From Desulfomicrobium sp. ZS1 (GTDB lineage: Bacteria > Desulfobacterota > Desulfovibrionia > Desulfovibrionales > Desulfomicrobiaceae), in assembly GCF_024204645.1 (NCBI RefSeq), contig NZ_CP100351.1, positions 3,312,001 through 3,376,000 of the forward strand: DNA of 64,000 nt, given 5' to 3'. Positions 1 to 64,000 of this stretch are shown piece after piece. The first letter of the stretch is position 1. Each line of letters begins with the position of its first letter. The position numbers were made by a program, and so were the translations under genes. The notes below the pieces were generated by a model. The model saw nothing but the letters and a program-made list of their open reading frames with translations. It was not told where the DNA came from and ran no database searches.

Positions 1-849
1 TTGCCGGAACCCTTCCCCGGCCGGTGCCTTGACCATGGGCAGCGGCTCCGTCGGATTTTCGGAACTTAAGATCAGCTCCACACGCCAACCGGCGCCGTCT
101 CCATCCACCAGCGGGCGCTGATCGCCATACCCGGCCACGAGCATACGCTCGGCGGGCAGGCCTGCGTCCCGGATCAAAAAATCGGCCACATCGGCCGCCA
201 TGGCCACCGACAATTCCCAGGGGCCCCTGGAACCAGCCGCAGCGCCACCGGAAGCAGCATGACCGACCACAGACAGGGCATGCGGCGCGCTGCGCAGAAT
301 TTCACTCACGGCCAGCAGCGTTTCCTTGACATCTCCCCGCAAGACCGCGCGGCTCTTTTCAAAAAGCAGATCACCCGAAAGCACCACATGCAAAGACTTC
401 CCCGGGACCGACTGCACCGCAACCAAATCCTGCAGCCCATCGCGCGCGATCAGGTCTCGAAGACGGTCATGAAGTCGATCCAGAATCGATCCGGCCACAG
501 CCTGGGGTGGAATGGTCTCGGTCCCGAGCGGCACGGCCTTCACGGACAGCTCCGAAACCGATTTGTACTGAATCTTCGGCAACTGAAAAATATACAGGGC
601 GGCGAACATGATGAACATGGTCATCATCAGATCCGACCAGCAGATAACCCAGCTGGCGGGCCGTGACTGCTGCTCGCGGGCGAAAATGTCAAAGTGTTGA
701 CTGAATGCGCTCACCTCGGGATGTTCGCCATCCGTACCGTGAATGCCCCCAAAGGGCTCAGCCGCGCCATATTTGGGCTGCTGGCCATGCTTGGGGCGGG
801 AAAGCCGCGCCGACACGTCGCGCATGATTTCTGGTGTTGGTTCTCGCAT
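1..849 (-). CDS. MotB/OmpA-family stator-like protein (C-terminus beyond window)
   Basis: Open reading frame that runs off the left edge; 283 codons are visible. Start ATG at 849 is preceded by GGAGGA four bases upstream; another in-frame ATG 33 bases further up has no such site. Residues 1-65 are a long cytoplasmic, charged N-terminus. Residues about 66-90 form one membrane segment with SWVICWSDLMMTMFIMF; the Asp (D73) sits where MotB/ExbD-type stator subunits carry the ion-binding Asp. After a linker comes an OmpA-like peptidoglycan-binding domain, in which MAADVADFLIRDAG and VAGYGDQRPLVDG resemble the usual OmpA helix and loop. By family it would anchor an ion channel to the cell wall. Its MotA-like partner is not in the window. 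It could serve the flagellar motor or another stator-driven system. Confidence 0.8.
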   Translation of the reverse strand, partial: MREPTPEIMRDVSARLSRPKHGQQPKYGAAEPFGGIHGTDGEHPEVSAFSQHFDIFAREQQSRPASWVICWSDLMMTMFIMFAALYIFQLPKIQYKSVSELSVKAVPLGTETIPPQAVAGSILDRLHDRLRDLIARDGLQDLVAVQSVPGKSLHVVLSGDLLFEKSRAVLRGDVKETLLAVSEILRSAPHALSVVGHAASGGAAAGSRGPWELSVAMAADVADFLIRDAGLPAERMLVAGYGDQRPLVDGDGAGWRVELILSSENPTEPLPMVKAPAGEGFRQ

Positions 850-926
850 GGACTCCTCCGCCAGGACATGAGCCAGATTCATGCCAACGCAAAGATTCGA
901 TCAACGCATCCCAAACACGACACGGC

Positions 927-955
927 TTGCACGGACATGTGGAAAGCTGTATGGC
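927..955 (+). promoter_or_regulatory. Possible sigma-70 promoter for the ferredoxin gene
   Basis: TTGCAC (927-932) and TATGGC (950-955) are separated by 17 bases, in the gap between the divergent MotB-like gene and the ferredoxin. The hexamers are only partial matches, so this is tentative. Confidence 0.3.
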
Positions 956-988
956 AAAAACCAAACGTAACCCCAACCAGGAGGAATC

Positions 989-1171
989 ATGGCCATAGTC
1001 ATCGACCACGAAGAATGCATCGGCTGCGAAAGTTGTGTGGAGCTTTGCCCTGAAGTTTTTGCCATGATCGATGGCGAGGAAAAAGCCATGGTCAAGGCCC
1101 CGGACTCCACGGCAGACTGCGTCCAGGACGCCATCGACGCCTGCCCCGTGGAAGCCATCAGCAAGGAATAG
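989..1171 (+). CDS. Small [4Fe-4S] ferredoxin (D. gigas FdII-like)
   Basis: A 60-residue soluble electron carrier. The cluster motif is CIGCESC followed by a Cys-Pro (residues 11, 14, 17 and 21), then a distal Cys-Pro in DACPVEA. A further Cys at ADCVQDA matches the position that forms a disulfide in D. gigas ferredoxin II. Only one complete CxxCxxC set is present, so one [4Fe-4S] cluster is expected rather than two. AGGAGG lies just before the ATG. It is a single-gene unit: a strong terminator follows and the upstream gene is divergent. It probably serves low-potential cytoplasmic electron transfer, such as with pyruvate:ferredoxin oxidoreductase; the partner is inferred from the family only. 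Confidence 0.93.
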
Positions 1172-1188
1172 TTCGGTTTTTCATCTTT

Positions 1189-1216
1189 AAAAAAGGGGAG
1201 CGCGGCTCCCCTTTTT
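1189..1216 (+). terminator. Rho-independent terminator after ferredoxin
   Basis: GGGGAGC (1195-1201), loop GCG, GCTCCCC (1205-1211), then five T. The run of A before the stem pairs with the T tract, so it could work on both strands. Confidence 0.9.
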
Positions 1217-1311
1217 CGTTGGAGCCAACAAATGCTTGCGATTTCCCTTCGTTGTGCACAAGGTGCGGCTTTGCACGCAGTCCCCGGCATGGAGCCTCAA
1301 ACGAAGAGCAC

Positions 1312-1995
1312 ATGGAAACACGCACCGAAAAAAAATATGTCCTCGACATGGCCCAGGCCCTTTTAGCCAAGACCATCATCAGCGCGCACTGCCTGCCCGA
1401 TCCGCATTTTGCCGCAGCCACGGTGCATAGCATCTATTACGACACTCTCGACCTGCAATTCCTGAGCGAAAAGATCGACAGCACCTATTTCAAGGCCAAG
1501 GTTCGCCTGCGCTGGTACGGCGACTGGGACTTCAAGCCCGACAACGGACCGGCCTTTCTTGAGGCCAAGATCAAGGAGGGCGGATTGCAGCGCAAGGTGC
1601 GAATTCAGGTCTCCCGCAGCGGATGCGAACTGGCGCTGCTGTCCCTCGGTGACCCTGAACTGGCCACCCTGCCCGCCCTGCTCGCCACGCGCGGCGTAGG
1701 GCTTTGCGCCTCGGCCAGGCCGGTCTTCGTCATCAGCTATCGCAGGATGCGCTTCATCGATCCCATGACCGGCGTCCGCATCGCCCTTGATCAGGACATA
1801 CACGCATCGCGCCACGCCCTGTCCTGTCCCGGAGCTGCAGGGTCGCCGATGCTCTCGTGCGCCGTTATCGAAACCAAAGGAAACCTCGCAAGTCTCCCCC
1901 CGTATCTCGCGCCACTCATGACCATGGGTCTGCGGCCCGAGTCCTTTTCCAAATACCTGCACTGCTACCAAAGCCTGATGCAGCAACATATGTAA
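1312..1995 (+). CDS. VTC-domain (polyphosphate polymerase-like) protein
   Basis: A 227-residue protein of the VTC / triphosphate-tunnel fold. Basic and acidic tunnel motifs are seen in order: RTEKKYVL at the N-terminus, FKAKVRLRWYG, FLEAKIKEGGLQRKVRI, ISYRRMRF, ALDQDIHA, VIETKGN and FSKYLHC. In yeast Vtc4 this fold makes polyphosphate from ATP; in bacteria the substrate is mostly untested. The frame is open back to a TTG at 1219, but the ATG at 1312 places the first tunnel strand at the N-terminus as usual, so I chose it. It is the first gene of a tight set with the DUF4956 membrane protein (9 bases downstream) and CotH. Confidence 0.85.
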   Translation: METRTEKKYVLDMAQALLAKTIISAHCLPDPHFAAATVHSIYYDTLDLQFLSEKIDSTYFKAKVRLRWYGDWDFKPDNGPAFLEAKIKEGGLQRKVRIQVSRSGCELALLSLGDPELATLPALLATRGVGLCASARPVFVISYRRMRFIDPMTGVRIALDQDIHASRHALSCPGAAGSPMLSCAVIETKGNLASLPPYLAPLMTMGLRPESFSKYLHCYQSLMQQHM

Positions 1996-2004
1996 GGAGG
2001 CCCT

Positions 2005-2736
2005 GTGAACGAACTTCTCCCCAACAGCGTGGATTTTTTGGCCAACATATACGAGGCGCTGATCAAATCAGGAACATCCGGCCATGAAGAGATGGCGAAC
2101 GTGGGCCTGACCACCTTCTTCATCCTGCTGCTGGTGTCCTTTTTCGCCTCGCTCTACATTTCGCGCCTCTATATCCGCTTTTACCGCCCACGCGGCACCG
2201 GGAGCCTCGCCTACCGCTCCTTCCCGCTTCTTGGCATCTCGGTCACGGCCATCTTCATCTGCGTGCAGTTCTCCCTGCCCCTGTCCCTGGGCCTTCTGGG
2301 CGCGCTGTCCATCGTCCGTTTCCGTACCCCCATCAAAGAGCCCGAAGAAGTCGGATTCATCATGCTGACCATTGCCACCGCCATTTCCTGCGCGACCTTC
2401 AACCTCCTGTTCCTGCTCATTCTGCTGGCCGTCTCGACCTTCGGCCTGTTCCTCATCAATTGGCGCGGCCTGCCCCTGGCCGCCAGCGAACAGGGCACGA
2501 TCCTCATCAATCTGCCCGGAAGCAACGCCGAAGCTTCCGCGACCACATTTTTACCCAGCGTCACCGGCATCGCCGGCGTGCGGGTCATCTCCGTGGTGGA
2601 AACAGGAGAAGGCGCGGCCGTGACCCTGCGCTTCGCCAAGGGCAGCCCCGACCTTCTGACCCGCGTGCGCGGGCAGGCCCTGACCTGCGCCCAGGGGGCC
2701 ACGGTCTCCATGTTCAACGACCAGGTCAGCATCTGA
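2005..2736 (+). CDS. DUF4956-family integral membrane protein
   Basis: A 243-residue protein starting at GTG behind AAGGAGG. About four hydrophobic segments lie between residues 30 and 150, then a soluble C-terminal domain of about 90 residues. The core GLLGALSIVRFRTPIKEPEE is the conserved loop of DUF4956 proteins. The family has no proven reaction. Its regular company is a VTC-domain protein and a CotH protein, both present here. The stop overlaps the cotH start (TGATG), which suggests coupled translation. A role moving or housing the VTC product at the membrane is inference. Confidence 0.85.
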   Translation: MNELLPNSVDFLANIYEALIKSGTSGHEEMANVGLTTFFILLLVSFFASLYISRLYIRFYRPRGTGSLAYRSFPLLGISVTAIFICVQFSLPLSLGLLGALSIVRFRTPIKEPEEVGFIMLTIATAISCATFNLLFLLILLAVSTFGLFLINWRGLPLAASEQGTILINLPGSNAEASATTFLPSVTGIAGVRVISVVETGEGAAVTLRFAKGSPDLLTRVRGQALTCAQGATVSMFNDQVSI

Positions 2737-4298
2737 TGCCCGGGCCGCTCAGACGCCCACTCGTCCTGCTGCTTGTCCTCTGCGGCCTGATTCTGGTCTA
2801 CTTCGGACTGCGCCTGAACCAGTGGGGGGAAGAACGATCCTGGCGCATCGCCGTCTTGAGAGACGATCTGGGCAGTTCGCGCAAGTCATCCCTGCTCGCC
2901 AAGCTGGGCATCCCCGTTACCGTCCAAAGACAAACGCATGATGCCTCCGCCCTGATCGACGCGGCCCGGAACGACGCGCGCCCCTTGGCCGATTCCGCCA
3001 TGCGGGTGGTGGCCATCCGCGTCGCGGACAAAGACCTCCATGATCCGGAAACCGGGCTCAAGGCCCACAGCCGCGAGCGCGGGCGAAACTGGGAGCGTCC
3101 GGCGGGCGTCGTGGTCATGCAGAACGGCCAGGAGCTTCTGGCCGCGCCGGCCGGAATACGGCTGCAGGGCAATCGTGACACCCGCGACATGCTGCACAGC
3201 TTTCGCCTCTATTTTCGGAACAGCTACGGGCAAAAGAACGTTCCCGGCACGGCTTTCCTGGACGGTTCCGCAATGAAGATCCGCAAGGTGGTCACGCGCA
3301 CGGAAAAAAACCTCATTCCCGGCTTCGTGAACATGCTTGCCTTTGACGTGGCCCGCCGCATCGGCTCCATAACCCCGGATTATGCCCCGATCTTGCTCTA
3401 CAGAAACGGCGAGAATCTTGGCCTCGGCCTGGCCAGTGAGCACGTCAACCGTACGCACTGGGAACGAAAACTTCGCCACAAGGATTTCGCATTTTACATG
3501 CTGGAGTCCGACAATTCCGTCCTGGACACGGCCAGGTACAAGGCCCTGCGACTGCGCCTCGATCCTTTCTTCGACCTGTGGGACTATGACCGCGTGGCGG
3601 GCATACTGGACCTGGGTGATTTCATGAACGTCATAACCGCCTTTGCCTTTCTGCAGTGGCAGGACTGGAACCAGGGCGCCTTCCTGCTGGACGACACGCA
3701 GGCGGAGCCTCGCTGGCGCAGCGTACTCTGGGATGCGGACATGGCCTTTGCAGGGCTTCGCGTAAACGCGATTCCCGCCAACCGGGCAGGCTGGAAAAAC
3801 TTCCGCGACGCCCACGGCATGCGGGCTTCCGTCTTCAAAGGGATGTGGGATACCAGCCCGCGCTTCAGAAAAGAGATGCTGTGGCGGCTAACCTCAAGCA
3901 TCAACCATCGGCTGACGCGGGAATGGATCGCGGAGCGAGTCCGGCATTATGCAGGGCTGGAAAAAGAAGCCGGGCTCGAATGCTTCGACGAAATTCTGGC
4001 GCTGTCCTATCTGCTCGAACGCCGCGCAGAACTGCTGGCTGAAACCGTGCGCGAACTCGGCGCGCCCGAAACCGTCACGTGCCGCGTGCAGAGTCCCGAG
4101 CCGCTTCTCATCGACGGCGAAACATGGGGCAACGCATACGAAGGCATCTATTTCGCGGGCCAGACAATATCCCTCGAAGCACCTCCTGGCCGAGCCGTCT
4201 CCCGCTGGGAAGTCGACGGGCGCGAAATCCGGGAACCCCGGCTCGAACTCGAACTCCACGCCGACACACGCATCCGTGCCGTTTTCTCCTCGGATTAG
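2736..4298 (+). CDS. CotH kinase-family protein, membrane-anchored
   Basis: A 520-residue protein whose ATG overlaps the stop of the DUF4956 gene. Residues about 7-24 are a hydrophobic N-terminal anchor or signal, so the rest should be outside the membrane. The CotH core is visible: IRLQGNRDTRDMLHSFRLYF near the start, then FLQWQDWNQGAFLLDD and the metal-binding WDADMAFAG (D-x-D-x-x-F). CotH of Bacillus is an atypical protein kinase acting on spore coat proteins; in other bacteria the substrate is unknown. The last 80 residues look like a small beta domain. The 3' end overlaps the convergent emrB-like gene by 4 bases with no visible terminator between them. Confidence 0.85.
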   Translation: MPGPLRRPLVLLLVLCGLILVYFGLRLNQWGEERSWRIAVLRDDLGSSRKSSLLAKLGIPVTVQRQTHDASALIDAARNDARPLADSAMRVVAIRVADKDLHDPETGLKAHSRERGRNWERPAGVVVMQNGQELLAAPAGIRLQGNRDTRDMLHSFRLYFRNSYGQKNVPGTAFLDGSAMKIRKVVTRTEKNLIPGFVNMLAFDVARRIGSITPDYAPILLYRNGENLGLGLASEHVNRTHWERKLRHKDFAFYMLESDNSVLDTARYKALRLRLDPFFDLWDYDRVAGILDLGDFMNVITAFAFLQWQDWNQGAFLLDDTQAEPRWRSVLWDADMAFAGLRVNAIPANRAGWKNFRDAHGMRASVFKGMWDTSPRFRKEMLWRLTSSINHRLTREWIAERVRHYAGLEKEAGLECFDEILALSYLLERRAELLAETVRELGAPETVTCRVQSPEPLLIDGETWGNAYEGIYFAGQTISLEAPPGRAVSRWEVDGREIREPRLELELHADTRIRAVFSSD

Positions 4299-5833
4299 TG
4301 CATTCCTTCGGGTAGGTGCGTTCCGTGATCGGGCCTGCGGATGATCCACATGAAGACCGCCAGGCTGAAGAAGAACAGGGCCTGCAGATGGAAGACATCC
4401 ACGTAGGCCATGTAGGCGGCCTGCTGCTGGGCATAGCGGTAGATCATGCCGGCGGCCGCCATGGGGTCAAGATTCAGGACGGAGGAGAGAGCCTCCCGGG
4501 CCTGGATGAACGGTGTGTCGTAAGGCGTAAGGTGTTCAACCAGATGATGCTGGTGCACCTGCGCCCGGCGGGCCAGGACCGTGGTCACAAAGGCCGTTCC
4601 GAACGAACCGCCCAGGTTGCGCAGCAGGTTGAAGAGGGCCGAGGCGTTGTTCATGCGCTCGCGCGGGATGTAGGCCATGGTCAGATAGGACAGGGGCACG
4701 AAGAAAAAGGCGATGCCGATGGCCTGGATGTTGCGGCCCATGATGGCCGTGCCGATGTCGATCTGCAGGGTGAACCGGGACATGTACACCAGGGACAGCC
4801 CAGACACGGTCAGTCCGAAACAGAGCAGCAGACGCGCGTCGATCTTTTCCGTGAGCTTGCCCACAAAGGGCAGCAGGAGCAGCATGATGGCCCCGCTCGG
4901 CCCCAGCACCAAACCCGCCAGATAGGACGTGTAGCCCATCAGATTCTGCAGATACATGGGCAAAAGCACGATGGACCCGAAAAACGCGAAGAATCCGAAG
5001 AACATGACCACGTTTCCGGCCGCGAAATTGCGGACCCGGAAAATGCGCAGGTTGATGATCGGATTCTCCTGCCGCAACTCCCACCACACCAGGGTGGTCA
5101 GACAGATCGCAGCCAGGACGCTCAGGATGACGATCTGCTCCGAAGCGAACCAATCCTCGCCCTGGCCCTTGTCCAGCACGACCTGCAAGCACCCGAGGCC
5201 CACGGACAAGAGGGCCAGCCCCATGTAGTCGACCTTTTCCCCGACCACGCGGCGCTCCTGATAGGGAGGATCGAAGATGAAGGTCCAGCACATCATGAGG
5301 GCCACGATGCCAATGGGCACGTTGATATAAAAGATCCAGATCCAGGAATAGTTGTCCGTGATGTATCCGCCCAGAAGCGGCCCCAGAATGGGGCCCAGCA
5401 CCGCGCCCATGGCGAAGATGGCCATGGCCAGCCCGCGCTGCCGGGGCGGAAAGGTTTCAAGCAGGATGGCCTGGGACATGGGCTGCAAGCCCCCGCCGCC
5501 GAGGCCCTGGATAATCCGGAACAGGACCAAGGTTTCGAGGCTCTGGGCCAGTCCGCAGAGCATGGAGGCCAGGGTGAAGACCGTCACCGAGAGCATGAGA
5601 TAGTTCTTACGGCCCATGATCCGTGCCAGCCAGCCGCTCATGGGAATGACCACGGCGTTGGCCACCAGGTAGGAGGTCAGGACCCAGGTCACCTCGTCCT
5701 GTCCGGCGGAAAGGGAGCCCTGGATGTGCCCCAGGGCCACGTTGGCGATGGAGGTGTCGAGGATCTCCAGCAGCGTCGGGATCATGACGCTCAAGGTGAT
5801 CAGCCATTTGCCCGTGGCGGGTGCGGAGGCCAT
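4295..5833 (-). CDS. emrB: DHA2-family MFS drug efflux transporter (EmrB/QacA-like)
   Basis: A 512-residue inner-membrane transporter with about 14 hydrophobic segments. EILDTSIANVAL in helix 1, SGWLARIMGRKNY (motif A) and GAVLGPILGPLLGGYI (motif C, the antiporter motif) place it in the DHA2 drug:H+ antiporter group. It follows the EmrA-like fusion protein by 3 bases, the usual EmrAB arrangement, so together with an outer-membrane TolC-type channel (not in the window) it would export toxic compounds across both membranes. No regulator gene is next to the pair. Substrate cannot be read from sequence. Confidence 0.93.
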   Translation of the reverse strand: MASAPATGKWLITLSVMIPTLLEILDTSIANVALGHIQGSLSAGQDEVTWVLTSYLVANAVVIPMSGWLARIMGRKNYLMLSVTVFTLASMLCGLAQSLETLVLFRIIQGLGGGGLQPMSQAILLETFPPRQRGLAMAIFAMGAVLGPILGPLLGGYITDNYSWIWIFYINVPIGIVALMMCWTFIFDPPYQERRVVGEKVDYMGLALLSVGLGCLQVVLDKGQGEDWFASEQIVILSVLAAICLTTLVWWELRQENPIINLRIFRVRNFAAGNVVMFFGFFAFFGSIVLLPMYLQNLMGYTSYLAGLVLGPSGAIMLLLLPFVGKLTEKIDARLLLCFGLTVSGLSLVYMSRFTLQIDIGTAIMGRNIQAIGIAFFFVPLSYLTMAYIPRERMNNASALFNLLRNLGGSFGTAFVTTVLARRAQVHQHHLVEHLTPYDTPFIQAREALSSVLNLDPMAAAGMIYRYAQQQAAYMAYVDVFHLQALFFFSLAVFMWIIRRPDHGTHLPEGMH

Positions 5834-5836
5834 CGC

Positions 5837-7039
5837 CTAGTCCAGATGGATGGTCGGAACCACGCTCATGCCCAGCCGCAGCGGCTCGGTGGCGTTGACC
5901 GGATCGAGAACGATCTTGACGGGAATGCGCTGTACGACCTTGACGTAGTTGCCCATGGCGTTCTCGGGCGGAAACAGGGAAAAAACAGCGCCCGTCCCGG
6001 CCATGACCGACTCCACCCGGCCCGTGAACTCACGCCCGGAAAACGTGTCCACGACCAGGGTCACGCGCTGCCCCGGACGGACCTTTTCCAACTGGGTCTC
6101 CTTGAAATTGGCCGTGACCCAGAGCTGTTCTGGGTTCAGCGGCACCAGGGCCATGACCGGCTGGCCCGCAGCCACAATCTGCCCCGCCTGAATCTTTTTC
6201 TTGGTCACATGCCCCCGGGCCGGAGCCAGAATGCGCGTGTAGCCAAGATCAAGCTCGGCCTTGCGCACCTTCTGCCGGGCAAGTTCCACCCGCGCCTCCT
6301 GCGCCGCCACTTCCAGGTCCTTGATGGAAGCGACCTCATGCCCGGTCTGGGCCAGGCCGATATTGGCCCGCAAGCGGGCCACGTCCTCGCTCAAAGACGC
6401 CACATTGCGCCCTGCGGCCCGGGCCCGGTCACGGGCCGCGCCGGCCTTCGCCCTGGCGCTGTCCAGCGCGGACTGGGCCTCGTCGAATACGGACTGGGCG
6501 ATGATCCCTTCCTCGCTCAAGGTCGACAAGCGGTTGAAATTGAGTTCCGCGTTCCTGAGTTCGGCCTCGGCCTGCAACACCAGCTGGCCCGCCGCCGCCT
6601 CTTCCAGCCGGGCCTGATCCAGACCGCGCAGCAGGCTGTCGCGCTGGGCACGCGCGCCCGTGACCTGGAATTCGGTCTGGCTTATCTGCAACGGCACGCT
6701 CTTGCGCAGGGAAGCAAGCTGCGCCTCGGCCGTGGCCAGATCGGCGCGGGCCTGGGCCACGCCGACCTCGTAGCCGACGGGATCAAGGGCCATGAGCGGC
6801 TGCCCCTCCTCCACCAGCTGATTGTCCTCGACCAGGTCCTCAACGATATAGCCATCCACGCGCGGCGTGATCTGATAGATGCGGCCATCGACAAATGCGT
6901 CATCCGTGGACACCCGTCCCATGCTGCGTACGTACTGCACGGCCCCGAAAGCGGTGAGCGCAAGGAGCACCGCCAGCATGATGTAGCGTTTGCGACCGAC
7001 ACGGCCATTGGTCACGGGAACATTCGAATTGGAGGTCAT
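5837..7039 (-). CDS. emrA: EmrA/HlyD-family membrane fusion protein
   Basis: A 400-residue periplasmic adaptor. Residues about 19-39 form one membrane anchor. TDDAFVDGRIYQITPRVDGY starts the first half-lipoyl domain; a long alpha-helical coiled coil with Ala/Leu/Arg-rich heptads follows (about residues 95-215). The second lipoyl half is LAPARGHVTKKKIQAGQIV, then a beta-barrel segment with PGQRVTLVVDTF. This is the standard EmrA layout. It is 3 bases upstream of the emrB-like gene. It also contains GTGAVFSLFPPENAMGNYVK, a signature shared by EmrA-type adaptors. Confidence 0.93.
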   Translation of the reverse strand: MTSNSNVPVTNGRVGRKRYIMLAVLLALTAFGAVQYVRSMGRVSTDDAFVDGRIYQITPRVDGYIVEDLVEDNQLVEEGQPLMALDPVGYEVGVAQARADLATAEAQLASLRKSVPLQISQTEFQVTGARAQRDSLLRGLDQARLEEAAAGQLVLQAEAELRNAELNFNRLSTLSEEGIIAQSVFDEAQSALDSARAKAGAARDRARAAGRNVASLSEDVARLRANIGLAQTGHEVASIKDLEVAAQEARVELARQKVRKAELDLGYTRILAPARGHVTKKKIQAGQIVAAGQPVMALVPLNPEQLWVTANFKETQLEKVRPGQRVTLVVDTFSGREFTGRVESVMAGTGAVFSLFPPENAMGNYVKVVQRIPVKIVLDPVNATEPLRLGMSVVPTIHLD

Positions 7040-7115
7040 AAGCAGTCCTTTCTACCTGATTTCATGAGCACGAAACGCGGTAAACCTGTCCGCTCCCCTT
7101 GGCAAGAGCGCGAGT

Positions 7116-10043
7116 CTACTTTTTGGGACGCCAGTCCACGGGCAGGCGCACGGTCTTTTCCGCCTTGTTGCGGAAAATGAGATGCCCATGCCGCAGGCCG
7201 AAAAGAAAAAGGTCGCGAGTCACGGCCACGTCCTGGCGGCAATAGGCGATGATGTCGGCGATACGCCCCTGTTTCCACCAGGCAAGGGCCTGCAAGCCGC
7301 TTGCGCTCTTGGCTTCGCCCAGCGTTTCGCGGGCCAGATGGTCCAGGGACAGGCGATAGCCCAAAATCTCGTGAATGTTTCCCAGAAGGTCGAGCGTGGG
7401 CAGAGAGGAAAAGTCGAAGCGGCTCAAGCCGCCGAGCACCGCGTAGTCGAACTTGAGAATATTGAAACCCACCACCATGTCGAACTCCACCAGGTCCCCG
7501 ACCAAACGCGGCACATCCTCCTGCAGGTAGTCACGAAAATCCCCGCTGGCTGAGTCATAAACCACCACGCAACTGACCCCCATCAGGTCGGCCCGGTGCC
7601 AACCGCCCACCTCCTGGGCCGAACGCCGCGTCTCCAGATCCAGCACCGCGAACCGAAACCCCTCCGGCAGCCTCGCCCCCTGCGCATGCGCATCCCCGAC
7701 GTCTTCATTTCCCAACCCCGCCGGGAGGGTCCGGTGGGCATCATGCCCCCCGGCCGCCGGAGACATTTCCCCAAAAGTCTCAGACGCGGCCCCGGTCATC
7801 ACGCCCTCCAGCACCATCAAGGCCGCGCCCTTGGCGATGGGCCTGTTGCCGGAGCCGCATTTGGGCGAATGCACGCAGGCCGGACACCCGTTCTCGCACG
7901 CACAGTCCCGGATCACGCCCATGGCGCGCTCCAGCAACGTCTCGTATTCGGCGTAGGCCTGCTCGGCCAGCCCGCATCCGCCGGGCAAGCCGTCATAAAT
8001 AAACACGGCCGCGGACCCGACTTGAGGATGAAACGGAATGGAGATTCCGCCCAGGTCGTTCCTATCCGTCATGACCAGAAGAGGCATCATGCCGATGGCC
8101 GCATGCTCCAGGGCATGGATGCCGCCCATGAAATGCGCCATCTCTGCCTCGACCGACCGCCTCACGGACTCCGGAATGGCGATCCAGACCCCCCTGGTCT
8201 CGAAGACCAGGGGCTCCATATCAAGGGGCACCGTGCCCAGGTTCCGGCCGCCGCGCGTGCTGATGCGGTCGTACCCCGTGACCTGGTCCGTGACCTTAAG
8301 CCGCCCGAGGCTGACCATGGCCCCGAACACGGGCCGGGAGACGCTCACCTCCACGATCTCCGTGCTCTTCTCGTGCCGGACGCGGGTGTAGTAGGAGACC
8401 TTGGCCCGCCGCGCCTTCGCCATCCCGGCCTGAAGGTCCAGATCGACGACCACGTAGGCCACGCCCCGGTGCAGATAGACCGCCCCCGGATGCGTTTCGA
8501 GCACCGCGCGAAACCCATCCACCAGTCCGATGCGCTCGCCGCTGTCCATATCCATGATGACCACGGTCGAGCCCGTGCCGCGCAGGGCCACGCCGCGATG
8601 CGGCTGCCTGACCTTGGAAAAGAATTCCAGCCCGTCCCGGCTCTGCAGGAGTTGTCCGTCGCGCACCAACTCCGCGATGAGTCCCGGATTTTCGCCGACC
8701 AATGGATCGTCCACGTGCAGCGAGGCCTCTGCCGCCGCGCACTGCAGGTGCCTGCCGGCGATGACCGGATTGTCCGGATTGATGACCGCCGGTTCGGGCT
8801 TGAGCGCAAAAAACTCATCGGGATGATGCATAAAATACTGATCGAGGGCATCCTCGTGTCCGATCAGGAAGGTCGCGGCCTCGCGTCCACCGCGCCCCAC
8901 CCGGCCCGACCGCTGCAGGCTGGCCATGATGGAGCCGGGGTAACCGACCAGAATGCACACATCGAGCCCGCCGATGTCGATGCCAAGCTCCAGGGCGCTG
9001 GTGGAAACCACGGCCAGCAGCTCTCCGCAAGAAAGGCGGGCCTCGATCTCGCGCCGCTCCTCCGGCAGAAAGCCGGCCCGGTAGGCGCAGATGCGCTCCT
9101 TATCCGGCCCGTCACGCTCACCCGCCCAGAGGGCGATAAGCTCGGTCATGCGACGTGATTTGCAATAGACGATGGTCCGCAGGCCCAACGCCATGGACTC
9201 TTGCAAGAGGCCAATGGCCTTGCGGACGGCTCCGTCCACGCCGTTTATGAGCAGCATGTGTTTCGGCGGACTGGCGGCCGTGCCCTCAAGCACCGCGCTC
9301 ATGGGGAGTCCGGTCAGGGCGGAAGCCAGCTCCTTGGGGTTGGCGATGGTCGCCGAAGAGCAGACAAAGGTCGGGCTTGCCCCGTACAGTCGGCACAGGC
9401 GGACCAGACGGCGAAAAACCCAGGCCATGTGCGAGCCCATGACGCCGCGATAGGTGTGCACTTCATCCACGACCACGAACTTCAGGTTGGCGAAAAATTC
9501 CGACCATTTTTCATGGCTGGGCAGAATCCCCAGATGGAGCATATCCGGGTTGGTGAAGAGGACGCTTGGCGGATTTTTGCGAATACGTAAGCGCTGCGAG
9601 GCCGTAGTGTCCCCGTCGTAGATGGCCGACGTGGGCGTGGGAAAGATGCTTGCAGCCAGGGAGTCCAGGGCCCGGCGCTGGTCCTGGGCCAGGGCTTTCA
9701 AAGGAAAGAGATACAGGGCGCGGGTCCGGCGGTCGGCGTGGCAGGCTTCAAGGACGGGCAGATTGTAAATGAGGGACTTGCCGCTGGCCGTGGGCGTGGC
9801 CACAACCACATGGCTGCCCGCGCGGATCAGATCAACGGCCCGAACCTGATGCTCGTAGAGTTCCCGCACGCCCAGCAAATCGAGGCCGCGCTGCACCGGG
9901 GCCGGCCAGGGCCGCTCGGGGACGGCAAATCGCGGAGCCTGCGGCGGAAAAAAACGACGCCCGGCGATATCCACGGCCAACCAAGGGGTAGCCTCCACCT
10001 TGGCCAGCAACTCGGCAACAGAGGCCTCGCTCATCCCGGACAT
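7116..10043 (-). CDS. DEAH helicase (DUF1998, MrfA-like) fused to a DEDDy exonuclease domain (MrfB-like)
   Basis: A 975-residue fusion. The N-terminal part is a superfamily-2 helicase: Walker A ATPTASGKS (about 82-90), DEVH box, SSATI and QRSGRVGRGGR (motif VI). The DUF1998 part ends with a four-Cys metal site, C714-x-C716-x3-C720-x2-C723, as in Bacillus MrfA. A low-complexity linker (about 740-795) leads to an RNase H-like exonuclease: DLE (D802, E804), GFNILKFD (D866) and YCRQD (Y934, D938), a complete DEDDy set. In B. subtilis MrfA (YprA) and MrfB (YprB) are separate proteins that act in repair of mitomycin C damage; here both activities are on one chain. It starts 4 bases after the response-regulator gene. 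The repair role is inferred from those homologues. Confidence 0.9.
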   Translation of the reverse strand: MSGMSEASVAELLAKVEATPWLAVDIAGRRFFPPQAPRFAVPERPWPAPVQRGLDLLGVRELYEHQVRAVDLIRAGSHVVVATPTASGKSLIYNLPVLEACHADRRTRALYLFPLKALAQDQRRALDSLAASIFPTPTSAIYDGDTTASQRLRIRKNPPSVLFTNPDMLHLGILPSHEKWSEFFANLKFVVVDEVHTYRGVMGSHMAWVFRRLVRLCRLYGASPTFVCSSATIANPKELASALTGLPMSAVLEGTAASPPKHMLLINGVDGAVRKAIGLLQESMALGLRTIVYCKSRRMTELIALWAGERDGPDKERICAYRAGFLPEERREIEARLSCGELLAVVSTSALELGIDIGGLDVCILVGYPGSIMASLQRSGRVGRGGREAATFLIGHEDALDQYFMHHPDEFFALKPEPAVINPDNPVIAGRHLQCAAAEASLHVDDPLVGENPGLIAELVRDGQLLQSRDGLEFFSKVRQPHRGVALRGTGSTVVIMDMDSGERIGLVDGFRAVLETHPGAVYLHRGVAYVVVDLDLQAGMAKARRAKVSYYTRVRHEKSTEIVEVSVSRPVFGAMVSLGRLKVTDQVTGYDRISTRGGRNLGTVPLDMEPLVFETRGVWIAIPESVRRSVEAEMAHFMGGIHALEHAAIGMMPLLVMTDRNDLGGISIPFHPQVGSAAVFIYDGLPGGCGLAEQAYAEYETLLERAMGVIRDCACENGCPACVHSPKCGSGNRPIAKGAALMVLEGVMTGAASETFGEMSPAAGGHDAHRTLPAGLGNEDVGDAHAQGARLPEGFRFAVLDLETRRSAQEVGGWHRADLMGVSCVVVYDSASGDFRDYLQEDVPRLVGDLVEFDMVVGFNILKFDYAVLGGLSRFDFSSLPTLDLLGNIHEILGYRLSLDHLARETLGEAKSASGLQALAWWKQGRIADIIAYCRQDVAVTRDLFLFGLRHGHLIFRNKAEKTVRLPVDWRPKK

Positions 10044-10047
10044 GCTC

Positions 10048-11424
<1,377 letters not shown>

Positions 11425-11436
11425 GTAGAATACCCG

Positions 11437-12873
11437 CTAGCAATGCTCGGAAAAAACCACCAAGGCTTCGGCCCCACCGTGGGGACCGTTCCTGAGGATC
11501 ATTTCCGCGCCGTGAATCTGAAAAATGGAACTTGTTATGGCAAGGCCAAGGCCCGTGCCCGTATCCTTGGTCGTGAAAAAAGGTTCGACGTAGCGGTCCA
11601 GCTGTTTGGAGTCGAAGCCGGTGCCGGTGTCCTGCACCAGCACGGCCTTCTGGCCCTCATGACAGACCGGCATGATGCGCACCTGCCCGCCATCGTCGCA
11701 GGCCTGGATTGCGTTGCTGATCAGGTTGTAAAAACCGCGATACAAAAGATCCCGGTCTCCCTGGACCACATATTCCGCCGCCAGCGAGCTTTCCACCACC
11801 ACCCCGTGCTCCTGCCCCTCCTGGGTCAAAAATCCCACGGCATGGCGCACGACCTTCTCCAGATCGACATCTTCCAGGGACGGTTGGCGCGGCCTCGCAT
11901 AGTCAAGAAAATCGTTTACGGTCTGGCTCAAACGCTTGGACTCGTGAAAAATGGCCTCCAGCATCTTCACGTTGGTTCCGCCTTCGGCCTTTTGCCGTTT
12001 GAGCAAAAGCTCCGCACTGCTGCGGATGATACCCAGAGGATTGCGGATTTCATGCGCGATGCTGGCCACCATGCGTCCCATGGAGGCCAGTTTTTCGTTC
12101 TGGAGCAATTCCTTTTCCAGGCGATCCTTGTCCCGCAGCCTTTCATCGAGCACGCGGTCGGCCTTGCGGATGAGAAAAAAGATCAGTCCATAAAGGGCGG
12201 CAGAGCCCATGAACGTGGTCAGGATAATGAGCCGCTGCAGATGCAGCACGGTTTCATAATCGCTGGTGATGTCCTGGGTTAATTCGAGAATGCCCAGAAG
12301 CGGCCCGGGCTGATCCCGGAAACGCAGATCCCGCTCGGCTCGCAGCGGATACACCGTGCGCAGCACCACGTCCCCGTCTTCGAGATTGATGCCGACAAGC
12401 ACGTCCCAGATGCTTAAAGAGTTCAGCAACTCAAAGCTGATCTTGCCGCTGTCTATTGCCGCCTGCACGGCCTCGCCGCCCAATTCGTTGTTCCCGACCT
12501 GTTTGACATCGGTGCTGAAAGCGACCTCGTTCTGCTCGTCGTAGATACGCAGATCAAGCACATGAAAGGAGTGGATGGTCGATTCGATGACCTGCTCCAA
12601 GCGTTCGTACTGATCCTTGCGTTTGAGCTCCACCCGCCCGAAGCCGAGCACTACCGGCAAGGTGAAACGTCTGTAGATTTGATGATTGAGGTTCTCGGCC
12701 AATAGCCTGGCAAACGCCTGATTTTTCTTCAGCAGCGCGCTCTTGGCGTAATTGGTCATGAACACCGACATGAGACTGCTGGACGCCAAAATCAGCACCA
12801 GCGTGCTGATGGACAAGAATTTTACCAGTTGGAAAGGATGGGCCGGATCTACGCGAAAGGGATTGAGCTTCAT
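11437..12873 (-). CDS. Membrane sensor histidine kinase
   Basis: A 478-residue kinase read from the ATG at 12873; the frame is open to an ATG at 12933, but that adds a Pro/Cys-rich stretch without a ribosome site. Two membrane segments (about 17-40 and 214-236) enclose a sensor region of about 170 residues without a named motif. Cytoplasmic side: phospho-acceptor H274 in ASIAHEIRNPLG, N-box NLISNAIQACDDGG, G1 VQDTGTGF and G2 DTGTGLGLAI. This is the NtrB/ZraS-like class that pairs with the downstream NtrC-type regulator. The signal cannot be read from sequence. Confidence 0.93.
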   Translation of the reverse strand: MKLNPFRVDPAHPFQLVKFLSISTLVLILASSSLMSVFMTNYAKSALLKKNQAFARLLAENLNHQIYRRFTLPVVLGFGRVELKRKDQYERLEQVIESTIHSFHVLDLRIYDEQNEVAFSTDVKQVGNNELGGEAVQAAIDSGKISFELLNSLSIWDVLVGINLEDGDVVLRTVYPLRAERDLRFRDQPGPLLGILELTQDITSDYETVLHLQRLIILTTFMGSAALYGLIFFLIRKADRVLDERLRDKDRLEKELLQNEKLASMGRMVASIAHEIRNPLGIIRSSAELLLKRQKAEGGTNVKMLEAIFHESKRLSQTVNDFLDYARPRQPSLEDVDLEKVVRHAVGFLTQEGQEHGVVVESSLAAEYVVQGDRDLLYRGFYNLISNAIQACDDGGQVRIMPVCHEGQKAVLVQDTGTGFDSKQLDRYVEPFFTTKDTGTGLGLAITSSIFQIHGAEMILRNGPHGGAEALVVFSEHC

Positions 12874-12946
12874 GCTTTGGCCGAGGTCAAAAATGTGGAA
12901 GAGCGAGGGCCGGGGCTCGCAGCCCCGGGACATCTTGTGTTAGATT

Positions 12947-14572
12947 CTACGCTGTGCGCCGGTCAAGACAGTAACGGATGAGGCCCAGGGTCGACGCATC
13001 GTGCCCGGCCACCGTCCCGCCGCGAAGTTCCGGCAGAATCACCCCCGCCAGTTGCTTGCCCAGCTCCACGCCCATCTGATCAAAGGAATTGATCCCCCAG
13101 ATAACGCCCTGCACGAAAATCTTGTGCTCGTACATGGAGATCAGACTACCCAGCACGCGCGGGGTGAGGCGTTCATAGACCAGCGAGTTGCTCGGTCGGT
13201 TGCCGGGAAATGTCTTGTGCGGGGCCAGTGCCGCCCGGGCTTCGGGCGCGAGACTCGCCAGCTCCCCTTCAGCTTCGGCCAGGGTGCGCCCACGCATGAG
13301 GGCCTCGGTCTGGGCCAGAAAATTGGCCAGCAGGATGGTGTGATGCTCGCCAACCTCATGCAGCGGATTGACCGCGACCAGAAAATCGCAGGGCACGACC
13401 GTCGTGCCCTGATGCAAAAGCTGGTAAAAGGCATGCTGGCCGTTGGTGCCGGGTTCGCCCCACAGGATCGGGCCAGTGGCGTAGGTCACGGGTATTCCAT
13501 CCCGGGTCACGCCCTTGCCGTTGCTCTCCATGTCCGCCTGCTGCAGATACGCGGGCAGCAACGCCAGGTACTGATCATAGGGCAGCACGGCATGGGCCTC
13601 AAGGCCGTAAAAATTGCGGTACCACACGCCCAGAAGCGCCAGGATCACGGGGATGTTCTGTTCAAAGGGCGCTGTGCGGAAATGCCTGTCCATCTCCCTG
13701 GCGCCGGCCAGAAGCTCGCGAAAATTCTCCATGCCCACGGCCAGGGCGATGGACATGCCGATACAGGACCACAGGGAATAGCGTCCCCCGACCCAGTCCC
13801 AGAAGGCGAACATGTTGGCCGGGTCGATGCCGAAGTCTTTGACCGCGGGCTCATTGGTGGACAAGGCCACGAAATGCTTGGCCACATCGGCCTGCGCCGC
13901 GCCGCTGCCAAGGAACCAGTCGCGGGCGGTATGCGCGTTGGTCAGGGTCTCCTGGGTGGTGAAGGTCTTGGAGGCTATGATGAACAGCGTGCTCTCGGGG
14001 CGGACCCTGCCCAGCACCTGAGCGATGTGCGTGCCGTCGATGTTGGACACGAAATGAAAGTTCAAATCGGGCTGACGGTAGTAATCAAGCGCCGCCGTGA
14101 CCATACGAGGCCCCAGGTCCGAACCGCCGATGCCAATGTTAACCACGTCCGTTATGCGCTCGTCCGTGCGGCCTTTCCATTCGCCGGAGCGGACCTTGGC
14201 CGTGAATACCTCCATCTGGTCCAGTACCGCCTGCACCTGCTCGACCACGTTTATCCCGTCAACGAGAATGGTCTGGTCCGCATCCGCCCGCAGAGCCACA
14301 TGCAGCACGGCCCGATTCTCCGTGGTGTTGATCCGCCTCCCGGAAAACATGGCCTCGATCCGCCCGGCCACGTCGGCCTCGCCGGCCAGATCAAAAAGCA
14401 GGTTCATGGTCGTGTCCGTGACCCTGTTCTTGGAATAATCCAGAAAAAGACCGGCGCCTTCCGCCGAGAAACGGTCGAAACGGCCCGGATCGCGCTCAAA
14501 AAGCTCCCGCATGGGCACCAGGTCCGAGACGTGTTCGCGCAGAGCTTTCCAAGGGGCGGACTGGTCAATCAC
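12947..14572 (-). CDS. pgi: Glucose-6-phosphate isomerase
   Basis: A 541-residue cytoplasmic enzyme that interconverts glucose-6-phosphate and fructose-6-phosphate; usual length is about 550. Both family signatures are present: [19 protein letters not shown] and, near the C-terminus, [18 protein letters not shown]. Substrate-loop residues appear in [14 protein letters not shown] and SKTFTTQET. It starts 13 bases after aspC and precedes the sensor kinase, so it sits in a long same-strand run. A GC-rich inverted repeat (GGGGCTGCGAGCCCC) lies between it and the chosen kinase start but has no T tract. Confidence 0.97.
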
Positions 14573-14585
14573 AGGACACCTCCGG

Positions 14586-15767
14586 TCATTTTTTCAAACT
14601 GTGCAGAACCTGGCCGATCCTGTCCAGGCAACCGGCCAGGGTTTCGTCATCGAGCGCATAGGAAATGCGGATGCAGCGGTCATCGCCAAAGGCCGCGCCA
14701 GGCACCAGGGCCACGCCAGCCTTGTCCAGAATAAGCCCGCACAGGGCCGTGGAATCCGGCACTTCGGGCGTATAGTACCAATCCACCTGCGGAAACAGGT
14801 AGAACGCCCCGGCCGGCTCCGGACAGACCACATGCCCCCAGGAGCGGATCTTGGACAGCCCGAGGTCGCGGCGACGCACAAAGGCTTCGCGCATGGGGAT
14901 CAGACAGTCCCACCCGCCGGTCAGGGCCGCCAAGGCCGCCTTCTGGGCGATGGAGCAGATGTTGGACGTGGACTGGCCCTGAATCTTGGTCATGGCCTTG
15001 ATCAGGTCCGCATGGGCCAGGGTATAACCAACCCGCCAGCCGGTCATGGCGAAGCTCTTGGCCAGGCCATTGGCCACGGCAAAATTTTCGGGATAGCGCT
15101 GCCACCAGGGCGCCAGGGAGGCGGGCTTTGCCGGAGCGTAAACCAGCTGGTCGTAAATTTCATCGGAAATGACAAAAACGCCCTTGTCCACGGCCCAGGC
15201 CGCTATGGCATCAAGCTGCGCCTGGGTGTAATGGCAGCCCGTGGGGTTTGAGGGCGTGTTCATGACCAGGCAGCGGGTGCGCGGTGTGCGGACCGCTTCC
15301 AGCTGCTCCACGCTGACCAGGAAATTGTTCTGCGGCTCCGTGGTCACGAAAACGGACACGCCGTCGGCCAGCTGCACCAGGGCGGGATAGCTGACCCAAT
15401 ACGGCGCGGGGATGATGACTTCGTCGCCCGGGTCAAGCAGCACCTGAAACAGGTTGTAAAGGCTCTGTTTGCCGCCGTTGGTCACGACGACATTCTCCAT
15501 GGCCGCGTCCACGCCGTAAAACGTCTTGAAATACCCGGCCACGGCCGTGCGCAACTCAGGGATGCCCGGTACGGGCGTGTAGCGGGTGAAGCCCTCGTCC
15601 ATGGCGGTCTTGGCCGCATCGCAGACATGTTCGGGGGTGCGGAAATCAGGCTCGCCCACGGCCAGACTGACGATCTGCCGCCCTGCGGCGCGCAGCTCCT
15701 GGGCTTTGGTGTTGATGGTCAGGGTCGCGGAAGGCTTGATCCTGGTAATGCGTTGCGCCAGCTTCAT
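14586..15767 (-). CDS. aspC: Class I aspartate-type aminotransferase
   Basis: A 393-residue PLP enzyme of the Ib subgroup. Motifs in order: [51 protein letters not shown], and the PLP lysine in [16 protein letters not shown] (about residue 239). RISYA near the end carries the substrate-carboxylate Arg. It would transfer the amino group between aspartate and 2-oxoglutarate; prephenate is another substrate in this subgroup, so specificity is not certain. It follows the HDOD gene by 43 bases. Confidence 0.93.
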
Positions 15768-15810
15768 TGTCGTGGTGTCTCCGTTGGGACGTTTGGTGTG
15801 TGAATGAAGG

Positions 15811-16656
15811 TCAGATTACCGCGTTGGCTATATGATCTTCCATCGCGATTTCCAGTTCCGCCAGGATAATGTCGGACAGCCCCAGAATCCCGGCCTCGCT
15901 GCTGGTGACAAGGATCAGGTCGGGGTCCTGGCGCAGGCCGATGCCTATCTTCCTGCACACAAGATTGGCCAGTCGCACCAGAACCAGCAGGATGTTGCCC
16001 TGGTCATAATCCCGACGATGATGATCCCGGCAGACATGACAGTAAGACTCGGGCAGATTCCATTTTTCGAGCAACAAAAAACCGCATTCGGGATGCATGG
16101 TTTCGACGAATTCATCGGCAGCGGTTTTGGTGATTCGGGGCGCGTCCTTATCTTTCTCGCCCACGGAAACCAGGGCTTTCAAAACCAGGAGCTTGCCCAC
16201 GTCGTGAATGAGCCCGGCAATGAAGGCCTCGGGGACGAGCTCGACGTGGTCGCAACGCCTGGCCAGCCACTGGGCGCCGAAAGCGCAGGCAACGGAATGT
16301 TTCCACAAGGTGGCCGTGTATTGCTGCACGAACGGGTTGCGGGAGCTGTAGTTCTTGCGCTGCGTGGTCACCATCACGCTATTGACCACCTCGCGCAGGC
16401 CGATGCGCACCACGGCGTCCTGAATCCGGCTGACCTTCTTGATGCCACGAAAAAAGGAAGAATTGGCGACTTTGAGCACTTCCGCCGCAAGTACCTGATC
16501 CTGAGCGATGTAACTGATGATCTTGTCGGTGTCCGGGTCGGCCTTGGTCGCCTCCTGGTGCACCAGGAGGGCCGTGCGATCGAAAACCGGCAGGTCGCTG
16601 CCGGGTTCATCCAGAAACTCCCGCACGCGATCATGAATAGAGGCGATTTCAAACAT
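15811..16656 (-). CDS. HDOD-domain protein
   Basis: A 281-residue cytoplasmic protein made almost entirely of one HDOD domain. IISYIAQDQVLAAEVLKVAN and SRIQDAVVRIGLREV are the typical helical repeats; GLIHDVGKLLVLK keeps the HD pair and HPECGFLLLEKWNLPE follows, as in HDOD proteins of delta- and gammaproteobacteria. HDOD proteins are mostly regulatory, without shown phosphodiesterase activity. It begins 2 bases after the stop of the secretion ATPase gene, with PilZ upstream of that, so a role in the same c-di-GMP-linked unit is likely by context. Confidence 0.88.
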   Translation of the reverse strand: MFEIASIHDRVREFLDEPGSDLPVFDRTALLVHQEATKADPDTDKIISYIAQDQVLAAEVLKVANSSFFRGIKKVSRIQDAVVRIGLREVVNSVMVTTQRKNYSSRNPFVQQYTATLWKHSVACAFGAQWLARRCDHVELVPEAFIAGLIHDVGKLLVLKALVSVGEKDKDAPRITKTAADEFVETMHPECGFLLLEKWNLPESYCHVCRDHHRRDYDQGNILLVLVRLANLVCRKIGIGLRQDPDLILVTSSEAGILGLSDIILAELEIAMEDHIANAVI

Positions 16657-16658
16657 TC

Positions 16659-18569
16659 CTAGACTCCAAGTATCCGTCGCAAATCGGCCAGAGGCCGGGG
16701 TTTCTGGACCCGGGGCAAGGTCCTTAAAACCTCTTCCACCGTGGTCATTCCAATCGCCGCCTTGGTGATCCCGTCTTCCATCAGGGAAATCATGCCGGCC
16801 TTCTCCACGCTGATCACGCGCAGCTCATGAGTCGTCTTGCGCTGCAACACCGCATCCCGAATAAAGACTTCCGGGATGAGCATCTCGTACACGGCCAGAC
16901 GGCCCTTGTACCCGCTGTGCCTGCAGGCCGCGCACCCCCGCCCCTTGCGAAATTCAGCTCCGGCCAGATCGCCGTAGGTGCAGCCCATCCGCCTAAGCTG
17001 GCTCAGGTCGGGCTGATAGGGAACCGCGCACTGCGGGCAGACCCGTCGCACCAATCGCTGAGAGAGAATGCAGGACAGGGTCGAGGAAACCAGAAACGGC
17101 TCGATGTCCATATCCAGCAGGCGGACCAAGGCGCCGATGCTGTCCTCGGTATGAAAAGTCGTCAGAACCTTGTGTCCGGTCAGGGCGGTCTGAATGCACA
17201 TCTCCGCCGAAAAATGGTCGCGCACCTCGCCGATGACCACAATATCCGGATCCTGGCGGACGATGTGCTTCAACGTTTCCTCAAAGGTCAGGCCGATGGA
17301 GGGCATGATCGAACATTGCCCAATACCGCGCACTTTGTATTCGACCGGATCCTCGGCCGTGATGATGCTCACTTCGGGCCGATTCAGATAATTGATGCAG
17401 CTATACACCGTGGTCGACTTGCCGGACCCTGTGGGCCCGGTGACCATGATGACCCCGGACGGCGCATCCAGGGCCTCGTCCATGAACCGGCTGAGCATGC
17501 CCGGAAGCATTCCCAGCTCGTGCATGGGCAAGAGCTCTTCCTGATTCTTCAACAGGCGCATGACGATCTGTTCGCCGTACACCGTGACGTAGAAGGACAT
17601 GCGCAGGTCGATCTGCACGCCCATGTGATTGAAAATGAGCCGTCCGTCCTGATGCCGCCGCTTCTCCGCGATATCCGCGCCGCACATGATCTTGAAACGG
17701 CTGACCAGCGGAGCCACCGCGCCGATGGGATAATCGCGGAAATGGACCATGACGCCGTCTTCGCGAAAACGGACCCGCAACCGGTCGGCCATGGGCTCGA
17801 CGTGAATGTCGCTGGCCCCGCGCTTGAACGCGGCCAGCACGATGGAGTTGGCGATTTCAACGATGTTCAGGCGATTCAAGTCCGCCCCGTTGCCGATGCG
17901 CAGCTCTTCCTTGCGCTTGGCCAGCACGTCGTCGAGTTGGCTGACCCGCGTAATACAGACGACAATGTTCTTTCCGAAATAGTCCCGCGCCGCATCCAGA
18001 CTGCGCGGATCCAGCGGATCAACAAAGGCGATGCGCACCGCGCCATCGGGCTGCATGTCGAAAGGCACAAAGCGGTACTGCTCGTAATACTCCACGGGAC
18101 CACGGCTCATCAGTCCGGGGTCCGGCTCTTTGGCCGTAAGCTCCAGGATCGGCAATCCGAGCTGCATGGCCAGTATTTCCGTCAGTTTCTCGTCAGCCAG
18201 AAATTTATGCTGGATGAGGATGTCCCCGAGCTTCTGCTGCCGCCCGCCCTGCAGCTGCAAGTCCAGGGCGCGGTTAAGCTCCTCGTCCGTCAAATAGCCC
18301 AAACCGTTCAGCAGATCGCCGATACGCAGTTCGCCCTGATTGCGACGAACGGTTTGGCGGATGTTTTCATCCGTGACATACCCGAGCTCCCGTACAACCT
18401 CGCACAGCGGCTTGCTCATATGCAGCTTGGAAGAGACCCGCCGTGCGTATTGCGCCTGCTGGATCGTCAGATGCCCCTCGCGGATCAAAAGCTTGATTAT
18501 GGGCTTGACGGCCTCTTCGTTGCCCACGTCGTTGCCGTTGCCGGTATCCAGGTCAATATCCTGGCTCAT
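16659..18569 (-). CDS. GspE/PilB-family secretion or pilus ATPase with MshEN-like N-terminus
   Basis: A 636-residue hexameric ATPase. N-terminal residues about 20-150 contain three LG/L-rich helical repeats, including ELRIGDLLNGLGYLTDEELN and KLGDILIQHKFLADEKL, which resemble the MshEN module that binds c-di-GMP. The motor domain has GPTGSGKSTT (Walker A), ITAEDPVEYKV (Asp box), VIGEVRD (Walker B) and TFHTED (His box). A four-Cys zinc site follows, CPQC and CAAC. The domains match PilB/GspE. No pilC, gspF or pilin genes are adjacent, so its machine lies elsewhere. It sits between PilZ (18 bases upstream) and HDOD (2 bases downstream). Confidence 0.92.
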   Translation of the reverse strand: MSQDIDLDTGNGNDVGNEEAVKPIIKLLIREGHLTIQQAQYARRVSSKLHMSKPLCEVVRELGYVTDENIRQTVRRNQGELRIGDLLNGLGYLTDEELNRALDLQLQGGRQQKLGDILIQHKFLADEKLTEILAMQLGLPILELTAKEPDPGLMSRGPVEYYEQYRFVPFDMQPDGAVRIAFVDPLDPRSLDAARDYFGKNIVVCITRVSQLDDVLAKRKEELRIGNGADLNRLNIVEIANSIVLAAFKRGASDIHVEPMADRLRVRFREDGVMVHFRDYPIGAVAPLVSRFKIMCGADIAEKRRHQDGRLIFNHMGVQIDLRMSFYVTVYGEQIVMRLLKNQEELLPMHELGMLPGMLSRFMDEALDAPSGVIMVTGPTGSGKSTTVYSCINYLNRPEVSIITAEDPVEYKVRGIGQCSIMPSIGLTFEETLKHIVRQDPDIVVIGEVRDHFSAEMCIQTALTGHKVLTTFHTEDSIGALVRLLDMDIEPFLVSSTLSCILSQRLVRRVCPQCAVPYQPDLSQLRRMGCTYGDLAGAEFRKGRGCAACRHSGYKGRLAVYEMLIPEVFIRDAVLQRKTTHELRVISVEKAGMISLMEDGITKAAIGMTTVEEVLRTLPRVQKPRPLADLRRILGV

Positions 18570-18587
18570 GCATTCCTCCGCGCAGAA

Positions 18588-19058
18588 TCAATGCAGGAGG
18601 TAAAATCCGAGTTCCTTGTCATACTCGCTCCTGGAAAACTTGGCGCCAATGATCCCGCTACGAATATTGCGGATCGAGGCTGTTCGCTGGATAAAATTCT
18701 GCGGCGGAGAATCGAGACGAAATCGCACCGTAATCACGTCGCCGACTTGCAGGTCCGCCATGTCCTCATCCGAAGAAGATTCTAGGGAAAAGGACAACCC
18801 GCTCAGGGACAAATCGCGCACCTTCATCTCCAGATCCTTTTCAGTTCTGTGCACGTGGCACCATCCGACCAGCGACACGGTTCTGCGATAGTACTCCCTG
18901 AATTCGACCAGCATGATCATGCTTTCGCCGCAACGGCACCGAATCTTGATACGGCTGTCACGGTTCCGATAGGCCGAAGCATCAAAAGTGGTGGCGAAAC
19001 CGCAATGGGGGCAATGAAAGACTGCCTTGCCTTGTTTGTCGGCGTAAACTTTTAACAT
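18588..19058 (-). CDS. PilZ-domain protein with N-terminal Cys cluster
   Basis: A 156-residue protein. I chose the ATG at 19058 because AAGGAAGG lies directly upstream; the frame is open 18 bases further. N-terminus: CPHC at about 16-19 and CRC at about 41-43, a four-Cys zinc-ribbon-like knuckle. PilZ domain: RRTVSLVGW carries part of the RxxxR switch (REYYRR) and DLSLSGLSF is the D/N-x-S-x-x-G motif; both needed c-di-GMP-binding motifs are present. It is the first gene of the PilZ-ATPase-HDOD set, which suggests c-di-GMP control of that ATPase. Confidence 0.87.
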   Translation of the reverse strand: MLKVYADKQGKAVFHCPHCGFATTFDASAYRNRDSRIKIRCRCGESMIMLVEFREYYRRTVSLVGWCHVHRTEKDLEMKVRDLSLSGLSFSLESSSDEDMADLQVGDVITVRFRLDSPPQNFIQRTASIRNIRSGIIGAKFSRSEYDKELGFYLLH

Positions 19059-19106
19059 GGCCTTCCTTGAGGACATTTTCGGCTTATTGAAAAAAACTCA
19101 AAAAAA

Positions 19107-19128
19107 ATGCTACGGCGTCGGAAACGCC
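19107..19128 (-). terminator. Possible second terminator or attenuator upstream of the PilZ gene
   Basis: On the minus strand GGCGT-TTCCG-ACGCC (19128-19114) is followed by GTAGCA and a run of T. The stem is only 5 bp. It may back up the merR terminator or lie in the PilZ leader. Confidence 0.35.
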
Positions 19129-19161
19129 ATGTAAAGATATATGGAAGGACCTCTTTTTCGC

Positions 19162-19198
19162 AAAAAAAACCCCGACCTTATACAAGTCAGGGATTTTT
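19162..19198 (-). terminator. Terminator of the thrS-merR operon
   Basis: On the minus strand CCCTGACTT, loop GTATA, AGGTCGGGG (with three G-T pairs), then eight T. The merR stop codon lies inside the first arm. Confidence 0.85.
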
Positions 19199-19513
19199 GG
19201 TCAGCAGGCGGCGAATTTCTTGCAACTCGCGCCGGATCGCGTCCAGCGGGGCCCGCACGGCCGCAGTTCCTTCGAGTTTTTGGCGTGCGCCCTTGATGGT
19301 CAATTTTTCAACGTACAGGAAATGACGAATCTGCTCCAGGATGCGAACATGCTCCTCGGTGTAGTAGCGCTGTCCCTTGGAGGTCCTGGCCGCGGTCAGT
19401 TGAGGAAACTCTTCTTCCCAGAAACGCAACACATACGGCTCCACGCCAAGCCGCCGGGCAACCTGTCCTATGCGCAAACGTTTTTCGGTGTCGGGCGTAA
19501 CGGGTTTGAGCAC
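19187..19513 (-). CDS. MerR-family transcriptional regulator
   Basis: A 108-residue regulator. Start GTG at 19513 has GGAGGG six bases upstream; the open frame reaches 19582 inside pheT. The winged helix is LRIGQVARRLGVEPYVLRFWEEEF, shortened here to its MerR core, followed by the wing GQRYYTEEHV and a helical dimerisation region. There are no C-terminal Cys residues for metal binding. A MerR gene at the end of the pheST operon is a frequent arrangement in proteobacteria, but its targets are not known to me. It starts 25 bases after pheT. Confidence 0.88.
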   Translation of the reverse strand: MLKPVTPDTEKRLRIGQVARRLGVEPYVLRFWEEEFPQLTAARTSKGQRYYTEEHVRILEQIRHFLYVEKLTIKGARQKLEGTAAVRAPLDAIRRELQEIRRLLTKNP

Positions 19514-19538
19514 GTTCCCTCCTGGCCCGCGAAGCCTG

Positions 19539-21920
19539 TCAGGAAAAACGGACAGACAACCTCTCGACCAGATGCTGACCAATGCGAAGATTGATTTTTT
19601 CCACTTCCTTGTCTTTCAAGGTGCGCTCTGCGTGACGGTACACAAAACGGTAGGTCAGATTGCGTTCCGCGCTCCCTTCAGGAGCATACACATCGACCAG
19701 AAAGACATCCGTAAGCAGCGGTTCCTGCATTTCCTTGACCGTATCAACTACCGCGCCGATTGCAAGACTCTCGGGTGCGACCAGGGTCATGTCCCGGCGA
19801 ACCACCGGGAATTTCGGAATCGCCTTGAACGCAACATGAAGGCGCAGGTCCATGAGCAGGTCAAGGTCGAGATCCGCATACCAGACTTCGCCACGCGCCT
19901 GATAGGCGTCGGCCAGATCCTCACGGATCATGCCGACCCGGCCCACGACCATTTCTCCGGCACGCACCAGAATCTCAGGAGCAAGATATGCATGCTCCCC
20001 GCCGCGTTCAAAGCTTGCGGCCCCCACGCCCAGGGTCAGCAGGAGGTGCTCCACCAAGCCCTTGATATCGGCATACCCGAAGCGGCCTTCGGGGTAAGGG
20101 TAGCGTGCGGGAAAACGGCTGCCGTGCAAAAGGATGCCGAGACGGTTGTTTTCGCGGGTCAGGGTGTCGCTGTCCGGGTCCTGCACAAAGGAATGCGCGA
20201 CCTCGAAGATGCGGATGCGGGTGTTGTCCTGACTCATGTTCTGCCGCAGCGAGCCCAGCATCCCGGGGGCCAACTCCGTACGCAGGACGTTCATTTCCTC
20301 GCTCAGCGGGTTGAAAATATTCACCCGGCCTTCCAGGGGCAGCCCGCAACGGTCCAGATCCGCCGTGCCGACGAAACTGTAATTCACGACTTCCGCGAGA
20401 CCTGCGCCCCGGCCCCAGTCCTTGACCTGGCTCAAGAATGCAAAGGTCGGGTCGGCCTTGTCAAGATCGGCGAGGCTCTTCGTGACCGTGGGCAGAACCG
20501 CCTCGATGCGGTCCATTCCGTAGACCCGGGCGACCTCTTCGATGAGATCGACCTCGCGCTCCAGATCCAGCCTGAAGGATGGCGCAGTGACCTGCCAGGG
20601 CTCGCCGGGGGCGACAATGCATCCCAGGCGGGTCAGGGTTTCGCGACAGAATTCGGGCGGCATCTCAACGCCCAGCAGCCTCGTGGCCTTGGCCGGAGTA
20701 AAGGGAATGATCCTGGCCGTAAACGGCCGGGGCTCGGCCTTGGCCACGCCGGGAGCGACCGCGCCGCCGGAGACGGCGGCCATGAGACTTGCGGCCCGGT
20801 TCATTGCGTCAGTGTTCCCGATCTGATCCACGCCGCGCTCGAAGCGGTATGAGGCGTCGCTGGAAAGTCCCAGGCGCCGGGCCGTCTTGCGAATGGACGC
20901 CGGATCAAAAACCGCGCTCTCCAGCAGCACCGTGGCGCTGGCTGCGCCGATCTCGGAATTGGCTCCACCCATGACTCCGGCCAGGGCAACGGGCTGTTCG
21001 TCGTCCCAGATGAGCACGTCTTTTGCCGTCAACACTCTGTCCTGGCCGTCAAGGGTGGTCAGGGTCATGCCTTCTTCGGCGCGCTCCACGCGGATGCGGT
21101 TCCCGCGCAGCATATCCCGGTCAAAGGCGTGCAGGGGCTGGCCGCATTCCATCATCACATAGTTGGTCACGTCGACGATGTTGTTGATCGGGCGCAGTCC
21201 CACCGCCAGCAGTCGGTACCTGAGCCAGTCGGGGCTGGGAGCGATCGTAACGTCCCTGATCAGGCGAGCCTGATACAGGGGACACAGATCGGCGTCCGGC
21301 TCGATGGCGAAGCCTGCGAACGGCACCCCACTTTCGGCCAGCTCAGCCTGCGGGATCGTCAAAGGCAAACCGAAGGCGGCGGCCACTTCCCGGGCCAAAC
21401 CAAGAACCGAAAGACAGTCCGCGCGGTTGGGGGTGATGCTCACGTCCAGCACGACCTGGTCAAGGCCCAGAGCGTCGCAGATGGGGGTGCCGGGAACAAA
21501 CGCCTGATCCAGGACCATGATGCCCTCATGGCCCTCGCCCAGGGCGAGCTCACGCTCGGAGCAAATCATGCCGCAGGACGGCTCGCCACGCAGCTTGGCC
21601 TTCTTGATCACAAGGCCGCCGGGCATGATCGTGCCCACGGGGGCGACGGGCACTTTCTGACCGGCGGCAACGTTGGGAGCACCACAAACGATGTCGAGAA
21701 TCTCGCCCGTGCCGATGTCCACCTTGCAGACCGACAGATGGTCCGAAGACGGATGCACGGCCCTCTCAAGGACATGCCCGACCACGATCTTCTCCAAGGC
21801 GGCGAAGGGGTTGGCAACTTCCTCCACCTCCAGACCGAGCATGGTCAACCTGTCACTCAACGCCTTTACGTCCCCTTCATAGGGCACGAATTCCCGCAAC
21901 CAGTTCAAGCTTAGCAGCAT
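19539..21920 (-). CDS. pheT: Phenylalanyl-tRNA synthetase beta subunit
   Basis: A 793-residue subunit of the alpha2-beta2 enzyme that charges tRNA-Phe; usual length is about 795. N-terminal MLLSLNWLREFVP; OB-type tRNA-binding domain with HPSSDHLSVCKVD and CGAPNV; B3/B4 editing domain with ITPNRADCLSVLGLARE; B5 DNA-binding-like region; C-terminal anticodon-binding RRM-like domain with FPVVRRDMTLV. It follows pheS by 19 bases. Confidence 0.97.
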   Translation of the reverse strand: MLLSLNWLREFVPYEGDVKALSDRLTMLGLEVEEVANPFAALEKIVVGHVLERAVHPSSDHLSVCKVDIGTGEILDIVCGAPNVAAGQKVPVAPVGTIMPGGLVIKKAKLRGEPSCGMICSERELALGEGHEGIMVLDQAFVPGTPICDALGLDQVVLDVSITPNRADCLSVLGLAREVAAAFGLPLTIPQAELAESGVPFAGFAIEPDADLCPLYQARLIRDVTIAPSPDWLRYRLLAVGLRPINNIVDVTNYVMMECGQPLHAFDRDMLRGNRIRVERAEEGMTLTTLDGQDRVLTAKDVLIWDDEQPVALAGVMGGANSEIGAASATVLLESAVFDPASIRKTARRLGLSSDASYRFERGVDQIGNTDAMNRAASLMAAVSGGAVAPGVAKAEPRPFTARIIPFTPAKATRLLGVEMPPEFCRETLTRLGCIVAPGEPWQVTAPSFRLDLEREVDLIEEVARVYGMDRIEAVLPTVTKSLADLDKADPTFAFLSQVKDWGRGAGLAEVVNYSFVGTADLDRCGLPLEGRVNIFNPLSEEMNVLRTELAPGMLGSLRQNMSQDNTRIRIFEVAHSFVQDPDSDTLTRENNRLGILLHGSRFPARYPYPEGRFGYADIKGLVEHLLLTLGVGAASFERGGEHAYLAPEILVRAGEMVVGRVGMIREDLADAYQARGEVWYADLDLDLLMDLRLHVAFKAIPKFPVVRRDMTLVAPESLAIGAVVDTVKEMQEPLLTDVFLVDVYAPEGSAERNLTYRFVYRHAERTLKDKEVEKINLRIGQHLVERLSVRFS

Positions 21921-21939
21921 GGCAAAACCTTATGTTCGC

Positions 21940-22983
21940 TCAGGCGAATTGCCGGAGGAACCGCAGATCGTTCTCGAAAAACATGCGCAGATCACCGATG
22001 CCGTATTTGAGCATGGCGATGCGCTCGACGCCCAGACCGAAGGCAAAGCCCGTATAGATTTCCGGGTCGTAGCCGACTTTGCGGAACACGGCCGGGTCGA
22101 CCATCCCGCACCCGAGGATCTCCACCCAGCCCGTCTCCTTGCACACGCGGCAAGGATCGCCGTTCACCTTGCCCTTGCCGCCGCAGATCACGCAGCTGAT
22201 GTCCACCTCTGCGCTGGGCTCGGTAAAGGGAAAAAAGCTCGGGCGAAAACGGACCTTGGTGTCGTGACCGAACACGTTCTGCACAAAGGCGGTCAAAATG
22301 CCCCGCAGGTCGGCCATGGTCACATGCGTGTCCACGAGAAGTCCCTCGACCTGATGAAACATGGGGGTGTGGGTGATGTCCGAGTCCCGGCGATAGACCT
22401 TGCCCGGCGCGATGACGCCCAGCGGCGGCTTGCGGGCCAGCATGGTCCGCACTTGCAATGGCGAAGTGTGGGTGCGCAGCAGGATCGAATCCGAAATGTA
22501 AAGGGTGTCCTGCATGTCGCGGGCAGGATGCTCGGGGGGAAGGTTGAGCGCTTCAAAATTGTTGAAGTCGTTCTCCACTTCCGGCCCGGACACGACCTCG
22601 AAACCGAGGCTCGTGAACACCGCGCAGATTTCGCGGGTGACCAGGGTCACGGGATGCAGCGAGCCCAGATCCGGCTGCCAGGACGGCACCGAGGCGTCAA
22701 ACGCGCCCAGCGCCTGCTCCCGCGTGCGTGACTTCAAGGCGGCGACCTGATCTTCCCAAAGGGTCGTCATGGCGACCTTGACCTGATTGGCGGCCTTGCC
22801 CGCAGCCGGACGCTCTTCAGGGCCCAGCGCGGTCAAACCGGACATCAGATCGGCCAGGAGGCCCTTGCGCCCGAGAAAACGAACGCGCAGCTCCTCCAAC
22901 TCTTCCAATGAAGAAGCCTGGCCCAGGGCTTCATTAAGCTCCGGGACCAGGCTTTCAAGCTTGCGAATAATATCGTTAGCCAC
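21940..22983 (-). CDS. pheS: Phenylalanyl-tRNA synthetase alpha subunit
   Basis: A 347-residue catalytic subunit. I chose GTG at 22983, which overlaps the rplT stop by one base (TAGTG) and has AAGGCG upstream; an in-frame ATG at 23013 inside rplT is less likely. N-terminal coiled-coil tRNA-binding arm, then class II motifs: [24 protein letters not shown] (motif 2 region), [10 protein letters not shown], and [17 protein letters not shown] (motif 3). [18 protein letters not shown] shows four Cys, as in many PheS proteins. Confidence 0.97.
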
Positions 22984-23336
22984 TAGTTCGCCTTGGATTT
23001 TACCATTTGGCACAAGGCGGCAAAGGCGTCTTTTTCATAGACAGCCATGTCGGCCAGGGCCTTCCGGTTAAGATTGATTTCGGCGAGCTTCAAACCATGC
23101 ATGAAACGATTGTAGGTCAAACCGTATTCACGCACGCCGGCGTTGATGCGCACGATCCACAGTCTCCGGAATGCACGCTTCTTCTGCTTTCTGTCGCGGT
23201 AAGCAAAGCACAAGGCGCGTTCAACGGTTTCTCGGGCGGTGCGGTACAGCTTGCTGCGTGCTCCGCGATAGCCCTTGGCCAGGGCCAAGTACTTTTTGTG
23301 CCTTCTGTGGGCTGTCTTTCCTCTTTTTACTCTCAT
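22983..23336 (-). CDS. rplT: 50S ribosomal protein L20
   Basis: A 117-residue basic protein, standard length, starting [17 protein letters not shown] at the ATG at 23336 (the frame is open 18 bases further but that would add a non-family MRKEKI). It binds 23S rRNA early in 50S assembly and in several bacteria represses its own operon by binding the mRNA leader. It lies 77 bases after rpmI and overlaps pheS by one base. Confidence 0.98.
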
Positions 23337-23413
23337 GATCTTCTCCTTTCGCAATCAGGCATAGTGGGAAATGACTATACGCTGAGTCGTTCCGTCCCGG
23401 CACAATGCCGGAA

Positions 23414-23614
23414 CTAGAAAATGTACGGTACCAGACGACGAATCGCGCCGACACAGGACTGGGCAGTCATGGTGGACTGACGCAGCTGTCTTTTGCGCTT
23501 CGCGGATTTCTTGGTCAGGATGTGGCGCATGTTGGCGTGGCTTCTTTTAACCTTGCCCGTGCCCGTGACCCGAAAACGCTTGGCCGCACTTCTGTTGGTT
23601 TTCACCTTTGACAT
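23414..23614 (-). CDS. rpmI: 50S ribosomal protein L35
   Basis: A 66-residue basic protein beginning [20 protein letters not shown], the family N-terminus, with [15 protein letters not shown] in the middle. GAGGAGG precedes the ATG. It sits between infC and rplT, the conserved order. Confidence 0.98.
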
Positions 23615-23670
23615 AGTTCCTCCTCAAACAGACTTGAATGGGCGCGTGAGCGACCGGCAATACTGCTCCC

Positions 23671-23689
23671 TCCCGCCAATGTGGCGGGA
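23671..23689 (-). other. Hairpin between infC and rpmI
   Basis: TCCCGCC, five-base loop, GGCGGGA: a perfect 7-bp stem in the 105-base infC-rpmI gap. On the operon's (minus) strand no T tract follows, so it is more likely an RNA-stability or L20-type control element than a terminator. Confidence 0.45.
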
Positions 23690-23719
23690 AATTTTTCTAA
23701 ATAAGGCGGCAGAGGGAGC

Positions 23720-24241
23720 TTATTTCTTGGGAAGCCCTGCCAGCAGGAGAAACATGGTCCGGCCTTCGACTCGGGAGGTCTGCTCGACCTTGGCGACATC
23801 AGAGACCATCTCCACGATCCGGTCCAGAATGACCTGCCCTCGATCCTTGTGCGCCATTTCGCGGCCACGGAAAAACACGGTCACCTTGCAGCGGTCTCCG
23901 TCCTCGATAAACCTTCTGATGTGCTTGATCTTAGTCATCAAGTCATGATCGTCGGTGTGTGGGCGGAATTTGATTTCCTTGACCTGAATCTGGGTCTGAC
24001 GCTTCTTGGCTTCCTGTGACTTTTTCTTTTCCTCGTAGAGGTACTTGCCGTAGTCCATAATTTTACAGACCGGCGGCTTGGCGTTGGGCGCCACTTCAAC
24101 CAGATCAAGTCCCTTTGCTTCGGCCTGTTCCAAGGCCTCGGGCACGGTCATGATACCTAGCTGATTCCCATCATCTCCAACAACCCGGATTTCCTTGGCC
24201 CTGATTTGCTTGTTCCGGCGGGCCTTAGCAGCTGAAAGAAT
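23720..24241 (-). CDS. infC: Translation initiation factor IF-3 (ATT start)
   Basis: A 173-residue protein if it starts at ATT (24241-24239). Reading upstream of the first ATG (24151) the frame continues through [20 protein letters not shown], the conserved IF-3 N-terminus, back to ATT, and then meets a TGA. GGAGGA lies seven bases before ATT. No ATG, GTG or TTG is available for the N-domain. E. coli infC also starts at AUU, through which IF-3 represses its own translation. The first 17 bases lie inside the end of thrS. Other motifs: [21 protein letters not shown] and [14 protein letters not shown]. Confidence 0.95.
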
Positions 24242-26159
24242 ATCTCATTCCTCCATGTTTAAATGGTTTTTCGCATTCCTGCCGCAAGTGGTCGGCAAAC
24301 GCATCGACGGACATGACGCCCAGATTGTTGCCACCCAGCATGCGCACGTTGACGCAGGCCTGCTCGACTTCCTGATCCCCAATGACCAGCGCATACGGAA
24401 CTTTTTCCATCTGCGCCTCACGCACCTTGTATCCCAGCTTCTCGTTGCGCAGATCGAGTTCCACGCGCACTCCCGCCCGCTGCAACGCGTCCTGGCAATT
24501 GCGGGCGAATTCGTCGTGGTTGTCGGTCACTGTCAATATGCGGGCCTGGACAGGCGCAAGCCATGCCGGAAAAGCTCCGGCGAAATGTTCGGTCAGAATG
24601 CCGATGAAACGCTCCACCGAACCCATGATGGCGCGATGCACCATGACAGGGCGGTGCCGCTCGCCATCCTCGCCCACGTATAACAAATCAAAACGATCCG
24701 GCAAGGTGAAATCGACTTGGATGGTCGAACACTGCCACTGCCTGCCCAGGCAGTCGCGCAGCTTGACGTCGATCTTGGGACCGTAGAAGGCGCCATCGCC
24801 CTCGTTGATTGTATACGGAAGCTCCATCTGGCCCATGGCGTCCATAAGAGCGCTCGTGGCGCGCTCCCAGTCCACGTCGGAACCGATGGATTTCTCGGGC
24901 CGGGTGCTGATCTCCATGGAATATTCGAAGCCGAAGACGCCCATGAGATCCTGAATCCAGGTCATAACGTCTTTGATCTCGTCCAGCAGCTGGTCAGGAC
25001 GGCAGATGATGTGCGCGTCGTCCTGGGTGAACTGGCGTACGCGCATGAGCCCGTGCAGCACGCCGGACAGCTCGTGTCGATGTACGACGCCGAACTCGAA
25101 CAGGCGGACCGGCAGATCGCGGTAACTGCGCTGTCTGGTATTGTAGATCAGCATGTGCGCCACGCAGTTCATGGGCTTGACCCCGTAAGGCACCTCGTCG
25201 ATCTCCGTGAAATACATGTTTTCACGGTAGTTGGCGTAATGGCCGGAGGTTTCCCACAGGTCGCGCTTCAAAATTTGGGGGGTACGCACAATGCCGTAGC
25301 CGCGGCGGATCATTTCCTTGTTCACGAAATCTTCAAGGATGGTCCGCAACAGGCCGCCCTTGGGGTGCCAGTAGGCCATGCCCGCGCCGCCGCGTTCATG
25401 GAAACTGAACAGATCAAGCTGGGGGCCGAGTTTACGGTGATCGCGCTTCTTGGCTTCCTCGATCATGGCCAAATGGGCCTTTAATTCCTTGGGAGTGGCG
25501 AAGGCTGTGCCGTAGATACGCTGCAGCATGGGACGCTTTGAATCCCCGCGCCAGTAGGCCCCGGCCACGGAGGTCAGCTTCACGGCCTGCAGAAACCCGG
25601 TCGAGGGCAGGTGCGGGCCGCGGCAGAGGTCCACGAAATTGCCGTGTCGATAGAGCGAGACCCGCTCGGCGCCAAGGTCATCAATAATTTCAAGCTTGTA
25701 TGTTTCGCCCATGGAGGCAAAAAGCGCCCTCGCCTCGGCAGCGCTCATTTCCTCGCGGGAAAAGGGCTGATTCGCGGCCACGGACGCCGTCATGCGCTCC
25801 TCGATCTTTTCCAGATCTTCGGGGGTGAACGGACGCTCGAAATCGAAATCGTAATAAAAGCCGTTCTCGACATCAGGGCCGATGGTCACCTTGGCGGAGG
25901 GAAACAGCTCATTGACCGCTTCGGCCATGACATGGGCGGCGCTGTGGCGCAGCACGCTCAGCCCCTCGGCCGATTCCAGAAACACGGGTTCCATGACGGC
26001 GGCTCCGGCGGGCACCGGGCGAGCCAAATCAAGCAGCGCCCCGTCGCAAACGCAGGCCACTGCTGACTTCATCTTCTTGCCGGAGAGGACCGTGCGCAAC
26101 ACATCCGCGCATGTCTGACCAGCCTGAACCTCGACGTCTTGCCCTTGTATCTGAACCAT
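24225..26159 (-). CDS. thrS: Threonyl-tRNA synthetase
   Basis: A 644-residue class II synthetase, usual length. I chose the ATG at 26159 (AGGCAGGG upstream); the frame is open into the tRNA gene, which cannot be coding. N-terminal TGS domain, editing domain with [11 protein letters not shown] and the zinc-related CRGPHLP, catalytic core with [14 protein letters not shown] and [12 protein letters not shown], and motif 3 region [20 protein letters not shown]. The anticodon-binding domain ends the protein. It overlaps infC by 17 bases. Confidence 0.97.
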
Positions 26160-26181
26160 AATGCCCTGCCTCACAAACACG

Positions 26182-26204
26182 ATAGGGAGGCTGTGCCTCC
26201 CTAT
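26182..26204 (-). promoter_or_regulatory. Strong hairpin between tRNA-Val and thrS
   Basis: ATAGGGAGGC, loop of 3, GCCTCCCTAT: a perfect 10-bp stem about 22 bases before the thrS start. No T tract follows on the minus strand. It may be the tRNA 3'-processing barrier, a thrS leader operator or a weak terminator. Confidence 0.5.
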
Positions 26205-26215
26205 GAGTTCTTTTT

Positions 26216-26290
26216 TGGTAGGCGCGAGGAGGGTCGAACTCCTGACCCCTTGCACGTCAAGCAAGTGCTCTCCCACTGAGCTACGCACCT
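26216..26290 (-). tRNA. tRNA-Val (anticodon GAC)
   Basis: A 75-base cloverleaf with encoded CCA. Acceptor AGGTGCG pairs with CGCGCCT (one G-T), D stem GCTC/GAGC, anticodon stem CTTGC/GCAAG with loop TTGACGT giving GAC, T stem AGGAG/CTCCT with loop TTCGACC. GAC reads GUC and GUU valine codons. It lies directly upstream of thrS and has its own promoter. Confidence 0.96.
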
Positions 26291-26303
26291 AAATGGAGAG
26301 CCG

Positions 26304-26333
26304 CATATATCTTCGCTTTTCGACTCCTGTCAA
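26304..26333 (-). promoter_or_regulatory. Promoter of tRNA-Val and the thrS operon
   Basis: Minus strand: perfect TTGACA (26333-26328), 18-base spacer, TATATG (26309-26304), with the tRNA 5' end 14 bases downstream of the -10 box. No other promoter is evident before thrS, so the tRNA and the operon may share it. Confidence 0.7.
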
Positions 26334-26571
26334 TATCTCTTTTGCATGTTGCACATTTTTTTTGAAACTTTCTCCGAATACCCGCCTGCTTAAAACCGAC
26401 CGCCACGAGCACACGCTTTGAATCCCTTCCCGTAACCATAGTAATGGTCCGAAACAGGAGCCCGAGGCAGGCATCCTGCTCCGGGGTCGCAAGCTCCCGG
26501 ATGCGCCTGGAACCTTTGCATTTCCGCCGATTTCAGCTATCCCGCCAGGACATCCCTCAACTCCACACCCC

Positions 26572-27705
26572 ATGGCGAACACAGTGAAAGACACAACTCC
26601 CACCATCCTCATCGTCGATGACGAACCGCTCAACATAAGGCTCCTTGATATCGTCCTCAAAAAGAATGGATATCGCACCCTGTCCTGCACCAGCGGGCCC
26701 GAGGCCAGGGCTCTCGCCGCCGAGCACTCCCCCGACCTCATCCTGCTCGACGTGCTGATGCCCGACGAAGACGGATACGCCACCTGCGCGCTCTTGAAGC
26801 AGCAATCGCAGACTTCGGACATCCCGATCATTTTCATTTCCGCCCTGACGGACACGTCGAGCAAGGTCCGGGGCCTGGAAGTGGGCGGGGTCGATTTCAT
26901 CTCCAAGCCGTTCGAAAAGGCGGAAGTCCTGGCCAGAGTCAAAGTACACCTGAAGCTGCGCTTCACCTACCGCGCCCTCATCGAGGCCCAGGCCCAACGC
27001 CTGGCCCAGGTCCAGGATGCGCAACAGGCCCTGCTGGTCCTGCCCGCGGAGTTGCCCGAGGCGGGATTTGCAGTGCGCTATGAACCGGTCCTTGAGGCGG
27101 GCGGAGATTTTTACGACGTGCTGCATGTCGGCGGGACGACCTTCGACTACGTCGTGGCCGACGTCAGCGGACACGACCTCGGCACATCCTACATCACCTC
27201 GGCCCTGAAAGCCCTGCTCAGCCAGAACTGCAACCTGGTCACCTCCCCGGCGGAGAGCCTGACCATGATCAACAGCGTCCTCTGCCGCATCCTGACCGGC
27301 GGCACCCACATCACGGCCGGTTTCGCCCGCCTGAACCGCGAGCAGCGAACCCTGCGCTACATCAACGCCGGACACCCCGCGCCCGTTCTGGTCCGGGCCG
27401 GGGGAGGAATTGAAATCCCGCAACCCTCCGGGGACATCCTGGGCGTCTTCGATGCCGTCTGGTTCGAAGCCCTGGAGCTTTCGGTGCAGCCCGGCGACCG
27501 GCTGTTCATGTATACGGATGGTCTGATCGAAGGTTTCGGAGACAAGAAGATGACGCGGGAGGACGGGCTGGCCCGGCTCTGTGCGACCTGCGAAGCGTAC
27601 CGGGACCTGCCCCTGACGCAGACCGTGAACGCAATCCACGAAGCCCTGGCCGTGCCGGGGACGCCACGGGAAGATGACACCATCCTCCTTGCTTTGGAGG
27701 TCTGA
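26572..27705 (+). CDS. Response regulator with PP2C/SpoIIE-type serine phosphatase (RsbU-like)
   Basis: A 377-residue protein. Receiver: DDE at 16-18, phosphoacceptor D60 in LILLDVLMPDEDG, and K in FISKPFEKAEV. A helical linker (about 130-165) leads to a PPM/SpoIIE phosphatase: EAGGDFYDVL, VADVSGHDLG, INAGHPAP, YTDGLIEGFG and REDDTILLALEV, all metal-site residues present. Such proteins dephosphorylate an anti-anti-sigma factor in partner-switching. The next gene, one base away, is a matching HATPase; no STAS protein is next to them. The ATG at 26572 has no good ribosome site, so the exact start is uncertain. Confidence 0.92.
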   Translation: MANTVKDTTPTILIVDDEPLNIRLLDIVLKKNGYRTLSCTSGPEARALAAEHSPDLILLDVLMPDEDGYATCALLKQQSQTSDIPIIFISALTDTSSKVRGLEVGGVDFISKPFEKAEVLARVKVHLKLRFTYRALIEAQAQRLAQVQDAQQALLVLPAELPEAGFAVRYEPVLEAGGDFYDVLHVGGTTFDYVVADVSGHDLGTSYITSALKALLSQNCNLVTSPAESLTMINSVLCRILTGGTHITAGFARLNREQRTLRYINAGHPAPVLVRAGGGIEIPQPSGDILGVFDAVWFEALELSVQPGDRLFMYTDGLIEGFGDKKMTREDGLARLCATCEAYRDLPLTQTVNAIHEALAVPGTPREDDTILLALEV

Positions 27706-27706
27706 C

Positions 27707-28117
27707 ATGTTCAAATTGACGCCGCTGGCCCAAGGATTCGCGCTTGAAATGGACACAAGCCTGGAAAACGTGGACCGTTGCGTGGAGCAGCTCCGCATTT
27801 TTCTGGAGGAAAGAAACGGCAACGAGCACCTCTTCCCGCTCTCACTCCTGGCGCGCGAGGCGCTCAACAACGCCATGATCCACGGCAACCGCCTGGTCCG
27901 CGCCAAAACCGTGCGGTTCCGGCTACTGACCCGCACTGGTGGCTTTGATCTGCAGATTACGGATGAAGGCCACGGATTCGCATGGGACAAACACCTACAG
28001 GCCAGTAGCCGGGCCAGCGACGTCAGCGGGCGCGGACATGAGATTTTCCGCAATTATGCCCACGCCGTACGCTACAACGACAAAGGCAACTCCCTGACCC
28101 TGGAATATCGAGGCTAG
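27707..28117 (+). CDS. RsbW-like serine kinase / anti-sigma ATPase
   Basis: A 136-residue GHKL-fold protein. LAREALNNAMIHGNRLV is the N-box, ITDEGHGFAW the G1 box, and SGRGHEIFRNYAHAVRYN the G2 region. It is the size of the RsbW/SpoIIAB group, without other domains. The ATG follows the phosphatase stop by one base and GGAGG lies upstream, so the two are coupled. By family it would phosphorylate a STAS antagonist and hold a target (a sigma factor or another regulator); neither is seen nearby. Confidence 0.85.
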   Translation: MFKLTPLAQGFALEMDTSLENVDRCVEQLRIFLEERNGNEHLFPLSLLAREALNNAMIHGNRLVRAKTVRFRLLTRTGGFDLQITDEGHGFAWDKHLQASSRASDVSGRGHEIFRNYAHAVRYNDKGNSLTLEYRG

Positions 28118-28119
28118 CC

Positions 28120-28512
28120 ATGCACTCCATTCAAATCAAGACCGGCTCCAGAGAGGCCATGATCGACATCACCGCCCGCCTGGAAGAACTGCTGCGAAAC
28201 CAGGGAACGGCCACAGGGCTGATGACGGTCTACACCCCGCACACAACCACGGGCCTGACCATCAACGAAGGGGCCGACCCCGACGTCTGCCGGGACATCC
28301 TGGCCCATCTGCGGACCATGATCCCGCACCAGGCGGATTTTTGCCACGCCGAGGGCAATTCTGATGCGCACATCAAAGCCACTCTCTTCGGCTCATCCGT
28401 GCAGGTCATCGTGCACGAGAGACGGCTGATGCTCGGCACATGGCAGCGCATCTTCCTGGGGGAATTCGACGGTCCACGGTCACGTACGGTCTGGGTCAAG
28501 ATCCTGGGCTGA
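28120..28512 (+). CDS. YjbQ-family protein (UPF0047)
   Basis: A 130-residue protein starting 2 bases after the HATPase stop. MTVYTPHTTTGLTINEGADP and the C-terminal GTWQRIFLGEFDGPR are the family signatures; the His in PHTTTG and HAEGNSDAHIKA are likely metal or phosphate ligands. E. coli YjbQ can make thiamine phosphate in a side reaction when overproduced; the true role is unknown. It ends one base before the convergent gpsA stop. Confidence 0.9.
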   Translation: MHSIQIKTGSREAMIDITARLEELLRNQGTATGLMTVYTPHTTTGLTINEGADPDVCRDILAHLRTMIPHQADFCHAEGNSDAHIKATLFGSSVQVIVHERRLMLGTWQRIFLGEFDGPRSRTVWVKILG

Positions 28513-28513
28513 T

Positions 28514-29506
28514 TCATTCCTCGCGCAAGGGCCGGGTCATGAGTTCGCGCACGGCCTCGGCGGGGTTTTTGTTATCGAAAAGAACGCCATGCACCTGCCC
28601 GGTGATGGGCAGGTCGAGGCCCTGCTTGATTCCCAGTTCGTGCACGGCCTGGGTCGTCTTCACCCCTTCGGCCACATTGTGCATTCCCGCCAGGACCTGC
28701 TCCAGGGTCTGCCCCCGGCCGATGGCCAGTCCCACCCTCCGGTTGCGACTCAAATCCCCGGTGCAGGTCAGAACCAGGTCGCCCATGCCGGACAGGCCCA
28801 TGAAGGTGGACGGGCGTGCGCCCATGGCCGCGCCCAGGCGCGACATTTCGGACAAACCACGGGTGATCAGCGCCGCGCGCGCATTCTCTCCAAAGCCCAG
28901 GCCGTCGGAAATGCCCGAGGCGATGGCCATGATGTTCTTGACCGCACCGCCGAGTTCCACGCCGACGACATCGCTGTTGACGTAGACGCGAAAGCTCTGG
29001 GTGGAAAAAAGCCCCTGCACGAAATCCGCCAGTTCCGGATCAGCGCAGCCCAGAGACACGGCCGTGGGCATGTTCGCGACCACCTCCGAAGCAAAGGACG
29101 GTCCCGAGAGCACGGCGTAGCGGGGCGCAAGACCGGCCAGTTCATCGCCGACCACCTGCCCCATGGTGCGAAACGTGCCCAGCTCCACGCCCTTGCTGGC
29201 GCAGACGATGCCGGTCCCGGCCGGGAAAAGATCGCGGTGTTCACGCAGGAAAAGAGCCAGATTCTGGCATGGCACGGCCAGCACGACGCAGGACGAACCG
29301 GCGAGCACCAGGGACAGATCCGTGTCCGCCCGCAGCCTCGGGCTCAAGGCTTGGCCAGGCAAATAACGACTGTTGGCGGAACGTTCATTCACGTCTGCGG
29401 CGATCTCGGCCCGCCGGGCCCAAAGCCAGGCATCCTCGCCCTTGCAGGCCAACACATTGGCCAGGGCCGTACCCCAACTTCCAGCTCCAACTATTGAAAT
29501 CTTCAC
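28514..29506 (-). CDS. gpsA: Glycerol-3-phosphate dehydrogenase [NAD(P)+]
   Basis: A 330-residue enzyme that reduces dihydroxyacetone phosphate to sn-glycerol-3-phosphate for phospholipids. Start GTG at 29506 with GGAGG ten bases upstream; the open frame extends 650 bases further, but the Rossmann motif [18 protein letters not shown] must be N-terminal. Other motifs: [35 protein letters not shown] (catalytic Lys), and [20 protein letters not shown]. PlsY at 56890 uses its product. Confidence 0.96.
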
Positions 29507-29615
29507 GAAAAAACCTCCATTGCGGATCTTCGGGCAAGCCCGCCCACTATCGAAGATGCTCCGCGTTCTGTAAAGGGTGCTATTGCCAGTATATGGCGAA
29601 ACAGGTAAGGAGCGA

Positions 29616-29640
29616 CCCGAAACAAACCCGGAGTTTCGGG
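29616..29640 (+). other. Hairpin upstream of the siroheme decarboxylase gene
   Basis: CCCGAAAC, nine-base loop, GTTTCGGG, ending 10 bases before the CGAGGA ribosome site of the gene at 29657. It may influence translation of ahbB; no known riboswitch class is recognised. Confidence 0.4.
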
Positions 29641-29656
29641 CTCCCCGAGGAAAAAA

Positions 29657-30127
29657 GTGGATTTTACCCAAAGCGAACACGACATACTGCGCATCGTCCA
29701 GGACACCCTGCCCGACAGCGCCACCCCCTATGCGGACATTGCCCGCCTGACAGGCAGCACCGAAGAAAAAGTCCTCGCGCTGCTCACGAAGCTCAAAAAA
29801 GACGGTCAAATCCGCCGCTTCGGAGCCACCCTGCGCCATCAGCAGGCGGGCTACGGTTTCAACGCCATGGTGGCCTGGTACATCGAGGAAGGGTTCGACC
29901 CCGACGAAGTTGGGCGCATCATGGCCACGCGGCCCGAAATTTCCCATTGCTACCTGCGCCCCAGCTGCATGGACTGGCCCTACGACATGTACACCATGAT
30001 CCACGGCAAAAGCCGCGAGGACTGCATGCAGGTGGTCAAAGATCTCATGGAGCAGACCGGCGTGACCCAGTACGAAATGCTTTTCAGCATAAAAGAGCTG
30101 AAGAAAACATCCATGGAATATTTTTAG
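29657..30127 (+). CDS. ahbB: Siroheme decarboxylase subunit, AhbB-like (Lrp/AsnC fold)
   Basis: A 156-residue protein starting GTG with CGAGGA upstream. The N-terminus is an AsnC-type helix-turn-helix, then [20 protein letters not shown] and [20 protein letters not shown], the signatures of the AhbA/AhbB family. These convert siroheme to didecarboxysiroheme in the alternative haem route of sulfate reducers and archaea. I favour AhbB over AhbA on the neighbouring hemL and the overall length, but the two are similar. hemL follows after 20 bases; the AhbA partner is not in the window. Confidence 0.82.
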
Positions 30128-30147
30128 CGCATTCGCGGAGAGATGAC

Positions 30148-31416
30148 ATGACCATATCACAGGAACTTTTCCAGAAGGCCGGAACCCTCATCCCGGGTGG
30201 CGTCAACAGCCCCGTGCGGGCCTGCAAGAGCGTGCATTGCGATCCGCTTTTCGTCGCCTCCGCGAGCGGCAGCAAGCTCACCACCGAGGATGGGGCCGAA
30301 TTCATCGACTACGTCATGTCCTGGGGGCCCATGCTTCTCGGCCACAACCACCCGGAGGTGGCGGCGGCCATCGCCCACGCAGCGACCAAGGGCACGAGCT
30401 TCGGCGCGCCCTGCAGGCTTGAGGTCGAGTTGGCCCAGGCCGTGGTAGACGCGGTTCCCGGCATCGACATGGTGCGCATGGTCAGCTCCGGGACCGAGGC
30501 AACCATGAGCGCTCTGCGCCTGGCCAGGGGATACACCGGCAAAAATGGTGTGATAAAATTTCACGGCGGCTATCACGGCCATGCCGACGCATTTCTGGCC
30601 AGCGCCGGTTCGGGCGTGGCCACCCAATCCATCCCCGGCACTCCCGGCGTGCCCGCCGATGTGGTCAAGCATACGCTGCTGGCCCATTACAACGATCTGG
30701 ACGCCGTGCGGACGCTGTTTGAACAGCAAGGGGACGATATCGCGGCGGTCATCGTCGAACCGGTGGCCGGCAACATGGGGCTGGTTCTGCCCAAGCCCGG
30801 ATTCCTGCAGGGCCTGCGCGAGTTAACCCGCAACTACGGGGCATTACTTATTTTCGATGAAGTCATCACCGGCTTTCGGGTCAGCTTCGGCGGAGCGCAG
30901 GCAGTCTTCGGCATCGACCCGGACCTGACGTGCCTCGGCAAGATCATCGGCGGCGGCCTGCCGGTCGGCGCCTACGGCGGAAAACGCGAAATCATGAGCC
31001 ACATCGCGCCCAGCGGCAACGTCTACCAGGCCGGCACGCTCTCGGGAAATCCGCTGGCCATGGCCGCAGGCCTTGCAACCTTGAAGGCCCTGGCCCAAAA
31101 AGATTACGCAGCCCTTGCGGCCCGAACCGATGCGTTCTCCCGCGAACTTGAGAACATTTTGCACGGCAAGGGCGTGCCCGTGACGCGCAACCACATCGCG
31201 TCCATTTTCACCCTCTTCTTCACCGAGACCCCGGTCGTTGACTTCCCCTCGGCGCAGACGGCCGACAGCAAGGCTTTCGTATCTTTTTATCAGCAGATGC
31301 GGGAGCAGGGCATTTATCTTGCACCTTCAGGATTTGAATGCTCCTTCACATCCTTCGCCCACTCGGAGCAGGATTTTGAACGTACCCTGGAGGCAGCCCG
31401 GAAGGTCAGTTTCTAG
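30148..31416 (+). CDS. hemL: Glutamate-1-semialdehyde 2,1-aminomutase
   Basis: A 422-residue PLP enzyme making 5-aminolevulinate. Motifs: [15 protein letters not shown] at the N-terminus, [43 protein letters not shown] and [16 protein letters not shown] with the PLP lysine (about residue 265). Length is normal. ATG at 30148 has GGAGAGA upstream. It forms a haem-synthesis pair with the preceding siroheme decarboxylase and lies just upstream of a tetrahaem cytochrome. Confidence 0.97.
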
Positions 31417-31446
31417 AAAAATCAAAAAACCCTTTTTCGGGCGTCC

Positions 31447-31476
31447 TTGACTGAAGACCAAGTCCGTCGATATATA
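31447..31476 (+). promoter_or_regulatory. Promoter of the cytochrome c3 gene
   Basis: TTGACT (31447-31452), 18-base spacer, TATATA (31471-31476), 50 bases before the start codon. Together with the terminator at 32008 it marks the cytochrome as a single-gene unit. Confidence 0.65.
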
Positions 31477-31526
31477 CGTCCCTGCTTGTGCTTTTTGTAA
31501 CTTTTCTTTCTGGAGGTAGAAAGAGG

Positions 31527-31955
31527 ATGAAAAAGAAATTGTTGATCAGCCTGATCTGCGCGGCTTTCCTGTGCATGGGCGCCGTTATGAGTGTCAGCGC
31601 TGCCGACGCGCCAGCTGATGACTACGTCATCAGCGCCCCTGAGGGCATGAAAGTCAAAGACAAGGGCGACAAGCCCGGGACTCTGCAGAAAGCAGTGCCC
31701 TTCGCCCATTCCAAACATGCAGCTGTTGAGTGCGTCGAATGCCACCACACCCTGGAAGCCGACGGCGGCGCCGTAAAGAAGTGTACGACTTCCGGCTGCC
31801 ACGACTCCCTCGAGTTCCGAAGCAAAGAAAACGCCAAAGAAGTCAAGCTGGTGGAAAATGCTTTTCACACCCAGTGCATCGATTGTCACAAGGCTCTGAA
31901 AAAAGACAAGAAGCCCACCGGCCCCACCGCCTGTGGCAAGTGTCACACCAAATAG
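31527..31955 (+). CDS. Tetrahaem cytochrome c3 (type I)
   Basis: A 142-residue periplasmic cytochrome. Residues 1-25 are a Sec signal peptide ending SVSA-AD. Haem sites: C69-x2-C72-H73, C86-x4-C91-H92, C117-x2-C120-H121 and C136-x2-C139-H140; the mix of CX2CH and one CX4CH is as in Desulfomicrobium c3. Additional His residues (such as [11 protein letters not shown]) supply the sixth ligands. It shuttles electrons from periplasmic hydrogenases and formate dehydrogenases to membrane complexes. AGGAGG-like sites precede the ATG. A strong promoter and terminator flank it, fitting an abundant protein. Confidence 0.97.
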
Positions 31956-32007
31956 CGCTCTGCGCTAGAGACCGCACATCAGCACAAGCAAAGGCCGGCC
32001 TTTGGTT

Positions 32008-32043
32008 GCCCCTGCCACAGACCCTGTGGCAGGGGCTTTTTTT
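32008..32043 (+). terminator. Strong terminator after cytochrome c3
   Basis: A perfect 13-bp stem, GCCCCTGCCACAG / CTGTGGCAGGGGC, loop ACC, followed by seven T. Confidence 0.95.
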
Positions 32044-32138
32044 CGACCGGAAATCAGATAGCCCGCCCCGTGCATTGCCCTTGCTCAGGCTTCTTGATAA
32101 GAAAACAGATGTCCCCAACGCCAAGAAAGGATCACGCC

Positions 32139-33926
32139 ATGACCACAAGCACCAACCCGACGGACGATATCATTGAACTGACGGAGATCGTGGAGGAAGG
32201 AATCTCTTTGGATAAAAAGTTCGAAGACTTCGCCATGGACAAGGCCATCGACGCCAAAAGCCTGGATCAGGAGCTTGACGACCTGCTCCGCGACGCCGAC
32301 CCCCAGTCCAAGCCCGTCCGGAAAGGCGATGACGAAATCGACATGGACATCCTCTTCGAGGAACCGTTGGCCGCCGCAGCGCAGCCGCAGCCTCCCGCCA
32401 CCTCCGCCACACCGCAGGCGCCCGATCAGAGCATGGATATCTCGGACCTGGATGACCTCTTCGATTCTCTGGGCATCGGCGAAAATGAGGAGCACGACAC
32501 CTCGCTCGACATCATTCTTGACGGCGACATGCCCGAACCGCGAAAGCACGGCGCAGAGCCCTTCTATCCATCCGACTCAATAGATCTTGAACTGGAAATC
32601 CCCGGCATGAAGAGCGCCGACAAAAATTCGAATATCCTGGACCTGACCGAAGACCTGCTCGCGGACATCCCGGAAACCGTCCTGCTGGAATCGGCGGGCA
32701 CGCCCATGTCCGAACCCGTCGCCGCGCCTGAAGAACCTGAGGCAACATCCTCAAAGCAGGCCCCGGCGCAGAAATATCCTGCCGTGGACCCCGCTCCCGC
32801 GCTGGCGGAATTTGCCGCGGAGCCCGCAGAAGCCACCGTCGTCGAGCCCGAAGGCCCGGCCGGGGACAAACCCGTGCAGGCGGTTGCGGAGCAGGAAGCC
32901 CCGCCGGCAGACGCGGGCGAACCCGCGCCGGTTTATGGGGAGCCGGAGCATGCCCCCTCGTCGGTCCCTGTGACCGTGCCGAATGCTGAACCCCAGCAGC
33001 CTCGCCTCGCTGCGGAGCAGGACATGCCGACGGAAGCGGGAATCTTCACCGCCGAACTCGAAATCATCAGCGCCAGACTCGATGCCCTTGAGACCCGCCC
33101 TGAACCGTCTCCGGCACCCGATGCCGAAGAACTCCTGGCCCTCTTGCCGCAATCCCCCCAGGATCTGCCTGTGACCCGGAACCTGCGCCAGGAAATCATG
33201 GAACATGTCGAATCCCGGGTTTCGGAACTGGCGTCATCGTCCAGCCTGGACGGCCTGCAGGAGTCCGTCAGTGCCTTGCAAAGCCAGGTCGAAGCCATCC
33301 CCGACATCCGCGCCGAACTGGCCAAGACCCCGCCCCTCTCGGCCCTGCAGAAACTGGAGGCCGACCTGGACGAAGTGCGCGCCCTGATCCAACCACGCGA
33401 AGAACTTCAGCCCGAACAGATCCTGGCCCTGCTGCCGCAGTCCCCGCAAGGGTGGCCCGTGGCCCAGGCCCTGCGCCAGGAGATCATCGAACATGTCGAA
33501 TCCCGGGTTTCAGAACTGGCGTCATCGTCCAGCATGGACGGCCTGCAGGAATCCGTGAACGCCTTGCAAAGCCAGGTCGAATCCATCCCCGACATCCGCG
33601 CCGAACTGGCCAAGACTCTGCCCGCCTCGGCCATGCAGAAAATGGAAGCCGAACTCGAGGACTTGCGAACCCTGGTCCGCAGTCAGGAAGAAACCGTGCA
33701 CGCCCTTAAGGCAGCATTGTCGGACAAGGATGCCTTCATCGCGAAATTGAGCGACAACGAAAATCGCCTGCGCGAAGAACTTGACGCCCTGGCCGCTCGG
33801 ACCGACGCCGCCCCGGATGCGATCAAAAGTGAACTGCACGAATACGTCCAGCAGCAGGTGCCGCTCGCCGCAGCCAAAATCGTTCGCGAAGAAATCCAGG
33901 CCCTGCTCAAGGAGTTGGGCGGCTAA
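32139..33926 (+). CDS. Large acidic protein of unknown function with tandem 96-residue helical repeats
   Basis: A 595-residue protein I do not recognise. The ATG at 32139 has AAAGGA seven bases upstream; a second ATG lies 30 bases earlier. There is no signal peptide or membrane segment. Residues 1-185 are strongly acidic with recurring short motifs such as QELDDLLRDA, DMDILFEE, DLDDLFDSLG and LTEDLLADIPE. Residues about 190-300 are Pro/Ala/Glu-rich and look disordered. Residues about 330-520 hold two copies of a 96-residue unit (ALLPQSP ... HVESRVSELASSSS ... IPDIRAELAKT), predicted helical. The end (520-595) looks like coiled coil. It follows the c3 terminator and is followed by another terminator, so it is its own unit. 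A scaffold or polar organiser role is a guess. Confidence 0.8.
   Translation: MTTSTNPTDDIIELTEIVEEGISLDKKFEDFAMDKAIDAKSLDQELDDLLRDADPQSKPVRKGDDEIDMDILFEEPLAAAAQPQPPATSATPQAPDQSMDISDLDDLFDSLGIGENEEHDTSLDIILDGDMPEPRKHGAEPFYPSDSIDLELEIPGMKSADKNSNILDLTEDLLADIPETVLLESAGTPMSEPVAAPEEPEATSSKQAPAQKYPAVDPAPALAEFAAEPAEATVVEPEGPAGDKPVQAVAEQEAPPADAGEPAPVYGEPEHAPSSVPVTVPNAEPQQPRLAAEQDMPTEAGIFTAELEIISARLDALETRPEPSPAPDAEELLALLPQSPQDLPVTRNLRQEIMEHVESRVSELASSSSLDGLQESVSALQSQVEAIPDIRAELAKTPPLSALQKLEADLDEVRALIQPREELQPEQILALLPQSPQGWPVAQALRQEIIEHVESRVSELASSSSMDGLQESVNALQSQVESIPDIRAELAKTLPASAMQKMEAELEDLRTLVRSQEETVHALKAALSDKDAFIAKLSDNENRLREELDALAARTDAAPDAIKSELHEYVQQQVPLAAAKIVREEIQALLKELGG
33129..33704 (+). repeat. 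In-frame tandem duplication, 288-bp period
   Basis: Two copies within the acidic protein gene, starting near 33129 and 33417. In the best-conserved stretch (33189-33329 against 33477-33617) I count 10 differences in 141 bases, and silent positions are also mostly identical, so the duplication is recent or kept alike by gene conversion. Confidence 0.85.
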
Positions 33927-34026
33927 AGCCCGAAAGGCCCGTCCCTGGGCTCTCGACTCCCACTTTGGGCTGTGCTAGCTATGAAAAAAACGAAGGGATG
34001 GCTGCAAGGTTATTCTTTCTTTTTTT

Positions 34027-34082
34027 ACCGCCCGGTTTTCCCCCAAAGCAGGTCGATACCATTCCCCCCGGGCGGTTTTTTT
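34027..34082 (+). terminator. Terminator after the acidic repeat protein
   Basis: ACCGCCCGG (34027-34035) and CCGGGCGGT (34068-34076), 32-base loop, then a run of T. The long loop could make it an attenuator in front of the next gene. Confidence 0.75.
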
Positions 34083-34109
34083 GTTGCATTTCAAACCAGA
34101 GAGACATTT

Positions 34110-34301
34110 ATGGACCAGATCCAAAAACAAGCCCTGCAGGTCGCCAAAGAAATCGTCGTCAAGTTCATCGAAGTCGGACGCATTTCCCCTTCCAATTTTT
34201 CCGAATACTTCGAGCCCATCTACGACGACGTCTACCGCACCGTGACCAAGACCGGTCAGATTCCGGACACCGAGAAGGACTGCGCCGTTGAACCCGAGTG
34301 A
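34110..34301 (+). CDS. Conserved small protein of unknown function (63 residues)
   Basis: Starts at the ATG at 34110 with AGAGAGA upstream. The sequence is helical and moderately acidic, with VAKEIVVKFIEVGRISPSNF and YFEPIYDDVYRTV as its most distinctive parts. No Cys pair, signal or membrane segment. Its last 14 bases overlap the start of menG, so the two are translated together. I recognise no named domain; the overlap suggests it belongs with the quinone genes, but this is inference. Confidence 0.75.
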   Translation: MDQIQKQALQVAKEIVVKFIEVGRISPSNFSEYFEPIYDDVYRTVTKTGQIPDTEKDCAVEPE

Positions 34302-34989
34302 GCACGGAAAGCGGGTCTCCAGCCTTTTCGACAACATTGCGACCTGGTACGATTTTCTCAATCATTTCCTAAGTTTGGGACAAGACATCTACTGGCGGTA
34401 TCGTTTGGTGCGCACGCTGCGAACCGGCTCCACCGGCGCGGTGCTCGATCTTGCGGCCGGCACCCTGGACGTGAGCCGGGAAATTCTGCGCCGCCATCCC
34501 ACGCAAAAAGTGCTGAGCCTGGATTTTTCCCGCGCCATGCTCTGCAGCGGCACGAAAAAAGTTGCGAACCAACCCTCCATTTTTCCGGTCCAGGCCGACG
34601 GCCGCGCCCTGCCTTTGCCCGACGCGTGCGTCGACACGGTGACCATAGCCTTCGGCATCCGCAACATTCTGCCCAGAACCGAAGCCTACAGCGAGATCCT
34701 GCGGGTCCTTGCCCCTGGAGGGCGGCTGTGCATCCTTGAATTCGGTACTGGCCAGGCCAGAATCTGGCAGGGCGCATACAATTTTTATCTCGGCAAGGTC
34801 CTGCCCCGCATCGGACGCTTTTTCTCCAAAAACCCGGAAGCCTATCAGTATCTGGCGGACACCATCCTGGCCTTTCCCCATGCCTCGGACCTGGCCAAAG
34901 AGCTCCGCGACGCCGGTTTCGACAAGATTGGCTATCAGGCCTTGAGCTCCGGAATCGTTTATATCCACGTGGCCCAAAAACCGTCCTGA
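34288..34989 (+). CDS. menG: Demethylmenaquinone methyltransferase (UbiE/MenG)
   Basis: A 233-residue SAM-dependent enzyme for the last step of menaquinone synthesis. It starts at TTG (34288), eight bases after AAGGA and inside the previous gene. N-terminal VSSLFDNIATWYDFLNHFLSLG and the SAM motif VLDLAAGTLDVS are typical, as are FGIRNILPR and LEFGTGQARIWQGAYNFYL. With the futalosine genes that follow, menaquinone rather than ubiquinone is the expected product. Confidence 0.92.
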   Translation: MNPSEHGKRVSSLFDNIATWYDFLNHFLSLGQDIYWRYRLVRTLRTGSTGAVLDLAAGTLDVSREILRRHPTQKVLSLDFSRAMLCSGTKKVANQPSIFPVQADGRALPLPDACVDTVTIAFGIRNILPRTEAYSEILRVLAPGGRLCILEFGTGQARIWQGAYNFYLGKVLPRIGRFFSKNPEAYQYLADTILAFPHASDLAKELRDAGFDKIGYQALSSGIVYIHVAQKPS

Positions 34990-35055
34990 TGCGCCCCTGG
35001 CCGCGCCGTGCCGCAACCCCTCAACCTTCTCAGATATCACGCTAATGAGGAACTC

Positions 35056-36366
<1,311 letters not shown>

Positions 36367-36380
36367 CCCAAGGTTTCTTC

Positions 36381-37076
36381 ATGATTCTCCTGGCCTGCGC
36401 AACCCGGCACGAATGCCTGAGCGCCGTGAACCACCCGGCGTCGTCGCCGACGTCTCGGTTCGAGCCCATGCGCATCCGCGGCCGCGACTTTCTGCTCTGC
36501 CTGGTGGGCATAGGGCCGGTGGCCGCGGCCATGAGCGTAGGAGCCGTGCTTGAGCGCCATCCCGAGGTGACAGGCATCTTGAATTTGGGCATTTGCGGCA
36601 GCTTCGACATCGCCCGCGCCCCCTTGGGCTCGACCTGTGTCGCCAGCGCCGAGATCTGGCCGGAGTACGGAGTGCGCCATTTTGCACCGACTGAGGAAGA
36701 GGTCTTCGGCCATCAGATGTTTGCGGATCTGAATCTTGACCCTGTCAACCGCCTTGATCTTGATCCCCTCACGCAAGCGACGGCCATGGGCATGACTCTT
36801 CATCACACATGGTTCACGGGGCCGAGCCTGACCGTGGCCGGAGTGAGCGGCGATCCGGAACGCGCGGAACAGCTCCGCGAGCGCCATCACGGCCTCACGG
36901 AAAACATGGAAGGATTCAGCCTGGCGCTGGCGGCCAAAAGGCAGGGCATACCGTTTCTGGAAATCCGCACGGTGTCCAACCCTGTCGGCGCCCGGGACAA
37001 GCGTCTCTGGAACTTCCGGCTGGCCGTGAATGCCCTGCAAAACATCCTCCCCGTTCTCACCGGAGATTCGCCGTGA
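36381..37076 (+). CDS. mqnB: Futalosine hydrolase
   Basis: A 231-residue nucleosidase of the MTA/SAH phosphorylase-like fold. It cleaves futalosine to dehypoxanthine futalosine and hypoxanthine. Motifs: LVGIGPVAAAMSVGAVL, LNLGICGSFD, and NMEGFSLALAAKRQGIPFLEIRTVSN (quoted in part), where ENMEGF holds the ribose-binding Met-Glu. It starts 14 bases after the dehydrogenase and its stop overlaps the mqnD start (GTGA). Confidence 0.92.
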   Translation: MILLACATRHECLSAVNHPASSPTSRFEPMRIRGRDFLLCLVGIGPVAAAMSVGAVLERHPEVTGILNLGICGSFDIARAPLGSTCVASAEIWPEYGVRHFAPTEEEVFGHQMFADLNLDPVNRLDLDPLTQATAMGMTLHHTWFTGPSLTVAGVSGDPERAEQLRERHHGLTENMEGFSLALAAKRQGIPFLEIRTVSNPVGARDKRLWNFRLAVNALQNILPVLTGDSP

Positions 37077-37864
37077 CCCCCTTGAGCATCGCCATTTCCC
37101 CCTGCCCCAACGACAGTTTCATCTTTGGCACCTGGGTGCTCGGCCTCACCCCGGCCCCGGGCGGACGCGACTGCCGGTTTTTCTGGCATGACGTACAGGA
37201 ACTCAACCAGGGGGCCTTCGCAGGTGCCTGGGACGTGATCAAGGTCAGCGCCGCCACGGCGCTGCGTCTTGGCGACACGCACACCATCCTGCCCTGTGGC
37301 GGAGCCTTCGGCCTAGAGCATGGGCCCAAGCTCGTGACCCGCAAGGATTTTTCCGGAACCCCGCGCACGATCGCCGTGCCGGGCCTCGACACCACCGCGG
37401 CCTGCGTCCTGCGTGCGGCCCTGGGCAGGGAATTCACCCAGGTACCCATGATCTTCCACGCCATCGTTGATGCCGTGCGAGCCGGAGATGTCGACGCTGG
37501 GCTGCTCATCCATGAAACCGCCCTGGTCTACGAGCGCTATGATCTTGCCCTGCGCCTCGACCTCGGGCATTGGTGGCGCAAGCGCACAAACGCCCTGCCC
37601 TTTCCTCTGGGCTGCATCGTGGCGCGAAACGAACTCGGTGCAGACCTCCACGCCGGCATCGCGGACAGCATCCACGCGAGCATCCTGTTCGCCAGGACCC
37701 GGCAAGACTCCGTCATGCCATTTATCGCCGCTCTGGCAAGAGAGCTTGACGCGGCCACGCTGGAACAACATATTGCCGCCTACGTCAACGAATTCAGTCT
37801 GGCCATGGGCCCTGACGGACAGGCCGCTCTCAACACGCTGCAAACATTGCGGGATCTTTCATGA
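37073..37864 (+). CDS. mqnD: 1,4-dihydroxy-6-naphthoate synthase
   Basis: A 263-residue enzyme of the periplasmic-binding-protein-like MqnA/MqnD fold. It turns cyclic dehypoxanthine futalosine into 1,4-dihydroxy-6-naphthoate. ISPCPNDSFIFGTWVLG is the MqnD N-terminal signature; VIKVSAATALRLG, LPCGGAFGLEHGPKLV and AGLLIHETALVY follow. GTG start at 37073 overlaps the mqnB stop. The next gene overlaps its end by 4 bases, so three genes are coupled. Confidence 0.95.
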   Translation: MTPLSIAISPCPNDSFIFGTWVLGLTPAPGGRDCRFFWHDVQELNQGAFAGAWDVIKVSAATALRLGDTHTILPCGGAFGLEHGPKLVTRKDFSGTPRTIAVPGLDTTAACVLRAALGREFTQVPMIFHAIVDAVRAGDVDAGLLIHETALVYERYDLALRLDLGHWWRKRTNALPFPLGCIVARNELGADLHAGIADSIHASILFARTRQDSVMPFIAALARELDAATLEQHIAAYVNEFSLAMGPDGQAALNTLQTLRDLS

Positions 37865-38841
37865 ACGAAGCCTTTGCCCAACTTAAAGCAACTTTCCTCA
37901 AAGAGCTGCCGGCTATCAATGCCGCCATCGCGCAGGAGATTAACGCTTTGCCCGAACTGGTCAGGCCCGTGGCCGCGCACGTCATGGAGGCCGGCGGAAA
38001 GCGCCTGCGGCCCATGCTCACGCTTCTTTTTGCCCGCGCCCTCTCTTTCCGGGGAGACAATCTGCAAACCCTGGCCAGTGCCCTGGAATTTCTGCATTCG
38101 GCCACCCTCATGCACGACGATATCCTGGACAACGCGGAATTGCGCAGGGGCAAACGCGCAGCGCACACCCTTTTCGGCATCACTCCCACGGTGCTGGCCG
38201 GCGACGTGCTTCTGGCCCTGGCCAACGAAATCGTGGCCCGCACAAACAATCCGGCCCTGACTTCCTGCATCTCCAAGGCCATCATGCAAACGGCCACGGG
38301 CGAAATCATGGAAATCGCCGCCATCCGCAAGGCGCACATCACCCGGGCCGAATACATCGAGATCATCACCGGCAAAACGGCTTACCTGATCCAGTCGGCC
38401 TGCGAGTTCGGCGTCATCGCGGCAGAAGGCTCCGAGCGCGCACGGGCAGGAGCCAAGACCTTCGGCTTGAACCTTGGCATCGCCTTCCAGTTGGTGGACG
38501 ACGCCCTGGACTACACATCGAGGGCCGACACCTCGGGCAAGCCCCTGGGCGGCGACCTGCGCGAAGGCAAATTCACCCTGCCCCTGCTTTTGTATCTTGA
38601 ATCCCTGCCCAAAGACCAACGCGAAATCGTCACCCGGGAACTCACGGATGTAAACCTGCACCCCGTCAGACAGGATCAGATCATCGCCGATGTCGTGGGA
38701 CAGGGCTTTGCCGAAAAAACCCGGGATGAAGCCCGATCCTATTTGGCACTAGCCAGTCAGGCTCTTGCCGTGCTACCCGAATGCCTGGAGAAAAAACTGC
38801 TCGGAGCCATGATCGAATTCGTCCTGACGCGGGATAAGTAG
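37861..38841 (+). CDS. Polyprenyl (octa/heptaprenyl) diphosphate synthase
   Basis: A 326-residue trans-prenyltransferase. Both Asp-rich motifs are present: LMHDDILDNAELRRGKRA (FARM) and FQLVDDALDYT (SARM), plus GGKRLRPMLTLL. The start overlaps mqnD (ATGA). In this setting it would make the menaquinone side chain. The residue pair before the first Asp motif (LHSATLMHDD) is small and suits a long-chain product; exact length cannot be read. Confidence 0.93.
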   Translation: MNEAFAQLKATFLKELPAINAAIAQEINALPELVRPVAAHVMEAGGKRLRPMLTLLFARALSFRGDNLQTLASALEFLHSATLMHDDILDNAELRRGKRAAHTLFGITPTVLAGDVLLALANEIVARTNNPALTSCISKAIMQTATGEIMEIAAIRKAHITRAEYIEIITGKTAYLIQSACEFGVIAAEGSERARAGAKTFGLNLGIAFQLVDDALDYTSRADTSGKPLGGDLREGKFTLPLLLYLESLPKDQREIVTRELTDVNLHPVRQDQIIADVVGQGFAEKTRDEARSYLALASQALAVLPECLEKKLLGAMIEFVLTRDK

Positions 38842-38843
38842 AC

Positions 38844-41345
38844 ATGCCAAACCAGGATCGCCTTCCCTCTCGCAATCTCGCAACCTCATTGCGCGCAAGC
38901 CTGAAAGCGACCTTTTCGCCAGCTACGGCCCAGCTCCTCCAGGAGGCTGTCAAATCCGAACCAAACTTCGGAGTCATCGCCTCCATCCTGAAACTCGATC
39001 CGGCCCTGGCCACTGCCATCCTCTCCCTGGTCAACTCACCCTACTACGGACAGACCAGCAAAATTTCCGACCTGCAACGAGCGGCGATCATCCTCGGCGA
39101 CAATGAGATCCTGCGCATCGCCCTGTCATTGTCTTTGCAAAAAAACCTGAACGCAATTCTGGAAAAAAACGGATTCGACACCTTCGCCAACTGGCGCATC
39201 ATCATCTGGGCGGCCCTGGGCGCGGAGCTCATCGCCAGGCAGCTGGCCCCGGAAGAAGCGGAAACCGCGTATATTTGCGCCCTGGTCAAAGACCTCTCCC
39301 TGCTCCTCTACGCCGCCAACTTTCCCGAACACCTCCTGCCGCATCTCAAGCAACCGGACTTCGTCAACACCGGCCCGACGTTCATGTCCTGGCAGGACCA
39401 TCTTCCGGAGGATCACTCCAGCCTGACCGCCGAGCTGCTCACGCAGTGGAATTTTCCCGAGCCCATGATCGCGGCCATCATCGCGCACCACGACCTGGAA
39501 CATGTCTTTGACTATCCCCCCCTGACCCAGGCGGTCATCCTCGGAACCAGATGGGCCGAGGCGGAGTTTCGCACCGACCCGGCCCCGGACAGCCTGAACC
39601 AGCTCAGTTTTCTCCTGGCCAAGGCCGGCGCCCTGCCCCCCGAAGGCATGGACGGTCTGCGCCGACAATGCGCGACTCTTTTTGCGGAACTCTCCACGGC
39701 CATGAACGTCAAGGACCTCGACCCCGAGGACAGGCTTTATGCCCACTCTTTGCAATCCATCCAGGACTTTCATCACCAGGCCAAGGAAATCGAGGGGCTG
39801 ACCGGCGGCAACGCGGCCATCGCAGCCTGTATCGGCAGACACCTGCGCTGGAACTGGGGCTGCCGCAAAGCCGAGATCATCCTGCATGCGCCTGCCAACA
39901 GGCTCTGGGAAAGATTCGTTCTTAACGACGCCGGAGTGCACGGGCCCGACATTGCCCCGGCCCTCGAAAAACTTCGAACGTTTTCGGACTCCGCATTCCC
40001 TCTGGAAGCCGAGGGGCACGTGGTCGGGGAACTACGCGTGAACGACAGCAGCGAGTCCTGCCAAAACAACGCCGAGGCCACGCTCTACACGCGCCTCCTG
40101 GCCCGCAGCATCCGGCATCAGGCCAGCACCGTCGGCCAGCTTGAGATCAAGGCCGAACTGCTTGACATTCTTCCCACCGGAGTGGCGCTGCTCGACATGC
40201 ACGGCCGCATTTTACGGGCCAACCCCACCTTCACCGATTTTCTTGGCGGGGCAGGTCAACTTGAAGACCGACTGGCCCAGGACAAGGACCCGGAGCAGGC
40301 GCGGCAAGCCGTGCAGGGCTGGCGCGATTTTCTGAGCGATCCCTCCCAGAGTGGCCATTGCGCCATCCATTGCCCGCTGGGCCCCGGCAGCGAGCCCGCA
40401 GCATCGTCCTTTTCCCTGGCCGGTTACAAAATCAGCCACGGCTCGCAAACGAACATTCTGGCCATGGTCCAGGATCTGGCCGAAATCCGGGTGCTGGAAT
40501 TCGAGGCCTTGCATCAGCGGGACTTCCTGAACACGCTGCTCGGCTCCATGCAGGACCTGGTCCTCACCACGGACAAAAACGGGACCATCTCCTTCGCCTC
40601 CGGCCGTCACAATGCGTTCCTGACCGGTCGCAACCTCTTCCGTCTGACCCGCCCCATGAACGAACAGGAAGAGTCATGGGACATGGAATTTCTGGAGCAG
40701 AGCCCCACGGCGGTGGAAGTGCAGATCGTCCTTGACGACGAACACCTGCAGCTCGAACTCGTCTTTTCCCGCTTTTCGTTCGGCACCGACTACGGACTTG
40801 TCGTTGGCCGCAATATTTCGACCATCCGCAGGCTGGAGCGCAAGATCCGGGAACAGGCCCTTTTCGATTCCCTGACCCAGGTTTTCAACCGGCATCACCT
40901 CCAGCCACTTCTCGACAGGGAGATATCCCGCGCCAGGCGCACCGAGACCCCGCTTGGACTGATCTTTTTCGACATCGACAAATTCAAGCTCTTCAACGAT
41001 ACCCACGGCCACCATGGCGGCGACAAGGCCTTGAAAGAGCTGGGGCAGCTTCTGCGACGCATACTGCGCAAAGGGCTGGACTTTCCCTGCCGCTTCGGAG
41101 GGGACGAATTCGTTGTCATCTCCAGCAACTCGACCGTCGACAACCTGCTGACAATTGCTGAAAGAATTCAGAAAGAATTCAGCATACTGCATCATGAGCA
41201 GGTCACATTAAGCATCGGCATAAGCATGCTTGAACCCGGGGATACCTCGCAATCCCTTCTTGAACGCTGCGACAAAGCCAATTATCAAGCCAAGGCGCAA
41301 GGCGGAAACGCCATTGTGCGCCTGCAAACCGACCAAAACTTCTGA
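38844..41345 (+). CDS. HDOD-GGDEF signalling protein
   Basis: An 833-residue cytoplasmic protein. Residues about 15-215 are an HDOD domain (SILKLDPALATAILSLVNS, ITHHDLE-like AIIAHHDLEHVF). Residues 300-420 may be a GAF-like region. A PAS-like part follows (LDILPTGVALLDMHGRILRA, about 435-520), then a second PAS-like segment. The C-terminus is a diguanylate cyclase: FDSLTQVFNRHHL and RFGGDEF (752-756) intact. The inhibitory site has KGLD instead of RxxD, so product inhibition may be absent. It starts 2 bases after the polyprenyl synthase stop. Confidence 0.9.
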   Translation: MPNQDRLPSRNLATSLRASLKATFSPATAQLLQEAVKSEPNFGVIASILKLDPALATAILSLVNSPYYGQTSKISDLQRAAIILGDNEILRIALSLSLQKNLNAILEKNGFDTFANWRIIIWAALGAELIARQLAPEEAETAYICALVKDLSLLLYAANFPEHLLPHLKQPDFVNTGPTFMSWQDHLPEDHSSLTAELLTQWNFPEPMIAAIIAHHDLEHVFDYPPLTQAVILGTRWAEAEFRTDPAPDSLNQLSFLLAKAGALPPEGMDGLRRQCATLFAELSTAMNVKDLDPEDRLYAHSLQSIQDFHHQAKEIEGLTGGNAAIAACIGRHLRWNWGCRKAEIILHAPANRLWERFVLNDAGVHGPDIAPALEKLRTFSDSAFPLEAEGHVVGELRVNDSSESCQNNAEATLYTRLLARSIRHQASTVGQLEIKAELLDILPTGVALLDMHGRILRANPTFTDFLGGAGQLEDRLAQDKDPEQARQAVQGWRDFLSDPSQSGHCAIHCPLGPGSEPAASSFSLAGYKISHGSQTNILAMVQDLAEIRVLEFEALHQRDFLNTLLGSMQDLVLTTDKNGTISFASGRHNAFLTGRNLFRLTRPMNEQEESWDMEFLEQSPTAVEVQIVLDDEHLQLELVFSRFSFGTDYGLVVGRNISTIRRLERKIREQALFDSLTQVFNRHHLQPLLDREISRARRTETPLGLIFFDIDKFKLFNDTHGHHGGDKALKELGQLLRRILRKGLDFPCRFGGDEFVVISSNSTVDNLLTIAERIQKEFSILHHEQVTLSIGISMLEPGDTSQSLLERCDKANYQAKAQGGNAIVRLQTDQNF

Positions 41346-41373
41346 ACCATAAGCGTCACCGTAGGAGAACAAC

Positions 41374-44355
41374 ATGCCGATCCGAGTCGAAGTGGCTCTG
41401 CGCAAGGCAGTTACCGATACCCAGGGCAACAAGACCGCCCACAAGATCAAGAACGAGCTCGGCCTGACCGTGGATCAAGTCCGGATCATCCGGATCTACA
41501 CCGTCGACGGATTGAGCGAAGCACAGGTCGATCAGGCCATCGAAGCCGGAGCCCTGCACGACCCGGTCCTGCACACGGCCCACACGACTCCGGCGGCCAC
41601 GGATTTCGACTGGATCATTGAAGTCGGCTTTCGCCCCGGCGTGACGGATAACGAGGGCCGCACCGCCCGCGAGACCCTGCGCACCGTGCTTGGAAACCGC
41701 GACGTAGGCATCGCGGTCTACACCTCCACGCAGTATCTGATCACCGGCAACCTGAACCGGTCCCAGATGGAACACATCGCAAGGGATCTCCTGGCCAACG
41801 AGCTGATCCAGCGCTTCCAGATCGCAGACAGGGCTGCCTGGACCGCCAGCCCCGGTTTTCCGGCCCGCACGGCGGCGGTCACCGGCGAAGCCTCCAGCAC
41901 CGTCGAGATCGTTGATTTGAGCGCCATGGATGATGACGCCCTTCTGCGGCTGAGCCGCGAAAACATCCTGGCTCTGAACCTGGAAGAGATGCGCTGCATC
42001 CGCGACTATTATGCAAGCCCCGAGGTCAAAGCCCACCGCAAGGTCAAAAATCTCCCCGCCGCGCCCACGGATGCGGAACTCGAATGCCTGGCACAGACCT
42101 GGTCCGAGCACTGCAAACATAAAATCTTCAGCTCCCGCATCAGCTACGAAAACCGTGAAAACGGCACCACGGCGGAAATCAACAGCCTTTACAAGACCTA
42201 TATCCAGGGCAGCACCAAGCAGCTGCGCCAGCGCATGGGCAAGGACGATTTCTGTCTGTCCGTATTCAAGGACAACGCCGGCGTGATCCGCTTCAGCGAA
42301 GACATAAACGTCTGCATCAAGGTCGAAACCCACAACAGCCCCTCAGCCCTGGACCCCTACGGCGGCGCCCTGACCGGCATCGTCGGCGTGAACCGCGACC
42401 CCATGGGCACGGGCATGGGCGCGAACCTACTGTGCAACACCAACGTGTTCTGCTTTGCCTCGCCCTTTCATGACGACGAATTGCCGCCCCGCCTGCTGCA
42501 TCCGCGCCGCGTTTTCGAGGGCGTGCGCGAAGGCGTGGAACACGGCGGCAACAAGTCCGGCATCCCCACGGTCAACGGAGCCATTGTCTTCCACGAGCGT
42601 TTCCTGGGCAAGCCGCTGGTCTTCTGCGGCACCGTCGGCACCATGCCCGCCACCGTGGCCGGACATCCCAGCTATGAAAAGAAGGCTCTACCCGGCGACC
42701 GCATCATCATGACCGGCGGGCGCATCGGCAAGGACGGCATCCACGGCGCGACCTTTTCTTCCGAAGAGCTGCACGAAGGCTCTCCGGCCACGGCCGTGCA
42801 GATCGGCGACCCCATCACCCAGCGCCGCATGTACGATTTTCTCATGCGCGCCCGCGATCTGGGCCTCTACAATGCCATCACCGACAACGGCGCAGGAGGA
42901 CTGAGTTCCTCGGTTGGCGAAATGGCCCAGGATTGCGGCGGCTGTGATATGGACCTGGCCAAGGCCCCCCTCAAGTACGACGGCCTGCGGCCCTGGGAGA
43001 TCCTGGTCTCCGAGGCCCAGGAGCGCATGACCCTGGCCGTGCCCCCGTCCACATTGCAGGCCTTCATGGACCTGGCGAAGGAAATGAACGTCGAGGCCTC
43101 GGATCTGGGCTGCTTCACGGACACAGGCTACCTGCATGTGCGCTATGACGACACGATCGTGACCGATCTGGACATGCGCTTCCTGCATGACGGCTGCCCT
43201 CAGATGAAACTCCGCGCCATCTGGAATCAGCCGCAGGTCTGCTGCGGCTGTGAAACACCGCACCCCAAAGTGATCGATCATCAGGACTTTCTGCAGTCCA
43301 TGCTCGGCCGCCTGAACATCTGCTCCCGCGAGTACGTCATCCGCCAGTACGACCATGAGGTTCAGGGCGGAAGCGTGATCAAGCCCCTCATCGGCGCCAA
43401 GAATGACGGTCCGGCCGACGCAGCCGTCATCCGCCCCCAGCTGGACAGCGACAAGGCCCTGGTCATCGCAAATGGCATCTGCCCGAAACTGAGCGATCTG
43501 GATACGTACTGGATGATGGCGGGGGCCATCGACGAAGGCGTGCGCAACGCCGTGGCCACCGGCGGAGACATCCGCCACATGGCCGGCGTGGACAATTTCT
43601 GCTGGTGCGACCCGGTCCAGTCCGAAAAGACTCCGGACGGAGAATACAAACTGGCTCAGCTGGTCCGCGCCAACCAGGCCCTGGCCCACTACTGCCTCGC
43701 CTACGGGGTGCCCTGCATCTCCGGCAAGGATTCCATGAAGAACGACTACACGGGCGGCGGCACAAAGATATCCATCCCGCCCACGGTCCTCTTCTCGGTC
43801 ATGGGCGTGATAAGCGACTGCACCAAAACCATGACCTCCGACTTCAAGCGCCCGGACGAAACCGTCTATGTGCTGGGTCTGACCAAAAACGAGCTGGGCG
43901 GCTCGGAATATGCCGACACCCTGGGCGTATGCGGAGCGGTGCCGCAGGTCGACGCAGTATCTGCGCGCACCCGCTACGAACGCATGCACGAAGCCATCAC
44001 CACCGGCCTTTTGAGCGCGGCCCATGACGTCTCCGACGGCGGCCTGGCCGTGGCCGTGGCCGAAATGGCCCTGGCCGGACGCATCGGCGCGGACATCGAC
44101 ACGGACCTGGTCCCGGCCCTTGATTGTCCGCTTCCCGAACAGCGCCTCTACAGCGAATCGGCCAGCCGCTTCGTGGTCACCGTGGCCAAAGACAAACGCG
44201 CCGCCTTCGAAGCCCTCTTCGCCGGCGACTTCATGGCCGCCATCGGCACGACCACGGCCGACGAAAAACTGACCCTGCGCGCCGGAAACACCACCCTGGT
44301 CAATGCTTCGGTGGAAGACTTGGCCGCAGCCTGGAAAAAGACGCTGGATTTCTAG
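41374..44355 (+). CDS. purL: Phosphoribosylformylglycinamidine synthase, PurS-PurL fusion (PurSL)
   Basis: A 993-residue ATP-dependent amidotransferase subunit of purine synthesis. Residues 1-155 are two PurS-like units (RVEVALRKAVTDTQGNK and WIIEVGFRPGVTDNEGR). The PurL core follows: AQTWSEHCKHKIF (catalytic His), KVETHNSPSALDPYGGA, GDRIIMTGGRIGKDGIHGA, DNGAGGLSSSVGEM, SGKDSMKND and AAHDVSDGGLAVA. No glutaminase domain is attached, so a separate PurQ is required and is not in the window. GGAGAA precedes the ATG. Confidence 0.94.
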   Translation: MPIRVEVALRKAVTDTQGNKTAHKIKNELGLTVDQVRIIRIYTVDGLSEAQVDQAIEAGALHDPVLHTAHTTPAATDFDWIIEVGFRPGVTDNEGRTARETLRTVLGNRDVGIAVYTSTQYLITGNLNRSQMEHIARDLLANELIQRFQIADRAAWTASPGFPARTAAVTGEASSTVEIVDLSAMDDDALLRLSRENILALNLEEMRCIRDYYASPEVKAHRKVKNLPAAPTDAELECLAQTWSEHCKHKIFSSRISYENRENGTTAEINSLYKTYIQGSTKQLRQRMGKDDFCLSVFKDNAGVIRFSEDINVCIKVETHNSPSALDPYGGALTGIVGVNRDPMGTGMGANLLCNTNVFCFASPFHDDELPPRLLHPRRVFEGVREGVEHGGNKSGIPTVNGAIVFHERFLGKPLVFCGTVGTMPATVAGHPSYEKKALPGDRIIMTGGRIGKDGIHGATFSSEELHEGSPATAVQIGDPITQRRMYDFLMRARDLGLYNAITDNGAGGLSSSVGEMAQDCGGCDMDLAKAPLKYDGLRPWEILVSEAQERMTLAVPPSTLQAFMDLAKEMNVEASDLGCFTDTGYLHVRYDDTIVTDLDMRFLHDGCPQMKLRAIWNQPQVCCGCETPHPKVIDHQDFLQSMLGRLNICSREYVIRQYDHEVQGGSVIKPLIGAKNDGPADAAVIRPQLDSDKALVIANGICPKLSDLDTYWMMAGAIDEGVRNAVATGGDIRHMAGVDNFCWCDPVQSEKTPDGEYKLAQLVRANQALAHYCLAYGVPCISGKDSMKNDYTGGGTKISIPPTVLFSVMGVISDCTKTMTSDFKRPDETVYVLGLTKNELGGSEYADTLGVCGAVPQVDAVSARTRYERMHEAITTGLLSAAHDVSDGGLAVAVAEMALAGRIGADIDTDLVPALDCPLPEQRLYSESASRFVVTVAKDKRAAFEALFAGDFMAAIGTTTADEKLTLRAGNTTLVNASVEDLAAAWKKTLDF

Positions 44356-44376
44356 CGCTGCCACATCCAGAAATCT

Positions 44377-44415
44377 CACGAAAAGGGGCCGCCCCTTGGA
44401 CCGCCCCTTTTCGTG
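44377..44415 (+). terminator. Hairpin terminator between purL and the convergent glycosyltransferase
   Basis: CACGAAAAGGGG (44377-44388) pairs perfectly with CCCCTTTTCGTG (44404-44415), loop 15 bases. The A/T blocks within the stem allow use in both directions. Confidence 0.75.
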
Positions 44416-44475
44416 CTCCCTTCCGATTTTTTCATCTCGAATCCGCTTGCGTGACGTCTGCAAGCATGTGCTCCT

Positions 44476-45843
44476 TCAGCCGCAGCCAAGAGCATCCAGG
44501 GCATGCCGAATTCTCGAACATGTATCCGGCGCGGGGTTGCTCTCCAACCAATTCCGCAAATACAACGGAAAGATTATTCTGCTCGACAACAGCGTGTCAT
44601 AGAACCTGAACACTGCATCCTTGTTTCCATCCCGAAATATTTCGTGCGCCACTGATGCAACGATTTCCAAAACGTTTCCCCAAAATGGATGCCGAAGTCT
44701 GACCGGATCGAACACCTGCTCAGAGAGTGCGATCTTCGCAAAGACCGGAGCCAACTCGCACAGACCGCGACCATGCCGATGGTACATGGCCAAAGTCATC
44801 ATTCGAGATTCCATAATGGGAAGCTCCGTAGAGAGACACGTCTCCCCATAATCATGGGCGCAAGCGATTAACATCATCTCGCCATATAGGTGCTCATATT
44901 TTTTGACGGAGTTCCTGATATCAAGCATGTCCCGCGCCTTCTTGCGGGCCGCCAGGCGCATGGCGCCATCATCATGGGCGTCTAGAACTTCCATTATGGA
45001 GGGGACAATGCCCTCTGTTCGAGCGCAGTCAACCACATATCCATCCTTCAGATGCTCAACGAACTCGGCGGCCCCGCCATCGTGAGACACGATGGGCAGG
45101 CACCCGCACGCCATCGCCTCGGCCGCAACCAGACCGAAAGAATCTCCTTTGGACAGCAGAAGCATGAAGTCGGCATTGGCGTAAAGTTCCTCCATGTCCG
45201 CTCGGACCCCTAAATACTTCATGGCGGTAAAATTTTCACAGCAGGCCCTGTCCTGGCCGGGGCCGACCATCCAGAATTCGAGATTGCCATAATGCGCAAA
45301 GATGCGAGGAGCGAGAGTTTCGAGATTCGCATGCATCACCTTGTCACGCCGGGCTGGCTGCATCACAACAATTTTTTCCGGATAGCGTCTTTTCCGCGCA
45401 GGAACGAATTTCTGCGTGTCGACACCGTTATATATAACGCTGGTTTTGCTGGCATCAAGCTGAACCTTCTGAACTGTTCGGGATACACAAACCGTATGGC
45501 GCACATTGCGATGCATCATCCCAGGCTCAATATTGTGCATAACCTCAATCACCACTTTTTTCCCTGCTATTTCTGCAGCGGAGCAAACAACTGGGTCATA
45601 ACTCCCATTGAATTGTATAATATCGACATGTCTGAAAATATCAGGAAGCTTTTCAAGCGCGATATCAAGTGAAAGATGGATTCTTCCTGGGGAGACTCTT
45701 TCGAACAAACCATCCTTCTTGGTATCGATAAAAACGTATAAAACAGAAAATTTGCTTCTGTCTAAATATTGTAAAAGATACTCATCCATCCTGGCTATGC
45801 CATTGCCAACGCCCTGGCTATAGCTGCAGATCGCGATTCTCAC
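44476..45843 (-). CDS. Glycosyltransferase family 4-like protein
   Basis: A 455-residue GT-B enzyme. GTG start at 45843 with GGAGG six bases upstream. N-terminal RIAICSYSQGVGNGIARM is the acceptor-side loop; VIYNGVDTQKFVP starts the donor domain; LLLSKGDSFGLVAAEAMACG is the E-x7-E region; VSHDGGAAEFVEH follows. The C-terminal 110 residues are extra helical sequence. The first third of the gene (45300-45843) is visibly AT-richer than its neighbours, and it sits alone between two terminators, which suggests acquisition. Substrate unknown; a surface-glycan role is likely. Confidence 0.87.
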   Translation of the reverse strand: MRIAICSYSQGVGNGIARMDEYLLQYLDRSKFSVLYVFIDTKKDGLFERVSPGRIHLSLDIALEKLPDIFRHVDIIQFNGSYDPVVCSAAEIAGKKVVIEVMHNIEPGMMHRNVRHTVCVSRTVQKVQLDASKTSVIYNGVDTQKFVPARKRRYPEKIVVMQPARRDKVMHANLETLAPRIFAHYGNLEFWMVGPGQDRACCENFTAMKYLGVRADMEELYANADFMLLLSKGDSFGLVAAEAMACGCLPIVSHDGGAAEFVEHLKDGYVVDCARTEGIVPSIMEVLDAHDDGAMRLAARKKARDMLDIRNSVKKYEHLYGEMMLIACAHDYGETCLSTELPIMESRMMTLAMYHRHGRGLCELAPVFAKIALSEQVFDPVRLRHPFWGNVLEIVASVAHEIFRDGNKDAVFRFYDTLLSSRIIFPLYLRNWLESNPAPDTCSRIRHALDALGCG

Positions 45844-45872
45844 AGAAGCCTCCTTTTTAAAAACCAGGAGAT

Positions 45873-45917
45873 GCAAAAAAAATATGCCACACGACCTTCA
45901 TGCGGTCGTGTGGCATA
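45873..45917 (-). terminator. Terminator of pyk
   Basis: Minus strand: TATGCCACACGACC, seven-base loop, GGTCGTGTGGCATA (14-bp perfect stem), then eight T. Confidence 0.95.
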
Positions 45918-45940
45918 CCTCGCAGACAAATTTCCGTCAA
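45912..45940 (-). promoter_or_regulatory. Possible promoter for the glycosyltransferase, overlapping the pyk terminator
   Basis: Minus strand TTGACG (45940-45935), 17-base spacer, TATGCC (45917-45912). The -10 box is the first arm of the pyk terminator, so a transcript starting here would lack that arm and escape termination. Hexamer matches are moderate. Confidence 0.35.
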
Positions 45941-45983
45941 AACATGTTCGTTTGATGGCGGAGCGCTCGCGACCTGCTCAGGA

Positions 45984-47405
45984 TTATTTATAATACACCT
46001 TAATCTCGTTGGTCATAACGGTTCCCATGCCAGGGGTGGCCTGGCCGCTGGCGATGATGACGTTTTCGCCGGGGCGAAAGCCCGCGTACTCCTGCACGAA
46101 TTTTTCCGCCCGCTTCTGGTGACTGCGCGGCTCCAGCGGACTCTCCACCGGGGTGATGGCCCAGAAGAAGTTCATCCAGCGCATGATACGCGCGTCCGTA
46201 GTCATGGCGTAGATAGGCTGAGCCGGACGGCGGGAGCTTATGTATCTGGCCGTAGCCCCGGTGGTCGAATGGCAGACGATGGCTGCGCTGTCGGCGTTGT
46301 CGGCCATGAGACAGGCGGAATAGGCAATGAATTTGGGTGGGTTCTTCTCGGCCTTGGGCACGTAGGGACCGCCCAGGCGCTCCAGGTAGTACGGTTCGGA
46401 ATACTGGGCAATCTCGTTGATGAAACGCACCGCTTCCACCGGATAGCTGCCGATTGCCGTCTCTTCGGAGAGCATGACGCAGTCCGCGCCGTCGATCATG
46501 GCGTTGGAGACGTCCGTTGATTCGGCCCGGGTGGGAATGGGATTCTTGACCATGGACAAAAGCATCTGGGTCGCGACAATGGCCGGCTTCTGGGCGTGGC
46601 GGCAGGCGCGCAGGATCTTTTTCTGGATGATGGGCAGCTCGGCCGGGCTGCATTCCAGGCCCAGGTCGCCGCGCGCGACCATGATGGCGTCGGCCACTTC
46701 CAGGATGGACTCGAGCTTTTCCACGGCGTTCTTGCGCTCGACCTTGGCCACGACCGGAATCCAGGTCCCGTGCCGCGCAATCTCGGCCTTGATGTCTTCG
46801 ATGTCTTCCTTGCTCTGCACAAAGGACAGGGCCACCGCGTCAATGCCGATATCAAGGCCCTGATGCAGGTCGCGCCGATCCTTGTCGGTCATGGCTGCGA
46901 CTTTAAGCGTCTTGCCGGGAAAGGCGATACCCTTGTTGGAAGTCAGGATGCCGCCGTTCAAGGCCTCCATCAGCACCAGCCGGTCCCGTTCGATGACCTT
47001 TACGACCTTGAACTGCAGCATGCCGTCGGACAGGGATACGGGCATGTCCGCCTCCAGGCCTTCCAGCAACTCCGGCGCATCGAGGCTTATGAAGATATCG
47101 CTTTCGGTCGTCCCCGACATGGCCGGAGAGCCCAGGCACACATAGGCCCCTTTACGAATCTGCAGGGGCGAACCCTTGACCTCGCCGATGCGGATCTTGG
47201 GACCGCACAGGTCGCCCATGACCGTCAGACAAATGCCGGTCTCCTTTTCCACCTGACGAATCTTCTGAATGACAGGCCCGAAATAGGCCGCGTCGGCGTG
47301 GGAGAAATTGAGACGAAAAACCCGCACCCCAAGCTGAACCATTTCCTTCATGACGTTCTGATCCATGGAAGCCGGACCCAGGGTAGCCACTATTTTTGTA
47401 CGCAT
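45984..47405 (-). CDS. pyk: Pyruvate kinase
   Basis: A 473-residue glycolytic enzyme converting PEP and ADP to pyruvate and ATP. MRTKIVATLGPAS at the N-terminus, VFRLNFSHAD, GDLCGPKIRIG, SFVQSKEDIEDIKAEI, VAKVERKNAVE, IMVARGDLGLE (active-site signature) and AIVATQMLLSM. I chose the ATG at 47405, eight bases after GAGGA; an ATG six bases upstream is too close to it. UbiD-family gene lies 31 bases upstream on the same strand. Confidence 0.95.
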   Translation of the reverse strand: MRTKIVATLGPASMDQNVMKEMVQLGVRVFRLNFSHADAAYFGPVIQKIRQVEKETGICLTVMGDLCGPKIRIGEVKGSPLQIRKGAYVCLGSPAMSGTTESDIFISLDAPELLEGLEADMPVSLSDGMLQFKVVKVIERDRLVLMEALNGGILTSNKGIAFPGKTLKVAAMTDKDRRDLHQGLDIGIDAVALSFVQSKEDIEDIKAEIARHGTWIPVVAKVERKNAVEKLESILEVADAIMVARGDLGLECSPAELPIIQKKILRACRHAQKPAIVATQMLLSMVKNPIPTRAESTDVSNAMIDGADCVMLSEETAIGSYPVEAVRFINEIAQYSEPYYLERLGGPYVPKAEKNPPKFIAYSACLMADNADSAAIVCHSTTGATARYISSRRPAQPIYAMTTDARIMRWMNFFWAITPVESPLEPRSHQKRAEKFVQEYAGFRPGENVIIASGQATPGMGTVMTNEIKVYYK

Positions 47406-47436
47406 GTGCATATCCTCGTTCGTATTGTTTGGATGA

Positions 47437-49269
47437 TTAGAGGATTCCATACAGAGGTCTTCCTGGCAGGGCAAGCTCGTCCACCTTTTTTTCGATTTCC
47501 GCCACATTGGACAGCGCCGGAGCGTGATAGGTCTTGAGCCGGGCATCGACGACCATGCTCGCGCAGCCCCAGTGCTTGCAATGCGTGAATCCGTTCAACC
47601 CGTAGGTGTCCGTGGCCGGGTCCGAGCGGGTGAAGGTCACCCACAGGAAATTATCCCAGGAATCCGCCGTGAAATCGGCGTCGTCCGCGACGACAATCAG
47701 CGGAAAACCTTGCAGGTCCCCCCTCGCCAGGATCTGACACAGATTTTCCATGGCGGGATCGTGGGTGTCGCGCGGCTGCGCATGGGGCGGGCCGGACAAA
47801 ACCAGCATGCCGGGGGCAAAGAAGCGCAGATTCGAAAAACCGTCCGGCAGGGTCAGGCCCTGCAGTGTCGTGGCCAGGGTGCGCTTGGGGCTGCCGGCCG
47901 CCGTCCACAGCACCTTGGAGCCCTGGTTGAGGCTGATGCCCGAATAATCAAGCGTGTCCATGGTCGTGCGGGTGATGAAGTGCAGGTCTCGCGACAGGTC
48001 CAGGCGCTCAAGCACGTGCCGGAAAAACCCGGGTACGTCGTGACAGGACAGGCCCGGATCGTCTTCGCGGGCGGCGAGGATCACGTACTTGGAAAGGGAG
48101 GTCTGGGTCGTGCCCAGAAGCGAAAGGCCGTTGGTGATCAGTTCCTGCGGCTGGCGGTCGCCCGCATACGGCACGTAGCGTTCGCTGCCCACGGCCAGAA
48201 GAAGCGGATGCACCCCGGCCGCATCCACGGCGTGAACCTCGTGCACGCCGCCGAAAACCTGCGGCACAAGCTCGGCAGTGAGTTCGTGAATGAAGGCCCC
48301 GAACATGGTGTCTTCCTGCGGAGGCCTGCCCACCGTGGTGAAGGGCCAGATGGCGCCTGCGCGGTGCAGTACCTCGGAGACCCGCATGACCGGGAAATCA
48401 TGCGCCAGGCTGTAATAGCCGAGATGGTCCCCGAAGGGACCTTCGGGCTTCTGCACGGCGGGGTCGATGTAGCCCCGGATGCAGAAATCCGCCTCGGCCG
48501 GCATCGGCAGCTCCCCGGGCCGCTTGACCATGGGCACCCGATGCCCGCCCAGCGCGCCGGCAAAGAGCATCTCGGCGATGCCTTCGGGCAGGGGCATGAT
48601 GGCGGCCAGCGTCATGGCCGGAGGTCCGCCCACGAAAACGTTCACAGGCAGCTGCGTTTTGCGCGCGATGGCCTCGGCATGATGATAGCCGATGCCGCGG
48701 TGGATCTGATAGTGCAGCCCCACTTCCCGGTCCCTTTCAAACTCGTTGCCCGAGAGCTGGATGCGATACATGCCCAGATTCGATCCCATGTACCCAGGCT
48801 TGGACGGGCTCTCGGAATAAACCAGCGGCAGGGTCACATAGGCACCGCCGTCCATGGGCCAGGAGATGAGCTGCGGGAGTTCTGAAATGCTGGTGGTATG
48901 GTCCAGGATCGGGCCGCCGCTCACGGTCTTGGGCAGGGTGTGCCAGGCACCCAGCGCCAGACCGGGCCAAAGCGCGGGCTTTTTCAGAACGCGAGCCGGA
49001 TCAGCCTTGGCCGAAAGCATGGCCTCCACGCGGCGCAGGGTGGAGCGAAAAATGAATTTGGTGCGCGCCAATGTACCGAAAATATTGGCGGCCATGGGAA
49101 ACTTCGTGTCCTTGACGTTGGTGAAGAGCAGCGCTGGGCCCCCGGCCTGGAAAACCCTGCGCTGGATGGCCCCGGCCTCAAGGTACGGGTCAACGGGTTC
49201 ATCAATGCGGATCAGCTGCTTGGTCCGCTCCAGGTCATCCAGGCATGATTTGAGGTTGCGGTAGATCAT
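47437..49269 (-). CDS. UbiD-family decarboxylase, probably menaquinone-pathway MqnL
   Basis: A 610-residue prenylated-FMN-dependent decarboxylase. MIYRNLKSCLDDLERTKQL at the N-terminus, LGMYRIQLSGNEFERDREVG, GGPPAMTLAAIMPLPEG, PMPAEADFCIRGYIDP and PEGPFGDHLGYYS carry the UbiD active-site region (R-x-x-E with Asp/Glu after it). At about 600 residues it matches the long menaquinone-type UbiD enzymes more than E. coli UbiD (about 500). With mqnB and mqnD in the same window, decarboxylation of a 6-naphthoate intermediate is likely. The UbiX partner is not seen. GGAG precedes the ATG. Confidence 0.88.
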   Translation of the reverse strand: MIYRNLKSCLDDLERTKQLIRIDEPVDPYLEAGAIQRRVFQAGGPALLFTNVKDTKFPMAANIFGTLARTKFIFRSTLRRVEAMLSAKADPARVLKKPALWPGLALGAWHTLPKTVSGGPILDHTTSISELPQLISWPMDGGAYVTLPLVYSESPSKPGYMGSNLGMYRIQLSGNEFERDREVGLHYQIHRGIGYHHAEAIARKTQLPVNVFVGGPPAMTLAAIMPLPEGIAEMLFAGALGGHRVPMVKRPGELPMPAEADFCIRGYIDPAVQKPEGPFGDHLGYYSLAHDFPVMRVSEVLHRAGAIWPFTTVGRPPQEDTMFGAFIHELTAELVPQVFGGVHEVHAVDAAGVHPLLLAVGSERYVPYAGDRQPQELITNGLSLLGTTQTSLSKYVILAAREDDPGLSCHDVPGFFRHVLERLDLSRDLHFITRTTMDTLDYSGISLNQGSKVLWTAAGSPKRTLATTLQGLTLPDGFSNLRFFAPGMLVLSGPPHAQPRDTHDPAMENLCQILARGDLQGFPLIVVADDADFTADSWDNFLWVTFTRSDPATDTYGLNGFTHCKHWGCASMVVDARLKTYHAPALSNVAEIEKKVDELALPGRPLYGIL

Positions 49270-49365
49270 GGGGGCTCCGGGGGGATGGGCTTGGTGGACT
49301 CTATGGACTGTTATGAACTTGATGGACGGTATAGACGGCTGGTGTGCGCCGGGGCGAATTCTTTT

Positions 49366-49761
49366 CTATCTGTGAAACGTGATGTGCACATTCGGATTCT
49401 GCCGCCACTCGTCGAATTTCTTGCGCAGCCAGCGTTTGAAGATGTTCCGTGTCGCGGGCAGGAGGATGAGCAGCCCGCAGAGGTCCGTCAGAAAGCCCGG
49501 CGTCAGCAGCACCACGCCGGCCAGAAAGATGAGCACGCCGTCGAGGAGTTCTTCGGCGGGCATGAAGCCCTGGTCCAGGTTCTCGCGGATGCGCAGCATG
49601 GTCGACATGCCCTGCATGCGCGCGAGGTGGGCTCCGGCCAGGGCCGTCAGGATGACCAGGGCGACCGTCGGAAGCGCCCCGATGGCGCCGCCAACGGTGA
49701 CCAGCAGATAAATCTCCGCCACCGGCACCAGCACAAAAAGCAAAAACAGCTTTCCAAACAT
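49366..49761 (-). CDS. fxsA: FxsA-family membrane protein
   Basis: A 131-residue inner-membrane protein. LFVLVPVAEIYLLVTVGG is the first segment, LARMQGMSTMLRIRENLDQG the central loop, PAEELLDGVLIFLAGVVLL the second, and LTPGFLTDLCGLLILLP the third, the FxsA pattern. E. coli FxsA overproduction blocks phage T7 exclusion by F; the normal role is unclear. Its start overlaps the serB stop (TAATG). Confidence 0.9.
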   Translation of the reverse strand: MFGKLFLLFVLVPVAEIYLLVTVGGAIGALPTVALVILTALAGAHLARMQGMSTMLRIRENLDQGFMPAEELLDGVLIFLAGVVLLTPGFLTDLCGLLILLPATRNIFKRWLRKKFDEWRQNPNVHITFHR

Positions 49762-50996
49762 TATTCCTCCGGTCCGGCCAGTTGATCCACGGTTTCCCGG
49801 TCCCGCAGGCCCAGAAAATAGAGCACGCCGTCAAGCCCCACGTTGGAGATGGCCTGCCCCGCGCCCTGACGGACCACAGGCTTGGCGTGAAAGGCGATGC
49901 CAAGGCCCGCCACGTCGAGCATGGGCAGATCGTTGGCCCCGTCGCCCACGGCGATGACCTGCGACAGGGAGATGTGCTCTTCGGCGGCGATGGCTTTCAG
50001 CAGCCTGGCCTTGCCCGCGCCGTCGACGATCTCGCCCACCAGGCCGCCGGTCAGGACCCCGTCCTTTATCTCAAGCTCATTGGCATGCACGTAGTCGATG
50101 CCAAGATGCTCCTGCAGGCGACGCCCGAAATAATTGAAGCCTCCGGACAGGATGGCGATGGTGTACCCCAGGCTCTTCAAGGTGCGAATCAGCCTCTCCG
50201 CGCCCTCGGTCATGGGCAGGGTCGCCGCGACATCCTGCAGCACTGTTTCGGGCAGGCCCTTGAGCAGGCTGACGCGCTTGCGCAGGCTCTGGGAAAAATC
50301 GAGTTCCCCACGCATGGCCGCCTCGGTGATGGCCGCGACCTGCTCGCCGACTCCCGCCCGCTTGGCCAGTTCGTCGATGACCTCGGCCTGGATCAGGGTC
50401 GAATCCATGTCGAAGCAGACCAGGCGGCGAATACGGCGAAACGCGTTGTCTTCCTGGAAGCCGATGTCGATGCCCTGTTCCCGGGACAGATCCAGAAAAG
50501 CGGCGCGCATGCCGGAAATGTCCTCCGGGGTGCCGCGTACGGAAAACTCCAGGCATGACCGGGGCATGGCTGGCGGATTGGCCAGGGACCTGCGGCCCGA
50601 GAGGCGGGTGATGCAGTCGATGCTCAGGCCGTGGGACGTGATCACCTCGGCCATGGCCGCCAGATTTTCCGCCGTTATCGTGCGCCCGAGCACGGTCACG
50701 ATGTGCCGCTTGCGGCCCTGCATGCCGACCCAGCGTTCGTAATCGTCCTCGGTCACGGGTGAAAACTTGAGGTGCAGGTCCTGGTTGTGGGCCCAGAAGA
50801 GAAGGTCTTTCAGGATGGGCGAGGATTCATTCTCGCGCGGCACCTCGATGAGGACGCCAAGGGAGAGGTCGTCGTGAATGACGGACTGGCTGATATCGAG
50901 GATGGTCACCCCGGACTGGGCCAGTTGCCCCATGATTCCGGCCAGCAGGCCGTCCCGGTCCATGCCGGCGATTTGGATGAGAATGATTTCGCGCAT
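49761..50996 (-). CDS. serB: Phosphoserine phosphatase with N-terminal ACT domains
   Basis: A 411-residue HAD hydrolase releasing serine from phosphoserine. ATG at 50996; the open frame extends into holB and is not used. Residues about 1-85 and 90-175 are two ACT-type domains (ILIQIAGMDRDGLLAGIMGQ and IVTVLGRTITAENLAAMAEV), which probably sense an amino acid. HAD motifs: CFDMDSTLIQAEVIDELA, ILSGGFNYF and VIAVGDGANDLPML. It starts 4 bases after holB. Confidence 0.95.
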   Translation of the reverse strand: MREIILIQIAGMDRDGLLAGIMGQLAQSGVTILDISQSVIHDDLSLGVLIEVPRENESSPILKDLLFWAHNQDLHLKFSPVTEDDYERWVGMQGRKRHIVTVLGRTITAENLAAMAEVITSHGLSIDCITRLSGRRSLANPPAMPRSCLEFSVRGTPEDISGMRAAFLDLSREQGIDIGFQEDNAFRRIRRLVCFDMDSTLIQAEVIDELAKRAGVGEQVAAITEAAMRGELDFSQSLRKRVSLLKGLPETVLQDVAATLPMTEGAERLIRTLKSLGYTIAILSGGFNYFGRRLQEHLGIDYVHANELEIKDGVLTGGLVGEIVDGAGKARLLKAIAAEEHISLSQVIAVGDGANDLPMLDVAGLGIAFHAKPVVRQGAGQAISNVGLDGVLYFLGLRDRETVDQLAGPEE

Positions 50997-51000
50997 CTTC

Positions 51001-51846
51001 TTATTTGTGCAGGAGGTTCCACATGCGGATGGCGACCCACTCCAGCACCACGGCTGGGTTGGCCCCCACGTCCAGACTTTCAAGCGCATTCTCGATGACG
51101 ACGCCGACCTGACGCACCGCGACCACATCGAGCCTAGCGGCCAGCAGACGGGCCAAATCGGTCAGGGGGTTGCCATACCCTGCCTGGACCAGGCTGCGCT
51201 GCACCTCGCGCAGAATGGAGTCAGCCATCCGCGCGTCCACATTACCCTTGCGGCCCGTCCATTCGAGCCACGCGCCCTTGCCGCTCTGGATGAACTCACA
51301 CAGGGCGCGCAGGCTGTCCCGCAGGCCAGGGTCTTCGAGATCTCCCTTAGGCCAACCCAAAGTAAGCACGAAACTGCGGGAAACCAGTGTCGGCAGCAAA
51401 ATTTCACGGCTCGGAGCCAAAAGCACAAAGACGTTGCCAGGGCTTGGCTCCTCCAAAGACTTGAGCAAGGCATTGGCCGCTCCGTCTCCCAGCGCCTGCG
51501 CCTCTGCCAGAATGACCACGCGCGGCCCCCGGCCAGCAGGCGGATCGCCGAGCACGGCGCGCACTTCCCGCACCGTGTCCACGTTGATCGAACCCTCGGC
51601 CCCGTTCAGAAGAAAAAGATCACGGCAGGCGTCATCGGCGATCTGCAGACAAATGCGGCATTTTCCGCACGGAGGAACCGCCTCGCGGCACATCAGCCGC
51701 GCGGCCCAGAAAAGGCCAAGCGCCAGACGTTCGGCGGCGTTCCCGCCTTCCAGGAGCAGTGAACTCGGCGGGGCCAGGGCGAGGCGTTCCAGAAACCCCG
51801 CGATGCGGGGCTGAGTGGAGAGGATATGCTGCCAGGATGTAGACAT
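51001..51846 (-). CDS. holB: DNA polymerase III delta-prime subunit-like clamp-loader protein
   Basis: A 281-residue protein, shorter than E. coli HolB (334). ATG at 51846 gives MSTSWQHILSTQPRI. SLLLEGGNAAERLALGLF stands where the P-loop would be but lacks GxxGxGK, as in many delta-prime subunits. CGKCRICLQI and an upstream Cys form the zinc site; VREVRAVLGDPPAG, VVILAEAQALGDGAANALLK and LEEPSPGNVFVLLAPSREIL match the SRC-like region. It lies between purA and serB. Confidence 0.85.
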   Translation of the reverse strand: MSTSWQHILSTQPRIAGFLERLALAPPSSLLLEGGNAAERLALGLFWAARLMCREAVPPCGKCRICLQIADDACRDLFLLNGAEGSINVDTVREVRAVLGDPPAGRGPRVVILAEAQALGDGAANALLKSLEEPSPGNVFVLLAPSREILLPTLVSRSFVLTLGWPKGDLEDPGLRDSLRALCEFIQSGKGAWLEWTGRKGNVDARMADSILREVQRSLVQAGYGNPLTDLARLLAARLDVVAVRQVGVVIENALESLDVGANPAVVLEWVAIRMWNLLHK

Positions 51847-51856
51847 GATAAGAAAA

Positions 51857-51874
51857 TGGGAGGCGGACCTCCCA
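51857..51874 (-). terminator. Hairpin after purA
   Basis: Minus strand TGGGAGG, loop TCCG, CCTCCCA, then TTTTC. The T tract is short and the holB start is 10 bases further, so readthrough is likely. Confidence 0.5.
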
Positions 51875-51877
51875 CTA

Positions 51878-53240
<1,363 letters not shown>

Positions 53241-53423
53241 TTTACGTAATCGATTGGTACTCGGAGTCTTGAACTTCATAATTCGCCCACCATGTGTACG
53301 GTGCCCCGAACCTTGCTCCGGCACAAGATTTGCCGTCCATCCGGGCCTGTGCTAGGGGCACATGGATTCACGCGGCACGGGCCCGCGCCTGACAACGCCA
53401 AATCCTCTTTTCGGAGAATATAT

Positions 53424-54698
53424 ATGAGTGATCTCAAGAAGATGTATCATACACTGAACCGGGACTCCTTTCCGGCCGACCTGACCTTGACCGTGGGCGG
53501 GCAGACCATCCGCTACGCCAAGAAAACCTGGAACATCGGCGGCGAACAAAAAGGATTACGCTACGGCGAAAACCCGGACCAGCCCGCCGCCCTCTACGAG
53601 GTGGTCGAGAGTTCCTTCACCATGGACGGAGTCGCTTTCCAGCAGGGGCAGCACAAGCTCGTTTCAGCCCTGACCGAGGAAAACCTGATCCAGTCCGGCA
53701 AGCATCCGGGCAAGATCAACCTGACCGACGTGGACAACGGCATCAACATGCTCCAGTACCTGACAGCCAAGCCCGCCGCCATCATCCTGAAACACAACAA
53801 CCCCTGCGGTGCGGCATGGTCCGATGACGGCCTGTTCACAGCCCTTTCCCGCGCCTTCGCCTCCGACCGCATCGCGGCTTTCGGCGGGACCATCATCGTC
53901 AACCGCACCCTCGACAAGGACTGCGCCGAATTCATAAGCGCAAGCTACTTCGAAGTCATCGCGGCCCCGGATTTCACTGCCGAGGCCCTGACCATCCTGA
54001 CTGCCAAGAAGAACCTGCGCATCATCCGCATCCCGGCGCTCGGCGAACTGGAAAAAATCGTGGGCACTCCTTTTCTGGACATCAAATCCCTGGTCGACGG
54101 TGGGCTCATCATCCAGGCCTCCTTCAGGAACAGAATCCTGACCGAAGACGACTTTCTGCCCGCCGAGACGACCAAGGACGGCACCACCTATCTGGCCCGC
54201 AAACCCAGCCACCGCGAAGCCGAAGACCTGCTCTTCGCCTGGGCCGTGGAAGCCGGAGTGACCTCCAATTCCATCATCTTCGCCCGCGACGGAGCCACGG
54301 TGTCCATCGGCACGGGTGAACAGGACCGTGTCGGCTGCGTCGAACTGACCATCCAGAAGGCCTACACCAAGTACGCCGACAAGCTGGCCTTCGAGCGGCA
54401 CGCCCTCTCCCTGTACGAACTCAAGCAAAAGGCCCTGACGGATCAGGAGCTGGCAACGTCCTTGGCCGAAATCCTGGCCCAAACCGAGCAGGACAAGGGC
54501 GGTCTGCCCGGCACGGTCCTGGTTTCGGACGGATTCTTCCCCTTCCGCGACGGTGTGGATCTGGCAGTTGCCCAGGGCGTGACCGCCATCGCCCAGCCCG
54601 GCGGCTCCATCCGCGACTGGGAAATCATTCAGGCCGTGAACAGCGCGACCCCGCAGGTGGCCATGGTCTTCACCGGCCAGCGCTCCTTCAAACACTAG
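53424..54698 (+). CDS. AICAR transformylase without the IMP cyclohydrolase domain (PurH C-terminal half)
   Basis: A 424-residue protein; ATG at 53424 with CGGAGA upstream. LRYGENPDQPAALYEV, ILKHNNPCGAAWSD (catalytic Lys-His pair), AFGGTIIVNRTLDKD, SDGFFPFRDGVDLAV and AQPGGSIRDWEII are AICAR formyltransferase signatures. The MGS-type cyclohydrolase domain that normally precedes it is absent; it is encoded separately at 59407-60000. It uses 10-formyl-THF to formylate AICAR. A short hairpin (54702-54717) without T tract follows. Confidence 0.93.
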   Translation: MSDLKKMYHTLNRDSFPADLTLTVGGQTIRYAKKTWNIGGEQKGLRYGENPDQPAALYEVVESSFTMDGVAFQQGQHKLVSALTEENLIQSGKHPGKINLTDVDNGINMLQYLTAKPAAIILKHNNPCGAAWSDDGLFTALSRAFASDRIAAFGGTIIVNRTLDKDCAEFISASYFEVIAAPDFTAEALTILTAKKNLRIIRIPALGELEKIVGTPFLDIKSLVDGGLIIQASFRNRILTEDDFLPAETTKDGTTYLARKPSHREAEDLLFAWAVEAGVTSNSIIFARDGATVSIGTGEQDRVGCVELTIQKAYTKYADKLAFERHALSLYELKQKALTDQELATSLAEILAQTEQDKGGLPGTVLVSDGFFPFRDGVDLAVAQGVTAIAQPGGSIRDWEIIQAVNSATPQVAMVFTGQRSFKH

Positions 54699-54767
54699 AA
54701 CACGGCCTCCGGGCCGTTCATCCGAGCAGGCCCGGCCGGCTCACGCGCACTGCGCATAAGGCCTTTT

Positions 54768-56810
54768 ATGTCCACCTCTCTCTCCCTGCAGCCTGGGTGC
54801 ATCATGGAATTCCTGCAGGACAACCAGCCCGTCACGGCCTGGGTCCTGGACGTCCAGGGGCCGCGCCTGCGGGTTTTCACCTCCGGACAGCGCGAGCTCA
54901 AGCTCCCCCTGTCCAGGGCCCTGCCCTGGCTTGGTCCTCAATGTCCGGCGGGCAGCAGCCGCCAGGAAATGCTCGACCTGCTGCGCACGCACAACGGCCG
55001 CCGGGAACGCCTGGCCGAGTCCGTTGACGCGCTGGAGATCTGGGACTTGGCCCAAGGCGAAGTGGACGAAGCAGGCATTGACTGGTTCGCGAGCCTGGTC
55101 TTCGAGGACGCAAGTCCCGACCAGCTCGCGGCCCTGGGGCGCAAGCTCCTGCAGACCAAGACCCATTTCAAATTCTCCCCGCCCCAGTTCGAGATATATC
55201 CGCTGGAAACCGTGGAACGCCGTCAGGAAGAAATGCGCAAGGCTCAGGAGCGCGAGCGTCTGGTCGGCTTCGGGCAGGACTTCCTGCGCGGGCTGTGGGA
55301 TATCTTCTGCAAGCGCAAAAGCGCCCTGCCCCAACCCGACCAAGAGCAGGCGGACCGCATCCGCGAACTGCTCATGACCCGCTTGTGCAGCCCCGACGAC
55401 CGGGATTCGGACGCCCTGTGGAAGACCATGAGCCAAGGCCTGCCGGAAGACCCGCACCTGCCTCTGTTCCTGGCCCAGGCCTGGGGCATCGTGCCGCCGC
55501 ATTTCAACTTCCACCTCTGCCGCGCCCAATATTACTGGGAGCCGGACTGGGCCGCAGCCCACGCCGAAGCCATAACGGACCTGCAGGAACGGGTTCTGGC
55601 TACGCGCACTGAGCCCTCCGTCAGCATCGTGACCATTGATTCCTCCAGCACCCAGGACATCGACGACGGCTTTGCGCTAACGCGTGACGAGGACGGATTC
55701 ACGCTGCATCTGGCCCTGGCCTGCCCCTGTCTGGGCTGGGAATTCGGCAGTCCTCTGGACAAGGCGGTGCTGCAGCGCTTCACCTCCCTCTATCTGCCCG
55801 AAGGCACCAGCCACATGCTGCCCGAGGCCCTGGGCAAGGATTTCTTCAGCCTCTGCGCCGGACAAGAGCGGCCGGCCCTGGTCATTTCCTTTGATCTGGA
55901 CCCGGAAGGAGCCTTGCGCTCCTTTGCTCCGCAAATCACCTGGATCCGCATAGAGGCCAATCTGACCTACACGGGCGTGGAGAACGAGATCGAGGCAGGC
56001 GCTCCGGGCATGCTGCATCACGCCCGCGACCTGGCCACCCTGCTGCGACAAGCGCGCATTCGCGAGCACGCAGTGATCATGGACCAGCCCGACCCGCGCA
56101 TGGTCTTACGCAATGACCCGGTCAACCCGGAGGTTACGGTCGTCCAGTCCGAATCCACGCCCGAAGCGCAAAAAATCGTATCCGAGTTCATGATCCTGGC
56201 CAACAAGGCCATGGGTTCCTGGGCTCGGGAAACTGGCACGGCCCTTCTTTTCAGAACCCAGAACATCACGCTGCCCGCCGAAAGCGCCGGAGTCTGGACC
56301 GATCCCACGGACATCTACCGCATCATCAACAACATGGGCCCCTCCATCCTCGAATGCGAACCCAGACGCCACGCCACCATCGGAGCCAAGGCCTATGCTC
56401 CGGTGACCTCGCCGCTCAGGCGCTATTCCGACTTCATCAACATGGCCCAGATCCTGGCCACGCTAACCGGGCAGGGACGATTGCTGGACAAGGCGGCGCT
56501 TGAGAGCTTGCTCCCGCTTTTGTCCAGCCGGGCCGAGCTGGTCGGGCAGGTGCAGCGCATGCGGCCGCGATACTGGAAGTACGAATATTTCAGACAAAAT
56601 CACAAAAAGATTCGCTGGTCCGGGATCATCGTCGATCCCGGCTCACACCTGGTGACCATTTCCCTGCCTGACCTGCAGCTCTTTCTGAAGGCCCCGCGCA
56701 AGATCTTTGGCGACAAAATCCGGCTCGGCCAGCGATTTTCCATCAGAATCGGCAAGGTCGATCCCCTGAACAACGAGATCAAGATCGTCGAGGCCTGGGA
56801 AGAGGAATGA
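54768..56810 (+). CDS. RNB-domain exoribonuclease (RNase II/R family)
   Basis: A 680-residue 3'-5' exoribonuclease-like protein. The RNB domain starts near residue 285 with IDSSSTQDIDDGFAL, where D291, D297, D299 and D300 match the four catalytic Asp residues of RNase II. LPEGTSHMLPEALGKDFFSL, EFMILANKAMGSWA and APVTSPLRRYSDFINMAQIL follow, the last including the RNA-binding Arg residues. The N-terminal 280 residues are not clear cold-shock domains and are helical; a C-terminal S1-like beta domain seems present. Start ATG at 54768. It stands 69 bases after the AICAR gene. Confidence 0.9.
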   Translation: MSTSLSLQPGCIMEFLQDNQPVTAWVLDVQGPRLRVFTSGQRELKLPLSRALPWLGPQCPAGSSRQEMLDLLRTHNGRRERLAESVDALEIWDLAQGEVDEAGIDWFASLVFEDASPDQLAALGRKLLQTKTHFKFSPPQFEIYPLETVERRQEEMRKAQERERLVGFGQDFLRGLWDIFCKRKSALPQPDQEQADRIRELLMTRLCSPDDRDSDALWKTMSQGLPEDPHLPLFLAQAWGIVPPHFNFHLCRAQYYWEPDWAAAHAEAITDLQERVLATRTEPSVSIVTIDSSSTQDIDDGFALTRDEDGFTLHLALACPCLGWEFGSPLDKAVLQRFTSLYLPEGTSHMLPEALGKDFFSLCAGQERPALVISFDLDPEGALRSFAPQITWIRIEANLTYTGVENEIEAGAPGMLHHARDLATLLRQARIREHAVIMDQPDPRMVLRNDPVNPEVTVVQSESTPEAQKIVSEFMILANKAMGSWARETGTALLFRTQNITLPAESAGVWTDPTDIYRIINNMGPSILECEPRRHATIGAKAYAPVTSPLRRYSDFINMAQILATLTGQGRLLDKAALESLLPLLSSRAELVGQVQRMRPRYWKYEYFRQNHKKIRWSGIIVDPGSHLVTISLPDLQLFLKAPRKIFGDKIRLGQRFSIRIGKVDPLNNEIKIVEAWEEE

Positions 56811-56889
56811 GCTTGTCCGGCCAGCCATTTTCGAGTAGGTGATTTCGGCACATGCCAATCCAACTTTCCAAAGACCAAGGAGACTGCAC

Positions 56890-57474
56890 ATGGTGACAAT
56901 ATTCTGGCTCGCAATCAGCTATCTTCTGGGTGCCATGCCCTTCGGCCTTTTAATCTCCAGAACCTGTTGCGGCATCGATCCGCGCGAACAGGGCAGCGGC
57001 AACATCGGAGCCACCAATGTCGGCCGTCTCTGCGGCACCAAGTATGGAGCCCTGACCCTGGCTCTGGACATGATCAAAGGCTTTCTGCCCGTGGCCCTGG
57101 CCACAACCTTCTCGGATTCCTCCTTTTTTCTGACGCTGGTCGCCACGGCTGCGATCTGTGGGCACATGTTCTCCATATTTCTGCACGGCAAAGGCGGCAA
57201 AGGCGTGGCCACCTGGGTGGGAGCCTTTGTGGCCATCTCCACCTCCGGAACAATCCTCTGCGGCTTGGGCTTCCTGGCAGCCCTGTACTTCTATAATTTC
57301 GTATCCCTGGCCTCCCTGGTCATGGTCGCGCTCATGCCCGTGGTCCTGCTCTTCCAGGGCATGTTCGGCGCCATACCTCTGGCACTGGTGCTCATGGCGC
57401 TGATTTTCTGGAAGCACTCCGCAAACATCCAGCGCCTCATGGCCGGTGAAGAGCATCCCTGGAAAATGAAGTAG
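56890..57474 (+). CDS. plsY: Acyl-phosphate:glycerol-3-phosphate acyltransferase
   Basis: A 194-residue integral membrane enzyme for the first acylation of glycerol-3-phosphate. ATG at 56890 with AAGGAGA upstream. YLLGAMPFGLLISR, GSGNIGATNVGRLCG (phosphate loop), GHMFSIFLHGKGGKGVAT (motif 2) and IFWKHSANIQRLMAGEE (motif 3) give the complete PlsY set over five membrane segments. It uses the product of gpsA. Confidence 0.96.
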   Translation: MVTIFWLAISYLLGAMPFGLLISRTCCGIDPREQGSGNIGATNVGRLCGTKYGALTLALDMIKGFLPVALATTFSDSSFFLTLVATAAICGHMFSIFLHGKGGKGVATWVGAFVAISTSGTILCGLGFLAALYFYNFVSLASLVMVALMPVVLLFQGMFGAIPLALVLMALIFWKHSANIQRLMAGEEHPWKMK

Positions 57475-57491
57475 CCTCAAGTCCTGAATAC

Positions 57492-57538
57492 AACGCGAAA
57501 AGCGCGAAAACCGACGGGGTTTTCGCGCTTTTCGCGTT
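57492..57538 (+). terminator. Long perfect hairpin after plsY
   Basis: 21-bp perfect stem between 57492-57512 and 57518-57538 with a five-base loop, built from the repeated unit CGCGAAAA. It ends in TTTC; it should stop plsY transcription. Confidence 0.8.
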
Positions 57539-57582
57539 TCAAAGAAGATGCCCGGAGGGGCGAAGGATTCGTGCCGGAGGAA

Positions 57583-57706
57583 GCATGGATTCCCGCCTTC
57601 GCGGGAATGACGTGGCGCGAGGCGAAAATTCTTAGCCATCATCCAAGAGTAAATACAAATTCAGACGTTGTTCATGTGTCATTCCCGCGAAGGCGGGAAT
57701 CCATGC
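57583..57706. repeat. REP-like inverted repeat pair
   Basis: 29-bp arms at 57583-57611 and 57678-57706 are exact inverted copies. Each arm is itself a near-palindrome, ATTCCCGC-GAAG-GCGGGAAT, flanked by GTC and CCATGC. The 66-base centre has no reading frame. The motif is of a type found dispersed in many proteobacterial genomes. Confidence 0.85.
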
Positions 57707-57740
57707 CCTTATCGGAGGAGGCTCCGCACTGGGCACCGCG

Positions 57741-59363
57741 TCACAGCAGCGATTTGATCCGATCCACCAGCGGAGCCAGGGTCGGGCGTTCGATGGCGGA
57801 AATGAAGACCGCGTCGGGGTAGACGTAACCAAGGGTCTGACGTGTCTCTTCGCTGATACGGTCGATTTTGTTCAGGGCCAGAATGCGGGGAATGCCGTCA
57901 ATGGACAGGTCGCGCAGGATAGACTCCACCGCCTGGACCTGGGCTTCCATCTCCGGATGGGAGGCGTCGGCCACATGCACCAGCACGTCCGCGCTCTCAA
58001 GCTCCTCCAGGGTGGCCATGAAAGCCTCGCGCAGATCGGCGGGCAGATGACGGATAAAGCCCACCGTGTCGGTCAGGATGATTTCCCGGTCCTCGGGAAA
58101 GCGCAAGCGGCGGCTGGTGGGATCAAGGGTGGCGAAAAGCTTGTTCTCGGCCAGGACCACGCTCTTGGTCAGGGTGTTCAAAAGCGTGGACTTGCCCGCG
58201 TTGGTGTACCCGACCAGGGAGACAATGGGCAGCCCGGCCTTGTCGCGGCGGCTGCGCGTGGATTTGCGGTGCTTGCGCACGCTGCCGAGCTCAGTCTTGA
58301 TCTGGGCGATACGTTCGCGGATCTTGCGCCGATCCATCTCCAGACGCGACTCGCCCGGACCTCGCCCGCCGATGCCGCCGGCCAGACGGCTTAAAGCCCT
58401 GTTCTGCCCCACCAGGCGCGGCATCATGTATTTGAGTTGGGCCATCTCGACCTGCATCTTGCCCTCGCGGGTTTGGGCGTGCTGGGCAAAAATATCGAGA
58501 ATGAGCTGCGTGCGGTCCAAGACCTTGCGCTCGGTGATCTCGCTCAGATTGCGCTGCTGCGTGGGGGTCAGTTCCTGATCGAAAACCAGGGTCGCGGCAT
58601 TCTTCTGCAGGGCCAGCACTTCCAGTTCGGCAAGCTTGCCCCGGCCCAGGATGAGCTTGGGATTGACCCTCGTCACCCGCTGCACGACCTGCCCCACAAC
58701 GTCCAATCCAGCGGTGGCAGCCAGCTCCGCCAGCTCCGCCAAAGATCGCTCCTGCGCGCTTTTGGACTCCGAAGCCACGCTGACCAGAATCGCCGCGCCC
58801 TCGCGGGCCGTGGCAGCCACGCTCTGGCCCGTCCGCGCAAGCTCGTCTTCCAGAGCCCTGGCGTTGGCCCCGAAATCGAAATCCACATCGTCCCAGATCA
58901 TGGCCGGATGCACCTGATAGGGCAATTCGTCGGTGTTGGGAGGCAGAATATGGGCGATCTGGCAGGTTTTGGGCGCCCCGTCGGAAGATACTGTCAGCAC
59001 GCAGACCGCGTCCAGACGCAGAAAAACCATGTCCATGAGGTCTTCCTGGGTCAGCAGGGACGAATCAAGATGGGTGTGCAGCAGGCGCAGGCCGGAAAGG
59101 CGGGAATCGGCCTGTCGATGACGTGAAAGCTCGGGGATCAGGATGCCGTCCTGCTCGCCGACAATGACCATGACCGGCACGCCCTTGCGGTTGATGAGCA
59201 CGCCGAGCTGTCGGCTGACGCCGCGGCTCAGGATGGCCAGCTCCCGGGCCTGGTCGGGAGTACATCCGCCCTGATCGGGAAAGCGTCTGTTGTAGAGACG
59301 GGAAATGGCCGTGATCTGACTGGGCTTGAGGCCTGTCAGATTGCCGAGAGGTTTGGATGCTAT
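57741..59363 (-). CDS. hflX: GTPase HflX (apparent ATA start)
   Basis: A 540-residue ribosome-associated GTPase if it starts at ATA (59363-59361). The first ATG/GTG/TTG in frame is the GTG at 59201, but the frame upstream encodes the conserved HflX N-terminus (NLTGLKPSQITAISRLYNRR, SRGVSRQLGVLINRKG). GGAGAG lies seven bases before ATA, and an in-frame TGA closes the frame further up. The only other option is a CTG 21 bases later. Core motifs: GGRGPGESRLEMDRR, GYTNAGKSTLLN (G1), DTVGFIRHLP (G3) and ALNKIDR (G4). It follows the IMP cyclohydrolase gene by 43 bases. Confidence 0.9.
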   Translation of the reverse strand: MASKPLGNLTGLKPSQITAISRLYNRRFPDQGGCTPDQARELAILSRGVSRQLGVLINRKGVPVMVIVGEQDGILIPELSRHRQADSRLSGLRLLHTHLDSSLLTQEDLMDMVFLRLDAVCVLTVSSDGAPKTCQIAHILPPNTDELPYQVHPAMIWDDVDFDFGANARALEDELARTGQSVAATAREGAAILVSVASESKSAQERSLAELAELAATAGLDVVGQVVQRVTRVNPKLILGRGKLAELEVLALQKNAATLVFDQELTPTQQRNLSEITERKVLDRTQLILDIFAQHAQTREGKMQVEMAQLKYMMPRLVGQNRALSRLAGGIGGRGPGESRLEMDRRKIRERIAQIKTELGSVRKHRKSTRSRRDKAGLPIVSLVGYTNAGKSTLLNTLTKSVVLAENKLFATLDPTSRRLRFPEDREIILTDTVGFIRHLPADLREAFMATLEELESADVLVHVADASHPEMEAQVQAVESILRDLSIDGIPRILALNKIDRISEETRQTLGYVYPDAVFISAIERPTLAPLVDRIKSLL

Positions 59364-59406
59364 GGTGTTCTCTCCGTGGCCGGTGTGCGCCGGCCGGGCC
59401 GCTCCG

Positions 59407-60000
59407 TCAGGAGCGGCTCAGGTACTCGGTGATCATGCGGTCGTAGTCCGAGGTCAGGGCAAAAGTAGCCACGGCCATGCGCTTGCGGAAGCCCAGGGAA
59501 AGGGCACCGCCGTTGTCCTTCATCTCCTGCATGCATTCGGCATAGTAGGACGGACCCGGAATGACGGCCACGGAATGGAAATTCTTGGCCGCGGCGCGCA
59601 GCATGGTCGGCCCGCCGATATCGATCTGCTCAACGGCCTGCTTGTCTTCCAGGGTCTGACGCACAGCTTCGGCAAAATTGTAGAGATTGACGCAGATAAG
59701 GTCAAAAGGCGTCAGACGCAGATCTTTCAAGGTCTGCATGTGGGTGGAGTCGTCTTTGTCCGCCAGAATTCCGGCATGCACGTGCGGGTGCAGGGTCTTG
59801 ACCCGACCGCCCAGGATCTCCGGAAAACCGGTCACATCGCTGACGGAACGCACTTTGAGACCCGACTGGACGAGTTTCTTGCGCGTGCCCCCGGTGGAAA
59901 CCAGCTCCACTCCCTGCGCTTGCAGAAAACGGGCAAAGTCATCAAGGCCTGATTTATCTGTGACGCTCAGGATGGCCCGGCGAATCGGCAACATGTTCAT
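59407..60000 (-). CDS. IMP cyclohydrolase, stand-alone MGS-type domain (PurH N-terminal half)
   Basis: A 197-residue protein matching only the N-terminal domain of bifunctional PurH. AILSVTDKSGLDDFARFL, LVSTGGTRKKLVQSG, GGRVKTLHPHVHAGIL, DLICVNLYNF and IDIGGPTMLRAAAKN are its signatures. It closes FAICAR to IMP. Start ATG at 60000 with GAGAGGGGG upstream. It works with the transformylase encoded 5 kb away on the other strand. Confidence 0.93.
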   Translation of the reverse strand: MNMLPIRRAILSVTDKSGLDDFARFLQAQGVELVSTGGTRKKLVQSGLKVRSVSDVTGFPEILGGRVKTLHPHVHAGILADKDDSTHMQTLKDLRLTPFDLICVNLYNFAEAVRQTLEDKQAVEQIDIGGPTMLRAAAKNFHSVAVIPGPSYYAECMQEMKDNGGALSLGFRKRMAVATFALTSDYDRMITEYLSRS

Positions 60001-60129
60001 GGTGTCCCCCTCTCGAAAAGAATGTTCGCCGTGCACTGCCACCTTTGATCACAATATGCAATAACACAGGCAGGCCAGCCCCCGGATTACCGGAGACCGA
60101 CCTGCCAAAGGGAGGGGAACGGAACCGTT

Positions 60130-60687
60130 CTAAAGCTGGGCCAGAAGTTCGGCCGCCGACGCGTTGGCGGGGTCCATCTCCAAAAGCCGATGCAGATGCG
60201 TCCTGGCCTCGTCTTTGCGGCCGCACGACACAAGGCATCCGCTCAAGGCATAGCGGACTTCGCTTTTGCCGGGGTTTAACTCCAGATGCTGTTCCAGGGG
60301 AGTGATGGCCTCGGCCGTGCGTCCAAGCACGTGCGCGACCTGAACCAGCCCGAAAAGAGCGACGATGTTTTCAGGATTAAGCGAAAGGGCCTTAAGATAC
60401 AGATCAAAAGCCTTGCCTTCCTGGCCCTGATGGGCGCTGACCAGGGCTATTCCTGCTATGGACTTGTCCGAAGAGGCGATATTCTCGGCCTTCTGATACA
60501 TGGCCATGGCCTGGTCCAGATCCCCACGCTGCACTGCGATGGTCGCAAGGCCCAGGTAAGGATCCGGGTGGACGCCGTTGCTGCTTGCGGCTTTATGGTA
60601 ATAGCTCTCAGCCTTGTCCAGCTCACCCATGAAAAGATAACATTCGCCAAGTTCCTTGTTGATTTCATAATCCAGATGCGAACTCAT
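60130..60687 (-). CDS. TPR-repeat protein
   Basis: A 185-residue soluble protein of about five tetratricopeptide units: ELGECYLFMGELDKAESYYH, PYLGLATIAVQRGDLDQAMA, KAFDLYLKALSLNPENIVAL, EAITPLEQHLELNPGKSEVR and RTHLHRLLEMDPANASAAEL. ATG at 60687 with GGAGGA upstream. TPR proteins scaffold partners; no catalytic motif is seen. Its promoter is sigma-54 type, and it is divergent from the flagellar operon, which suggests but does not prove a motility link. Confidence 0.88.
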   Translation of the reverse strand: MSSHLDYEINKELGECYLFMGELDKAESYYHKAASSNGVHPDPYLGLATIAVQRGDLDQAMAMYQKAENIASSDKSIAGIALVSAHQGQEGKAFDLYLKALSLNPENIVALFGLVQVAHVLGRTAEAITPLEQHLELNPGKSEVRYALSGCLVSCGRKDEARTHLHRLLEMDPANASAAELLAQL

Positions 60688-60742
60688 GGTTCCTCCTCCT
60701 TGTCGGCAAATCTCGTATGCGTTGACTCTCTGCCAGCGGCCA

Positions 60743-60758
60743 AGCAAATTTGATGCCA
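60743..60758 (-). promoter_or_regulatory. Sigma-54 promoter of the TPR gene
   Basis: Minus strand TGGCATCAAATTTGCT: the GG of -24 and the GC of -12 are 10 bases apart, and 11 of the fixed consensus positions fit closely. It lies 56 bases before the start codon. Confidence 0.7.
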
Positions 60759-60850
60759 CCCCCTGCGCAAGTCAGAAAAACTTTTCCCGGAACGAAGCTT
60801 TCAAATGCCAACATTATGATTTTAAACATTATATTGATTTCCGCTCAATC

Positions 60851-60866
60851 TGGAATGGTCATTGCA
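60851..60866 (+). promoter_or_regulatory. Sigma-54 promoter of the flgB operon
   Basis: TGGAATGGTCATTGCA: TGG and TTGCA with GG and GC 10 bases apart. It lies about 74 bases before flgB. Flagellar basal-body operons are commonly sigma-54 dependent. Confidence 0.6.
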
Positions 60867-60939
60867 GACCAGACCTCGTCAGCATCCCGGCTCTGCGCTA
60901 TCCAGAACAAGAAATGCCGGTACGACAAGGGGTTATCGA

Positions 60940-61350
60940 ATGAAAAGCTTGTTTCCCGATCACATTGATCTGACGGCCAAGGTCATGGATTTCCAGCTCC
61001 AGCGTCAAAACATCGTCAGCGCCAACCTGGCGAACATCAATACGCCCGGCTACAAGGCGCGCACCCTGGAGTTCGAAAAAGACCTGCAGGCCGCCCTCGG
61101 ACTCTCCGAATCCGGGGCTGTTGCCCGCACGCATCCAAACCACTTTCCTCTCGCCTTCGCCGCCGACCAGACCGAGGCCAGCGTCACCAAATCCTTGACG
61201 CCACGCGTGGTGCAGGGCGTGGACAACGTGGATCTGGATAAGGAAATGGCGGCCATGGCCAAGAACAATCTCCTTTACAATACACTTGCGACGGTGATGC
61301 AAAAAAACTTCACCGGCCTGAAGCAAACCATCGCTGACGGAGGCAAATAA
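60940..61350 (+). CDS. flgB: Flagellar basal-body rod protein FlgB
   Basis: A 136-residue proximal-rod protein; ATG at 60940, with AAGGGG upstream. FQLQRQNIVSANLANINTPG is the conserved rod-protein N-terminus and NNLLYNTLATVMQKNFTGLK the C-terminal helix. First gene of the operon; its stop overlaps flgC by one base. Confidence 0.97.
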   Translation: MKSLFPDHIDLTAKVMDFQLQRQNIVSANLANINTPGYKARTLEFEKDLQAALGLSESGAVARTHPNHFPLAFAADQTEASVTKSLTPRVVQGVDNVDLDKEMAAMAKNNLLYNTLATVMQKNFTGLKQTIADGGK

Positions 61351-61787
61351 TGGACTTCATGACTGCCATCGATGTCGGGGCGTCCGCGCTCAAGGCCGAA
61401 CGCACCCACCTGAATGTCATTTCCATGAATTTGGCCAACGCCAAAACGACCAGAACCGTGGACGGCGGTCCCTATCGCCGCAAAGAGGTCGTTTTCAAGG
61501 AGACCGAAGTGCAGAGTCCCTTTTCCAAGGCCATGAACTCGGCCCTGGATCAGGACGTCAAGGGCGTGCGGGTCGAATCCGTCCAGAATGACAGACGGCC
61601 GCTGAAGCAGGTCTACGAGCCGGGGCATCCGGACGCCGACGAGGAAGGTTATGTCAGCTACCCGGACATCAACGTGGTGGAAGAGATGACCAACATGCTT
61701 TCGGCCATGCGCGCCTACGAGGCCAATGTCTCGACCATCACCACGTCCAAAAGCATGTTCTCAAAGGCCCTTGAAATCGGGCGTTAG
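61350..61787 (+). CDS. flgC: Flagellar basal-body rod protein FlgC
   Basis: A 145-residue proximal-rod protein. SALKAERTHLNVISMNLANA at the N-terminus, YVSYPDINVVEEMTNMLSAM in the second half, and RAYEANVSTITTSKSMF near the end are the FlgC signatures. Length is normal. It begins at TAATG, coupled to flgB. Confidence 0.97.
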   Translation: MDFMTAIDVGASALKAERTHLNVISMNLANAKTTRTVDGGPYRRKEVVFKETEVQSPFSKAMNSALDQDVKGVRVESVQNDRRPLKQVYEPGHPDADEEGYVSYPDINVVEEMTNMLSAMRAYEANVSTITTSKSMFSKALEIGR

Positions 61788-61843
61788 CCCGGAACGATAA
61801 TCCGGGCCGGATAACGAAGCAGTCATAGACAAGGAGGCGTTCC

Positions 61844-62167
61844 ATGGCGGTATCACCTTTGGCCATCAAGGCCTATTCCGCGGCAAGCGAGCTCTTGAGC
61901 AACCCCAAGAGCCTTGACGCCAAAAACAACTCCACCAAGGAAGCAACCCAGTCCTTTGCCGAGACCATCGAAGAGTCCCTGGCCAAGGTCAACGAGATGC
62001 AGGGAGAAAAATCGCTCATGATCCAGGATTTTGTCTCGGGCAAAAACCAGAATGTGCATGAGCTCATGATCACCCTGCAAAAAGCCGGACTGGCCATGGA
62101 CATGACCTCCGCTGTCCGCAACAAGGTCATGCAGGCATACCAGGAAATAATGCGCATCCAGTTCTGA
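61844..62167 (+). CDS. fliE: Flagellar hook-basal body protein FliE
   Basis: A 107-residue protein that joins the MS ring to the rod. SFAETIEESLAKVNEMQGEK and NVHELMITLQKAGLAMDMTS, with the end RNKVMQAYQEIMRIQF, are typical. AAGGAGG precedes the ATG. 56 bases after flgC. Confidence 0.97.
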   Translation: MAVSPLAIKAYSAASELLSNPKSLDAKNNSTKEATQSFAETIEESLAKVNEMQGEKSLMIQDFVSGKNQNVHELMITLQKAGLAMDMTSAVRNKVMQAYQEIMRIQF

Positions 62168-62191
62168 TTCTAATACTCGCGAGGATTCACC

Positions 62192-63799
62192 ATGCCCCCC
62201 TTTCTGCAAAACACTCTGGCCAAGGCCACGGACTTCTGGACCGACAAATCCCTGGCCCAGCGTATCCTCCTCGGAGGACTGCTGGTCTCGCTCCTGATCG
62301 CATTCTTCGCCATGATCTTCTGGATGAACAAGGTCGACTACAGGGTCCTTTACAGTCAGCTCTATCAGGACGACGCGGCCAGCGTGGTAAGTTACCTGCA
62401 AAAGGAAAAAATCCCCTACCAAATCACCGATTCCGGGACCACCATCATGGTGCCGGGGGACATGGTCTACGAAGCGCGGATCAAACTGGCCGGCGAAGGC
62501 TCCCTGCACGGTCAGGGCATCGGCTTTGAGCTCTTCGACGAGAACAACATCGGGCAAACCAACTTCGTGCAAGGCATAAACTATCAGCGCGCGCTTCAGG
62601 GCGAGTTGTCCCGCACCATCTCCGAGCTGTCCGAGGTGGAAAGCGCCCGCGTGCATCTGGTGCTGCCCAACAAGAGTCTCTTCGTCGAGGAGCAGGCCCC
62701 GCCCTCCGCGGCCATCATGCTCAAGCTCAAGGGCGGGCGCAGCCTTGGAGCGCAGCAGGTGCAAGCCATCGTCAACCTCGTCTCCACCAGCGTCGAAGGC
62801 ATGAGCGCCGAACACATCACCCTCGCCGACAGCCGGGGCAAGATCCTCTATGAGCCCAAAACGGACACGGACATCGCAGGCCTGAGTTCGACCCAGCTTG
62901 AATACCAGACCAGCATGCAGCGTAGCCTGGAGCAACGCATCGAGCAGCTCCTGCTGCCCATTGTCGGCCCCGGAAGGGTCATCGCCCGGGTCAATGCCGA
63001 CCTCGACTTCGATCGCACAACTATCCGCAAGGAAATTTTCGATCCCAAATCCGCCGTGGTCAGGAGCGAGGTCAAGAACGAAGAGGAAAGCAAGGGCTCA
63101 GCCAATGTCGACGGCGGCACGCCCGACCCCAATTACCAGGGCGAGAACGACCGCACGGCGTCCGGCACTGCGCAGGAAAGCGTCCGCACCTCTTCCACCA
63201 CGAATTTCGACATCAACAAGGAAGAACAGCAGATCATCGCCCAGGTCGGAAGCATCAAGCGTTTAAGCGTTGCCGTTCTCGTCGACGGCAAGTACACGCA
63301 GCAACAGGACGGCACGTACGCCTTTGAGCCTCTGAACGCCGAGCAGATGGAACAGATCCGGCAGCTCAGCCAGAGAGCCGTCGGCTTTGACGACGCACGC
63401 GGCGACGCCATCGAGGTCTCCTCGATCTCGTTTGGCGAGCCTGTCGGAGCCGAACAGGCCCCGCTTTTGGATGTTGCCTCGCGCTATTTCCAGCTGCTGG
63501 GCAAACCGCTCCTCAACACGCTCATCATCCTCCTGTTCCTGCTCTTTGTGGCTCGCCCCGTCGTGCTGGCCCTGATCCGCCCGAAAGTCGACAAGCCCAC
63601 GGTGCAGACCGCCGACCAGCTTGGCGCGGCCCAGGAGCTCATGGCCCTGACCGAAGGATTGAACGAAGAGGACATGGCGGCCGTGGACGCGGTCAAGCGC
63701 ATCGAAAACGCCAAGCACCTCGCACAGCAGCTTGTCGAACAGAACATGGATCAGGCCGTCATGATCATGCGCCAATGGATGACTCAGGGAGAAGCATAA
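62192..63799 (+). CDS. fliF: Flagellar MS-ring protein FliF
   Basis: A 535-residue membrane protein. First membrane segment about 26-47 (ILLGGLLVSLLIAFFAMIFW), YscJ/FliF ring-building domains with LYSQLYQDDAASVVSYLQKE and YQRALQGELSRTISELSEVE, SVEGMSAEHITLADSRG, then the FliF C-domain, a second membrane segment (LLNTLIILLFLLFVARPVVL) and the FliG-binding tail ending QAVMIMRQWM. Slightly short of E. coli (552) but complete. Confidence 0.97.
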   Translation: MPPFLQNTLAKATDFWTDKSLAQRILLGGLLVSLLIAFFAMIFWMNKVDYRVLYSQLYQDDAASVVSYLQKEKIPYQITDSGTTIMVPGDMVYEARIKLAGEGSLHGQGIGFELFDENNIGQTNFVQGINYQRALQGELSRTISELSEVESARVHLVLPNKSLFVEEQAPPSAAIMLKLKGGRSLGAQQVQAIVNLVSTSVEGMSAEHITLADSRGKILYEPKTDTDIAGLSSTQLEYQTSMQRSLEQRIEQLLLPIVGPGRVIARVNADLDFDRTTIRKEIFDPKSAVVRSEVKNEEESKGSANVDGGTPDPNYQGENDRTASGTAQESVRTSSTTNFDINKEEQQIIAQVGSIKRLSVAVLVDGKYTQQQDGTYAFEPLNAEQMEQIRQLSQRAVGFDDARGDAIEVSSISFGEPVGAEQAPLLDVASRYFQLLGKPLLNTLIILLFLLFVARPVVLALIRPKVDKPTVQTADQLGAAQELMALTEGLNEEDMAAVDAVKRIENAKHLAQQLVEQNMDQAVMIMRQWMTQGEA

Positions 63800-64000
63800 G
63801 TGGCTGCACCTACTGGAAAACTGACCGGCCCGCAGAAAACGGCCATTCTCATTCTTGCCCTTGGCGACGCCTTCGCCTCCGAGGTCTTCAAGAAATTCGA
63901 ACGCGCCGAGATTACGGCCGTGTCCCGGGCCATGGCCAAACTGGACTCGGTGAGCAAGGAGCAGGCCGAGGATGTCCTGAAGGAATTCAACCAGGCCATG
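63800..64000 (+). CDS. fliG: Flagellar motor switch protein FliG (5' part, cut by window edge)
   Basis: The first 67 codons from GTG at 63800, directly after the fliF stop and with GGGAGAAG upstream. LTGPQKTAILILALGDAFAS and VFKKFERAEITAVSRAMAKL match the N-terminal, FliF-binding domain of FliG. Confidence 0.95.
   Translation, partial: MAAPTGKLTGPQKTAILILALGDAFASEVFKKFERAEITAVSRAMAKLDSVSKEQAEDVLKEFNQAM

Follow-up and report, generated by a model that had tools for sequence, protein, structure and literature searches.

The window, i.e., the whole stretch of 64,000 nucleotides from Desulfomicrobium sp. ZS1 that we analyzed, carries on its minus strand a gene that encodes a 540-residue HflX GTPase when read from an ATA codon (hflX, 57741..59363, with the stop codon ending at 57741). 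The frame is open from stop to stop over 558 codons (59417-57741), and a TGA in the same frame (59418..59420) lies on the 5′ side of the ATA. No ATG, GTG or TTG occurs in this open frame before the GTG at 59199..59201. We use AUH for ATA, ATC or ATT (AUA, AUC, AUU) and call ATG, GTG and TTG canonical. An earlier, sequence-only reading of this DNA had claimed that the frame has no ordinary start codon between the TGA and the GTG, and that the ATA (59361..59363), the proposed start codon, has a GGAGAG at the right distance. Both observations are borne out: the frame reads as described, and the GGAGAG, a putative Shine-Dalgarno (SD) sequence (59370..59375), is located 6 nt upstream of the ATA. 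The CTG that was named as the other candidate is also present, as the ninth codon, but its column is variable in relatives (CTC, CTT, ATC, ACG, ACC).

The product read from the ATA scores 461.6 bits against the NCBIfam model TIGR03156 (HflX), whose cut-off is 216.75, and contains the Pfam domains GTP-bdg_N (PF13167), GTP-bdg_M (PF16360) and MMR_HSR1 (PF01926). With a score over the cut-off and with N-terminal, middle and G domains, it belongs to the HflX family, and these matches leave no doubt that its GTPase part is homologous. The conserved N-terminal domain in residues 1-190 matched no Pfam model above its cut-off; this domain is common to distant relatives, including Fusobacterium. Two GC-rich hairpins are predicted within 59378-59417, in the gap that separates the preceding gene from the hflX SD. 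Around the start itself (59346-59375), the SD is predicted to base-pair with sequence in the first 12 codons; such pairing is predicted in 10 of 11 congeneric loci, with the AUH codon lying in a loop in most of them.

Alignment of the start region in related genomes, a check proposed by the sequence-only reading, placed an AUH codon at the homologous position in all 130 of the loci examined in the order Desulfovibrionales and a canonical codon in none, with variation confined to the third base. The sample comprised one locus from each of 130 of the 282 genomes of the order that have an hflX match, and covered all 55 genera. In 15 of the 297 genomes of the order, there was no hflX match at an E-value of 1e-60, and several of these genomes are small and nearly complete (G102, G111, G158, G221). 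The first 100 loci represented 39 of the 55 genus codes and had ATA in 52 cases, ATC in 39, ATT in 9 and ATG, GTG or TTG in none. Since these loci leaned toward better matches, we fetched 30 more, drawn from the genomes with the lowest scores and from the 16 genera still missing. Read by eye, they exhibited ATA 14 times, ATC 8 times and ATT 8 times, and again no canonical codon. The register of one locus (L047) was set by hand to an ATA, one codon after an ATC. Figures for the tree, SD pairing and codon usage are based on the first 100 loci.

The codon at this position is not used in the manner of an ordinary isoleucine codon. ATA makes up 12.9% of the 603 internal isoleucine codons in the same hflX genes, and is roughly four times as common at the start position. 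When one internal isoleucine codon per locus was drawn at random, 300 draws yielded a mean of 11.7 ATA codons and a maximum of 21, versus an observed 51 (52 after the register correction) among 100 loci. A tree of the 100 loci implies at least 21 interchanges among ATA, ATC and ATT at the start position and none to ATG; it was built without the start codon from about 98 residues with a quick search, which makes the number of changes approximate. A change from ATA to ATG is a single transition. On this comparison, AUG is avoided at the hflX start position. The sequence-only reading had described AUA starts as very rare, which understates their place at hflX, where AUH is the rule in every genome of the order that we read and is common beyond it.

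Pairing of the mRNA to the 3′ end of 16S rRNA (computed using the E. coli sequence) peaks around the AUH codon across the 100 loci, with a mean of about −8.1 kcal/mol, and falls off steeply within a few codons in both directions. An SD core is present in 94 of these loci, mostly 6-9 nt from the AUH. hflX thus shares with the infC class of genes a near-cognate start codon conserved across species, the lack of an ATG, GTG or TTG at the N terminus of the conserved product and a strong SD before a weak codon, the last of these at most loci but not at every one. Codons 2-54 (59202..59360) of this hflX, which precede the first canonical codon, were compared with those of 14 congeneric loci (742 codon comparisons); the first, second and third codon positions differ 68, 37 and 256 times, respectively. 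This is the pattern of coding sequence, and it begins directly after the AUH. By contrast, codons −17 to −1 show 116, 101 and 124 differences at the three positions in the 14 congeneric loci, numbers that are inflated by insertions and deletions, and have no coding signature. The proposal of AUA initiation for hflX is therefore supported by the invariant AUH class among the 130 loci, the SD peak, the constraint that sets in directly after the codon and the restriction of its third base to A, C and T. As judged by comparison, AUH initiation of hflX is strongly supported.

These data bear on three other explanations of the missing canonical start. No canonical codon comes before the GTG at 59201 in the frame, and this GTG could be the true start if the conserved sequence 5′ of it were untranslated. 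However, the coding signature in codons 2-54 is strong, the SD peak sits at the AUH, and the first canonical codon is scattered among the 100 loci, lying anywhere from 5 to 88 codons after the AUH, all of which makes initiation at the GTG very improbable. Only marginally more credible is entry of ribosomes from the 5′ side, either through a canonical start codon or by a frameshift from the preceding gene, such that the AUH is an ordinary isoleucine codon. A canonical codon does occur in frame upstream of the AUH at 19 of the 100 loci, as well as at 6 of the 30 added loci, and a longer form of HflX may be made at such loci. Yet the remaining 81 of the 100 loci have no canonical codon between the in-frame stop and the AUH, the codons before the AUH lack a coding signature, ATA is used far more often than at internal isoleucines, and an SD would be needless before an internal codon. 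Nothing speaks for an error of sequencing or assembly, or for a mutation that arose by chance in a single strain. The sequence-only reading had named an error hiding an ATG as something that would overturn its proposal; this is excluded by the presence of the same codon class in all 130 loci, each taken from a different genome, and in many lineages beyond the order, and we regard the explanation as refuted. A genetic code in which AUA means methionine was also dropped, because ATC and ATT serve in the same position and neighboring genes start with ATG.

Outside the order, 99 of 138 loci have an AUH codon at the hflX start, 32 have a canonical codon (23 ATG, 5 GTG and 4 TTG) and 7 have no clear assignment. 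These loci comprise 60 from other orders of the same phylum and the best 80 of 580 relatives (named genomes), minus two duplicates; the start of one locus (L271) was set by hand as ATG. AUH starts occur in Geomonas silvestris (ATC), Geobacter sp. OR-1 (ATA) and Candidatus Magnetomicrobium cryptolimnococcus (ATA). Among the best 80 of 580 relatives, 24 loci belong to Nitrospirota according to their titles, and 21 of these have AUH, one has GTG and two have no clear call. The same set of relatives includes ATG starts in Thermodesulfatator and in three loci titled Desulfobacteraceae. In plasmid records, of which 3 of 91 were read, two Fusobacterium loci have ATG behind a GGAGG-type SD (this is the annotated start in one of them, L193), and one Acetoanaerobium locus has ATG candidates. 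Given the 32 canonical loci among the 138, the AUH start of hflX is not universal. Over 238 loci, at least 57 changes took place within the AUH class, and the AUH and canonical classes were exchanged at least 9 times. Four of the seven loci without a clear class have ACG at the start position at about the right distance from an SD (less clearly so in L314), which could represent a further non-canonical start.

Canonical hflX genes tend to have a weak SD. Their median pairing energy is −3.05 kcal/mol (32 loci), compared with −9.3 kcal/mol for the AUH genes read outside the order (99 loci; Mann-Whitney P ~6e-12, uncorrected for kinship). Three canonical loci (L178, L179 and L251) are exceptions, with strong SDs of −9.3 to −9.6 kcal/mol. 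The weak SD is not explained by genomes that are poor in SDs, because infC retains a strong SD in the 14 canonical-hflX genomes that could be compared (median −10.95 kcal/mol for infC versus −2.8 kcal/mol for hflX). Given that canonical hflX genes mostly have a weak SD and AUH genes a strong one, the total initiation signal of hflX appears to be kept weak by either of two means: a strong SD with AUH, or a weak SD with AUG. This compensation fits plain low output and regulation equally well.

The window contains a second gene of this kind, infC, which encodes initiation factor IF3. It matches TIGR00168 and is read from an ATT (24241-24239) on the minus strand (23720..24241), with an SD sequence GGAGG at 24254-24250; its start overlaps the end of an upstream ORF (24225-26288). 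The infC start position is AUH in 30 of 30 loci of the order that were read, and in five of these an in-frame ATG follows five codons after the AUH. We screened those ORFs of the window that matched at least four of five congeners. Among 49 ORFs, only infC and hflX are clearly without a shared canonical start. Three other ORFs that were considered did not hold: ORF 16659 has ATG in five of six genomes, with the remaining one having an ATG that is offset, ORF 21940 has a shared GTG, and ORF 49366 has a shared ATG. Two more, ORFs 33407 and 51113, lie across other open frames and are probable shadow ORFs, the latter less certainly.

AUH starts are not a general property of ribosome-associated genes in these genomes, because lepA has ATG at or near its start in 20 of 20 loci and hpf has ATG in 20 of 20 loci. 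Nor do hflX and infC always have AUH starts together. Of 15 genomes with a canonical hflX, 14 are comparable, and 11 of these 14 have an AUH infC. Conversely, infC is canonical in 3 of 23 genomes for which both starts were assigned (G394, G324 and G447), and hflX is canonical in all three. Since two of the three belong to one genus and 11 canonical-hflX genomes keep an AUH infC, we do not claim a linkage between the two starts. For this comparison infC starts were assigned by eye, and we excluded one genome without an infC match (G440) and one whose infC start was not clear (G396). In another genome (G333), infC has an apparent CTG start behind a strong SD (L325).

We propose that translation of hflX begins at the AUA at 59363, using the SD just 5′ of it, and that this codon is one case of an AUH start that is deeply conserved in the order and in most of the relatives read outside it. 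An AUH codon is mismatched to the initiator anticodon at the third base alone, and this type of pairing is disfavored by IF3. HflX would therefore be expected to be made at a low rate and to be repressed by IF3, as IF3 itself is from infC, which starts with ATT here; both the rate and the repression are inferred. In PMC10158994, full-length product from an AUU read by a CAU anticodon is reported to make up a smaller share in vitro when IF3 is raised. The suggestion that the HflX level could depend on IF3 is consistent with this published behavior at AUU and with the ATT of infC in the window. Our analysis also suggests that hflX and infC share one kind of translational control. We consider it quite likely that the whole proposal is correct, i.e., that hflX is translated from the AUA at 59363 via its SD, that the AUH start is deeply conserved, and that HflX synthesis is low and repressed by IF3.

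The most serious competitor accepts the AUH start and contests its role: AUH would only keep HflX scarce, with selection acting on total initiation strength and with no IF3 signal. The mostly weak SD of canonical hflX genes in genomes whose infC keeps a strong SD speaks for this explanation, as does the existence of ATG-using lineages, which would be without an IF3 response. However, AUG with a weak SD would also give low output, and nevertheless AUH has been kept at every order locus read and through all the interconversions in the 100-locus tree. Selection for scarcity also does not account for infC being the window's other gene of this kind, and a few canonical hflX genes do have a strong SD. 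Taking both sides together, we give this explanation slightly less than an even chance.

If hflX is indeed repressed by IF3 through its AUH start, infC and hflX might form a small regulon that reads the state of the ribosomes via the start codon, and that is old in Desulfobacterota and Nitrospirota. A shortage of IF3, or idle 70S ribosomes initiating without IF3, would open the AUH starts. The anti-association factor IF3 and the 70S-splitting factor HflX would then both be made and together restore free subunits, thereby closing the AUH starts again. In some lineages, this wiring would have been replaced by AUG with a weak SD. That cells use AUH starts for such feedback is a hypothesis, and we put the regulon forward tentatively, as the less probable outcome. 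According to PMC4770234, 70S ribosomes are split by HflX of E. coli, and the site on the 30S subunit to which HflX crosslinks closely resembles the IF3 site. HflX is presented as an alternative recycling factor under stress and IF3 as preventing reassociation in PMC9067457.

In practical terms, a gene caller that accepts only ATG, GTG and TTG should put the N terminus of HflX in the wrong place in these genomes. More broadly, a second translation-factor gene has an AUH start in every genome of the order that was read and in most beyond it, which would place the identity of a start codon under long-term selection as a control element. The protein under such control here would be one that takes ribosomes apart. 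hflX also makes it possible to test directly whether control by IF3 level or by the state of the ribosomes extends beyond infC. Among the matches listed from open PubMed Central papers (subscription papers and preprints being outside this scope), we recognized no description of an AUH start of hflX.

To our knowledge, few bacterial genes have an AUH start. Given the conservation of AUH at hflX, this gene takes its place beside infC, pcnB, sigR and ccpN, whose non-canonical starts are likewise conserved, and the case is set apart by its breadth and by the gene involved. The textbook example is infC, which starts with AUU, AUC or AUA and in E. coli is autoregulated by IF3. Like hflX, infC combines an AUH start with a strong SD in a gene for a translation factor. 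In contrast to infC, the gene here encodes a ribosome-splitting GTPase, and its repression by IF3 is only proposed. A published proposal of an AUU start for a ribosomal GTPase gene, in which two cases are named, resembles hflX; by contrast to that proposal, lepA has an ATG at or near its start in the genomes studied here.

Expression of E. coli pcnB is limited by an AUU start, according to work cited in PMC1780047. The pcnB start is similar to that of hflX in type, but the case is from E. coli, whereas AUH at hflX spans an order and beyond. In Staphylococcus, ccpN (AUA) and cvfC1 (AUU) are described as having a conserved start with an extended SD, and AUA and AUU starts in S. aureus reporters gave about 10-30% of the output of AUG (PMC13009471). 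The word hflX has no occurrences in that paper. These genes also have a conserved AUA or AUU start in common with hflX, but are different genes and belong to Bacillota. As described in PMC5472188, the GTC start of Streptomyces sigR, present in 32 of 34 species, had been missed by annotation, and its repression by IF3 was shown experimentally; infC is given there as a gene that is also controlled by IF3. sigR resembles hflX in its conserved non-canonical start after a strong SD, but differs from it in that the first base of the start codon is G.
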